Source: Acidobacteriota bacterium
Lineage (GTDB): Bacteria > Acidobacteriota > Terriglobia > Bryobacterales > Bryobacteraceae
Reading direction: 5' to 3'
NCBI GenBank assembly: GCA_016870915.1
Contig: VFZY01000027.1
Span: forward strand, 1-43,349
DNA length: 43,349 bases
Shown here one piece after another: positions 1 through 43,349 of this stretch. Every line of letters begins with the position of its first letter. Position 1 is the stretch's first letter. The notes under the pieces were generated by a model. It made no database searches. It saw nothing but the letters and a program-made list of their open reading frames with translations, and was not told the DNA's origin. The position numbers were made by a program, and so were the translations under genes.

Positions 1-292
1 TCAGCCGGAAGGTTGGATCCTGCGAGAGCCGCTCGGCATCGTTGACATCCTCGTAGCCGGCAATCCGGCTGTAGACGGACTGGCGCAGTAGGTCCGCCAG
101 CGGAAGCTGGGTATTCTTGCCGCGCCGTGAGTCAGTCAGGTGTTGGGCAATGAGAGCACCGAAGCCCAGCCGTTCATCCAACTCACGCACCAGGATCAGA
201 CCACCATCGGAAGTAACGCGCGATCCCTGGAAGTCGATCTTGAGAAGGCCGTTGAACGAGAGCTGAAAGGGCTGGTTTTGTTTGTCACCCAT
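1..292 (-). CDS. IS1380-family transposase, 5' part only (runs off the window)
   Basis: Reading the minus strand from an ATG at 292 gives an open frame of 97 codons to the window edge with no stop. It begins MGDKQNQPFQLSFNG and continues with VTSDGGLILVRELDERLG, then an arginine/lysine-rich stretch and a YSRIAGYEDVNDAERL segment. This is the typical N-terminus of IS1380-type DDE transposases, in which the first catalytic Asp lies in the VTSDGG region. The catalytic core and C-terminus lie outside the window. The outer end of the element should lie between about 300 and 410, next to the following gene, but I could not prove a terminal inverted repeat or target duplication. Assignment is by recognition of the N-terminal signature. 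Confidence 0.85.
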   Translation of the reverse strand, partial: MGDKQNQPFQLSFNGLLKIDFQGSRVTSDGGLILVRELDERLGFGALIAQHLTDSRRGKNTQLPLADLLRQSVYSRIAGYEDVNDAERLSQDPTFRL

Positions 293-299
293 TGGGTGC

Positions 300-410
300 T
301 GTCCTCCGCAGGGGTCTTCGCTGCCTTCAAACCCCTATCGATATTGATGCGGACGAGCATCCAGGAGATTCGCACGCGCGGCTCAAAACGGAAATGTGGG
401 TTGGGATAGT
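300..410. mobile_element. probable outer end of the IS1380-type element
   Basis: This stretch lies between the transposase start and the first codons of the next gene and has no gene of its own. An insertion-sequence terminus must fall here if the transposase belongs to a complete element. The run near 385-408 (AAAACGG, then TGTGGGTTGGG) is a candidate terminus. The matching second end is outside the window, so the boundary is a guess. Confidence 0.35.
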
Positions 411-1187
411 TCGATGACCTTTGGACGCCGTGCGGACCTGCGTCCCAGAGGCCGGCTCTCCTGCCAATCGGGCCCGGCGGATTATGAGGTTCGGCCCCCG
501 GCAGAGGCGCCGAAGGCGGGCGTGGGGGTTTTCGAATGGACCGGGCGCGATGAAGCGGTGTACGGCGACTGCACGGTCTCCTTTGAGCGGCTGGGCGATC
601 GCGTGGTGTTGACGCGGCGCGTGGTGCGCGACTACTATGGCCGCCGGCAGTGGCCGCTGGATGAGTTCCGCGCTGTGTTCCGGGAGATTCACGATCGCAT
701 TGAGAAGCCCGAAGACTGGAAGCTGGCCGATCTGGTGGCGGAACTGCGCGACCGGGAGCGTTTCATGAGCAACGAACCCGCGAACGAGCCCATTGATCTG
801 TTCGGTTTCGGCATCCCGGCAACGCTCACCACGGATTGCGCCGCGCTGTTCCTGCTGCTCTGCCAGTTCTACCTCTGGGCGCATCTCAATGAGTTGGCCC
901 GGCTGCTCGAAAACTCCTTGCCGGGCGATGGGCCAACGGGCTACATTGGCCTCTATTCGCACTTCATGGCGCGGGTCTTCAGCGTTTCGTCGGCCGCGGT
1001 GGCCCCGGGTCTTCTTCTGGGGGCGGTGGTGGTATTGGGCGCCACGCGGTCATTGCCGTACACTGGGCTACGGGCGGTTGGCGCTCTGGCATCGGTGTTG
1101 TTGGGTTTCGGGTTGATCCGGGTGTTGCGGCGGATCTCGAAGCTTGACGAGCAGCCGGCCGGACGCGGGCGTGCCGCCACTGCCTGA
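396..1187 (+). CDS. membrane protein of unknown function, 5' end possibly cut by the IS
   Basis: A frame of 263 codons, with a GTG at 396 or an ATG at 414 as possible starts. I do not recognise the family. The first roughly 140 residues are soluble and charged. Three hydrophobic segments follow, near residues 145-165 (ALFLLLCQFYLWA), 195-220 (APGLLLGAVVVLG) and 223-243, ending in a basic tail. The N-terminal dozen codons look unrelated to a protein start and lie directly against the IS1380-type element, so the original start may have been lost or replaced. The stop is followed after three bases by the PhyH-type gene, so the genes are probably co-transcribed. Function unknown. Confidence 0.6.
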   Translation: MGWDSSMTFGRRADLRPRGRLSCQSGPADYEVRPPAEAPKAGVGVFEWTGRDEAVYGDCTVSFERLGDRVVLTRRVVRDYYGRRQWPLDEFRAVFREIHDRIEKPEDWKLADLVAELRDRERFMSNEPANEPIDLFGFGIPATLTTDCAALFLLLCQFYLWAHLNELARLLENSLPGDGPTGYIGLYSHFMARVFSVSSAAVAPGLLLGAVVVLGATRSLPYTGLRAVGALASVLLGFGLIRVLRRISKLDEQPAGRGRAATA

Positions 1188-1190
1188 CGC

Positions 1191-1928
1191 ATGAGTCTCG
1201 AAACAGTTGTCACCGAATTCAACCGCGACGGGTTCGCGGTGCTGCCGGCGTTCTTTTCGGCGGCGGAACTGGCTGCCGTGAACCTGGAGGTGGATCGCAT
1301 CATCGCGGGCCAGGCTGAGTACATGCCCGCCGAGGAACTGGCTTGGGAAAAGGACACGGCCCCTGGCACCCTTCGCAACGCGTTCCGGATGCACCGCTAC
1401 CACACAGCCTTCATGGATCTGGCACGGCATGCGCGGATGACAGAGGTGGCCGCGCGGCTGCTGGGCGCGCCGCTGCGGCTCTATGCCAGCCAGATGTTTG
1501 CCAAACAGCCACGCGTGGGCTCCGTGGTGCCGTTGCATCAGGACATGCCGTACTGGCCTTTCGACCCGCCGGAGATGATCACCTTCTGGATCGCGCTGGA
1601 TGAGTCGAGGCGCGAGAACGGCTGCGTAAGGTTCCTGCCGGGGTCGCATAGGCTGGGCCGGTTGCACCATGTGGCGTCCGGGGTGCACGGGAACTCGCTG
1701 CGAACGGAGGATCCACGGGTGGAGGGGCTGCCGGAAACCGCGATTGAGATCGAGGCGGGATCGATTTGCCTGCATCACGCGCTAGCGGCGCACCGCAGCG
1801 ACCCCAACACGAGCGACAAGCCTCGCCGGGGTCTCATCTACGTCTATATGTCGCCGGCGGTGCGGGTGACCGATGAGTCGAAGCTCCGTAAGCCGTACGA
1901 GTTTCCCGTTGTGCGGGAGTCCCTGTGA
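1191..1928 (+). CDS. phytanoyl-CoA dioxygenase (PhyH) family protein
   Basis: A 245-residue protein of normal length for the Fe(II)/2-oxoglutarate-dependent PhyH family, which hydroxylates or otherwise oxidises small organic substrates. The facial triad is visible: His116 and Asp118 in PLHQDMPYWP, and the distal His at about 201 in AAHRSDPNTS. Arg212 or Arg213 follows and is placed to bind the 2-oxoglutarate carboxylate. The segment ENGCVRFLPGSHRLG is the usual family signature between the two halves. There is no signal peptide, so it should be cytoplasmic. The gene starts three bases after the upstream stop, and its stop overlaps the next gene's start (GTGA), so translation of the two is probably coupled. 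The substrate cannot be deduced. Confidence 0.88.
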   Translation: MSLETVVTEFNRDGFAVLPAFFSAAELAAVNLEVDRIIAGQAEYMPAEELAWEKDTAPGTLRNAFRMHRYHTAFMDLARHARMTEVAARLLGAPLRLYASQMFAKQPRVGSVVPLHQDMPYWPFDPPEMITFWIALDESRRENGCVRFLPGSHRLGRLHHVASGVHGNSLRTEDPRVEGLPETAIEIEAGSICLHHALAAHRSDPNTSDKPRRGLIYVYMSPAVRVTDESKLRKPYEFPVVRESL

Positions 1929-3472
1929 TCCCGCGGCGCTATGTGCTGGGGGCGGTGGCGGGGGTGTTGCGAGGCGCCACCGTGCCTCAGCCGGGCATCG
2001 CGCTGAACGAAGACAACAGCCACTTCTTCTTCACCCGCGCCGGCAGGCCGCTCACGGAGGAGCTGGTGGACGCGCTTGTGGATCAGTACGCGGGCACGCA
2101 GGTGCGCGAGTTGCTGTTTTCGCCCAACTCCATGCGCACCAGCTTTGCGAGCCGTGTCTGGGATCCGATCTGGCGCGGCTACGATCCTGAGGGTGCCGAC
2201 GATCAGGCATTGCTTCGCAGCACCGCGCCCGCGGCCCGTGCCTCCGCGCGGCGCTGGATCCACACCGCATGGCAGTTGAATCGCGATGGCATCGATGTTT
2301 ACACCCGCTGGCTCAAGCGTGCACGCAGGCATGGCATCGCGGGCTGGCTTTCGATGCGCATGAACGATCTGCACAATGTCGATGACGAGCAGAGCTTCAT
2401 GCACAGTGAGTTCTGGCGCGCGAATCCGGGGTTCCGGCGCGTGACGCACCGTTTTTCAGGGACGACGGATCGCGCCCTGGACTACGGGCGCCCGGAAGTG
2501 CGCGAGTACCACTTGAAGCTGGTGCGCGAACTGGCGGAACGTTATGACTTCGATGGCCTGGAACTGGACTGGATGCGCTTTGGCTACCATTTTCAGCCGG
2601 GCCGCGAGTCCGCCGGCCGTGTGCTGCTGACCAACTTTACCCGTGAGGTGCGCGGCATTCTCAACCACTGGGAACAGCGGCGCGGCCATGCCATCCGCCT
2701 GGGGGCGCGCGTACCGTCGCGTCCGACAACGGCGCTGAACCTGGGATATGACCCCGTGGTGTGGTGCCGCGAGGGCCTGCTTGACATGCTGGTGGTGACG
2801 CCATTTTGGGCGTCGATTGAAACGGATCTGCCCATTGAGACCTGGAGGCGCGCGCTTGACGGCACGCGCACGGTCCTGGCGGCGGGTCTGGAACTGTTGA
2901 TCAGGCCTTATCACGAGTTCACGCCGCTTCAGACGAACTCACTGGAAACCGTGCGTGGCGCCGCGGCGGCCATGCTTGAGCGCGGCGCGGACCGGATTTA
3001 CCTGTTCAACTACATGGACTCCGAGACAGCGATCGAGCGTCTGGAGGATTACCCGGCGCTGCTGCGGCAGGTGGGGAGCCTTGAGACGCTGGCCGGCCGT
3101 GCGCGGCGCCACGTGGTGACGTACGCCGATACGTGGGCTCCTGGGGAGACGCGCGTCTCAACCCTGCCGGCGGACTTAAGACCCGGACAGTGGTGTGGCT
3201 TCCGGTTGGGCACGGGACCGGCGCCGGAGAGTGGCGGGGCCGAGGTCCGTCTGGTGTTCGACACGCCGTTTGACGGGGAGGTGCGGGTGAACGGCGTGCC
3301 CTGTTCCGCTGCGGGGCAGCGCGAACTGCCCAAGCCCGGTCCGGGGCGTCCCGCCCGCATTTTCATAGCGCCTGGTAGCGCGCTTGGCGCCGGCGACAAC
3401 GTGGTGGAACTGGCGCCTAAAACCGGCAACCGCCTCACCTGGCTGGAGATTGCGATCCCCGGCCGGGCCTGA
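1925..3472 (+). CDS. exported TIM-barrel glycoside-hydrolase-like protein
   Basis: A 515-residue protein starting at a GTG that overlaps the stop of the PhyH gene by four bases. The N-terminus has a twin-arginine-like signal (PRRYVLGAVAGVL), suggesting export. The central part reads like a TIM barrel of the glycosyl-hydrolase-like (GHL) type. The strand motif DGLELDWMRF at about residues 210-219 carries Glu213 and Asp215 as candidate catalytic acids, and other barrel strands end in VTPFW and IYLFNYMD. The last 130 residues look beta-rich (LVFDTPFDGEVRVNGV) and may be a carbohydrate-binding-like domain. Assignment to an exact GH family needs a profile search. The tight coupling with a PhyH dioxygenase suggests work on the same compound. 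Confidence 0.65.
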   Translation: MIPRRYVLGAVAGVLRGATVPQPGIALNEDNSHFFFTRAGRPLTEELVDALVDQYAGTQVRELLFSPNSMRTSFASRVWDPIWRGYDPEGADDQALLRSTAPAARASARRWIHTAWQLNRDGIDVYTRWLKRARRHGIAGWLSMRMNDLHNVDDEQSFMHSEFWRANPGFRRVTHRFSGTTDRALDYGRPEVREYHLKLVRELAERYDFDGLELDWMRFGYHFQPGRESAGRVLLTNFTREVRGILNHWEQRRGHAIRLGARVPSRPTTALNLGYDPVVWCREGLLDMLVVTPFWASIETDLPIETWRRALDGTRTVLAAGLELLIRPYHEFTPLQTNSLETVRGAAAAMLERGADRIYLFNYMDSETAIERLEDYPALLRQVGSLETLAGRARRHVVTYADTWAPGETRVSTLPADLRPGQWCGFRLGTGPAPESGGAEVRLVFDTPFDGEVRVNGVPCSAAGQRELPKPGPGRPARIFIAPGSALGAGDNVVELAPKTGNRLTWLEIAIPGRA

Positions 3473-3480
3473 GCTAAAAT
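3450..3480 (+). promoter_or_regulatory. possible promoter for speA
   Basis: TTGCGA at 3450-3455 and TAAAAT at 3475-3480, separated by 19 bases. The spacing is longer than ideal and the -35 half overlaps the end of the upstream gene. The start codon of speA lies 80 bases further on. Confidence 0.35.
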
Positions 3481-3559
3481 CGCCCTTGCCCTTTGGGGCG
3501 TTCCCGGCGAAACTGAAGATTCATCCTGATTCCCGATCCATGGAGCGAGGACACATTCA

Positions 3560-5509
3560 TTGGGGCTGAAGCTGAACGACGCTGTGATACCGAACTGGGA
3601 CCCGGCTGAACGCTGGACCATCACCGATGCCGCCGAACTGTACGACGTGCACAGTTGGGGCAAGGGCTACTTTTCCGTGGGCCCCGGCGGCCACCTGCTG
3701 GTGCATCCCGACAAAGACCCACAGCGGTCCATTGATCTGAAGGAACTGATCGACAAGCTCGTTTTGCGCGGCATTGATCCGCCGCTGCTGTTGCGGTTCG
3801 GTGAAATCCTGAAGCATCGCATGGGTGAAGTTCACCAGGCATTCCAGAGCGCGATTTCCGAGCACGGCTATCGCGGCGACTACCGGTGTGTCTTTCCCAT
3901 CAAAGTGAATCAGCAGCGCCAGGTGGTGGAGGAGGTGTACGAGTACGGCAAGCCGTTCAATTTCGGGCTGGAAGCCGGGTCGAAGCCGGAACTGCTGGCG
4001 GTGCTGGGTATCGCCGGCAACGACACACCCCTGATTTGCAACGGGTTCAAGGACGACGAGTACATCGAAATGGTGATGCTGGCCCGCAAGATCGGGCGCC
4101 GCATCACGCCGGTGGTTGAGAAGTACACAGAACTCGACCTTATTCTGAAGTACGCAAAGAAGGTGGGCGTGCGGCCCGCCATAGGCATTCGTGTCAAGCT
4201 GGCCAGCCGCGGCTCAGGACGCTGGAAATCCTCAGGCGGCTTCCGGTCGAAGTTCGGCCTCACGGTGAGCGAAGCGCTGCAGGCCCTTGAGACACTGCGC
4301 GCCAACGGCATGGAAGATTGTCTGGAACTGCTGCACTTCCACCTGGGCAGCCAGATCACCAACATCCGCCAGATCAAGGGCGCGGTGATCGAGGCGGCGC
4401 GGATTTACGTGGACCTCAAGAAGTGCGGCGCCGGGTTGAAGTTCATGGACGTCGGCGGAGGCCTGGGCATTGATTATGACGGGTCGCAGACAGACTTCGA
4501 GTCGAGTGTGAACTATACGCTTCAGGAGTATGCCAACGACGTTGTCTATCACATTCAGAATGTCTGCGACGAAGAGAAGGTGGAGCATCCGTCGATCATC
4601 ACCGAAAGCGGACGCGCCATCGCCGCCTATCACAGCGTTCTGATTTTCAATGTGCTGGGCGTGAGCGGCTTTGGCGACGAAGACATCCACGTCGAGTTGC
4701 CGGCGGACGCCGAGCAGCCGCTGGTGGACCTGCTTGAGACGTACAAATCGCTGAGCCAGAAGAATCTGATGGAGGCGTTTCACGACGCCCAGCAGGCGCT
4801 GGATTCCGCGCTGAACCTGTTCAGCCTGGGTTACCTGTCGCTTGAACAGCGGAGTATGGCTGAGCAGATTTACTGGTCGATCAGCCGCCGTATTCAGCGC
4901 ATGGCGAAGCATCTGGATCCGTACCCCGAGGAGTTTGAGGGCCTGGACGCCACGCTTTCCGACACCTACTTCTGCAATTTTTCCCTGTTCCAGAGCATGC
5001 CGGACAGTTGGGCCGTGAAGCAGCTTTTTCCGGTGATGCCGGTGCACCGCCTGAATGAGCGGCCCACGCGCCACGCGGTGCTGGGCGATATCTCGTGCGA
5101 TTCCGACGGCAAGATCGACCAGTTCATTGACCGCCGCGACGTGAAGAAAACACTTCCGCTGCACCCATTCAACGGGGAAAGCTACTACCTGGGGGCATTT
5201 CTGGTGGGCGCCTACCAGGAGATTCTGGGCGACCTTCATAACCTGTTCGGCGACACCAATGCCGTGCATGTCAGCCTGAGCGCGAGTGGCGAAGTGCTGC
5301 TGGACGCGGTGATCAACGGCGACACGGTGGAGGAAGTGCTCGATTACGTTCAGTTCAGCGCGAAGTCCCTGAAGGAGCATTTCCGGAAGTCCGTTGAACA
5401 GGCGCTACGGGAAGGCCGGATCGGGTATGGAGAGTCCGGCGCGCTGCTTCGCTTCTACGAGCAGGGGTTGGACGGCTACACGTATCTCGAAGACACGCAC
5501 GAAGGGTAG
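3560..5509 (+). CDS. speA: biosynthetic arginine decarboxylase
   Basis: A 649-residue PLP enzyme, close to the 658 residues of E. coli SpeA. It decarboxylates arginine to agmatine, the first step of the agmatine route to putrescine and spermidine. The PLP lysine is Lys115 in FPIKVNQQRQVVEE. The barrel continues with LEAGSKPEL, SSGGFRSKFGL, LHFHLGSQ and the phosphate-binding glycine run DVGGGLGIDYDG. The C-terminal half has ITESGRAIAAYHSV. The ORF begins with TTG at 3560, preceded by GAGCGAGG (3543-3550) as a plausible ribosome site; the ATG at 3540 is out of frame. The stop abuts the stop of the convergent membrane protein (TAG/CTA at 5507-5512) with no spacer. Confidence 0.95.
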   Translation: MGLKLNDAVIPNWDPAERWTITDAAELYDVHSWGKGYFSVGPGGHLLVHPDKDPQRSIDLKELIDKLVLRGIDPPLLLRFGEILKHRMGEVHQAFQSAISEHGYRGDYRCVFPIKVNQQRQVVEEVYEYGKPFNFGLEAGSKPELLAVLGIAGNDTPLICNGFKDDEYIEMVMLARKIGRRITPVVEKYTELDLILKYAKKVGVRPAIGIRVKLASRGSGRWKSSGGFRSKFGLTVSEALQALETLRANGMEDCLELLHFHLGSQITNIRQIKGAVIEAARIYVDLKKCGAGLKFMDVGGGLGIDYDGSQTDFESSVNYTLQEYANDVVYHIQNVCDEEKVEHPSIITESGRAIAAYHSVLIFNVLGVSGFGDEDIHVELPADAEQPLVDLLETYKSLSQKNLMEAFHDAQQALDSALNLFSLGYLSLEQRSMAEQIYWSISRRIQRMAKHLDPYPEEFEGLDATLSDTYFCNFSLFQSMPDSWAVKQLFPVMPVHRLNERPTRHAVLGDISCDSDGKIDQFIDRRDVKKTLPLHPFNGESYYLGAFLVGAYQEILGDLHNLFGDTNAVHVSLSASGEVLLDAVINGDTVEEVLDYVQFSAKSLKEHFRKSVEQALREGRIGYGESGALLRFYEQGLDGYTYLEDTHEG

Positions 5510-8500
5510 CTACGCCTCTACTTTTCCGTCCCGCGCGGGATGCTTCCGGTTCACCAGATCGAAGAGCTTGAACGTTGTTGTGAACAGAGCCACCAGGCCG
5601 GCCCCCACCTGGCCCATTGTTTCAAGGGTCTTGTCGCCATTGCCCAACTGCACGGCGGCCACGGCCAGCAGGGCCAGTACCAGCACGTTGCGGATGGGGG
5701 ACCAGAGGCTCTCGCCGGATTCCTTCTCCCACTTTTCCACCGTTTCCGGCGCTTCGGCGGACCGAAGGAACTCAGCGAATGACTGGTTGAAGATTTGCGG
5801 CCTTGGGCAGGTAACCACCAATCCCAATCGCTCCAGCTCCAGCAGAACGGTCTTGCGCGCCGGGTTCACGAATCCGCTTGCCGCAAGCTGCACCAGGAGC
5901 AGGCGTTCGTGGCGGGCTCGCGAGGAGTAAAGCAGGCGGTAGTAGCTGGCAGTCCGTTCGCGGAGACGGCTTCGTGCTTCGCCCACATCCGCGGTCTCCT
6001 GTAGTGCGGCCGCCAGTTCATGGTAGATCTCGCGAAGCGGTTCGAGCGTGCGGCACTCTGTCCACAGTGCCCGGAGGGCCGGTGTTGAACCGGTTTCCGG
6101 TTCGTTGGCCGCGGATTCACCGTCTCCGGCTGCCTGGAAACGGCTCAGCACGCCATGCCAACGCTGCTTCTCAATGTCCGTCAGGGCGGCGCCGGCATCA
6201 GCGGATCCGAACAGTTCGTCGAAATGCAACAGGGGATTGACCGTGGCAGTCGCGATCAGGCGGTGCGCCGGGAAGCATGCGGCCGAGCCTCCGAGAAGAG
6301 CTTCGAGCAGTTCCAATGCAGCCGTACGTGCGGCGGGGGTGCGCAGAGCGGTGTCGAGATTGAGCAGCGCCACGTAGCTGGCGGCCGCGGGATGTGCGAT
6401 CCGGGCTAGCTTGAGCCGCAGTGCGGTGAGCGTTCGCTCCTGGCCTCCGGCGGGCAGGCGGCCGAGGTCGATCTCAGGTGGAACGAACCCAAGCTCTGCT
6501 TTCAGCGTCCGTTCGTGAGACTCAGGCAGGCCAAGCAGTAGAACAGGCGCGCTGCTGGCGCCGTTCACGGCGGATTGCAGCGTACTTCGTGGCGAGAAGC
6601 GATAGCCGATCAGAAAGATCAGGCGGTTTGTCTTAAGGATGTACATGTAGAGGACCCAGAGCGCGGCCACTGCCAGTGCGTACCACCGCGCGCTGCGAGC
6701 TGTGCTCCAGCTTGCGGGCTTCGCCAGCAAGACCAGGTCGTCCGACTCCGGCGTGCCGGAACCCCAATGCTTCAACTTTTGTTTGACAATAATGTCTCCC
6801 GTGCGATTCCAGGTGATTCCTCGACCCGGGGATTCGGTTTGACCGAGGTGGCCGGCGAGCAATTTCGGGAGCACCTCCAAAGCCACCAGGATCCTGTTCC
6901 CTGGGGGCTCCGCCAACTCATCCGGCTGGCCAGGGATCTGATCACCGGTGGGATCGGAGAGGAACTCCGTGTAATAGCGTAAGTGGGTCTTCAGCATCTT
7001 GGCTTGGTCAGGCTTGAACCTATTCTCCAGGATTTGTTGCGTTCCGGCGGAATAGATGGCCGGATTGTGAATCCGGTTCCAGATCGAATCCGACACACGA
7101 TCCAAGGAGGCGCCCACCTCCAGCGTGAGCGCCGCTGCCCGGAAACGGGAGATGTGATTGAAGCTCGCCTGGTGGAACGCACAGACTGGGAAAACCGCCA
7201 CGGCTATGTAAGTCAGTAGTATGTTCAACGCATAGAGCGGCAGAAAGGCGCGCCGTCTACCATTCGCCACAGGCTCCTTGCGCAGGTTCCAGATCACGAT
7301 CAGCACGGCAAGCATCGGAAGAAGGAACGCGGCGGCCACTAGCGTATCGTTCGCCAGCGTGCCAATGGCTCGGGTGGCGACCAGGATCCCAAGGGCAGTG
7401 GCGTTGAGTGCGGCCAGGCACGCGGCGATGGTGCAACACTCCCGCCATCGCCGGGCATCCGGCCACAATCGCGTGATGGTCTCCTGAAACCACCGCGTGG
7501 ATGGCGCTCTGCGATTCAGGCCCAGAATACAGACGGATCCCAGCAGGAACACCAGACTCAACGCCAGCACAAGCAGCCCCCATAGGATCACGATCCGTTT
7601 GGTGAGCCCCATCGCCTCGTTCTGAAGCGCCTCCAGATCCTGGAACACATGGATTGTCCAAGGTAACCCGGCAACGGCGGTTAAAGGCGCGCTGTAGACC
7701 AGGTATTCGTGGCCCCGGAACGCTTTCAGAGGCTCTGCCCGGCCACGGCCCACGGAAGCAAGCAAGCCCGGCGGCATGGCAGCGAGGTTCTCGGCAAACA
7801 TGGGATGATCGCTGGATAGAAGGACCGTTCCGGCACTATCCAAGACGGCGTAGTAGATTCCCGGTGGCAGCATCGGGTTGAACAGCGAGGCCGGATCGTG
7901 CACCGAACTCACGGTGACCGCCCGGTCCTTACGAAGAGACTCGCGCGTTACCACCCAAACCCTGCGCGCGGTTGTCGGTGACACCAGAAGTTCCGTCGTG
8001 AACGGCTTGCTGGCTGCACCCGTGATCGCCGCGAACCGCTTGCGCTGGAAACTCCGGAAGTTCGTAAACGCGGTCTGCACCACCGGCGCGGTGGGCACGC
8101 GCGCCGTTGTCCACTTTTCAATCTGCTCACCCTTTTCGTTTGTCCAAAAGATGAAGTCGAGGTCTCGAATCTGCTTTGCGTCGTTCTGGCTCAAGTGTTC
8201 CCAAAGATCAGAGATCGCCCAATTGTTGTAGGGCGCTCCCCATTTCGGAGCGATTCTGGGGCCGGGGTTGCGAGCGATGTTTTCGAACACCTCCAGTTGC
8301 TGAAGAATGACCGCAAAGGACTCTTTCAGTTCGTTGCTGATCGTGCCTTCGGTTTTTCTCAGGTGTTCGAGGACATGCCACCGCCGCTCGAAGTAGAACG
8401 GCCACGACACTGCCGTGAGAGTTCCAATCGACGCCGCAATCAGCGTGAATAGGAACAGCAGGACCAGATCGTGGGTGCCCAACCGGGCCGATGGGCGAAT

Positions 8501-9316
8501 GAATAACAGCTTTAGCATGGGCCCACTGAGTGCAACCAAGAGCAACAGCAGCGTCGCCCACAGAATCAGGCGAGGGGAAAGATGCCTGGCCTCCCGCTCA
8601 ATCTTTGACGCTTCCACCAGCCCCGCGACCATCAAAGTCTGTTGTCGCCCGTCCGCTGCCTCCAGCCAGAGCCGGACGGGCTGAACGAACACCGAGTATT
8701 CGATGCCGTGAAATCGGGCCTGCTGAAGATAGCCGGCGCCCGATTCCGGATGGTGATCCCCGGCCGGCTCCTCCCCGCCGCCGTGTGTGCCTTGCCTGGT
8801 TTTGTGGCCGGTGGTTAGGACTGACTCCAGGTTCAGGATCGTCGGCGCGGGAGATGACCTCTGATAGATGACGTCGCCTGAGTCCCTGGCCACCAGCACG
8901 TCGTCGAATCGCTGCTGACGGGCTACCGGGCTCATGAGCGCGTGGATGTTTCCATCCGCCTGATGCCCGCCCGCCGTGAACCAGATGCGCTCACCGTTCG
9001 TCCCGGTCCGGAATTCCACACGGACCGCGGTGCAACGCTCGCTCTTTTCCGGTCCCCGCCGGATGATCAGGTCGGGAATCAGCTCTCCGTTGATCGTGGG
9101 ATTTGCCGCAAGATCGCAGGTTTGGGCCAAAGCGCCACCCAGATTGTCCAACTTAGCCTTGATTTGGCGTCCGGCGCTGGCCAACTCGCGAAATCGCAAC
9201 TCGGTGAAGTAGTTCCGCCGCTCGGGGATGTGCTTGGCCAGATAGAACCAGCCCGCGGCGGCGGCGGCAAGTCCCGCCACGCCATAGGCGATCCACTTGG
9301 ACAGGTTGGGCTTCAT
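5510..9316 (-). CDS. large multi-pass membrane protein with two or three cache-like outer segments and a degenerate NTPase-like region
   Basis: A 1268-residue protein with no family I can name. Predicted membrane segments lie near residues 8-28, 249-273, 283-310, 573-600, 627-648, 657-677, 690-715, 877-893, 1208-1223 and 1229-1255. Between them lie extracytoplasmic-looking regions at about 30-245, 312-570 and 716-875. The second resembles a double-cache ligand-binding fold (GIYYAVLDSAGTVLLSSD, HEYLVYSAPL). The soluble part at 905-1205 has a strand-loop APVLLLGLPES at 923-933, where a Walker A would lie but without GK[ST]. YVALLNLD at 981-988 looks like a Walker B strand and LIATATVNP follows at 1020-1028. 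Residues 1135-1190 look like a winged helix (LAASGFVNPARKTVLLELERLGLV). It could be a receptor with a dead STAND-like ATPase. Function unknown. Confidence 0.55.
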   Translation of the reverse strand: MKPNLSKWIAYGVAGLAAAAAGWFYLAKHIPERRNYFTELRFRELASAGRQIKAKLDNLGGALAQTCDLAANPTINGELIPDLIIRRGPEKSERCTAVRVEFRTGTNGERIWFTAGGHQADGNIHALMSPVARQQRFDDVLVARDSGDVIYQRSSPAPTILNLESVLTTGHKTRQGTHGGGEEPAGDHHPESGAGYLQQARFHGIEYSVFVQPVRLWLEAADGRQQTLMVAGLVEASKIEREARHLSPRLILWATLLLLLVALSGPMLKLLFIRPSARLGTHDLVLLFLFTLIAASIGTLTAVSWPFYFERRWHVLEHLRKTEGTISNELKESFAVILQQLEVFENIARNPGPRIAPKWGAPYNNWAISDLWEHLSQNDAKQIRDLDFIFWTNEKGEQIEKWTTARVPTAPVVQTAFTNFRSFQRKRFAAITGAASKPFTTELLVSPTTARRVWVVTRESLRKDRAVTVSSVHDPASLFNPMLPPGIYYAVLDSAGTVLLSSDHPMFAENLAAMPPGLLASVGRGRAEPLKAFRGHEYLVYSAPLTAVAGLPWTIHVFQDLEALQNEAMGLTKRIVILWGLLVLALSLVFLLGSVCILGLNRRAPSTRWFQETITRLWPDARRWRECCTIAACLAALNATALGILVATRAIGTLANDTLVAAAFLLPMLAVLIVIWNLRKEPVANGRRRAFLPLYALNILLTYIAVAVFPVCAFHQASFNHISRFRAAALTLEVGASLDRVSDSIWNRIHNPAIYSAGTQQILENRFKPDQAKMLKTHLRYYTEFLSDPTGDQIPGQPDELAEPPGNRILVALEVLPKLLAGHLGQTESPGRGITWNRTGDIIVKQKLKHWGSGTPESDDLVLLAKPASWSTARSARWYALAVAALWVLYMYILKTNRLIFLIGYRFSPRSTLQSAVNGASSAPVLLLGLPESHERTLKAELGFVPPEIDLGRLPAGGQERTLTALRLKLARIAHPAAASYVALLNLDTALRTPAARTAALELLEALLGGSAACFPAHRLIATATVNPLLHFDELFGSADAGAALTDIEKQRWHGVLSRFQAAGDGESAANEPETGSTPALRALWTECRTLEPLREIYHELAAALQETADVGEARSRLRERTASYYRLLYSSRARHERLLLVQLAASGFVNPARKTVLLELERLGLVVTCPRPQIFNQSFAEFLRSAEAPETVEKWEKESGESLWSPIRNVLVLALLAVAAVQLGNGDKTLETMGQVGAGLVALFTTTFKLFDLVNRKHPARDGKVEA

Positions 9317-9355
9317 TCCAGTGGCGATCCCACGCTCCAGGAATTAGTGTCTGGC

Positions 9356-9422
9356 GGCTGTCATTCGAAACAGCCACGGCACATTTCACTAAAATCAACG
9401 CGCCGGAACGGGATTTTCCGTT
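9356..9422. other. two small inverted repeats in the 125-base gap between the MEMO gene and the large membrane protein
   Basis: GGCTGT (9356-9361) pairs with ACAGCC (9370-9375) over an 8-base loop, and AACGG (9407-9411) pairs with CCGTT (9418-9422) over a 6-base loop. On the minus strand they follow the stop of the MEMO gene and precede the start at 9316. Neither has a clear U-run, so they are at best weak terminator or operator candidates. Confidence 0.3.
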
Positions 9423-9441
9423 GGAATTTGAAGCCCGGCTC

Positions 9442-10662
9442 TTAGAAAGACCGGAAGTGCATCGCGGTGAACGAAACCACGCTTTCGGGATCGATTTGCC
9501 ACTGCTGATACCGCGCAACGGACCCCTTGGCGTGCGGCATCGCCTTCAGAAACGTATACAACGCCGATGATCCGCACCAGTTCAAGTCATCCTGGTTCCG
9601 CCGGACCATATCCCAATACCCAGACGCATCGCCCCCTGCGATGGCTGCCAGACGCCGGCGGTCCTGTTCCGCGATCTCGAGCATCCGCCCCTGGTTCTCG
9701 AACGCGGGTTCCTCGTCCTGGTAGCGCCGGCCAATATGCGCCAAATCCACTCCCAGAATGAACTTGAGGCGCCGCCCTTCACGTGCCGCCATGTTGCCCA
9801 ACGCATCGAAAAACCGGGTCGTTCCGGGCTGATCCTCGGGCATTCCCTGGCCCAGGTAGACGCTTCGCGCGAAGCTTCCCACCATCACGGGCACAACGCG
9901 CACGCCGGCGCCCAGCAAGTGCTGCAGGAACAGCACCTGAAACTCCACGGTGTGCTCGTAGGCGTGCGCGAAATCCTCCATGATCACGCCGTCGCCCGCG
10001 GCTTGGGCCAGTTCGTCCACCAGTGCCACTTCGGTGCGGGCCGCGCCCAATGGCGTGATGTAGTTCTTGCGCGTCAGCCCGAAGCGGTCAGGTTCGCCGC
10101 TGTGGGACGTGCCGAGAATGACGAAGACATCGTCGCGCATCTCCCGCGTCAGTGCCGCGTACGCATCGCGGTAGGACTCCCAGCCACCTTCCGGGCTGAC
10201 GTGCGGCGCCGCAATGGCGCAGAGGCTGGAGATTTCGGGCGCCGCGGCGCGATCCATGTAGCGGCGCATGGTTCCGCCCAACTCTTCGGGCTCTTCGGGA
10301 TAGGCGGCGCCGGCGTGCGCGGGCAGTCTTTCGGGGGTTGCCGCGAAGGCTTCATGAATCTCGTCGCGCAGGGCCTGGAACCGTTCGTTCTCCAGAAATC
10401 CGGCTTCGTCCAGCGCTTCGGCAAGCTGTCCCACAACCTCGCCCGCCCCAAGGTCACCGCCGGACATCTGGAACGCGGCGTCCTTCAGATCGCGTTCGGA
10501 GTGCTCGCCATCGAAGAAGCCCAACATGCCCACCAGGGGTGGCGGAATCAGCAGGGCCATGCCGGTGTAACGGCCGTCGCGCAGCAGCAGTCCGGGGCGC
10601 TCCTCATCGGGCGACGGCATCACTTCCAGGTCGGCCCGAAGGGCGGCCAGTGTTTGCGGCAT
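9442..10662 (-). CDS. MEMO1 / AmmeMemoRadiSam system protein B family protein
   Basis: A 406-residue protein whose C-terminal 270 residues match the MEMO1 family, related to class III extradiol dioxygenases. Putative metal or active-site residues are His154 (AAPHVSPEGGW), His187 (GTSHSGEPD), His237 (AYEHTVEFQ) and His309 (GVDLAHIGRR), with a Cys in LNWCGSSALYT. The first 130 residues are an extra domain (LLRDGRYTGMALLIPPPL) found in the longer bacterial members. In many genomes this protein is accompanied by an AMMECR1 protein and a radical SAM enzyme; neither is in this window. It diverges from the AraC-type regulator, and TACCAT lies exactly six bases before its ATG, suggesting a leaderless mRNA. 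The cellular role of bacterial members is not established. Confidence 0.85.
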   Translation of the reverse strand: MPQTLAALRADLEVMPSPDEERPGLLLRDGRYTGMALLIPPPLVGMLGFFDGEHSERDLKDAAFQMSGGDLGAGEVVGQLAEALDEAGFLENERFQALRDEIHEAFAATPERLPAHAGAAYPEEPEELGGTMRRYMDRAAAPEISSLCAIAAPHVSPEGGWESYRDAYAALTREMRDDVFVILGTSHSGEPDRFGLTRKNYITPLGAARTEVALVDELAQAAGDGVIMEDFAHAYEHTVEFQVLFLQHLLGAGVRVVPVMVGSFARSVYLGQGMPEDQPGTTRFFDALGNMAAREGRRLKFILGVDLAHIGRRYQDEEPAFENQGRMLEIAEQDRRRLAAIAGGDASGYWDMVRRNQDDLNWCGSSALYTFLKAMPHAKGSVARYQQWQIDPESVVSFTAMHFRSF

Positions 10663-10668
10663 TCTCCG

Positions 10669-10674
10669 ATGGTA
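10669..10674 (-). promoter_or_regulatory. -10-like box TACCAT six bases before the MEMO start
   Basis: Minus-strand TACCAT, then CGGAGA, then the ATG at 10662. Transcription starting about seven bases after the box would begin at the start codon. No convincing -35 is visible. GGAG inside the gap is too close to the ATG for a normal ribosome site. Confidence 0.45.
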
Positions 10675-10702
10675 GCGTGTGTGCCGCGTTTGCCGCGCGC
10701 GC

Positions 10703-10708
10703 TACACT
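10703..10708 (+). promoter_or_regulatory. -10-like box TACACT six bases before the AraC-type regulator start
   Basis: TACACT is followed by six bases and a GTG at 10715 that is in frame with the ATG at 10721. This is the arrangement seen in front of several other genes here and supports a leaderless start at 10715. Confidence 0.4.
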
Positions 10709-10714
10709 GTGGTG

Positions 10715-11485
10715 GTGCCGATGCGGTTTGAGCAGCGATCGCCCTCCCCGGCTTTGGCCGCGGTGGTATCCCGCTTCTGGCAAGTGGAGGGACACCCGGG
10801 CGGCGAAGAGCAGATTGTACCCGACGGCCGCACCGAGATTGTCTTCCATCTGCACCCAACGCCGGAACGGGATGATGGGGATGGCGCAGTTTACCAGCCG
10901 CCGGCGATGCTGGCGGGCCAGATTGACCAGGCGTTGACACTGCGGATGCCCGTGGGTTTAGCCGCTTTCGGCATCACTCTGCGGCCTGAAGCTTCCGGTC
11001 TGGCGCGCATTCCGGCCGCGGACCTTGCGGGCCGGTTCGAGGCCATTGAGGACCTTTTTGGCGCCGGCGCCGCACGCTGGCGTGACCGCATTGAGCACGC
11101 TCGCGGCTTCGATCATCGCGTGAGCATCAGCGAGACCTATCTGGCGGCCCTGGTGCCAGCCGCCGATCCACGCGTCCGGGCCGCGTGCCAACACCTGAGC
11201 CTGGGCGCCTCCATTGACCGGGCGGCCGCGCAGGCAGAGATCGGGCGCCGCCAGTTGGAGCGGCTTTTCCTCCGCCAGGTGGGCGTTGAGCCGAAGCGCT
11301 ACGCCCGGATCGTGCGTTTTCAGCGAGCGCTGCGGGCCAGGCAGAGCGGGTTGGCGTGGGCTGAGGTGGCGCTGGAAGCCGGCTACTACGATCAGTCCCA
11401 CCTGATTGCGGACTACCGCGTGTTTGCCGGCCGCACGCCGGCATCCCTGACCCTTACGCCGTTCAGCCACGCACTCACGGCCTAA
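10715..11485 (+). CDS. AraC-family transcriptional regulator with DUF6597-type N-terminal domain
   Basis: About 256 residues. The N-terminal 130 residues (FWQVEGHPGGEEQIVPDGRTE) resemble the DUF6597 sensory domain of AraC-type regulators. The C-terminal 100 residues hold the two helix-turn-helix units: ASIDRAAAQAEIGRRQLERL, then RQVGVEPKRYARIVRFQ and LAWAEVALEAGYYDQSHLI, ending FAGRTPASLT. It should bind DNA in the cytoplasm. The frame is open back to a GTG at 10679, but that would leave only 16 bases to the divergent MEMO gene. I prefer 10715 (GTG) or 10721 (ATG) because of the TACACT box. Its divergent position makes the MEMO gene a possible target. Confidence 0.88.
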   Translation: MPMRFEQRSPSPALAAVVSRFWQVEGHPGGEEQIVPDGRTEIVFHLHPTPERDDGDGAVYQPPAMLAGQIDQALTLRMPVGLAAFGITLRPEASGLARIPAADLAGRFEAIEDLFGAGAARWRDRIEHARGFDHRVSISETYLAALVPAADPRVRAACQHLSLGASIDRAAAQAEIGRRQLERLFLRQVGVEPKRYARIVRFQRALRARQSGLAWAEVALEAGYYDQSHLIADYRVFAGRTPASLTLTPFSHALTA

Positions 11486-11556
11486 ACTGGCGCCATGCCG
11501 CGAGGTCGCATTTTTCCAAGATCGCCGGGCGTCTCCTGGCCTATCCTGAACCCAAG

Positions 11557-12009
11557 ATGATTTTCAATCTCATGGCCGCCTCAATCCTTTTTGCCGCCGA
11601 GCCCGGCGTCTCTGACCTTTCCTTCTTCTCCGGCTGTTGGGAGATCCGCTCCGGGGCGCTTCTTGTGGAAGAAGCCTGGTCGTCCGCCACGGCGGGCACG
11701 CTCTTCGGCTGGAGCCGTACCATTCGCGACGGCAAGACCGTGCAGTGGGAGTTGATGCGCATCGAGATGAAGGATGGCAAGCCGGTCTTCGTCCCGTCGG
11801 TTTCCGGCTCCGAGAAGCCGGTGGAGTTCAAGGCTGTCCGATCCTCGGCCACCGAAGTAGTTTTCGAGAACCTTGCCCATGACTTTCCGCAGCGCATTAT
11901 CTACAAGCGCAATGGCGCCGATCTGGACGCCCGCATTGAGGGCACCATCAAGGGCCAGGCCCGCGGCAAGGACTTTCCCTACAAACGCGTCGCCTGCGCC
12001 GGCCGTTGA
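11557..12009 (+). CDS. DUF6265-family small secreted protein
   Basis: A 150-residue protein with a short hydrophobic leader (MIFNLMAASILFAAEP), suggesting export. The core has the features of the DUF6265 family, a lipocalin-like small beta protein: GCWEIRSGALLVEEAWS, GTLFGWSRTIRDGK, FENLAHDFPQRIIYKR. Function is unknown. TATCCT lies nine bases before the ATG. Its last 31 bases overlap the end of the convergent DinG-like helicase gene, an unusually deep tail-to-tail overlap that leaves no room for a separate terminator. Confidence 0.75.
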   Translation: MIFNLMAASILFAAEPGVSDLSFFSGCWEIRSGALLVEEAWSSATAGTLFGWSRTIRDGKTVQWELMRIEMKDGKPVFVPSVSGSEKPVEFKAVRSSATEVVFENLAHDFPQRIIYKRNGADLDARIEGTIKGQARGKDFPYKRVACAGR

Positions 12010-13931
12010 TCGAAGAACCGCTCGACGGCGCCTAGATTGGTGGTGAAGTCGTAGTCCGGCAGACTATCGAAAAAGATCTGTCCGTACCGTGTGCGGGTGA
12101 TGCGGTTGTCCAGCAGCACCAGGACGCCGCGATCAGTCCGGGCGCGGATCAACCGTCCGAAGCCCTGCTTGAGAGCGATGGCCGCTTGGGGCACCTGGTA
12201 GTCGAAGAACGGATTGCCGCCGGAGTCCCGAATGGTGCGGATGCGTGCTTCCACCACCGGGTCATTGGGCACCGCGAAGGGCAGCTTGTCGATGATCACG
12301 CAACTTAGTTGCTCGCCCTGGACATCCACGCCCTGCCAGAAGGAGGCGGATCCGAACAGCACGCAGTTGGGCGTGGCGCGGAACTGTTCGAGCAGCGCGT
12401 TCTTCGGCGCCTGGCCCTGCAGAAGCACGGGGTATTCCAGGAACGCGCTCACGCGCTCATGCACAAGGCGCATCTGCTGGAAGCTGGTGAACAGAACAAA
12501 GGCCCGTCCCTGGCTGGCCTCCAGAATGCGGAGAACTTCCTGCGCCGCCGCCGCCGCGAACCCATCGCTGCGCGGGTCCGGCAGATGCTGGGGTACGTAG
12601 AGCAGGGCCTGCACCGGATAGTCGAACGAACCCGGCACCACCAATGTTCGGGCCGCTCGCAAGCCCAGCCGCTGTTGCAGGAACTGGAATCCGCCCTCCA
12701 CAGCGAGAGTGGCCGAGGTGAGCACCACGGTGTCGATTTCGTCGAATAGCCGCTCGGTGAGCAGTGCGGCCACCTCGATTGGTGTCGCCTGCAGTGAGGT
12801 GGTCCGGTTGCGGCGTTCGATCCAGTAGACGAACCCGGGGTCCGATGCCTCCATCCAGAAACGGATGCAGTGCGCCATCTCACGCGCACGCCGGTGCAGG
12901 GGGTGGATCTCCTCCGGCGCATCCTTGATCAACTGAAGATGCGATGACACCAGTTCCAGCGCGACGGTGAGATCATCGAACGCCTGTTGGTTCTGCACCA
13001 GCCACGCGTGCTGGCCGCTGAACCCCGCCCGGCCCTCGGTCTGCCCGAACAACGCGAAAAAGCGTTCGGACATCTCTTCGAGCGTCATCAGAATCCGGTC
13101 CAACTCGGTTGAACCCAGGTTCTTCCGCCGCGACGTCGCAAGAACATCGCGCTTCAGTTCCGAGATCTGATAATTGCTCACGGCGAGCCCGAAGTACTGC
13201 CCGGCGACATCCTCAATCTCGTGGGCCTCGTCGAAGATCACCGCGGTATAGGCCGGAATCACCGCGCCATGTTCCTCCCGCTTCAGCGCCAGGTCGGCGA
13301 AGAACAGATGGTGATTCACGATGACGATGTCGGCCTCAGCGGCGCGCCGCTGCATCTCCGTGACGAAGCAGCGTTCGTGCTGCGGACACTTCTGGCCGGT
13401 GCACAGGTCGCGCCGCGCGTCCAGTTTGGCCCAGGCTGTTGAGGACTCCGGCAGATCCTTGAGCTCGGCTCGGTCGCCGGTTTGGGTGTTCTGCTCCCAG
13501 TCGCGGATGATCTTGAAGTCGCTCACTTCCTCAAGACCGGTGAGGATGGGTTCCTTGTCCGCGTCGTACACCTTCTGGCGGCACAGGTAGTTCGCCCTGC
13601 CCTTCATGTACGCCACCCGGAGCCTGTTGTCGAAGTGCTGCTGAAGGAACGGAACGTCCTTGTAATAGAGCTGTTCCTGCAGGTTTTTTGTGCCGGTGGA
13701 GATCACCACCTTGCGGGCCGAAAGGATCGCTGGAATCAGGTAAGCCAGTGTCTTTCCGGTTCCCGTTCCGGCCTCAACTACCAGGTGCTTCCGCTCGCTG
13801 AGCGCGGATTCCACCGCTTCCGCCATCTGGAGCTGCCCCTCACGGAACTCGTAGTTCGGATGCCATTCCGAAAGAATGCCCCGGCGCGCGAAAAACTGGC
13901 GCGCCGTCAGGACTTGGGCGGGGGGCTGCAT
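11979..13931 (-). CDS. ATP-dependent DNA helicase, DinG/XPD-like (iron-sulfur superfamily 2)
   Basis: A 650-residue helicase. Walker A is EAGTGTGKT at residues 53-61 and the DEAH box is at 234-237 (VIFDEAHEIED). Four cysteines at 117, 177, 182 and 188 (YLCRQK, RDLCTGQKCPQHERC) match the 4Fe-4S cluster domain of DinG and XPD. C-terminal motifs include VVLTSATL, VLFGSASFWQGVD and the QGFGRLIRARTDRG arginine-finger motif VI. Such enzymes unwind DNA 5' to 3' and resolve R-loops or forked DNA. There is no exonuclease domain, unlike the DinG of many Firmicutes. TAAAAT lies 15 bases before the ATG as a possible -10 box. Confidence 0.92.
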   Translation of the reverse strand: MQPPAQVLTARQFFARRGILSEWHPNYEFREGQLQMAEAVESALSERKHLVVEAGTGTGKTLAYLIPAILSARKVVISTGTKNLQEQLYYKDVPFLQQHFDNRLRVAYMKGRANYLCRQKVYDADKEPILTGLEEVSDFKIIRDWEQNTQTGDRAELKDLPESSTAWAKLDARRDLCTGQKCPQHERCFVTEMQRRAAEADIVIVNHHLFFADLALKREEHGAVIPAYTAVIFDEAHEIEDVAGQYFGLAVSNYQISELKRDVLATSRRKNLGSTELDRILMTLEEMSERFFALFGQTEGRAGFSGQHAWLVQNQQAFDDLTVALELVSSHLQLIKDAPEEIHPLHRRAREMAHCIRFWMEASDPGFVYWIERRNRTTSLQATPIEVAALLTERLFDEIDTVVLTSATLAVEGGFQFLQQRLGLRAARTLVVPGSFDYPVQALLYVPQHLPDPRSDGFAAAAAQEVLRILEASQGRAFVLFTSFQQMRLVHERVSAFLEYPVLLQGQAPKNALLEQFRATPNCVLFGSASFWQGVDVQGEQLSCVIIDKLPFAVPNDPVVEARIRTIRDSGGNPFFDYQVPQAAIALKQGFGRLIRARTDRGVLVLLDNRITRTRYGQIFFDSLPDYDFTTNLGAVERFFDQRPAQATRL

Positions 13932-13949
13932 GGCGGGACGACTCCCATT

Positions 13950-15116
13950 TTATCGTCCGCGGCGGGCGGAGCGGTTCCAATACACTCTCAGGTTCTGAGT
14001 GGCCGAGCCGATGCAGGCGATGTCCGGGCGCGCATCGCCATCCAGGTCGGCCACGGCGCAGCCCGATGCCGCCATGGTCTTCTGCTCCAGAACCTCGCGG
14101 AGCCATGGTCCCTTTTTTGGCTTGCGATACACGGCCACGCCGCCGCCCCCGGCTCGCCAACCGGTGATGACTTCGTCACGCCCGTCGCCATCCAGGTCGG
14201 CCGTGTGAATGGTGTGGCCCTGGTCGATGGCCTCATCGATCACCTGGCGCCGCCATTCCTTGCCCTGCTTTTCATAGACGGTGACCATGTTTCCGTGCCA
14301 GGGCTCGATGGCGGTGACATACCGGGCGCGCCCCAGCCGGCCCACGGCAAGATCACTGGCGCCGCTCTTCGGCCAGGCGGCCGGCGCTCCTTTGGCAATC
14401 TCGATTCGTTTCCAGGCACCGCCCTTGCCCAGGCTGTACACGTGGAGCCCGGAAAAGCTGGCTGTCAGGATGTCGTCGCGGCGGTCGCCGTTCCAATCCG
14501 CGACGAAGATCCCGTGGGTCACCCCTTCGTTCTCGCTACCGATCGTTTCACGGGTCCATGTGCCGGGCCGGTAGAACACCAGGGGGACGTGGTCGCGATA
14601 CTCGGGCGCCGCCGCGCGAGCCCCAGCCAGAGGTGCATTCACCGCGACCGGCCGGCCGTTCCCTTCGACGTCGGCCCAGCGGAGCCGGTGGGACGTCGTC
14701 AACTGATCGATTTCGCGCAGCCGCCAGGGCTGGCGCGGGTCGCCGGTATGGGTAAGGACAGAAACCGTGCCCCGGCTGCCCTTGGGTTCGTTTGCGAAAT
14801 CGCTGGCCAGTACGATCTCGGGAATTCCGTCGCCGTCCACGTCACGCGCGGCCAGGTTGATCATCCGGTTCACGCCCCGCGCCAGCACATGAGGTTGCCA
14901 GGATGGATTCTCGTACCACACCAGGTCCGGTTGGCCGCTCGCCAACCCGATGAGGTCCGTTTTGCGGTCACCGTTCACATCCACGGCGATCACCTGGTAG
15001 CCGCCTTTTAGCCCTGTGGCCACGGTCTGCCCTTCAAAATCCGCCGCCGGCGCGTACGCCGCAAAAGCCAGACCGATACAATAGTTCAATATGCGGAAAT
15101 CCGCGGGTGCCTTCAT
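13950..15116 (-). CDS. secreted FG-GAP/VCBS repeat beta-propeller protein
   Basis: About 388 residues from the ATG at 15116 (the frame is open to 15185). It has a signal-like N-terminus with a hydrophobic run YCIGLAFAAYAPA. The body consists of FG-GAP-type repeats with calcium-binding loops: DVNGDRKTD, DVDGDGIPE, DVEGNGRP, DWNGDRRDD, DLDGDGRDE and DLDGDARPD. It should fold as a seven-bladed propeller outside the cytoplasm. The function is unknown; such proteins are abundant in acidobacteria. The start overlaps the divergent TolB-like gene by 26 bases. A TTG at 15089 would remove the overlap, so the exact start is open. Confidence 0.8.
   Translation of the reverse strand: MKAPADFRILNYCIGLAFAAYAPAADFEGQTVATGLKGGYQVIAVDVNGDRKTDLIGLASGQPDLVWYENPSWQPHVLARGVNRMINLAARDVDGDGIPEIVLASDFANEPKGSRGTVSVLTHTGDPRQPWRLREIDQLTTSHRLRWADVEGNGRPVAVNAPLAGARAAAPEYRDHVPLVFYRPGTWTRETIGSENEGVTHGIFVADWNGDRRDDILTASFSGLHVYSLGKGGAWKRIEIAKGAPAAWPKSGASDLAVGRLGRARYVTAIEPWHGNMVTVYEKQGKEWRRQVIDEAIDQGHTIHTADLDGDGRDEVITGWRAGGGGVAVYRKPKKGPWLREVLEQKTMAASGCAVADLDGDARPDIACIGSATQNLRVYWNRSARRGR
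15077..15082 (+). promoter_or_regulatory. -10-like box TACAAT before the TolB-like gene
   Basis: TACAAT is followed by eight bases and the ATG at 15091, so the transcript would have almost no leader. The box lies inside the 5' end of the divergent FG-GAP gene. No clear -35. Confidence 0.4.
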
Positions 15117-16116
15117 TTTTCTCCCTTTGCTCGCCTGGGGCCAGGCGAATGTCCTTGCTCCGCCCAAAACCAATCGCCTGTCCAATCTTAAACAGCTTAC
15201 GCATGGCGGGCAGAATGCCGAAGCCTACTGGTCGCCCAACGGCAAGAATCTGGTGTTTCAGTCGACGCGGGACAAGCTGTCGTGCGACCAGATCTTCACG
15301 ATGAAGGCGGATGGCAGCGAACAGAAGATGGTGTCTACGGGCAAGGGCCGCACCACCTGCGGTTATTTCGTGGGCAACCGGCGGATCGTCTATGCCTCCA
15401 CGCACGATGGGGGCGAGGGTTGTCCGGCCTCGCCTGATCGCAGCAAGGGTTATGTGTGGCCGGTCTACTCCAGCTACGACATCTACCTGGCCAACCGCGG
15501 GGGCAAGATCCTTCGCAAGCTCACCACCGGCCAGGGTTACGATGCCGAGGCCACGGTGAACCAGAAGACCCGGCGCATTCTTTACACATCCATGGCCAGC
15601 GGCGATCTGGAACTCTGGTCGATGGATTTCGACGGGACCCGCAAGGCGCAACTCACACGTGGCCCCGGTTACGACGGGGGCGCCGTCTTTTCACGCGACG
15701 GCCGGCGCATTGTCTGGCGCGCCCACCATCCGCGCACGCCTGAGGGCCTGGAGCGGTATCGCGCCCTTCTGAGGGACAATCTCACCAGCCCGATGAAGAT
15801 GGAGCTTTTCATCAGCCGCGGCGATGGCAGCGATGTGAAGCAGATCACCAGCTTCGGCTGCGCGTCGTTCGCCCCTACGTTCACGCCCGATGGACGGAAG
15901 ATCCTGTTCTCGTCGAACCGCCATGATTGCGATGGCCGCAAGTTTGAGCTCTACATGATCAATCTGGATGGCTCCGGCCTTGAGCAGGTCACCGACTTTG
16001 GAGGATTCACGTCGTTCCCCGAGTTTTCCAAGGACGGCAAGAAGCTGGTCTTCTCGTCCGACCATCAGGCAAAGGGCCGCTACGAGTTCAACATCTTCAC
16101 GGCTGACTGGAAGTGA
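15091..16116 (+). CDS. TolB-like PD40 beta-propeller protein
   Basis: A 341-residue protein with a signal peptide (AGAFIFLPLLAWGQA), expected in the periplasm. At least five PD40 blades are visible: AYWSPNGKNLVFQSTR, ATVNQKTRRILYTSM, AVFSRDGRRIVWRA, PTFTPDGRKILFSSNR and PEFSKDGKKLVFSSD. These match TolB-type propellers, which mediate protein-protein contacts. It lacks the N-terminal TolB domain, so it is not the Tol-Pal TolB. The final blade closes with NIFTADW. The stop overlaps the GTG of the next gene (GTGA), implying coupled translation. Confidence 0.85.
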   Translation: MRKSAGAFIFLPLLAWGQANVLAPPKTNRLSNLKQLTHGGQNAEAYWSPNGKNLVFQSTRDKLSCDQIFTMKADGSEQKMVSTGKGRTTCGYFVGNRRIVYASTHDGGEGCPASPDRSKGYVWPVYSSYDIYLANRGGKILRKLTTGQGYDAEATVNQKTRRILYTSMASGDLELWSMDFDGTRKAQLTRGPGYDGGAVFSRDGRRIVWRAHHPRTPEGLERYRALLRDNLTSPMKMELFISRGDGSDVKQITSFGCASFAPTFTPDGRKILFSSNRHDCDGRKFELYMINLDGSGLEQVTDFGGFTSFPEFSKDGKKLVFSSDHQAKGRYEFNIFTADWK

Positions 16117-17498
16117 CCCGGACGCGCCGCATCCTATTCTGGTGCGCGCTCAGTCTTGTTGTCGCAGCCACGCGCCTTACCCACGCCCGCATCCTTTGGA
16201 TTGAGGAGTGCTACCCCGCCGCCGGGGCTCTGAATCTGCTTGCCGGCAGGGCGCTTTACGGCGATTTCTGGTACGACAAACCACCGCTTGCCCCACTGCT
16301 GTACGCTCTTCTTGGCGTGCCTTCGGGAGTGGCGCTTCGTCTGGCCGGAGCTGGGTTCGTGATGCTGTGCGCCTGGCTTCTCTACGCCGCGGCACGCCGC
16401 ACCTGGGGCGAAACGGAGGGCTGTCTGGCCGCCTTGTTTTGCGCCTTCTACCTGACATTCGGCATCCCATCCGCTGTGCTAGCGCTGGCGCCCGATCTAC
16501 TGATGCTTGCGCCGCACGCCGCCGCCGTGTTCGCGCTCTGGTGTGGCAGGCCGGTGGCCGCCGGGGCCCTGGCCGGGCTCGGTTTCCTGCTGAATCCCAA
16601 GGGGCTCTTACTGCTGCCCGTTTGCGTCGCGTGGATGCCCGCCGCGTGGTGGCGTATCGTCCTGGGGTTCGCCGTCGCGGCCATCCCGCTTGCGTTTTTC
16701 GATCGGGCGGCGTACCTCGAACAGGTGTGGCGCTGGGGGCGCCTGTACGCTTCCGACACCTTTGTGAGCGATCCATTTTCGGAAGGATTGCGGCGGACGG
16801 TTCAATGGATGGGTTTCGCGGCTACGCTGGTGCTGGGCGCGTGGCTCGGTTGGCGGCGCGACCGCGACCGCACGTGGCTGATCTGGATCGCGCTGTGTTT
16901 GGTTGGGGTGGCGGCTGGCTGGCGCTTCGCCCCGCGCTACTACTTCCTGCTGCTGCCTCCGCTCATCCTGCTCGCGGCGCGCGGTCTTGCGGTTCGCAGC
17001 CGGTGGCGGACTTGGATTCTGGCGCTGCTTCTGGTTCCCCTGGCCCGATTTGGGCCTCGCTATGTGCAGCTTGCTCGCGACGGCGGAGCATCGTGGCAGG
17101 ATCTGGCCCTCTACCACGACAGCCGTGAGGCCGCCCTCCTGATCAATGAGCTGAAATCCCACGGCGATACGCTCTTTGTCTGGGGGTACCGGCCGGATAT
17201 CGACGTGCTCACGCGGCTTCCCGGCGGCGCGCCATACCTCGAATCGCAGCCCCTTACAGGGGTCTTTGCGGACCGCCACCTGGCGTCCGCCTCTCCCTCC
17301 GCCACGCCGGACTCGACCGCCACTCACCGGCGGCGCCTGGCCAACTCCCGCCCCACGTTCGTGGTCGACGGTCTGGGACCTCTCAACCCGAGGCTGGCCA
17401 TCACGGCCTATACGGATCTTCGTCCCTGGCTCGCCAACTATCGCGAGGTGGCCCGAACGCGGACCACTATACTTTACCGCCGGACTCAGCTCCCTTGA
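16113..17498 (+). CDS. GT39/ArnT-like integral membrane glycosyltransferase-type protein
   Basis: A 461-residue protein with about ten hydrophobic segments in its first 330 residues and a soluble 130-residue tail. The first loop carries adjacent acidic residues Glu31-Glu32 (WIEECYPAAGALNLL), then GRALYGDFWYDKPPL. That is the arrangement of GT39/ArnT-type enzymes using polyprenyl-phosphate sugars as donors. The tail has LFVWGYRPDIDVLTR, common in bacterial members. It would act in the inner membrane with its active site outside. The GTG start overlaps the stop of the propeller gene by four bases. Donor and acceptor are unknown. The last 13 bases overlap the convergent DinB-fold gene. Confidence 0.75.
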   Translation: MTRTRRILFWCALSLVVAATRLTHARILWIEECYPAAGALNLLAGRALYGDFWYDKPPLAPLLYALLGVPSGVALRLAGAGFVMLCAWLLYAAARRTWGETEGCLAALFCAFYLTFGIPSAVLALAPDLLMLAPHAAAVFALWCGRPVAAGALAGLGFLLNPKGLLLLPVCVAWMPAAWWRIVLGFAVAAIPLAFFDRAAYLEQVWRWGRLYASDTFVSDPFSEGLRRTVQWMGFAATLVLGAWLGWRRDRDRTWLIWIALCLVGVAAGWRFAPRYYFLLLPPLILLAARGLAVRSRWRTWILALLLVPLARFGPRYVQLARDGGASWQDLALYHDSREAALLINELKSHGDTLFVWGYRPDIDVLTRLPGGAPYLESQPLTGVFADRHLASASPSATPDSTATHRRRLANSRPTFVVDGLGPLNPRLAITAYTDLRPWLANYREVARTRTTILYRRTQLP

Positions 17499-18067
17499 CG
17501 CCCGGCCGCTTCCACGGTCACCGTGGGGTCGGCGCCGTCCCATGACACGTCCGCGGTGGGGCCGTAGGTACTGACCACGTCCTTTCCCAGCAGCCTCAGG
17601 TACACGGTCAACTGCGTCCGATGATGAGCGGTATGGAACATCCGCCGCCAAAGGATCCAGATTCGCTCCCGCCGGACGTCGAAGAACGCCGCTTCTTCCA
17701 GCCACCACGCGGTGCTTCGGGTGGCGATGAACTCCAGTCGCGGGAGCGCGAGATCTGTCAGCCGCCGTGCCATCGTCCCGGCGTCCGGGGCGCCGGGGGG
17801 AATCACTTCTTCCGGCGCCAACTCCCTGCCACCCAGGAACTCCCCGAAGAAGCGGCGCTCGCCCAGCAACTGGTGCCGCATGATCTCCAGGACCGTCATC
17901 GACTTGGGGTCAGGCCGGTACTCCAGGTCCTCCGGCGCGAACGCTTCCCACACCGAGGCCACCTTGTTGATCTCGCTGGCGTACGTTTCCACGACGTGGC
18001 GCCAGCACGGCTCCGTAGCTTGTGGAATCGCGCCCGCGGGGATCGCCATCTTTTCGTATCGCGCCAT
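17486..18067 (-). CDS. DinB-fold (DfsB/YfiT-like) putative metal-dependent protein
   Basis: A 193-residue four-helix-bundle protein of the DinB superfamily, unrelated to DNA polymerase IV. The expected metal triad is present: His65 in EIMRHQLLGE, and His145 with His148 or His149 in FHTAHHRTQLTVYLR. Family members are thiol-dependent transferases or damage-inducible proteins of unknown activity. TAGGAT lies exactly six bases before the ATG (18074-18079), suggesting a leaderless transcript. The gene diverges from amt across a 103-base gap. Confidence 0.85.
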   Translation of the reverse strand: MARYEKMAIPAGAIPQATEPCWRHVVETYASEINKVASVWEAFAPEDLEYRPDPKSMTVLEIMRHQLLGERRFFGEFLGGRELAPEEVIPPGAPDAGTMARRLTDLALPRLEFIATRSTAWWLEEAAFFDVRRERIWILWRRMFHTAHHRTQLTVYLRLLGKDVVSTYGPTADVSWDGADPTVTVEAAGRQGS

Positions 18068-18073
18068 CCCTTC

Positions 18074-18079
18074 ATCCTA
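18074..18079 (-). promoter_or_regulatory. -10-like box TAGGAT six bases before the DinB-fold start
   Basis: Minus-strand TAGGAT, then GAAGGG, then the ATG at 18067. The spacing places the transcription start at the start codon. GAAGGG is too close to the ATG for a usual ribosome site. Confidence 0.45.
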
Positions 18080-18105
18080 CATGTCTCCCAACCTATTGAA
18101 AACAA

Positions 18106-18120
18106 GCCTCATTTTGAGGC
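18106..18120. repeat. inverted repeat in the DinB-fold/amt divergent region
   Basis: GCCTCA (18106-18111), TTT, TGAGGC (18115-18120): a perfect 6-base-pair palindrome between two divergent genes, followed by an A-run. It could be an operator for amt or a small hairpin; no known nitrogen-regulator consensus is recognisable. Confidence 0.4.
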
Positions 18121-18170
18121 CATAAAAAAACCTGATCGCATAGAATTTCTGGATGGCGCCAATTGAATAA

Positions 18171-19588
<1,418 letters not shown>

Positions 19589-19606
19589 TCGAGAACTCAC
19601 CTATCC

Positions 19607-19613
19607 AAAGGAG
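19607..19613 (+). promoter_or_regulatory. ribosome binding site of glnB
   Basis: AAAGGAG nine bases before the ATG at 19623. It is a clear Shine-Dalgarno site in a window where many genes lack one. Confidence 0.7.
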
Positions 19614-19622
19614 CATGAACTC

Positions 19623-19961
19623 ATGAAAAAAGTCGAAGCCATCATCCAGCCCTTCAAAATGGAAGAGGTGAAGGAGGCCCTGAAGTCTCTGGGCGTTGAC
19701 GGGATGACCATCAGCGAAGTCCGCGGCCACGGCCGCCAGAAGGGGCATAAGGAAGTTTACCGGGGCCAGGAGTATACGGTGGACCTTCTGCCGAAGGTTA
19801 AAATCGAGATGGTGATCTCGGATGCCCGCCTTGATGAAGTTACCCGGGCTCTTGCCGGCGCTGCCCGCACCGGCAAGATTGGCGATGGCAAGATCTTCGT
19901 GTACGACGTCGCGGAAGCTATCCGGATCCGGAATGACGACCGCGGGGAGACGGCTCTCTAG
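19623..19961 (+). CDS. glnB: nitrogen regulatory protein P-II
   Basis: A 112-residue PII protein, the normal length. It integrates 2-oxoglutarate, ATP/ADP and glutamine signals and binds partners such as Amt. Tyr51, the uridylylation site, is present in the T-loop (EVYRGQEYTVDLLPK). The B-loop residues TRALAGAARTGKIGDGKIF are complete. It begins 34 bases after the repaired amt stop and ends 27 bases before glnD, so the three genes look like one unit. Adjacency to amt makes it equally a GlnK; sequence alone does not separate the two. Confidence 0.95.
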   Translation: MKKVEAIIQPFKMEEVKEALKSLGVDGMTISEVRGHGRQKGHKEVYRGQEYTVDLLPKVKIEMVISDARLDEVTRALAGAARTGKIGDGKIFVYDVAEAIRIRNDDRGETAL

Positions 19962-19988
19962 GCCATCGCCGCGCCAGCAGAGGCCATC

Positions 19989-22424
19989 ATGATCGAACCA
20001 AGCCGCACCCTGTCCGATGCGGCCGCGGAAAACCAATCCGCCATTCTCCAGGCTCTTGAAGATCGCGCCGCCGGGGCTGCCGCCCAGGCGGTTCGAGCTT
20101 TTGAAAATGTCCTCGCGCCCGCGTTTCCGGACCGGTTAGCCCTCTATGCAGTCGGCGGCTTCGGCCGCCGCGAGCTTTTTCCGCATTCCGATGTCGATCT
20201 CATGCTGCTTGCCGATCGCATTCCGGATTCGCCGGATGAAAAGGCCGCGCTGTCGGAGTTTCAGCGCCAGTTGTGGGACGGCCGACTTCGAATCAGCCTT
20301 TCCGTCCGCCTGCCCGCCGATTGCAAGATGATCCACGAGGGCAACCTGGAGTTTAACATCAGCCTGCTCGACGCCCGTTTTCTGGCCGGCGCCGCGGGGC
20401 TCGACAAGACGTTCCGGGCCCAGACCCCCCGCTTCCTTCAGATCAGCGGGCCGGACCTGGCGCGCCACCTGCTTCGCCTGGTGCGGCAGCGCTACGCCAA
20501 GTTCCACGACACCATCTATCATCTGGAACCCGACGTGAAGGAGAGCCCGGGCGGAATTCGCGACATCCATCTTGTCCACTGGCTCAGCCAACTGCGCCCC
20601 ATTGAGGATCTGGGCGATGCCGCCTTGCTTGAAGCCGCGCGACTGTTCATGTTCAACCTGCGGAACCGTCTGCACGAAATGTCGGGCCGCGACAACAACC
20701 TGCTGAACTTTGACGCTCAGGAAGCCCTCAGCGACAATCCGGAAGCCTGGATGCGCGAGTACTTCCGCCATGCCCGGGTGATATCGAGAGCGGCCACCCG
20801 CGCCGTGGAGGCGGCTGAGGGCTCGGGGGGCGGCCTTCTCGCCTCGTTCCGCGACTGGCGGTCGCGGCTTGCCACCTCGGAGTTCAACGTTACGCGGGAA
20901 CGCATCCTGTTCCGGTCCGCCCAGTCCGCCGTCCCCGATCCGGCGCTGAAGCTCAAGCTCTTTGAGTTTGCCGGCCGCCACGGCTTCAAGCTCTCCCGTT
21001 CCGCCGAACTTCGCGTCGAACGGGCCGTGCCCGCCATCGCCGAACTGGTTGCCTCCAAGCCCCACTGGCCCTACGTCCGGGAACTCTTCGGACTGCCGAA
21101 CCTCAGTCTGGCCCTTCGCGCCATGCACGAAACGGGCGCCCTCAAGGCCTTCTTTCCGGAATGGGAGCGGATTGAATGCCTGGTGACCCGCGATTTCTAC
21201 CACCGCTACACCGTTGACGAGCACACGCTGGTGACCATCGAGACCCTGGAAGAACTGGCTCGCAACAAGGACCCGCAACGGGAACGCTTCCGGGCTCTGC
21301 TCGAGGAAACCGACGGTCTGCCCCTGCTCAGGGTGGCGCTTCTCCTGCACGATGCCGGCAAGGGGAGCGGCGAGGACCACTCCATCGCGTCCGTGCGGCT
21401 GGCGTCATCGCGTCTGAAGGCGCTCGGCGCCAGTGAGCAGGAGCGCGCCACCGTGCTCTTCCTCATCCAGCGGCACCTTGAACTCTCCTCGCTGATGACC
21501 TCGCGCGACCTGAGCGACCCGGCGGTGACACGCGCCGCCGCCGACCGCATCGGAACCATCGAGCACCTCAAACTCCTCACCCTGCTCACCTACGCCGACA
21601 TCTCCGCCGTCTTTCCCGGAGCACTCACCCCCTGGCGCATGGAGCAGCTCTGGAGAGCCTATCGCGCGGTGGCCGATGAATTCACCCGTGAACTCGACTC
21701 CGATCGCATCCGAACGGAACAGCTCAACGAGCGCACGCCCGCGATGGCGAACTTCCTCGACGGGCTTCCCACCCGGTATCTCCGCATTCATACCGAAGAC
21801 GAGATCCAGGCTCACTTCCATCTGGCGGAAGCTGTGCCGATCATCGGAGCGTCCATTCAAATCTCCCGCGGCGGCGCTGCGTTTCATCTGTGCGTGGTCA
21901 CTCAGGACCGGCCCTATCTGCTTGCCGCCATTGCGGGCGCGCTTGCCAGTTTTGGCCTCAATATCGTCAAGGCGGACGTCTTCGGCAACCGGCACGGACT
22001 CATCCTCGACACCTTCGTTTTCACGGACCCGCTGCACAACCTTGACCTGAACCCGAGCGAACTCGACCGGCTGAAGGGAGTGATCGAACGGGCCATCAGC
22101 GGCAAGATCGATGTGCAAAAGCTGCTGCAGGGCCGCCCCGCCGGCCGCAAGCGCCCCTCGCGTGTCGAGCCCACGGTGCTGGTGGATAACGCCGCCTCGG
22201 AAACCGCGACTCTGGTGCACGTCACAGCCGAGGATGCGCCCGGCCTGCTCTACCGGATGGCCAGCGCTATCTCATCGCTCGAACTGAACATTGAAGTGGT
22301 TCTGCTCGATACTGAGGCCCACCGGGCGCTTGACGTTTTCCACATCACGCGGACAGGGCACAAGTTGGACGACGCGACAGCGGGCACCCTTCGCGACATG
22401 CTCCTTGAGGCGTGCAGCGTATAA
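19989..22424 (+). CDS. glnD: bifunctional [protein-PII] uridylyltransferase / uridylyl-removing enzyme
   Basis: An 811-residue protein, somewhat shorter than the 890 of E. coli GlnD. It has the nucleotidyltransferase motif GGFGRRELFPHSDVD at residues 56-70, a GlnD-type helical region (DVKESPGGIRDIH), an HD hydrolase domain with LLHDAGKGSGEDHS (His454-Asp455), and two C-terminal ACT domains. These start near residues 632 (VTQDRPYLLAAIAGALASFG) and 741 (VTAEDAPGLLYRMASAISSL), where glutamine is sensed. It uridylylates Tyr51 of PII when nitrogen is scarce and removes UMP when glutamine is high. Its position just behind glnB fits this role. Confidence 0.95.
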   Translation: MIEPSRTLSDAAAENQSAILQALEDRAAGAAAQAVRAFENVLAPAFPDRLALYAVGGFGRRELFPHSDVDLMLLADRIPDSPDEKAALSEFQRQLWDGRLRISLSVRLPADCKMIHEGNLEFNISLLDARFLAGAAGLDKTFRAQTPRFLQISGPDLARHLLRLVRQRYAKFHDTIYHLEPDVKESPGGIRDIHLVHWLSQLRPIEDLGDAALLEAARLFMFNLRNRLHEMSGRDNNLLNFDAQEALSDNPEAWMREYFRHARVISRAATRAVEAAEGSGGGLLASFRDWRSRLATSEFNVTRERILFRSAQSAVPDPALKLKLFEFAGRHGFKLSRSAELRVERAVPAIAELVASKPHWPYVRELFGLPNLSLALRAMHETGALKAFFPEWERIECLVTRDFYHRYTVDEHTLVTIETLEELARNKDPQRERFRALLEETDGLPLLRVALLLHDAGKGSGEDHSIASVRLASSRLKALGASEQERATVLFLIQRHLELSSLMTSRDLSDPAVTRAAADRIGTIEHLKLLTLLTYADISAVFPGALTPWRMEQLWRAYRAVADEFTRELDSDRIRTEQLNERTPAMANFLDGLPTRYLRIHTEDEIQAHFHLAEAVPIIGASIQISRGGAAFHLCVVTQDRPYLLAAIAGALASFGLNIVKADVFGNRHGLILDTFVFTDPLHNLDLNPSELDRLKGVIERAISGKIDVQKLLQGRPAGRKRPSRVEPTVLVDNAASETATLVHVTAEDAPGLLYRMASAISSLELNIEVVLLDTEAHRALDVFHITRTGHKLDDATAGTLRDMLLEACSV

Positions 22425-22438
22425 CGCTGGACCCAGCG
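22425..22438. terminator. perfect hairpin filling the gap between the glnD and selB stop codons
   Basis: CGCTGG (22425-22430), AC, CCAGCG (22433-22438). The 14-base palindrome exactly fills the space between two convergent stop codons. A third arm, CAGCG at 22415-22419, can also pair with CGCTG. There is no U-run, so it may be a transcription barrier or 3'-end stabiliser rather than a classical intrinsic terminator. Confidence 0.45.
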
Positions 22439-24304
22439 CTACAGGACAACGCGTGCATCGCCTTCGCGCCGCGTGATCCGTTCCCGGTCCAGGAATTCGA
22501 GCAGGGGAATCGCGTACTTGCGGGAAATCCCGGTCCAGTCCTTGAATTCCGGCACCGCGAACCGTTGTCCGCGCCGCGCCGCCATCAGGGTCTTCAGCTT
22601 CTCCACCGCGGTGCGGTGAAACACCAGATCCTGGCTTACGCGTGTGAGGCGCCCTTCGCGCAGAAGAATCTGCAGCAGGGTTCGGGCCCGTGCGGGCTCC
22701 ACGCCAGACCCCGCCAGCACGTCCGCCGTGGCTGGTACGGCCAACCCGGCCTGCTCGAACAGAGCCTCCATTTTCGACAGTGCCGCCGCCTCGTCCTGCT
22801 TAAAGTGCAGCTTGTGCGACGCCAGCCGCACCGTTTCGCCCTCCGCCACCAGGCCCGGTGAATGCTTCAACACCAGATCGAAGTAGAACGCAGGCGCCTC
22901 GGCGAACTCACGGCTCCGAAGCTCTTCTTTCGAGATCCCCGGCTGCAGCGGATGCGCTTTGTGGAACGCCGCCACCAGTTCGTTAACTTTGGTTGCGTGC
23001 GCGCCAAGCGAGGGCCGGTAGAGAACCCGGCGCTGCGGCTCTTCAATGAGGAGCAACTCGGGGTCTTTGGCCTGCCGGTTCACCTCCGCCTCGGTGAGTC
23101 CAGTGGACGCCATCAACTCCCGAATGCTTGCGCCCCACTCGGTTCGCCGCACCAGGAACCCCACGCGGTCCGTGGTCTTTTCGAGCGCGCTTATGCGGTC
23201 GAGCAGTGCGGCACGCCGCAGAAGCACGTTGTCCAGAAGGTCAATCACCTGGCCGCCGCCAATCGTGATCACGGGGCTGAACATGCGGATAATGAAGCGG
23301 TCGCCCGGCAGCAGCAGCACAGGCTCCTTCAGCACGATCAGCACATGAGCGCTTGAGCCCGGACGCACGGTTTCAGAGTCATCCAGCAGGCGGACCTCTG
23401 CCTCCACTTCCGACGTGCCCGAATGGAAGTGAACCGGCGAACGGTGCTTCAGAGGCTTGGCGGAGGCCAACAGGTCCAGCCGGCAGCCGATGCGGGCCAC
23501 GGGTTCAAAGAGATCCGGAACGGTGAGCACGGTGCCGCGCGGCAAGTGCTCGCATTCAGCGCCGGTCAGGTTCACCGCCGCCCGCTGGCCGGCCGTGGCG
23601 CGCTTTTCCGCGCGGCCGTGCACCTGAATGCCGCGGACGCGCAGTTTCAAGCCGCCGGGCTGAGCCGCCACTTCCTGTTCCACGCTGATGCTGCCCGAAG
23701 CCACGGTGCCTGTCACCACGGCGCCGAACCCCCGCATGGCGAACGCCCGGTCCACCGGCAGCCGCAGGTGGCTCTGCACGCCGCGGGCGTCGACCCGCGC
23801 CGCCATCTCGATGATCAGGGCCTTGAGTTTCCCGAGGCCCTCGCCCGTCACCGCGCTCACCGCGACCACGGGGGCGCCTTCCAGAAACGAACCGGAGACA
23901 AACTCGGAAGCCTCCAGTTCCACCAGTTCCAGGATGTCCTGGTCCACCAGATCGGCCTTGGTAAGCACCACGATTCCGTGCCTGATTCCGAGCAGCCTCG
24001 CGATATCGAAGTGCTCCCGGGTTTGCGGCTTGATCGACTCGTCGGCCCCGATGACCAGCAGCACCATGTCGATGCCGCTGACCCCGGCCAGCATGTTGCG
24101 GACAAACCGCTCATGCCCCGGCACGTCGACGAACGCGGCCCGCAGGTCCGGTTTCAAGTCAAGGTGCGCGAACCCCAAGTCGATCGAAATGCCACGCCGT
24201 TTCTCTTCCTCCAGCCGGTCTGTGTCGATCCCCGTCAGCGCCCGCACCAGCGCGGTCTTGCCATGGTCGATGTGGCCGGCCGTGCCTATGACGATGTGGC
24301 GCAC
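22439..24304 (-). CDS. selB: selenocysteine-specific translation elongation factor
   Basis: A 621-residue GTPase that delivers Sec-tRNA to UGA codons followed by a SECIS hairpin. The G1 motif is [11 protein letters not shown], with the P-loop at residues 10-17. Then come DVPGH at 60-64 and TKAD at 115-118. Ile-Asp-Leu-Gly after the RRGIS switch I matches SelB rather than EF-Tu. Beta-barrel domains II-III follow, then a C-terminal winged-helix region of about 250 residues ([36 protein letters not shown]) that binds the SECIS RNA. It starts with GTG at 24304, six bases after the upstream stop. selA, selD and selC are not in this window. Confidence 0.95.
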
Positions 24305-24310
24305 GTCCGC

Positions 24311-25192
24311 CTAGCTGACCACCTGGCCTGAGTATTTCTTCGCCACGGCCGCCAGCTTGGCCAGCAGCGGAGGCGTGGCCACGCGCGGATCTTCGCGCTC
24401 TTCATACTCCAGGGCAAAATATCCGCGATAGGAAGCCTTGGCGAACATGCGGGCCAGACGATCCCAATCGGCGTCCTGCCGCTGGCCGGCATCGTCACGA
24501 ATCTCCACCTTGTACTGGGCGTTCACGGCGTACGGCAGGCAGGCTTCAATCTGCTGATATGCGTTCCTGACGAAGTTTCCGGTGTCCAGGTTGATCCCCA
24601 CCCAGGGGGAATCCACGCGCTTCACCATGTCCACGATGCGGGAGGCTTCCGAGGTGATGCCGCCGTGATTCTCCAGCCCCAGGATCACACCGCGCGCGCC
24701 GCTGTACTCCGATGCCCGCTTCAGAATCTCCACCACCCAGTCGGACGCCTGGTCTTCCGTCGAGCCCTTCGGCACATTGCCGCCGAAGATGCGAATGTGG
24801 CTGGCGCCCAGCTTGTTGGCCACATCCACCCACCCGCGAATGGTCTCCACTTCCGCATCGCGGCCCTCTCGTGTGGGCTTGCACAGATCGGTCCGGACGC
24901 TGATGCTATAGATCTCAATCCCGCTTCGATAGGCCAGCCGCCGCAGAGGCAGCAGGAAGCTGTCGGTGGTGTTCGGGAACCAGTAGACGGTAAGGTCCAG
25001 CCCGGGAATGTCCAGATCCTGCGCCAGATGCACGATGTCGTCGTAGGTCATCTGCTTCTTCCCTAACGGCTCACGGAACGAGTAGGCGCAGATGGCGGGC
25101 AGCAGGCGGCACTTGCCGCTCTTCGCCATTTCCAGGCCGGGAGCGGCCAGGCCGGCCGCCGGAATCAGCTTCAACAGATCGCGTCGATTCAT
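24311..25192 (-). CDS. Tat-exported sugar phosphate isomerase/epimerase-like TIM-barrel protein
   Basis: A 293-residue protein of the xylose-isomerase-like AP endonuclease 2 superfamily. The twin-arginine leader [19 protein letters not shown] indicates export. Expected metal ligands are visible: Glu174 in [10 protein letters not shown], Asp203 in [11 protein letters not shown] and Glu262 in [10 protein letters not shown]. Members isomerise or epimerise sugars or act on inositol-like compounds; the substrate is not deducible. A good ribosome site (AAGGAG, 25199-25204) precedes the ATG by six bases and overlaps the stop of the M14 peptidase gene, so the two are probably co-transcribed. Confidence 0.82.
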
Positions 25193-25202
25193 GGAAAACT
25201 CC

Positions 25203-27950
25203 TTACTTGTCCTGCATTTTGACAGACTGCGCGGGACCGTAGTAGATGCCGTTGAACAGCAGCTTGAAGGTGCCGTGCGGTTGCGAACGGAACGTTACCT
25301 CCGGGCCATACAGGAACAGCTTTCCTTTGCCCACGGGAGCCTCGGCCACCGCCACGCCGCCCTCAAGATAATGTTGGCCCCAGGCCCAGCCGCTGCGTAG
25401 CGGCGCGGGGCCGGCAAACCACGCCACCGGCCGCACGCCCGCCACCTGGGCTTCCGGCAGCAGACGCAGCACCGGGCTGTTGTCGAAGAAGACGTCACCC
25501 TTGGCCGCCATTCCCCAGGCCAGCGGATGCGCCGTGTCAAACGAAGCTTCCAGCACGGACCCGGGAATATAGTACTTTTCCTGGCCCAGCGCCCTCTCGG
25601 CCCCACTGGAGGTCCTCTCCATCAGGGCATTCTTCACAGGAAGCCCCAGTTGATAGGCCAGGTTCACCGAGTTCCCGATGGTGAGGATGGTTCCGCCGTT
25701 TTCAAGAAAGCTCTTCAGCCGGGGCACGGTCTTCGATGCCGTGACGCGGCCCAGCATGCCGCGGAACTCCTCGGGAATTCCGCTTTCGGCCGGCTCCTCC
25801 TGGGCCCGGCCGCGGCCCGTGCCGATCGCTCCGTCGGCAAAGATCAGCACATCGAACCTTGATTCCAGGTCCGCCTCATCGAGCGTCTTCGGATAAACCA
25901 CCTCGAACGGAAACTCGAACCGTTCCAGGATGAAACGCAGCCAGCCGGACGGCATGGACCCTCCATAGCGGTCCCACAAACCGACGCGCACCGGCTTCAG
26001 CTTCAGTGCCTCTCCCGCCGGCTGCCGCGCCACTGCCTGAAAGCTGACTCCCTTCCCGGCCGCCACTTTCTCCAGGATCCCCGCCGTGTCCGGGCGCGCC
26101 GGCACAAACATCGTGCCGCCGCCGTCCTTCAGCCAATACACGTCATGGCCGCTCTTGATCAACCGGTTCACGGCAACGAATGAATCGTTGGCGGTGTGAG
26201 TGAACGTGTACCCCGCCGCACCGTTCAACTTCGAGACCGCGCCAGCGGGAACCTGAACCATGCCCGCCACCCGTTCGAACGGACCGTCGAAGGCGTCCAG
26301 AATGCGGTCGAACTTGACGCCCATCTGATAGGCCAGCGTCCAGCCGGCGTTGTCATAAGGAGGAATTGGCGGCCCGCCGGGGCTCTGGAAATCGTTGGGG
26401 TGATCCTGCGGCTCCATCAGGTCCAGGATGTGCGCACGGAACGCCTGATCCATCTTCAGCACGAACGAACCCGCCGGATAGCTTTTGCCTGCGGCCGTGA
26501 AGCCGGCCGTGGCGCGATGTACGGTGATCCCGCTCTTCTGCAGCGCCTGGATGAACTTCACCGCCGTCGGGAAATCGGGCTGGTCAAGGGTGATGATGTA
26601 TCCGCGCGGGTCGCGCTGAGCCGGTTCGCGCAGCATGTCATAGTACTTGGACGGCGTGTTGCCGCGGCCTCGGTCATTGCCCAGAAACGACGGTGCGGGT
26701 TGGTTGCCGGCACGATCCCTGGCCGCGGCTTTCTGCACTGCTTCAATGCGCTTGGGATACATGGTCCAGTGATCGCGCCGCCCGCGCTCAATGGAATTGC
26801 GGCCCATCTGGTAGATGTTCAGCAGGAACTGCTCCCGGTGCCGTGATGCCAGGTCGAGAATCGCCCGGTTCGCCGTGAGCGAGTACTCAATCGACTGGCG
26901 GAAATGCCACTTCTGCGGCTGGATGGGGTTCATGTTGTCCGAATTCGGAAGCAGCCGCTCCGGCCGGAACGGGATCTCCATGGGCGTCGGGCTCCCGATG
27001 GTTTCGGTGAGCAACCCGATCATGTTGTGAAAGTATGTTGTGGTGCGCAGCCCGCCGTTATACCAGGTGGAGTAGCTGGCGCCTTTGCGCGTGGTGACGC
27101 CCGGCTTGCCCTCGGCGGCGAAACGGTGGTGCATCGACGCGCCCACCAGGTCGAGCCCCGTCAGGATCATCGGATCGAACGTATAGTTCGCCGGATCGCG
27201 GAACGGAGGGGCGAACATCACCGTGCCGGCCGGGCCGGTCTGGTGATGGTTGTACATGATCTGCGGGAACCATTCAATGAACAACTGCCGGCTCATGTTC
27301 TCGCTCTCCGGCTGCGCGTTCATGTAAAAGTCGCGGTTATTGTCATGTCCCACGTACTTCTGGTAGAGCCGCGGCAGGTCCGCGTTCCGGCGCTTGGAGG
27401 GCTCCTTTTCCCGCATGTACCAGTTCGACACCAGTTCCATGCCGTCGGGGTTGGCGTGCACGAACAGAATGATGGCGTCGCGCAGGATGCGCATGGTTTC
27501 AGGGTCGGTGCGGCTGGCGAACTGGAAGCTGGTTTCAATCAACTGGTGCGCGCCCAGCACCTCGGTTGCGTGCAGTCCACCGTCGATCCAGATCACCGCC
27601 TTCCCTTCCGCGGCCAGCCGGCGTGCCTCTTCCGCCGGAACCTCGGCGTGGGCCAGGGTCCGCGCGATGTCCTTGAAGCGTTTGAGTTGCCGGTGGTTTT
27701 CGGGTGAGGTCACCACCGCCATCCACTGCGTCCGGCCTTCGGCCGTGCGGCCGATATCCACCAGCGTCATCCGGTCGGACTCCTGGTCGATCTTCTTCCA
27801 GTAAGCTTCGAACTGGGTGTAGGTGGCGAGCATGTGGTCGTCGCCGATATCGAAGCCGAAGAACTCCCTGGGTGTGGTGATCCGGCCTTGCGCGAACGCG
27901 CCCAGCGCCCAAAACAGAAAAACGGCGGAGCGGAAGAGTCCCATGGTCAT
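25203..27950 (-). CDS. exported M14-family zinc carboxypeptidase-like protein
   Basis: A 915-residue protein with a signal peptide (SAVFLFWALGAFAQG). The N-terminal 330 residues are an M14 metallocarboxypeptidase domain. His127 and Glu130 (GGLHATEVLG) and a later His at 235 or 236 (MYNHHQTGP) are the zinc ligands, with Glu316 in LLTETIGS as the likely catalytic glutamate. The remaining 580 residues contain a glutamine-amidotransferase-like or Rossmann-like portion (DVLIFADGAIGTG, GGTILTIGNSVNLAYQLG) and an uncharacterised C-terminus, as in other large acidobacterial M14 proteins. It should degrade peptides outside the cytoplasm. It begins ATG-ACC-ATG, so residue 3 is an alternative start. Confidence 0.85.
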   Translation of the reverse strand: MTMGLFRSAVFLFWALGAFAQGRITTPREFFGFDIGDDHMLATYTQFEAYWKKIDQESDRMTLVDIGRTAEGRTQWMAVVTSPENHRQLKRFKDIARTLAHAEVPAEEARRLAAEGKAVIWIDGGLHATEVLGAHQLIETSFQFASRTDPETMRILRDAIILFVHANPDGMELVSNWYMREKEPSKRRNADLPRLYQKYVGHDNNRDFYMNAQPESENMSRQLFIEWFPQIMYNHHQTGPAGTVMFAPPFRDPANYTFDPMILTGLDLVGASMHHRFAAEGKPGVTTRKGASYSTWYNGGLRTTTYFHNMIGLLTETIGSPTPMEIPFRPERLLPNSDNMNPIQPQKWHFRQSIEYSLTANRAILDLASRHREQFLLNIYQMGRNSIERGRRDHWTMYPKRIEAVQKAAARDRAGNQPAPSFLGNDRGRGNTPSKYYDMLREPAQRDPRGYIITLDQPDFPTAVKFIQALQKSGITVHRATAGFTAAGKSYPAGSFVLKMDQAFRAHILDLMEPQDHPNDFQSPGGPPIPPYDNAGWTLAYQMGVKFDRILDAFDGPFERVAGMVQVPAGAVSKLNGAAGYTFTHTANDSFVAVNRLIKSGHDVYWLKDGGGTMFVPARPDTAGILEKVAAGKGVSFQAVARQPAGEALKLKPVRVGLWDRYGGSMPSGWLRFILERFEFPFEVVYPKTLDEADLESRFDVLIFADGAIGTGRGRAQEEPAESGIPEEFRGMLGRVTASKTVPRLKSFLENGGTILTIGNSVNLAYQLGLPVKNALMERTSSGAERALGQEKYYIPGSVLEASFDTAHPLAWGMAAKGDVFFDNSPVLRLLPEAQVAGVRPVAWFAGPAPLRSGWAWGQHYLEGGVAVAEAPVGKGKLFLYGPEVTFRSQPHGTFKLLFNGIYYGPAQSVKMQDK

Positions 27951-28009
27951 TCCAGTGTCGCAGGAAATGACCGGATTCTCCCGCCCCGCCGCGCGAGTTG
28001 AGTCTCAGC

Positions 28010-28696
28010 CTACCGCCGGCGGCGATACAGGCCCAGGGCCATCAGCGCCGCGCCCAGCACACCGAGCGTGCCAGGTTCCGGCGTGAACACGATGTCCTGA
28101 TAGTCCGGATGGTTCAGAGCCTGAAGCGTCTGCAACTTCGGTCCGGTGCCGTCCAGGGCGTCCAGGTAGCTCTGTGCCTGGGTGAGCATGTTGGCGATGG
28201 ATGGGTTCTGGAACCTCGTAGTGCCGTTGACGACATCCAAAGTGCCCGAAGTTTCCCGAACAATCTCCCAGACGGCCACTTGCAAGGCGCCGCCGATTAG
28301 ATTGCTCACGGGCGTGTTCAGCGTCGGATAGAACCGGCCAAAGAGTTCTTTCAGCAGTTCCGCTTTCGCGGCGCCCATGCCACCGATGTTGGTGGCGCCC
28401 TGCGACAGCGGTGCGGTCATGTAGTTCTGCGTACTGCTGTTCACAAACTGGCGCGGCTCGATGCAGAACGCCAGGTAGTCCGTGTTGGCGCCGGCCGGGT
28501 CCAGCTTGAAGTGAAGAAGGCCGGTGGTCAGCGTGATGAAGCCGCCGCCGTCGCCCACGTCGCGTTGCACCGTGCCCGTGTTGTACGCATCAATGTACTT
28601 CACGGGGATGATGGTGGCGGCGCTACCGAAGCCTGCAGCCAGGATGGCGAATGGGCCTACAGTTATGAGTCGATTGAACAAGGCAGTGTTCTCCAA
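28010..28696 (-). CDS. PEP-CTERM sorting-domain protein
   Basis: Up to 228 residues. The N-terminus is a signal peptide (VGPFAILAAGFGSAATI) and the last 23 residues are a complete PEP-CTERM tail: PEPG, a hydrophobic helix LGVLGAALMALGLY and RRRR. Such proteins are exported, processed by an exosortase and kept at the surface; no exosortase is in this window. The middle contains several YLAFCIEP/QFVNSSTQNY-like stretches seen in PEP-CTERM proteins of unknown function. The frame opens with TTG at 28696; a second TTG at 28681 is better placed behind GGAG. The leader carries a terminator-like structure described separately. Confidence 0.85.
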   Translation of the reverse strand: MENTALFNRLITVGPFAILAAGFGSAATIIPVKYIDAYNTGTVQRDVGDGGGFITLTTGLLHFKLDPAGANTDYLAFCIEPRQFVNSSTQNYMTAPLSQGATNIGGMGAAKAELLKELFGRFYPTLNTPVSNLIGGALQVAVWEIVRETSGTLDVVNGTTRFQNPSIANMLTQAQSYLDALDGTGPKLQTLQALNHPDYQDIVFTPEPGTLGVLGAALMALGLYRRRR

Positions 28697-28704
28697 TGCG
28701 TATG

Positions 28705-28765
28705 AAAATAAAAAAGACCCGGAAGGTTTCCGGAGCGTGTTGCTCCAGGGACTCCTCCGCGGGTC
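28705..28765 (-). terminator. intrinsic-terminator-like leader RNA directly before the PEP-CTERM gene
   Basis: On the minus strand, CCGGAA-ACC-TTCCGG (28733-28728 with 28724-28719) is followed by GTCTTTTTTATTTT, a textbook intrinsic terminator. A longer alternative is GACCCG pairing with CGGGTC (28765-28760 with 28721-28716), which shares bases with the terminator stem. A third hairpin, GGAGC/GCTCC (28746-28742 with 28736-28732), sits between. The U-run ends about nine bases before the first possible start codon, so a promoter for the PEP-CTERM gene would have to lie upstream of it or overlap it. It may be an attenuator, or the terminator of the DNA polymerase IV operon. Confidence 0.65.
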
Positions 28766-28809
28766 GCAGCTTCAAGCTACCACGAAACGACGATCATATC
28801 AAGGATTGA

Positions 28810-28824
28810 ATAGTACTGTACTAT
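28810..28824. promoter_or_regulatory. 15-base palindrome, candidate operator
   Basis: ATAGTAC, T, GTACTAT: two perfect 7-base arms around one central base. It lies between the DNA polymerase IV stop and the PEP-CTERM leader structure, in the most AT-rich part of the gap. It looks like a binding site for a dimeric regulator; I recognise no named consensus. Confidence 0.5.
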
Positions 28825-28840
28825 CCAGGCCGTCCTATGC

Positions 28841-28854
28841 GGCAACGATTTGCC
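28841..28854. repeat. small inverted repeat after the DNA polymerase IV gene
   Basis: GGCAA (28841-28845), CGAT, TTGCC (28850-28854). It lies 19 bases past the polymerase stop. No U-run follows, so it is a weak terminator candidate at best. Confidence 0.35.
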
Positions 28855-28872
28855 TTGGCGGCGGCGAAGCAG

Positions 28873-30099
28873 TCATTTCTTCTTTCCGGGTAGTCCGGCG
28901 GGATTCTCGTGGACCCTTTCCTCGAACGTCCCGCGCATACCACCGGCCAACTTCAGGCTGGATTCACCGAACCGGTCGCGGATGCGGTCCACGGCGCCCA
29001 GCGCGGTCCGCCACCGCCGCTCTTCCGGTGCTTCGAGCAGGCTCAATTGGCCTTCTCCCGCGGTGAGGGCTCCTGCCTGGACACCCACGAGGCGGGTGAG
29101 CCTGCTTTCCGGCCAATGTTCACGGAACAGCCGGCGGGACTCAGCGATCAGTTCGATGTCGAGTTGCGTGGGCCGCCCAAGTGTCACCGCCCGGGTGATG
29201 GTGTGGAAGGTGTTGTCCCGCAACTTGATCTGAACCGTTCGCGTGTAAAGGCGATGCTCACGCAGGCGGCGGCCAACCATTTCCGCCAGGCGGGCCAGGG
29301 TGGACTCGATCAGGGCGCGGTCGGCGGTGTCCTGGCTGAAGGTCACCTCATGGCTGATGGACTTCGGACCTGTATCGGCGCCGATCTCTTCGTCATACCA
29401 GCCGCCGGCATCCTGGCCTCGGGCCTTGGCGGCAAGAATGACGCCCCACTGGCCGAAGTGCTGGCCGAGGAACGCGTCGTCCAGGCGTGCCAGATCGCCC
29501 GCCGTGCGAATGCCCAGGTTCATCAGGTTGGCCTCCGTGGCCTTGCCGATGCCAGGGATCCGGCGGATGGCGAGCGGCGCCAGGAACTGCGCCTCAAGAC
29601 CGGGCAGCACGTAGAGCATGCCGTTCGGCTTGGCCTGATCGGAGGCGACCTTGGCGACGAGCCTGGTGGCTGAGATCCCGATGGAGCAGTTGAGGCCCGT
29701 GGCCTCGCCCACGGCGTCGTGAAGCTTGCGGGCCGCCGCAAGCGGTGGGCCGAGCAGGCGGCGGGTGCCCGTCATGTCCATGTACGCCTCGTCGATGGAG
29801 GCCATCTCAACCAGGGGTGAGAACCGGCTGAGCACCTCAAAAACACGGCCCGAGTACTCCCGATAGCGCTCCGGGTGGCCGGGCACGAAAATCGCCTCCG
29901 GACACAACTTGGCGGCGGTGCGCAGCGGCATGGCGGAGTGGACGCCAAATTTGCGCGCGGCATAGGAGGCCGCCGAAACCACGCCCCGCTGATCCGGGCG
30001 CCCGCCCACCACCACCGGCTTGCCTTTCAACTCCGGGTTGAACTGCTCTTCCACGGAGACGAAGAAGGCGTCCATGTCCACGTGGAACACGGTTTTCAT
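28873..30099 (-). CDS. dinB: DNA polymerase IV (Y-family translesion polymerase)
   Basis: A Y-family polymerase of about 408 residues. Catalytic carboxylates lie in HVDMDAFFVSVE near the start and SIDEAYMDMTGT; the palm/fingers signature YAARKFGVHSAMP is intact. The HhH region IPGIGKATEANL and the little-finger domain follow. A clamp-binding motif GQLSLLE lies near residue 360. It copies past DNA lesions in the cytoplasm. The frame is open to a GTG at 30108, but the ATG at 30099 overlaps the prmC stop (ATGA), which favours 30099 and coupled translation. The basic tail ends GKKK. Confidence 0.93.
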   Translation of the reverse strand: MKTVFHVDMDAFFVSVEEQFNPELKGKPVVVGGRPDQRGVVSAASYAARKFGVHSAMPLRTAAKLCPEAIFVPGHPERYREYSGRVFEVLSRFSPLVEMASIDEAYMDMTGTRRLLGPPLAAARKLHDAVGEATGLNCSIGISATRLVAKVASDQAKPNGMLYVLPGLEAQFLAPLAIRRIPGIGKATEANLMNLGIRTAGDLARLDDAFLGQHFGQWGVILAAKARGQDAGGWYDEEIGADTGPKSISHEVTFSQDTADRALIESTLARLAEMVGRRLREHRLYTRTVQIKLRDNTFHTITRAVTLGRPTQLDIELIAESRRLFREHWPESRLTRLVGVQAGALTAGEGQLSLLEAPEERRWRTALGAVDRIRDRFGESSLKLAGGMRGTFEERVHENPAGLPGKKK

Positions 30100-30923
30100 G
30101 GGGCCCACCTGGCCTCAAGCACCCGCGGGAATCCGGCCAGATCGTTGTGGGCGGCGGCTTCCCGCCAGGCGCCGGTGAGCAGCGCCAGCGCCGATTCCGC
30201 GGTCTCCACTCCAGTTTCCATCACCAGCCAGCCGCCGGGCTTGAGAACGCGCGCGGCCTCGGCCACCAGAAGGGGGTAGACCGCCATTCCGTCCTCGCCC
30301 GCAAACAGTGCGATGTGCGGCTCATGATCCCGCACTTCAGGCGCTAGCGTGGCGATGGCGGCACGCGGCACGTAGGGCGGGTTCGACACAACAAGGTCCG
30401 CACAGGCGTCCGGCAGGGCTTCCGCCAGATTCGTCTTCACAAACTCCACCCGGCCGCCCAACCGGCGCTGGTTCTCGCGAGCCTGGCGCAGCGCGGCCAT
30501 CGAGACATCGGTGGCCAGGATGCCGGCGCCGGTTTCGCATGCCAGGGTGACGGCGATGGCGCCGGAACCGGTTCCGATATCGACAGCGGTACCGCGGCAC
30601 CGGGGCAAAGCCCGCTCGATCAGGTGCTCGGTCTCGGGCCGTGGAATCAGCACGGCGGGCGAGACCCGGAACTCGCGGCCGTAGAACTCCTGGCGGCGCG
30701 TGATGTACTGTACCGGCTTGCCACGCATCCGCTCATGCAGGTAGCGGCCGTAGTGGATCCAGCCGATGGTGGAAAGCTCCTGCTCCGGGTGCGCGAACAG
30801 GTAGGTCCGGTCGCGCCCCAACGCGAACGCCAACAGCACCTCAGCGGTCAGGCGCGGAACACCGTCACCCGCGGCTCCAAGCAGCGCCGCGCCCTGCGCC
30901 ACCGCCTGGCCAATCGTGAGCAT
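30096..30923 (-). CDS. prmC: peptide chain release factor N5-glutamine methyltransferase
   Basis: A 275-residue class I SAM methyltransferase that methylates the GGQ glutamine of RF1 and RF2. The N-terminal helical domain carries the RPETEHLI motif. The SAM-binding glycine motif is AVDIGTGSGAIAVTLA and the substrate-binding motif is VSNPPYVPRA, diagnostic of PrmC/HemK-type glutamine methyltransferases. It lies between the M19-like gene (gap of six bases) and DNA polymerase IV (ATGA overlap). prfA, its frequent neighbour, is not here. Confidence 0.95.
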   Translation of the reverse strand: MLTIGQAVAQGAALLGAAGDGVPRLTAEVLLAFALGRDRTYLFAHPEQELSTIGWIHYGRYLHERMRGKPVQYITRRQEFYGREFRVSPAVLIPRPETEHLIERALPRCRGTAVDIGTGSGAIAVTLACETGAGILATDVSMAALRQARENQRRLGGRVEFVKTNLAEALPDACADLVVSNPPYVPRAAIATLAPEVRDHEPHIALFAGEDGMAVYPLLVAEAARVLKPGGWLVMETGVETAESALALLTGAWREAAAHNDLAGFPRVLEARWAP

Positions 30924-30929
30924 TGTCCC

Positions 30930-32234
30930 TTACACCCGCACACCATCGAAGTTGGCGCGCAACACACGCATCACGTTGCCGCCCAGGATCTTCCTGATGT
31001 CGTCGTCCTTGAACCCGCGCTGCACCATGCCGATGGTGAACACGGGCCAGTTGGTCCAGGCCATCGAACGCACCTGCTGCGGCGTTGCCCCGCCCAGCGC
31101 CCCGGCCGGCCACAGCGCTTCCCAACGCACCCGCTCGCGGGCGCGCCTGGGGATCTTGCGAACCTCCGCCGCCGCGTTGCGGGACTGATAGGCGACGTCC
31201 GTACCGATGGCAACATGATCGGGGCCGAAGGTCTTCACCGCATACTCAATGTGATCGAGCATCGCCGCGATATCGCGGGTGCGGCCCAGGAACTCGGGAA
31301 TGCAACAGATGCCGATCAACCCGCCGCCATCCACAATCGACCGGATCACTTCATCCGGCTTTGACCGCACGTGAGGGTTCAGGGCTCCGCACACGGTGTG
31401 GCTGGCCATGATGGGCTTCGACGATGCCCGCGCCGCCTCCAGGCTTGTGCGCCAGCCGCTATGCGCCGTGTCGACAATCACGCCGAGCCGGTTCATCTCG
31501 CGGATGGTGGCCCGGCCGAAATCGGAGAGGCCCGCATTGCCCGGTTCGCCACAGCCCTCGCCGATCAGGTTGCGGCGATTGTAGGTGAGATGCATCATGC
31601 GCACCCCCAGTTGGAAGAAGACCGGCAGGTAGCGCAGTTCGTCCTCCACGCTCACCCACTCGGAGGTCACCGGGACGCCATTGGTGGTGAACACCAGAGC
31701 ATGCCGGCCGGCGCGCCGGGCGGCTTCCACCTCATCCGGCTGGGCAGCCAGCGGTACGTGATCGCGCAGGTGATGTGTGGAGTAGGTGAAGCGTGCCAGC
31801 CGCTTGATCAGCCGCATGGGGTGGGAGCCCTCTTCCCCGGCGTTCTGAATGATGGCGGTGACGCCGGAGGCCCGCCAGGCATCCAGATACTCCGCCCGTT
31901 CGGCGGCGCTGGTCACCTGGCGCGTCATGGCCTGGCCCTCCAGCAGGTCCTGAAGTTCGATCTGCGAAGCGCCAGCCTCCACGGCCAGCCGGATGCTGTC
32001 TCCATCCACGGCGGCTCGTGGGGAAAAACCGTAGGACTCAACCACCAGGGTTGCGGCGTGCAGCTTCAGCCCGTGCTCCACCTGGGCAGTGGTGGGCTTC
32101 AGCACCGCGAGCGCGGTTTCGCGCGCCGCCTGGATCACTTCGTTGGGGCTGGCGAGTTGCGCCGCCGCGGCCGGCGAGGCGAGCAGTGCTCCGAGCGGTG
32201 ACCCGAACAGACGGCGGCGGGGAATCAGCATCAT
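30930..32234 (-). CDS. exported M19 (renal dipeptidase-like) peptidase homologue lacking the N-terminal zinc motif
   Basis: About 434 residues from the ATG at 32234. A second ATG follows immediately, and the open frame extends to 32510 without sense. A Tat-like leader (PRRRLFGSPLGALLASPAAA) implies export. The C-terminal two thirds match membrane dipeptidases: HLTYNRRNLIGEGC, VDTAHSGW and MASHTVCGAL (the two later zinc histidines) and IGTDVAY with the catalytic Asp. The usual first-strand HxD motif is replaced by VVESYGFSPRA, so only one metal site looks complete. GGAG lies two bases before the first ATG and five before the second, slightly favouring 32231. It may be a hydrolase of altered chemistry. 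Confidence 0.8.
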   Translation of the reverse strand: MMLIPRRRLFGSPLGALLASPAAAAQLASPNEVIQAARETALAVLKPTTAQVEHGLKLHAATLVVESYGFSPRAAVDGDSIRLAVEAGASQIELQDLLEGQAMTRQVTSAAERAEYLDAWRASGVTAIIQNAGEEGSHPMRLIKRLARFTYSTHHLRDHVPLAAQPDEVEAARRAGRHALVFTTNGVPVTSEWVSVEDELRYLPVFFQLGVRMMHLTYNRRNLIGEGCGEPGNAGLSDFGRATIREMNRLGVIVDTAHSGWRTSLEAARASSKPIMASHTVCGALNPHVRSKPDEVIRSIVDGGGLIGICCIPEFLGRTRDIAAMLDHIEYAVKTFGPDHVAIGTDVAYQSRNAAAEVRKIPRRARERVRWEALWPAGALGGATPQQVRSMAWTNWPVFTIGMVQRGFKDDDIRKILGGNVMRVLRANFDGVRV

Positions 32235-32295
32235 GGCTCCGATAGCAAGGTTACCAGCAGCCGGGCAGCCAGGAGCGATACACTGGGCGCCGGAC

Positions 32296-33240
32296 ATGAG
32301 AATCACGCTCCCGCTTCTGGTCCCCCTGCTCGCCGGCGCGCAGACCGGCATCATCCCCACCTCGCCGCAACAGCATGCGGCGTTGGCCAGATTGACGGCG
32401 GCCGCCGCCCGTCTGCCCTTGAAGCTCACCGATTTCGCGATCATAAAACCGTCCGCGGGCTGGGCCATCGAGATGGCAAGCTCCGTGGCAGCGGCGCCCG
32501 ATGGAACCATCTACGTGCTTCAGCGCGGCAGCCAGGCGGAGCCGGTGCTCGCGCTTCACCGGGATGGGCGGCTGCTGCGGGGCTGGGGCAGAGGGTTGTA
32601 CACCATTCCGCACAGCGTTCGCGTGGACTCCAAGGGCAATATCTGGACGGTGGATGCCGGCAGTTCGCGTATCCTCAAGTTCACACCCGAAGGCAAGGAA
32701 CTGCTGCGCATTGAGGTGGGTGAGATGCCCGCCGCGCACCCCAGCGCCTTCAAGGGCACCGCGGATATCGCCTTTGGACCGGACGGCAATCTCTATATCG
32801 CCGACGGTTATGGGAACGCGCGGGTTCTTGTGTATTCGCCCGAAGGCCGCAGGCTTCGCTCCTTTGGCGAGCGGGGCACGGGGCCGGGGCAGTTGCAGGT
32901 TCCACACGGTATTCAGGTGGACAGCGATGGAACGGTCTATGTGGCTGACCGCGAGAACGGACGCATCCAAAGATTCACCCTGGAGGGCAAGTTCATCGGT
33001 TTGTGGGAAGTACACGGCAAGACGTTTTCGCTCACACTGGCGCGGGGATTCCTTTGGGCGGGCTGCCAACAACGCGACCAGCCGAACGGGGCGCCGGGGT
33101 GGATCATGAAACTGGACAGGAAGACGGGTAAGCTGCTTGGGCTGGTGGAGTCGACGGGGCATCATTCGGTGGCTGTGACCAGCGGCGGCGAGATCCTTAC
33201 GGGCACGCGCCCTGACCGTGTTCTGTGGTTCCGGAAATAG
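32296..33240 (+). CDS. exported NHL-repeat beta-propeller protein
   Basis: A 314-residue protein with a signal peptide (ITLPLLVPLLAGAQT). The open frame reaches 32089, but the signal peptide and the divergent M19 gene place the start at 32296. NHL-type blades include GLYTIPHSVRVDSKGNIWTV, FGPDGNLYIADGYGNARV, VPHGIQVDSDGTVYVADREN and GRIQRFTLEGKFIGLW, as in the peptidylglycine lyase-like NHL family. It would be periplasmic and its ligand is unknown. TACACT lies 11 bases before the ATG. The stop is three bases before the PQQ dehydrogenase ATG, so the two genes form an operon. Confidence 0.85.
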   Translation: MRITLPLLVPLLAGAQTGIIPTSPQQHAALARLTAAAARLPLKLTDFAIIKPSAGWAIEMASSVAAAPDGTIYVLQRGSQAEPVLALHRDGRLLRGWGRGLYTIPHSVRVDSKGNIWTVDAGSSRILKFTPEGKELLRIEVGEMPAAHPSAFKGTADIAFGPDGNLYIADGYGNARVLVYSPEGRRLRSFGERGTGPGQLQVPHGIQVDSDGTVYVADRENGRIQRFTLEGKFIGLWEVHGKTFSLTLARGFLWAGCQQRDQPNGAPGWIMKLDRKTGKLLGLVESTGHHSVAVTSGGEILTGTRPDRVLWFRK

Positions 33241-33243
33241 GGG

Positions 33244-35568
33244 ATGATGACAGGGATGACGATGGGGATGAAGACAAGATCAATACTGGTTTTTGCGCTG
33301 GCCTCGGCGTGCGCGGCGCAACACGCGGATCCCGCCGTTGTGGGGCGCGATCTGTTCAACAGGTACTGCACATCGTGCCATGGCGCGGGGGCGCAGGGCG
33401 GGCGAGGACCGAATCTGGCCCGGGGCGATTTCGCGCGCGGGTCAAGCGATGCGGCAATTACGCGAAACATCGTCGAAGGCATTGCCGGGACTCAGATGCC
33501 GGGATTTCCGCTACCGCCGGCCGAGGTGCAGGCGATGGTGGCGTACCTTCGATCGCTTGAGACCGCAAAAGGGGATGACCGTGTGCAGGGGGATGCCGCG
33601 CGCGGCCGCACGCTGTTCTTCGGCGGCGCGGGTTGCTCCGGCTGTCACATGATGGGTGGATCGGGCGGGCGCCTGGGGCCGGATTTGACGCGCATCGGTG
33701 CGGATCGCCGCATTTCGGAGCTTCGGCGGGCCATCGCCGAGCCGTCGGCACTGGTGAAACCGGGCTACAACACTCTGGAGATTGTCACCGCCGAGGGCAC
33801 CACCATTCGCGGCGCCGCGCGGAACGAAGACACCTTTTCCGTGCAACTGATGGACCGCGCGGGTAAGTTGCACCTGATGTCCAAGCGAAACCTGCGCGAG
33901 GTTCGAAGAGTCAAGGAGAGCCTGATGCCCGCCGCGGCTGTGAAGGGGCAGGACCTTGACGACGTGCTCGCGTTTCTGCGCACGCCCGGGCCTTTGGCGC
34001 TTCCCGCCTGGACGCCCGCCGCGGACTTCAACGTCAGTTTTGATCGCTTGCGCAACGCGCGCCGCGAACCGCAGAACTGGCTCCACTACTGGGGCGATTA
34101 TGAAGGCACCCACTCAACGGCCTTGCGGCAGATCAATGGCACGAATATCGGCACGCTCCGGCCAGCCTGGTCTTATCAGTTCACCGGATCCGCGACGCCC
34201 CATGTCGAGACCACGCCGATTGTGGCCGGCGGCCTGATGTTCGTCACAGGGCCGGGCAGCGATGTTGCGGCGCTGGACGCCAGAACAGGCCGTCAGGTCT
34301 GGCGTTACTCGCGGCCGCTGCCCAAGGTGCACAGCCATTGCACGGTGATGACGAACCGTGGCGTGGCCATTCTGGGCGACCGCCTCTACCTGGGCACCCT
34401 GGACGCCCGGCTGGTGGCGCTCGACGCCAAGACGGGCAACGTGATCTTCGATGTGGAGGTGGGCAACTACAAAGATGGCCTGTCGATCACTCACGCTCCG
34501 CTCGCAATCGATGGGCGGATCGTTATCGGCATCACGGCGGGCGAGTGCGCGCTTGCCGGGTATGTGGATGCCTATGACGCCGCGACTGGTAAGCGGTTGT
34601 GGCGCACGCATGCCGTGGCGCAGCCGGGCGACCCCAATCACAAGACCTGGGCCGGTGACTCGTGGAAGTACGGCGGCGCCCCCACCTGGATGACCGGCAC
34701 CTACGACGTCTCAACCCGCACCATCTTCTGGACAACCGGCAATCCTGGTCCCGACTATGACGGAACCGTGCGGGCGGGCGACAACCTGTACTCGTGCAGC
34801 GTGCTGGCGCTTGACCCTGATACGGGCCGCATGAAGTGGTATTTCCAGCACACCCCGCACGATGTGCATGACTGGGATTCGAACGAAACCCCCGTACTGG
34901 TGGATGCCGAGGTGCGTGGGCGAAAACGCAAACTGCTGATTCAAGCCAACCGCAACGCGTTCTACTATGTGCTGGACCGGGAGACCGGCGAGTTTCTGGC
35001 GGGCAAGGCCTTTGCCAAACAGACCTGGGCCCGGGGGCTCGACGACAAAGGCCGCCCGATCGTGATTCCCAACACGGACCCGACGCCGGAGGGCAACTAT
35101 GCCTGTCCCGATGCCGGCGGGGCCACCAACTGGGCAGCGCCCTCCTATAGTCAGTGGACCGGGCTGTTCTACGTATCGGTACGCGAGACCTGCGCCACGT
35201 ATTTTCGCGAAACGAAGCCACCCGTGCCCGGCGAGCCGTACACGGGGGGTGGTCAGCGGGACGACGGCAGCGGATACGATCCCGGCTTCGTCCGGGCGCT
35301 CGATCCGGCAACCGGCGACATCCGCTGGAGCACACCCACCCACACGGGTTCCTGGGCCACGGGCGTGCTGGCCACGGCAGGCGGACTGGTTTTTGCCGGC
35401 GTGAGGGAGGGCAGTCTTCTGGCGCTTGACGACAAGACCGGCAAGATCCTGTGGAGCTACAACACGGGAGGCCAGGTGCAGAGCGGTCCGATTTCATACG
35501 CTGTGGACGGCCGCCAGTATGTGGCCATTGCGAACACCACGTCTCTCACCGTGTTCACCCTGCCGTAG
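33244..35568 (+). CDS. PQQ-dependent dehydrogenase with two N-terminal cytochrome c domains
   Basis: A 774-residue periplasmic quinohemoprotein with signal peptide SILVFALASACAAQ. The first heme domain has CTSCH at 42-46 and a likely Met ligand in TQMPGFPLPP. The second has CSGCH at 131-135 and resembles the Pirellula/Verrucomicrobium-type heme-binding domain (GPDLTRIGADR, PGYNTLEIVTAEG). From about 260 on is an eight-bladed PQQ propeller with W-docking repeats (LDARTGRQVWRY, LDPDTGRMKWYF, LDDKTGKILWSY). The active-site segment THPHD-like TPHDVHDWDSNETPV holds Asp543 and Asp545, the DxD pair of lanthanide-type enzymes. Electrons would pass from PQQ to its own hemes. The substrate is probably an alcohol or aldehyde. 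Several ATGs cluster at the start; 33271 is an alternative. Confidence 0.88.
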   Translation: MMTGMTMGMKTRSILVFALASACAAQHADPAVVGRDLFNRYCTSCHGAGAQGGRGPNLARGDFARGSSDAAITRNIVEGIAGTQMPGFPLPPAEVQAMVAYLRSLETAKGDDRVQGDAARGRTLFFGGAGCSGCHMMGGSGGRLGPDLTRIGADRRISELRRAIAEPSALVKPGYNTLEIVTAEGTTIRGAARNEDTFSVQLMDRAGKLHLMSKRNLREVRRVKESLMPAAAVKGQDLDDVLAFLRTPGPLALPAWTPAADFNVSFDRLRNARREPQNWLHYWGDYEGTHSTALRQINGTNIGTLRPAWSYQFTGSATPHVETTPIVAGGLMFVTGPGSDVAALDARTGRQVWRYSRPLPKVHSHCTVMTNRGVAILGDRLYLGTLDARLVALDAKTGNVIFDVEVGNYKDGLSITHAPLAIDGRIVIGITAGECALAGYVDAYDAATGKRLWRTHAVAQPGDPNHKTWAGDSWKYGGAPTWMTGTYDVSTRTIFWTTGNPGPDYDGTVRAGDNLYSCSVLALDPDTGRMKWYFQHTPHDVHDWDSNETPVLVDAEVRGRKRKLLIQANRNAFYYVLDRETGEFLAGKAFAKQTWARGLDDKGRPIVIPNTDPTPEGNYACPDAGGATNWAAPSYSQWTGLFYVSVRETCATYFRETKPPVPGEPYTGGGQRDDGSGYDPGFVRALDPATGDIRWSTPTHTGSWATGVLATAGGLVFAGVREGSLLALDDKTGKILWSYNTGGQVQSGPISYAVDGRQYVAIANTTSLTVFTLP

Positions 35569-36063
35569 GGCAACGGGTGCTGGCATTGGAGGGTTCACAG
35601 ACGCGCTGGCGCTAGGTGGGCATCGAGCCGCGAGGGCGCGACGCCGGCTATCTCCGGCGACAGTTCTCCATCCATCGGGGCACCCTGCTTCAGATGCTCT
35701 TGAAGGCCGTACCACCTTGCAGGGTTTGTTCAGGATGCGGACGGCCGGTATCCTGCCGGGCGGATGCTGTGGCGCGGTGTGACGGAAGGTGAGCCTTTTC
35801 TCACGGCCGATCAATGATCACGGCCGGGTATGCGGATCGGAAGTTTGGGGTAAACCCCATTGTTCCGGGTGGACGGCTGATCGACCGGGTGGCGGAACGG
35901 CGCTGGCGGCTGACGATCCGGATGGAGTCATTTTGGCCGAGGAAGCCATCGCCACCCGGTACAAGCTGACTGCCGGTTTCGACCGGGATGTCCCGAATCG
36001 CCGGGTGGATCGCTGAGGACGGGTACCGGTCAGTACTACAACGCCCATGCAGCCTTTCCCTGG
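35569..36063. other. 495-base intergenic stretch without a convincing gene
   Basis: No reading frame here resembles a protein I know, and short frames lack ribosome sites. Two hairpins are visible: GTGAG/CTCAC (35789-35793 with 35800-35804) and TGGGG-TAAA-CCCCA (35846-35859). GATCA occurs twice at 35809-35820, flanked by CGGCC. Fragments such as CCGGGTGG recur. It could be decayed coding DNA or a long untranslated region. Confidence 0.45.
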
Positions 36064-36069
36064 TACACT
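36064..36069 (+). promoter_or_regulatory. -10-like box TACACT six bases before the FkbM-type gene
   Basis: TACACT, then GCCTTT, then the ATG at 36076. There is no Shine-Dalgarno sequence in the gap, as expected for a leaderless mRNA. Confidence 0.5.
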
Positions 36070-36075
36070 GCCTTT

Positions 36076-36926
36076 ATGGTGAGCTCAGACGCTGATCACA
36101 GGCCGGTACAACACTACACGCTGAAACATCGAATGGTGGCCTGGGTCAGCCGGAACCTCTTTGACCACGTGACTTACACGGTCCGCCGCGGTCTTCTGAA
36201 GGGCTTGAAACGCCGGGGAGGGCTGGCGTGGCTGCCGGAGTCCCTGGCTCCCTCAACGGTGACCGCCGAAGAGGCGTTCTGGCAGGCGCAGAACCTGGCG
36301 GGGATGACTGTGTATGACGTCGGCGCGTTTCAGGGTCTGATGACTCTGTTTTTCGCCACCCGGGCGGGGCGCGTTGTGGCTTACGAACCGAACAGCGTGA
36401 ACCGGGCCAGGCTGATGAAAAACCTGGAGTTGAACCGAATTTCCAACGTGACTATCCGGCCCGTGGGCGTGGGCGCCGAGGAGATGCGGGCCACCATGGT
36501 GAACTCGGTTGACATGCCGGGCGGCGCGAGTATCGACCCTGGTGTGGCCCAAAGCATTCAAAAGGAAGCCAATGTGCACGTCGAAGAGATCGAGGTGGTG
36601 ATGTTCGATAAAGACCTTGCGGCACATGGGCTGCCCGCTCCGGATCTCATCAAGATCGATGTGGAAGGGCTGGACTGGCGGTGCTCGAAGGGGCCCGTGC
36701 CACGCTCGCGGCCAGGCACCCGCGGCTGTTTATCGAGATGCACGGAGACACGATGGCGGCCAAACGGCAGAACGCTCAGGCGGTGGTGGAACTGCTGGTG
36801 GGCCTGGGGTACGACGAAATCCTGCATGTTGAATCGGGCACGATGTCCACGGTAACGAACGCTACGATCGCGGCTGAGGGTCATCTTTACTGCCAGCGGC
36901 GCGCGGCGCACTCGGCGGGCCGCTGA
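36076..36926 (+). CDS. FkbM-family methyltransferase, frameshifted
   Basis: A SAM-dependent methyltransferase of the FkbM type, which O-methylates glycans or small molecules. The first frame carries MTVYDVGAFQGLMTLFFA (SAM-binding motif), AYEPNSVNRARLMKNLELN and DLIKIDVEGLDW, then loses sense. The proper end (VLEGARATLAARHPRLFIEM, ELLVGLGYDEILHVES, AAEGHLYCQRR) continues in another frame from 36681 to a stop at 36924-36926. Adding one G at 36677-36679 (TGG to TGGG) restores a single protein of about 283 residues. Either a one-base sequence error or an inactivating deletion. Confidence 0.85.
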
Positions 36927-36952
36927 GAGTACCTGAGGCCGGACCTGGCCGG

Positions 36953-36958
36953 TACAAT
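36953..36958 (+). promoter_or_regulatory. -10-like box TACAAT six bases before the second PQQ dehydrogenase
   Basis: TACAAT, then GGCGTG, then the ATG at 36965, with no ribosome site between. This is the best match in the window to the -10 consensus at leaderless spacing. Confidence 0.5.
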
Positions 36959-36964
36959 GGCGTG

Positions 36965-39073
36965 ATGGTGTGCCAGAATCTGTTGCTCGCCGCGCTGATA
37001 CCGGCGGCTTTGACGGCCCAGACGCAGAACGATTGGCCCGGACCGTTGGGAGACGCCGGCGGGCGGCGGTTTTCAACGCTCCGGCAGATCCACGCAGCGA
37101 ACGTTGCCGGGCTGAAACCGGCCTGGACGTTTCACACGGGCAAGGGCGGTTCCGAGGGTATTCCGGTGGTGGCCGGGGGCCGCATGTTCGTCGCCGCCGC
37201 GAACGGTGTTTTCGCCTTGAAGCCTGAATCGGGCGAGCTTCTCTGGTATTACGAAAGCACTGGTGTGGCGCTGCGGGGGCTGACGTATTGGCCCGGTGCG
37301 AGCGGAGTCCGGCCGCGGGTATTCGCCGGTGTTCGCCAGGGGAGTATGGTGGCGCTGGACGCCGAGACTGGAAAACCCGTGCCGGGCTTTGCCAATGAGG
37401 GCTTGCTGGACCTGAAGAAAGGTGTCCTGGATGGCCTGCCGGATGGCCGTCTGGCGCTGCAATCGCCGCCTATCGTCTACAAGGGCCTGGTGATTACCGG
37501 GAGTTCGAACGGCGAAGGCGCTCCGGCCGCGGGACCCTATGGTGATATCCGGGGTTGGGATGCGGGGACCGGCCGGCTTGTCTGGACCTTCCACACCGTT
37601 CCTCGCCCAGGTGAACCCGGTTACGAGACATGGCCGGAGGGGGCGTGGAAGAACCGCTCCGGCACCAATACCTGGGGGTTTTTTACCCTGGATGCGGCGC
37701 GAGGTGCTCTTTATGCTCCCATCGGGTCTCCCACGGCCGACTTCTATGGCGTCGACCGGCATGGCATGGGCCTGTATGGCAACAGTCTGGTGGCGCTGGA
37801 TGCGAGCACCGGCAAGCTGAAGTGGCACCAACAGTTAGTGCACCACGACATCTGGGATTATGACCCGGCCGCGCCCCCCGTGCTGTTCGATTCAGTGCAG
37901 GGCGGCCGGCGCATCCCAGCCGTGGCCCAGATCACCAAGATGGGGATCATGTTTTCCTACAACCGGGTGACCGGGCAGCCGCTGTTCGGCCAGGAAGAGC
38001 GCCATGTGCCCCAAAGCGTGGTGCCAGGGGAGAAAACGTGGCCCACGCAGCCGTTTCCACTGAAGCCGGCGCCGCTCGCCCGCATCTCGTTCAGCCTGCA
38101 TGAGATGTACAGCGAGTCGCCCGAGCACGCCAAGTTCTGCCGGGAGTTGTTTGAGGCCAACCGCATGACGATTGGTCCAATTTATTCGCCCATGCCTCTG
38201 GAGGGCAACGTTCTGACGTTTCCCAGCACGCTGGGGGGTGGAAACTGGGGCGGATTCGCTCACGATCCAGGGCTGGGTCTGCTGTTCACGAACATCATGA
38301 ATATCGGGCAGTGGGGCCACATGGAAAAGCGTATCGACCCAAAAACGGGGCAGGAAACCTACGTGCGGACCTCGGCCTATGGGCCCTATGCGCGTTTTTG
38401 GAACCGGGAGACGCGCGTGCCGTGCTCGAAGCCCCCGTTCGGAGAGATGGTGGCGGTGAATGCCAACACGGGCGAAATCGCCTGGCGCGTACCCTTGGGC
38501 CGGATCGAGAGCCTGGAGTCGATCGGCGTGCGAAACACGGGCACGCTGTCGCTGGGGGGCGGCATTGCCACGGCGGGCGGGTTGGTGTTCATCGCGGCCA
38601 CCAACGACGCCTACTTCCGGGCATTCGAATCGAAGAGCGGGCGGTTGTTGTGGGAGCACAAGATCGACGCCAACGGACACACCATTCCAGTGACATACCA
38701 GGGCAATGACGGGCGGCAGTACGTGGTGGTGCATGCCGGCGGAGGCGGGGCCTACTTTGGGGGCGCTCCGGGCGACAGCATTCAGGCTTTCGCCCTGCCC
38801 GGCGGGCCGCCGTTCAAGGAGACCACGGCGCCGATTCACCTGCGCTTTCCGGTGTCGAAACAGGTGTCGCTGCCGGAAGGCGAGACTGCGGCGCTGGTGC
38901 GGACCTCCTGCTCCGGGACGTGCCACAACCTGGAGGTGATCTCTTCGCAAAAACGAACCCGGGCCGAATGGGTCCGGATTCTTGACGCCATGGCCGCGCG
39001 CGGGGCGCGCGTGCCGGAGGGGCAGTCGGCCGCGGTGGTCGATTATCTGGCAAGGCACTTCGGGCGGCCTTAG
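36965..39073 (+). CDS. PQQ-dependent dehydrogenase with a C-terminal heme-like motif
   Basis: About 702 residues with a signal peptide (NLLLAALIPAALTAQ), periplasmic; a GTG at 36962 is also in frame. The PQQ propeller runs from about 25 to 620, with repeats such as LKPESGELLWYY, LDASTGKLKWHQ and FESKSGRLLWEH. The active-site segment LVHHDIWDYDPAAPPV carries Asp298 and Asp300, resembling the glucose-dehydrogenase-like branch. A C-terminal region has CSGTCHNLEVI near 649-654, a cytochrome-c-like site with three rather than two residues between the cysteines, and then RTRAEWVRILDAMAARGA. Probably an alcohol or sugar oxidase delivering electrons to a cytochrome. The box TACAAT suggests its own leaderless transcript. 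Confidence 0.88.
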   Translation: MVCQNLLLAALIPAALTAQTQNDWPGPLGDAGGRRFSTLRQIHAANVAGLKPAWTFHTGKGGSEGIPVVAGGRMFVAAANGVFALKPESGELLWYYESTGVALRGLTYWPGASGVRPRVFAGVRQGSMVALDAETGKPVPGFANEGLLDLKKGVLDGLPDGRLALQSPPIVYKGLVITGSSNGEGAPAAGPYGDIRGWDAGTGRLVWTFHTVPRPGEPGYETWPEGAWKNRSGTNTWGFFTLDAARGALYAPIGSPTADFYGVDRHGMGLYGNSLVALDASTGKLKWHQQLVHHDIWDYDPAAPPVLFDSVQGGRRIPAVAQITKMGIMFSYNRVTGQPLFGQEERHVPQSVVPGEKTWPTQPFPLKPAPLARISFSLHEMYSESPEHAKFCRELFEANRMTIGPIYSPMPLEGNVLTFPSTLGGGNWGGFAHDPGLGLLFTNIMNIGQWGHMEKRIDPKTGQETYVRTSAYGPYARFWNRETRVPCSKPPFGEMVAVNANTGEIAWRVPLGRIESLESIGVRNTGTLSLGGGIATAGGLVFIAATNDAYFRAFESKSGRLLWEHKIDANGHTIPVTYQGNDGRQYVVVHAGGGGAYFGGAPGDSIQAFALPGGPPFKETTAPIHLRFPVSKQVSLPEGETAALVRTSCSGTCHNLEVISSQKRTRAEWVRILDAMAARGARVPEGQSAAVVDYLARHFGRP

Positions 39074-39078
39074 AGTCC

Positions 39079-39400
39079 ATGGGAACGATTTTTCTGCTGA
39101 TTGCCTCGAACGCCTTCATGACAGTGGCCTGGTACGGCCACCTGAAACTGCGTTCCGTTCCGCTCTGGCAGGCGATTCTGGCCAGTTGGGGGATCGCGTT
39201 CTTTGAGTACTGCCTGATGGTGCCGGCCAACCGGATGGGCTACGGGACGTTCAGCGCCTATCAACTGAAAATCATCCAGGAAGTGATCACGCTCAGCGTG
39301 TTCGTCGCTTTCGCGCTGCTCTATCTGGACGAGCGTCCGGGATGGAGCCATGCTCGGTTTCCTGGTGGGGGCGGTGTACTTCGGGTTTTCAAAGGGCTGA
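39079..39400 (+). CDS. DUF486 (DMT-type) small membrane protein, frameshifted
   Basis: A four-helix membrane protein of the DUF486 family, related to drug/metabolite transporters. The first frame has the family signature: LLIASNAFMTVAWYGHLK, ILASWGIAFFEYCLMVPANR and QLKIIQEVITLSVFVAFALL. After ERPGWSH the frame is wrong. The expected last helix MLGFLVGAVYFGFSKG sits in another frame, ending at TGA 39398-39400. Loss of two bases (CA in CACATG) near 39349-39351 explains this and keeps the family's WxHxxGF spacing; one extra base is an alternative. The uncorrected frame runs on to 39441. It lies five bases after the PQQ dehydrogenase stop. Confidence 0.82.
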
Positions 39401-39520
39401 AGCGGCTGAAGCGGCCCTCAACCGGCGGCAGGCACGGGTGAGTCTGCCCCACCTGACGAACGCGCCGGTATGGCAGCCAGGATCGTGCATCTCGTTGAGA
39501 CGGATGATGGAGGGCTGGAG

Positions 39521-41863
39521 CTAATGGCCGCACCCGGCAACCTGGCGGCGTAACTCCGCCACGGCTTGGCGTTCTGACGGACGGAGCTGCCCGTCGCGAT
39601 CCATCAGGTTGTAGACGGCGGAAGCGGAACCCCAAGCTGCACAGGCTTGCCTCTTGTTGCCGGCGGCGGACTCGGCGCCGCCCACCCCTCGCAGCGACAT
39701 CGCCAGATTGGACCGGTATTGCGGATGACGGGCATCCAGCGTTTGCAGGAACTGGCTGGCGCGAAGGGCCTCCTTGTACGCAAGAAGGGCTTCCCGGGGG
39801 TTCTTCATCCGCATCAACACATTCCCTACGCGGCCGGACGCATAGACCACCCGATCCTGAAGCCGGGCGTCGGCCGGATCGGCATGGGCCAGACGTTGCC
39901 GGATGGCGAGCGCCTTGCGATAGTTCGCCAGGGCCTCCGGCAATCGGTTCCGTTGCTGATGGTATGAGCCGTTCTGGCTGTAGTCGAAGGACAGGTCCAA
40001 TTGAGCCTCGGCATCGTTCGGCATGGCAGCCACACGGGCGGTATCGATCTCTTCGGCGCGGCGCAAGTGCGGCGCGGCCCGCTCATCCGGGTTCTCCACC
40101 AACACGGCGGCGATGTACTTGTGAACCAGCGCCACGTCGCGCTGCCGGCCTGGGTCGGCAGGCTTCGCGGCCAGGAGTTCCTCGGAGATAGCCAAGGCCT
40201 TGTAACGGACATCCAGGTTGCTACCATCCACGTCGCCCAGGTTGCTGTAGGCGCCGGCAAGGCTCCGCCGGTTTGTATCGGTGGGCTCACGCTGAACCAG
40301 GGACTCCATCAGCGTCACCGCCTGGCGGGCCGCCTGCCGGGCTTCCTCCCCCTGACGGAGAAAGGCCAGAACAAGGGCCATGTGGCGGCAGGTCAGCGCC
40401 AGTCCCAAGACCGCGTCGCGATCACCGGGACCGGCTCGCAACGCGCCGTCGAACAGGAGGCGCGCCTTGCGGAAGCTGGCAATCGCGCCGTTCGGGTCGC
40501 CCAGGTTGGCCTGGGATTGAAGGCCCAGCACATCCCCCAGTTTCAAGTAAGCCTTGGCCAGTTCTACTTGCAAGCCGCGGTCGTCGCCGGCGTCGCGTGC
40601 CAACCTATCGAGATATTGGAGCGCATTGGCAACGATCAATCTACGGGCCGCCGTGGATGCGGGCAGCGCGGCCACCGCGTCGTGAATTTCGAACACCACG
40701 GCATGTGCCAGTTGCCGCACATCGTTGAACCGGCGATTCGCCGCTTGCGACTGGCGCACTGTGATCGCGGCGGATGCAGCCAGCAGAATCGCCACGGCCA
40801 GGGCGATTGCCACGGCCAGTCTGTTACGCGCCAGAAAGGTGCTGAAGACGTACCACAGAGCCCCTCGGCGGGCCTCGACAGGGCGCTTCGACTGGTACCG
40901 GCGGACATCGAGCGCCAGACCCTCGGCCGAAGAATAGCGCTCCGCCGGGTCCGTCCGTACGGCTTTCGCAATGATCGCGTCGAGATCGGCCGAACCGGTT
41001 TGCGGCCTGTGGCGTGGATCGTCGCAAACGATGTGAATGATCTCGTCAAAGTTCTTGCCCGTCAGGTCATAGAGCCGCCGTCCGGTGAGCAGTTCGTGCA
41101 GTAGCAAGCCGAGAGAGTAGATGTCGCTCATGATTGAGATATGCCCGCCGCGAATCTGCTCCGGGCTGGCGTACTCAGGGGTCATGGCGGGGATCAGCGT
41201 GACGCCGGCCGGCCGCTCCGCCGGCGTGAGGATCTTGGCGATACCGAAGTCCAGAAGTTTTGGGGCGCCGCCCGTAGTGACCAGGATGTTCGCGGGCTTC
41301 AGATCCCGGTGAACCACCAGGTTCTGGTGAGCGTAATGCACGGCGGCGCAGATTTCCCGGAACAGGCGCAAGCGTTCCGCGACGGTACGCCCGCGGCAGA
41401 ACTCGTCGATTGGCACGCCGTCCACGTACTCCATGACGATGTAGGGCAGGCCGGAAGGCGTGACGCCGCCGTCGAGTAATCGGGCGATGTTGGGTTGCGA
41501 TAAGCGCGCCAGGATCTGGCACTCGTCCAGAAACCGCCGGTAGAGCGTGGCCGATCCGGCGACGCTCCAAAGCTTGACCGCTACCTGCTGTTCGAATTGG
41601 CCGTCGTGGCGCTCGGCGCGGTAGACGGCACCCATCCCGCCGCGGCCGATCTCCGCAATGAGGCGATAGGGGCCAACGACGTCCGGAACCGGCTCCATGA
41701 AAGCGCCAGCGCGGCGATGCGCGGCAAGAAGCGACTCCACTTCCGTTCGCAACTCTGGCCGGCCCGCGCAGGCGCCGGCCAGATAGGCGTCCAGGCTTTC
41801 GGGCGGGAGATCCACCGCCGCCGCGAACGTCTGCTGCACGATCTGCCAATGGCTGGAATCCAC
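39521..41863 (-). CDS. transmembrane serine/threonine protein kinase with TPR-like C-terminus
   Basis: A 780-residue Hanks-type kinase. The glycine loop is EIGRGGMGAVY at 71-81, Lys97 in VAVKLWS binds ATP, the catalytic loop is HRDLKPAN at 185-192 and DFG is at 205-207; all key residues are present. A single membrane helix lies at about 347-369. The remaining 400 residues, expected outside the cytoplasm, are helical with TPR-like repeats (AYLKLGDVLGLQSQ, ALANYRKALAIRQRL, ALLAYKEALRASQFL). It begins with GTG four bases after the ECF sigma stop, so the two are coupled. This pairing is common in acidobacteria; the kinase may control the sigma factor. Confidence 0.92.
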   Translation of the reverse strand: MDSSHWQIVQQTFAAAVDLPPESLDAYLAGACAGRPELRTEVESLLAAHRRAGAFMEPVPDVVGPYRLIAEIGRGGMGAVYRAERHDGQFEQQVAVKLWSVAGSATLYRRFLDECQILARLSQPNIARLLDGGVTPSGLPYIVMEYVDGVPIDEFCRGRTVAERLRLFREICAAVHYAHQNLVVHRDLKPANILVTTGGAPKLLDFGIAKILTPAERPAGVTLIPAMTPEYASPEQIRGGHISIMSDIYSLGLLLHELLTGRRLYDLTGKNFDEIIHIVCDDPRHRPQTGSADLDAIIAKAVRTDPAERYSSAEGLALDVRRYQSKRPVEARRGALWYVFSTFLARNRLAVAIALAVAILLAASAAITVRQSQAANRRFNDVRQLAHAVVFEIHDAVAALPASTAARRLIVANALQYLDRLARDAGDDRGLQVELAKAYLKLGDVLGLQSQANLGDPNGAIASFRKARLLFDGALRAGPGDRDAVLGLALTCRHMALVLAFLRQGEEARQAARQAVTLMESLVQREPTDTNRRSLAGAYSNLGDVDGSNLDVRYKALAISEELLAAKPADPGRQRDVALVHKYIAAVLVENPDERAAPHLRRAEEIDTARVAAMPNDAEAQLDLSFDYSQNGSYHQQRNRLPEALANYRKALAIRQRLAHADPADARLQDRVVYASGRVGNVLMRMKNPREALLAYKEALRASQFLQTLDARHPQYRSNLAMSLRGVGGAESAAGNKRQACAAWGSASAVYNLMDRDGQLRPSERQAVAELRRQVAGCGH

Positions 41864-41867
41864 GCCG

Positions 41868-42422
41868 CTACCCGCCTAGATCACGATACAGCCAAGCCTT
41901 TGCAAATGTCCATTCCCGCTTAACGGTGGTGGGTGAGCAGCCGATTATGTCCGCCAGTTCGCCGATGGAGAGTCCGGCGAAGTACCGCAGTTCGACGATG
42001 CGGGCCTTTCTCTCATCCATGGCCGCCAACCGCGACAGGGACTCATCCAGCGCTTCCATGTCCCAGTCGCGCGGAGCGGGGATTGTGAGCGCCTCGTCCA
42101 GGCGTACTTGAGTTCCGCCACCGCCTCGCTTCGCGGCGGTGCGCCGCCGCGCGTGATCCACCAGAATGTGCCGGATGGCTTGGGCGGAGATCGCGAAAAA
42201 CTGAGCCCGATTCTGCCATCGGACGCCGTCCATGCGGACAAGGCGAAGGTAAGTCTCATGCACAAGGGCCGTGCACTGCAGGGTATGCCCCGGCCGCTCA
42301 TTGCGCAGGTAGCCCCGGGCGATGGCACGCAACTCGGTGTAAACCAGAGGGATCAGTTCCGCGATAGCCTCGCGGTCACCGGTGGCCCAACGTTCAAGGA
42401 GGCGCGTCAAGTCTCCGGGCAC
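41868..42422 (-). CDS. ECF-family RNA polymerase sigma factor (TIGR02999 type)
   Basis: A 184-residue sigma factor. Region 2 spans about 10-90 (LVYTELRAIARGYLRNE, AQFFAISAQAIRHILVDHAR) and region 4 about 125-180, with the helix-turn-helix YFAGLSIGELADIIGCSPTTVKREW (shown in the family as the DNA-binding end). Sequence style and the linked kinase match the TIGR02999 group abundant in acidobacteria and planctomycetes. No anti-sigma gene is adjacent; control through the kinase is an inference. The start is GTG, with TAAGAT exactly six bases upstream. Confidence 0.9.
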   Translation of the reverse strand: MPGDLTRLLERWATGDREAIAELIPLVYTELRAIARGYLRNERPGHTLQCTALVHETYLRLVRMDGVRWQNRAQFFAISAQAIRHILVDHARRRTAAKRGGGGTQVRLDEALTIPAPRDWDMEALDESLSRLAAMDERKARIVELRYFAGLSIGELADIIGCSPTTVKREWTFAKAWLYRDLGG

Positions 42423-42428
42423 TTCCCT

Positions 42429-42434
42429 ATCTTA
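42429..42434 (-). promoter_or_regulatory. -10-like box TAAGAT six bases before the ECF sigma start
   Basis: Minus-strand TAAGAT, then AGGGAA, then the GTG at 42422. The spacing fits a leaderless mRNA; AGGGAA could alternatively act as a poorly placed ribosome site. Confidence 0.45.
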
Positions 42435-42502
42435 ACCGGCATCTCGCGGCACGGGCGACGAAAAAATGGTCCGATCCGGGCCCGGACTGCGCCCGTACTG
42501 GC

Positions 42503-42508
42503 AGGAGG
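42503..42508 (+). promoter_or_regulatory. strong ribosome binding site of the right-edge gene
   Basis: AGGAGG five bases before the GTG at 42514. This is the strongest Shine-Dalgarno site I see in the window and it fixes the start of a gene that has no stop in the window. Confidence 0.7.
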
Positions 42509-42513
42509 ATTTT

Positions 42514-43349
42514 GTGAAACAACAGCTAACCCTAATCGAATTCTTGAACATCACGCGGAAAACCGGCCCGCTCCGGCTTCCGGCAAGCCATGGGCTTCGG
42601 AAGGCATGGAGCCGCGGCGGAGGGGCCTTTTCGATCCTGTTCCTGGCCGCGATGTGCTCCCAGGCGACGGTGATTACAACTCAGCATGGCCTCTCCATTG
42701 TGGAAATCGCGGGTAGGCCGGACCAAGTGTCGTTCGAAACGGTAATCGATGGCCGTGTCTCGGTGTCCGAGACGTCGGGTAGCCTGGCAACCCCGGAGGC
42801 CAGAACCGCGGCACGTTCCAGCGCCCAGGAAATGGCCGCCAATGCACGCATTGACGACAAGCTTAGGAACAGCAGGACGCATTTCGTCGACGTTTCCAGC
42901 GAAGCAGGCTACACAGTCAGAGTTCTGCCCGACACAGCCTTCATGCGCAGAGCGATGATCGACTTCGTGCTGCCAGAGAGTTTTCTGGAGATCACCACCA
43001 CGGCGGAGGTGCCATTCGAGGAATTGACCACACTCCTCGGGGCCGAGATCCTAGTCTGCTTCGTCACGACGTGCCCCGGCGATACGACGGCATTTCTGTT
43101 TCAGGCCAGCCTTACGGCATCCCACCGTGATTTCCGGTGGGCTGCCAATGCCACCGGACTTCCTGGCCTGGATGTAACTCCGTTGAACAATCCAGTGCTG
43201 ACTGAGACGCCACCGCGCTTCTCTAGGAACTTGTTGAAATACGCTTCGCCGCGTCAGCATCGACGCGATCCGTTCGATCCGAACATCGCAAAACGGTGCG
43301 AAAAGGGAATTTTTGGGGCGCACTGCCCCGGCAACACCGCCGCGCGGTG
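42514..43349 (+). CDS. secreted protein of unknown function, 3' end outside the window
   Basis: An open frame of 278 codons from GTG 42514 to the window edge. A long basic N-terminus is followed by a hydrophobic run at about 35-52 (AFSILFLAAMCSQATVI), a late signal peptide or anchor. The rest is polar and beta-rich (GLSIVEIAGRPDQVSFETV, AMIDFVLPESFLEITTTAE), with an Ala/Ser-rich stretch (TAARSSAQEMAANA). It resembles acidobacterial PEP-CTERM-type surface proteins, but the C-terminus cannot be seen. From about codon 235 the sequence changes character and may be mobile-element DNA. It diverges from the ECF sigma/kinase pair, which could regulate it. Confidence 0.55.
   Translation, partial: MKQQLTLIEFLNITRKTGPLRLPASHGLRKAWSRGGGAFSILFLAAMCSQATVITTQHGLSIVEIAGRPDQVSFETVIDGRVSVSETSGSLATPEARTAARSSAQEMAANARIDDKLRNSRTHFVDVSSEAGYTVRVLPDTAFMRRAMIDFVLPESFLEITTTAEVPFEELTTLLGAEILVCFVTTCPGDTTAFLFQASLTASHRDFRWAANATGLPGLDVTPLNNPVLTETPPRFSRNLLKYASPRQHRRDPFDPNIAKRCEKGIFGAHCPGNTAAR
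43219..43349. mobile_element. possible edge of an insertion sequence
   Basis: From about 43219 (TAGGAACTTGTTGAAATACG) to the window end the base composition and codon pattern differ from the preceding gene. There is an A/T-rich run AAAAGGGAATTTTTGG and a start resembling IS termini. No transposase frame or second end is visible, so this is a suspicion only. Confidence 0.25.

Follow-up and report, generated by a model that had tools for sequence, protein, structure and literature searches.

What output does a receptor-like membrane protein use when it carries none of the usual signalling domains? The question is raised by a long open reading frame in the window, the 43,349-nt stretch of Acidobacteriota contig VFZY01000027.1 analysed here, which the first-pass annotation had read as an orphan receptor with a Cache-like sensor and a degenerate NTPase-like module. 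Our preferred answer, to which we give a probability of roughly 0.55, is an undescribed receptor type in which dCache sensors drive a STAND-like switch that is probably nucleotide-independent in the window copy.

The reading frame and its family

The 1268-residue reading frame is present on the minus strand and looks coding, with a GC content by codon position of 0.64/0.47/0.74. The third-position value is slightly below that of three other genes in the window (0.78-0.80) and stays at 0.70-0.81 in each 200-codon block.

5510..9316, minus strand: whole receptor reading frame, 1268 residues, ATG at 9316; relatives align

No model in Pfam or NCBIfam matches the window protein, and neither database offers a known transporter or sensor family that covers its full length. 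As had been claimed, Pfam finds no histidine kinase (HisKA/HATPase_c), GGDEF or methyl-accepting domain in it. The protein is not an orphan: sequence searches place it in a sparse family, whose full-length representatives are 25-29% identical to it. The 32 members that we read come from 30 genomes, 24 of Acidobacteriota and 6 of the anammox order of Ca. Brocadia. Occurrence is sporadic: within the family-level group, 25 of its 237 genomes gave matches, those of G006, G023, G188 and G245 being short or partial and left out of the reading, and contig ends truncate several members, among them L010, L058, L059, L060 and L063. The C-terminal module alone, searched against 396 genomes of the phylum, was found in four, all of which hold the full-length family and one of which is the window genome; one further weak match of 70 residues contained an internal stop. 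Protein P0004 of L010, used to look for a plasmid-borne form, matched none of 72,556 plasmid records (E 1e-5), and none of 67 viral-contig stretches that fit a pattern was confirmed.

Membrane segments and outer regions

Hydropathy predicts ten hydrophobic segments, starting at residues 9, 250, 285, 575, 628, 658, 696, 876, 1204 and 1237, in agreement with the ten or so that had been counted. Family-averaged K/R content of the loops fits an N-in topology with three outer regions, within the two or three proposed, a signal that is less clear in the window protein alone. Residues 895-1203 contain no hydrophobic segment. C-terminal to them, 17 of the 32 members have two predicted membrane segments, whereas the remaining 15 have a single one.

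9236..9292, minus strand: TM1, residues 9-27 (hydropathy)
8576..9232, minus strand: outer region 1, residues 29-247, with a distant resemblance to Cache/PAS domains (hhalign with outer region 2)
8513..8569, minus strand: TM2, residues 250-268 (hydropathy)
8408..8464, minus strand: TM3, residues 285-303 (hydropathy)
7607..8404, minus strand: outer region 2, residues 305-570, predicted dCache sensor (Foldseek, VIA, Pfam in relatives)
7538..7594, minus strand: TM4, residues 575-593 (hydropathy)
7175..7435, minus strand: TM5-TM7, residues 628-714 (hydropathy)
6692..7171, minus strand: outer region 3, residues 716-875 (model confidence partly low)
6635..6691, minus strand: TM8, residues 876-894 (hydropathy)
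5552..5707, minus strand: C-terminal hairpin TM9-TM10, residues 1204-1255 (hydropathy, loop K/R)

The Cache-like outer region that had been suspected can be placed at residues 305-570, between predicted TM3 and TM4. Its predicted structure matched PctA in Foldseek (5t65_B; E 4.2e-7) and 8w7p_A as the best VIA row (Z 15.1, rmsd 3.5 over 226 residues). Pfam dCache_1 (PF02743) was detected at E<=0.1, and at best at E 2.3e-12, in 8 of 15 members scanned; the window protein, counted among the 15 with 14 relatives, has no match itself, and a PDB sequence search with the full-length profile returned weak rows only (KinD, E 0.051). Taken as predictions, these matches support an extracytoplasmic dCache domain at 305-570. 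Outer region 1 resembles the dCache region in an hhalign comparison (probability 69.5, single-comparison E 4.3e-5; the remaining four comparisons made gave <=0.35), and outer region 3 has no profile similarity to region 1 or 2. Structure searches that used residues 1-900 were taken up by the dCache domain, so they say very little about regions 1 and 3.

Among the extracellular sensors of prokaryotes, Cache domains form the largest superfamily (PMC4822843). The output classes abbreviated in Table 1 of that paper are MCPs, histidine kinases, c-di-GMP enzymes, serine phosphatases, cyclases, Ser/Thr kinases, transcription factors and ion channels, and the predicted output of the window protein lies outside them. 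The dCache fold is common to residues 305-570 and to receptors such as PctA/PctB, DctB and KinD, whereas the window protein has three outer regions and ten membrane segments. The six Pfam families of the 15 scanned members include no histidine kinase, MCP, GGDEF/EAL, cyclase, phosphatase or kinase output.

The cytoplasmic module

6131..6559, minus strand: P-loop-like alpha/beta core, residues 920-1062 (strands of the AF2 model)
6509..6532, minus strand: degenerate Walker A, GLPESHER, residues 929-936 (alignment with relatives)
6353..6376, minus strand: degenerate Walker B strand, YVALLNLD, residues 981-988 (alignment with relatives)
5714..6124, minus strand: residues 1065-1201, a helical domain plus a winged helix that resemble STAND HD/WHD (VIA)

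The AF2 model places four core strands at residues 925-928, 948-950, 981-985 and 1019-1022, which corresponds to the Rossmann-like core expected within 905-1100, followed by the anticipated winged helix at about 1111-1187. Confidence in the C-terminal model is modest (pLDDT 67.5, pTM 0.41), and the lowest Foldseek E was 0.018. In VIA, which re-ranks Foldseek's own list only and has a background best Z of 7-8 for such models, the helical/winged-helix part matched RPP1 with Z 9.6 (rmsd 4.2, 134 residues). The best 17 rows, about ten different proteins with Z 6.3-9.6, include RPP1, PABY2304, CED-4 and Dark, and we take them all, partly by recall, to be STAND-type. These rows are mostly restricted to the helical/winged-helix part; PABY2304 (Z 9.1) covers 15-290 of the 372-residue model, from the core through the winged helix, but at rmsd 10. 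Rows limited to the alpha/beta core reached Z 5.0-5.4, with RNase J (not known as a P-loop protein) as the best and ClpX and Cdc48 among them. Pfam at E<=10 returned no STAND family in 12 members, a type of search that remote relatives may escape, and PDB sequences and PADLOC yielded no STAND match. Structure prediction, but no sequence search, supports a STAND-like module made of an alpha/beta core, a helical domain and a winged helix; the closest modelled output fold is that of STAND, to which NLRs, CED-4 and MalT belong.

Could the module instead belong to another winged-helix AAA+ type, such as ORC/Cdc6? Such proteins occupy the top two Foldseek rows and, with Z 5.1-6.1, rank next below the STAND proteins in VIA, but they are absent from the best 17 rows there, and their whole-module alignments have rmsd 14-18; we consider this very unlikely.

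Sequence comparison within the family bears on the core. Three of the 32 members carry an intact GxxxxGKS (L010, L055 and L070, with the sequences GEPCSGKS, GNPKSGKS and GPPLSGKS among them) at the site where the window protein reads GLPESHER, and three more have SGKD. The description of the output as degenerate NTPase-like, with a strand-loop lacking GK[ST] at G929-R936, is therefore well borne out. At the Walker B site, relatives such as L010, L055 and L070 read hhhhDHFE, the motif being DHFE or DHLE in those three and in five of the six anammox members. The proposed Walker-B-like strand does exist in the window protein at 981-988, although its first Asp is replaced by L985 and D988 is the one acid kept. 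On the tree, the state of the P-loop must have changed at least four times, on supported branches. P-loop-less cores gave dN/dS of 0.21-0.42 in seven pairs of relatives from three lineages only (the window copy has no close relative), which puts the cores of those three lineages under purifying selection. The comparison of L063 with L066 is void past the dCache region because L066 is stitched across a stop.

These data also bear on the idea that the gene is a decaying relic, on its way to a pseudogene and with its motifs lost by plain decay. A second copy in the window genome, on contig C154, has a TAG stop in its reading frame, and the window copy sits on a long branch (1.45). Against decay, all 1268 codons are open with third-position GC at 0.70-0.81 throughout, the dCache, membrane-segment and winged-helix pattern is kept, and P-loop-less relatives are under purifying selection. 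We regard decay as very unlikely.

Most of the best-conserved cytoplasmic columns fall in the winged-helix region (QLA.dG.vNP ... MNESFRRF), which favours a membrane-bound one-component transcription regulator whose winged helix binds DNA from the membrane, the alpha/beta region being only a spacer. ToxR and CadC are membrane-bound regulators with a DNA-binding winged helix; here, MarR/OhrR winged helices occur among the structural rows (Z 5.0-5.3), and four short members keep the C-terminal part without most of the alpha/beta core. However, membrane segments also follow the module, STAND proteins match better, and the STAND winged helix is usually no DNA reader. A spacer also fits poorly with an intact P-loop in three relatives and with selection on cores that lack one, and we find such a regulator unlikely.

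Proposed signalling role and gene neighbourhood

The reading that we prefer, a dCache receptor with a STAND-like switch, agrees with the earlier suggestion of a Cache-type receptor with an NTPase-like output, and within the limited searches made no known family contradicts its status as undescribed. In this mechanism, the dCache domain would bind a small solute outside the cytoplasmic membrane, and the signal would run via TM4-TM8 into the cytoplasmic module. Relatives whose P-loop is intact would switch between open and closed states under the control of nucleotide exchange, like other STAND proteins. The window module, which lacks Walker A as well as the first acid of Walker B, would not hydrolyse nucleotide; it may serve as a conformational scaffold that responds to ligand and binds a partner through its winged-helix face. 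The likeliest partner is a further signalling protein, for example a histidine kinase, since in three of the six anammox loci, all close kin, a dCache protein starts in the gene directly downstream, and in two of the three it is a complete histidine kinase. Two other anammox loci lack such a neighbour, and at the last the contig ends there.

STAND NTPases such as RPP1, CED-4, Apaf-1, MalT and PABY2304 have the order of core, helical domain and winged helix that the model predicts here, and their intact P-loop recurs in three relatives of the window protein. STAND proteins usually read cytoplasmic signals, and dCache domains usually sense solutes; the window protein, by contrast, is predicted to carry its sensor outside the cytoplasm in the N-terminal part and to have membrane segments on either side of the module, Walker A is missing and no STAND sequence profile matched in the searches made. 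KAP NTPases are membrane-associated P-loop NTPases with membrane segments inserted inside the NTPase domain, whereas those of the window protein flank the module and none lies between its Walker motifs. Eroded NTP-binding motifs in a STAND-like module are also described for iSTAND and iSTAND2, inactive STANDs of MoxR-vWA ternary conflict systems (PMC7159879, PMC8195603). In contrast to those, the window module is fused to a dCache receptor and has no MoxR or vWA gene among the 10 window neighbour proteins scanned. Among the matches listed, mainly open-access papers, no title or abstract beginning mentions a Cache-STAND fusion.

A bolder reading, which we put forward tentatively, makes the protein a transmembrane counterpart of NLRs: extracytoplasmic dCache sensors would act on a STAND module embedded in the membrane, around which an assembly for signalling or for membrane activity would form, many members having turned into nucleotide-independent pseudo-STANDs. 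If true, this would be a previously undescribed output class for Cache sensors. A natural Cache-STAND fusion would link solute-type sensing with the switch class of NLRs and apoptosome proteins, and repeated P-loop loss in a core under selection would offer a series of homologues, from intact to degraded, that bears on the role of a STAND-like module without nucleotide.

We also weighed an NLR-like conflict receptor, in which the C-terminal membrane segment or segments serve as an effector that perturbs the membrane and is set free or assembles once the STAND-like module changes state. The predicted fold, the presence of such segments in all 32 members and the sporadic distribution fit it, as does the pair L061/L067, whose sensor half is far more diverged than the outer flanks and C-terminus, with dS in the outer regions close to saturation. 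However, in L093/L094 the variable part is the helical/winged-helix region and not the sensors, no defence-type gene occurs among the 10 window neighbours scanned, and of 12 members put through PADLOC one gave a single weak row (E 0.025). Together with solutes as the usual dCache ligands and the results for plasmids and viral contigs, this makes a conflict receptor quite unlikely.

The gene had been thought to stand alone in its transcription unit; a Memo-like gene on the same strand ends 125 bp upstream, and a pattern scan of that gap found no promoter-like or terminator-like site, which says little when 0.1 and 0.3 are expected by chance. The window contains no structured RNA or tRNA genes. 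L010 adjoins tssK, tssB, tssC and tssA, and a T6SS link was dropped because none of 40 neighbour proteins scanned at other loci is a T6SS component. No recurring signalling neighbour was found in Acidobacteriota, nor a conserved operon: when neighbours from 25 sources were clustered, no cluster reached half of them. The largest clusters comprise 7, 8 and 6 sources, and the two identified, other than that of 7 sources, are a TonB-type outer-membrane protein and a sulfatase.

Predicted membrane topology and outer regions

The predicted receptor is encoded on the minus strand at 5510–9316 (start ATG at 9316; 1268 aa), in a 6.6-Mb genome of which the window is the entire contig C27. GC by codon position is 0.64/0.47/0.74, with GC3 of 0.70–0.81 in each 200-codon block, alongside 0.78–0.80 in three other window genes. 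No Pfam or NCBIfam model matched the protein, the sole Pfam row being a microprotein family under its cut-off (E = 0.24). Hydropathy marks ten hydrophobic segments, starting at residues 9, 250, 285, 575, 628, 658, 696, 876, 1204 and 1237. The predicted N-in topology, with three outer regions and a cytoplasmic region, fits the K/R content of adjoining loops averaged over the family (0.12–0.24 for the predicted inner side, 0.04–0.15 for the outer); taken by itself, the window protein has overlapping ranges (0.14–0.31 inner vs. 0.07–0.31 outer).

Predicted regions of the window protein
Residues 29–247, outer region 1
Residues 304–574, outer region 2
Residues 715–875, outer region 3
Residues 895–1203, cytoplasmic region

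Residues 305–570 are predicted to form a dCache domain, with a Foldseek E of 4.2e-7 to PctA. When the Foldseek rows were re-ranked structurally with VIA, the Z value reached 15.1 (8w7p_A), and 50/50 rows shown overlapped this domain of the query. Pfam dCache_1 matched 8 of the 15 members of set A2 (14 relatives and the window protein) at E ≤ 0.1, with a best E of 2.3e-12, and did not match the window protein. Outer region 1 is probably a diverged Cache/PAS-like domain, because it resembles the dCache region in profile-profile comparison (probability 69.5, single-comparison E = 4.3e-5); the four remaining comparisons gave probabilities of 0.35 or less.

Two syntenic loci from related genomes, L061 (6287–10765) and L067 (6234–10424), share 85–91% DNA identity in their outer flanks, the downstream flank also holding one 73% stretch and one unaligned stretch. 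Identity drops to 66% over the aligned portion of the receptor's sensor half (41–78% in protein, per 100-residue block) but is 94–98% over the final ~200 residues, as though the sensor part had undergone exchange or diversification.

Predicted fold of the inner module

The AF2 model of residues 897–1268 (9-row alignment, pLDDT 67.5, pTM 0.41) contains four strands (925–928, 948–950, 981–985 and 1019–1022) with helices in between, followed by helices, a winged helix (~1111–1187) and a C-terminal helical hairpin. Foldseek matches were weak (best E 0.018), and the top rows included spastin, Avs4, ORC and Cdc6, the last two bearing on a rival ORC-like inner module. VIA, which re-ranks Foldseek's own rows only, placed proteins of the STAND type, the NTPase switch class of NLRs, CED-4 and MalT, in 17/17 top rows: RPP1 (Z = 9.6), PABY2304 (9.1), WRR4A (8.9), the TPR-sensor STAND protein 6mfv (8.0), Roq1 (7.8), SSO1545 (7.4) and CED-4 (7.3), then wheat G10, NRC2 and Dark; a best Z of 7–8 is usual for models of this kind, so the consistency of the list weighs more than the values. 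PABY2304 and SSO1545 we take to be STAND-type. Most STAND rows align to model residues 169–306, the helical and winged-helix part. PABY2304 aligns over model residues 15–290, at an rmsd of 10. Rows confined to the core reached Z = 5.0–5.4, with RNase J best and ClpX and Cdc48 close. Sequence searches of Pfam, PDB sequences and PADLOC gave no support for STAND membership. We therefore call the module ‘STAND-like’, with moderate confidence, rather than filing it as a STAND member.

The best reading is a dCache receptor that would signal via a STAND-like cytoplasmic switch; prediction or comparison supports the dCache fold, the membrane topology, the order within the module, the loss of motifs and constraint in relatives. 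The ligand would be a small solute, the outer part would be coupled to the inner module, the window copy may work independently of nucleotide, and the likeliest partner would be another signalling protein. Rival readings include a DNA-binding regulator held in the membrane and a membrane-active, NLR-like receptor. Among the abbreviations that accompany the output table in a Cache survey (PMC4822843) there is no NTPase or STAND class, and no word there begins with ‘ATPase’ or ‘NTPase’. Inactive STANDs are known from MoxR-vWA and other conflict systems (PMC7159879 and PMC8195603), and the literature matches listed include no Cache-STAND fusion. The parts are known and their combination was not found in print, the inner fold being held with moderate confidence.

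Loss of nucleotide-binding motifs and constraint on the core

We compared 32 members from 30 genomes, 31 of which have 8–13 predicted TM segments; the other, cut by its contig, has 7. GxxxxGKS is kept at Walker A in three members (L010, GEPCSGKS; L055, GNPKSGKS; L070, GPPLSGKS), each of which has DHFE as its Walker B sequence. Three more have SGKD and SNLE at these sites: L053 and both copies at L009 (8179–16148), where the receptors are duplicated in tandem in one genome and SNLE replaces DHFE. The Walker A site is degraded, deleted or (L011) interrupted in 26/32 members. The first-pass annotation had asked whether residues 923–933 and 981–988 of the window protein are conserved; the longer members retain a recognisable site, with P931 present in 78% of rows, but its catalytic letters are mostly gone, the window protein having GLPESHER at Walker A and YVALLNLD at Walker B.

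On supported branches of a maximum-likelihood tree, the ‘degraded’ label changes at least four times; if the P-loop is never regained, as we infer, several of these changes would be independent losses. A relic gene is a rival reading of such loss. Judged by dN/dS, the P-loop-less core evolves under constraint in relatives: 0.22, 0.29 and 0.42 in pairs from the anammox (Ca. Brocadia) order, 0.21 in L061/L067, and 0.24, 0.27 and 0.22 in L056/L057/L060 pairs, with 0.53 for the SGKD tandem pair. The core is more tightly constrained than the sensors in L056/L057/L060 (sensor dN/dS 0.40–0.53), and the order is reversed in the anammox pairs.

Four short members (L051, L063, L066 and L069; ~950–1060 aa) lack nearly the entire NTPase-like core and keep the sensors and C-terminal part; L063 is cut by its contig start and L066 is interrupted by a stop. 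The window genome holds a second family copy (L011; contig C154, 1738–5274) that is broken by one in-frame TAG (919 + 250 aa) and may be a split gene or a pseudogene of recent origin.

Distribution and gene neighborhood

Counting the window genome each time, a protein search matched 3/61 genomes, and the four-member profile A1 matched 25/237 genomes of the same family-level group and 4/396 of a phylum sample. A scan of named genomes found nine loci: seven with acidobacterial titles (Acidobacteria, Solibacteraceae, Ca. Solibacter, Bryobacterales, Terriglobia and Ca. Sulfopaludibacter), one titled Acidimicrobiia, and one on a 6-kb contig of a Ca. Brocadia MAG. The last is no stray contig, because a C-terminal profile matched 4/246 genomes of that phylum (the MAG itself, G653, and three others) and 6/62 of the order (those four and two further), one on a contig of 4.03 Mb. 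The Acidimicrobiia-titled locus has receptors as in G031, a genome of the window's own family, and is probably mislabelled.

Genes flanking the receptor gene
3560–5509, arginine decarboxylase, convergent with the receptor gene
9442–10662, minus strand (as the receptor), Memo-like protein, 125 bp upstream

The window neighbors, which also include an AraC-type regulator, a helicase and beta-propeller proteins, are ordinary, and in Acidobacteriota no neighbor cluster tracks the receptor gene (most widespread cluster, 8/25 sources). A dCache gene follows the receptor gene in three anammox members: in L094 a dCache-HAMP-HisKA-HATPase kinase begins 6 bp downstream; L093 carries the corresponding kinase at this place, and the dCache gene of L073 is cut by the contig end. 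Other genes lie downstream in L095 and L100, and the contig ends there in L099; the kinase-type link thus covers 3/6 anammox members, all in one small clade.

In L094 (4220–12187), the same-strand dCache histidine kinase is followed farther on by a receiver-PAS-histidine kinase. The canonical P-loop member L010 (1–14000) adjoins the T6SS genes tssK, tssB, tssC and tssA. At window positions 1191–3472, a PhyH dioxygenase adjoins a gene that weakly matches glycosyl-hydrolase-like 10.
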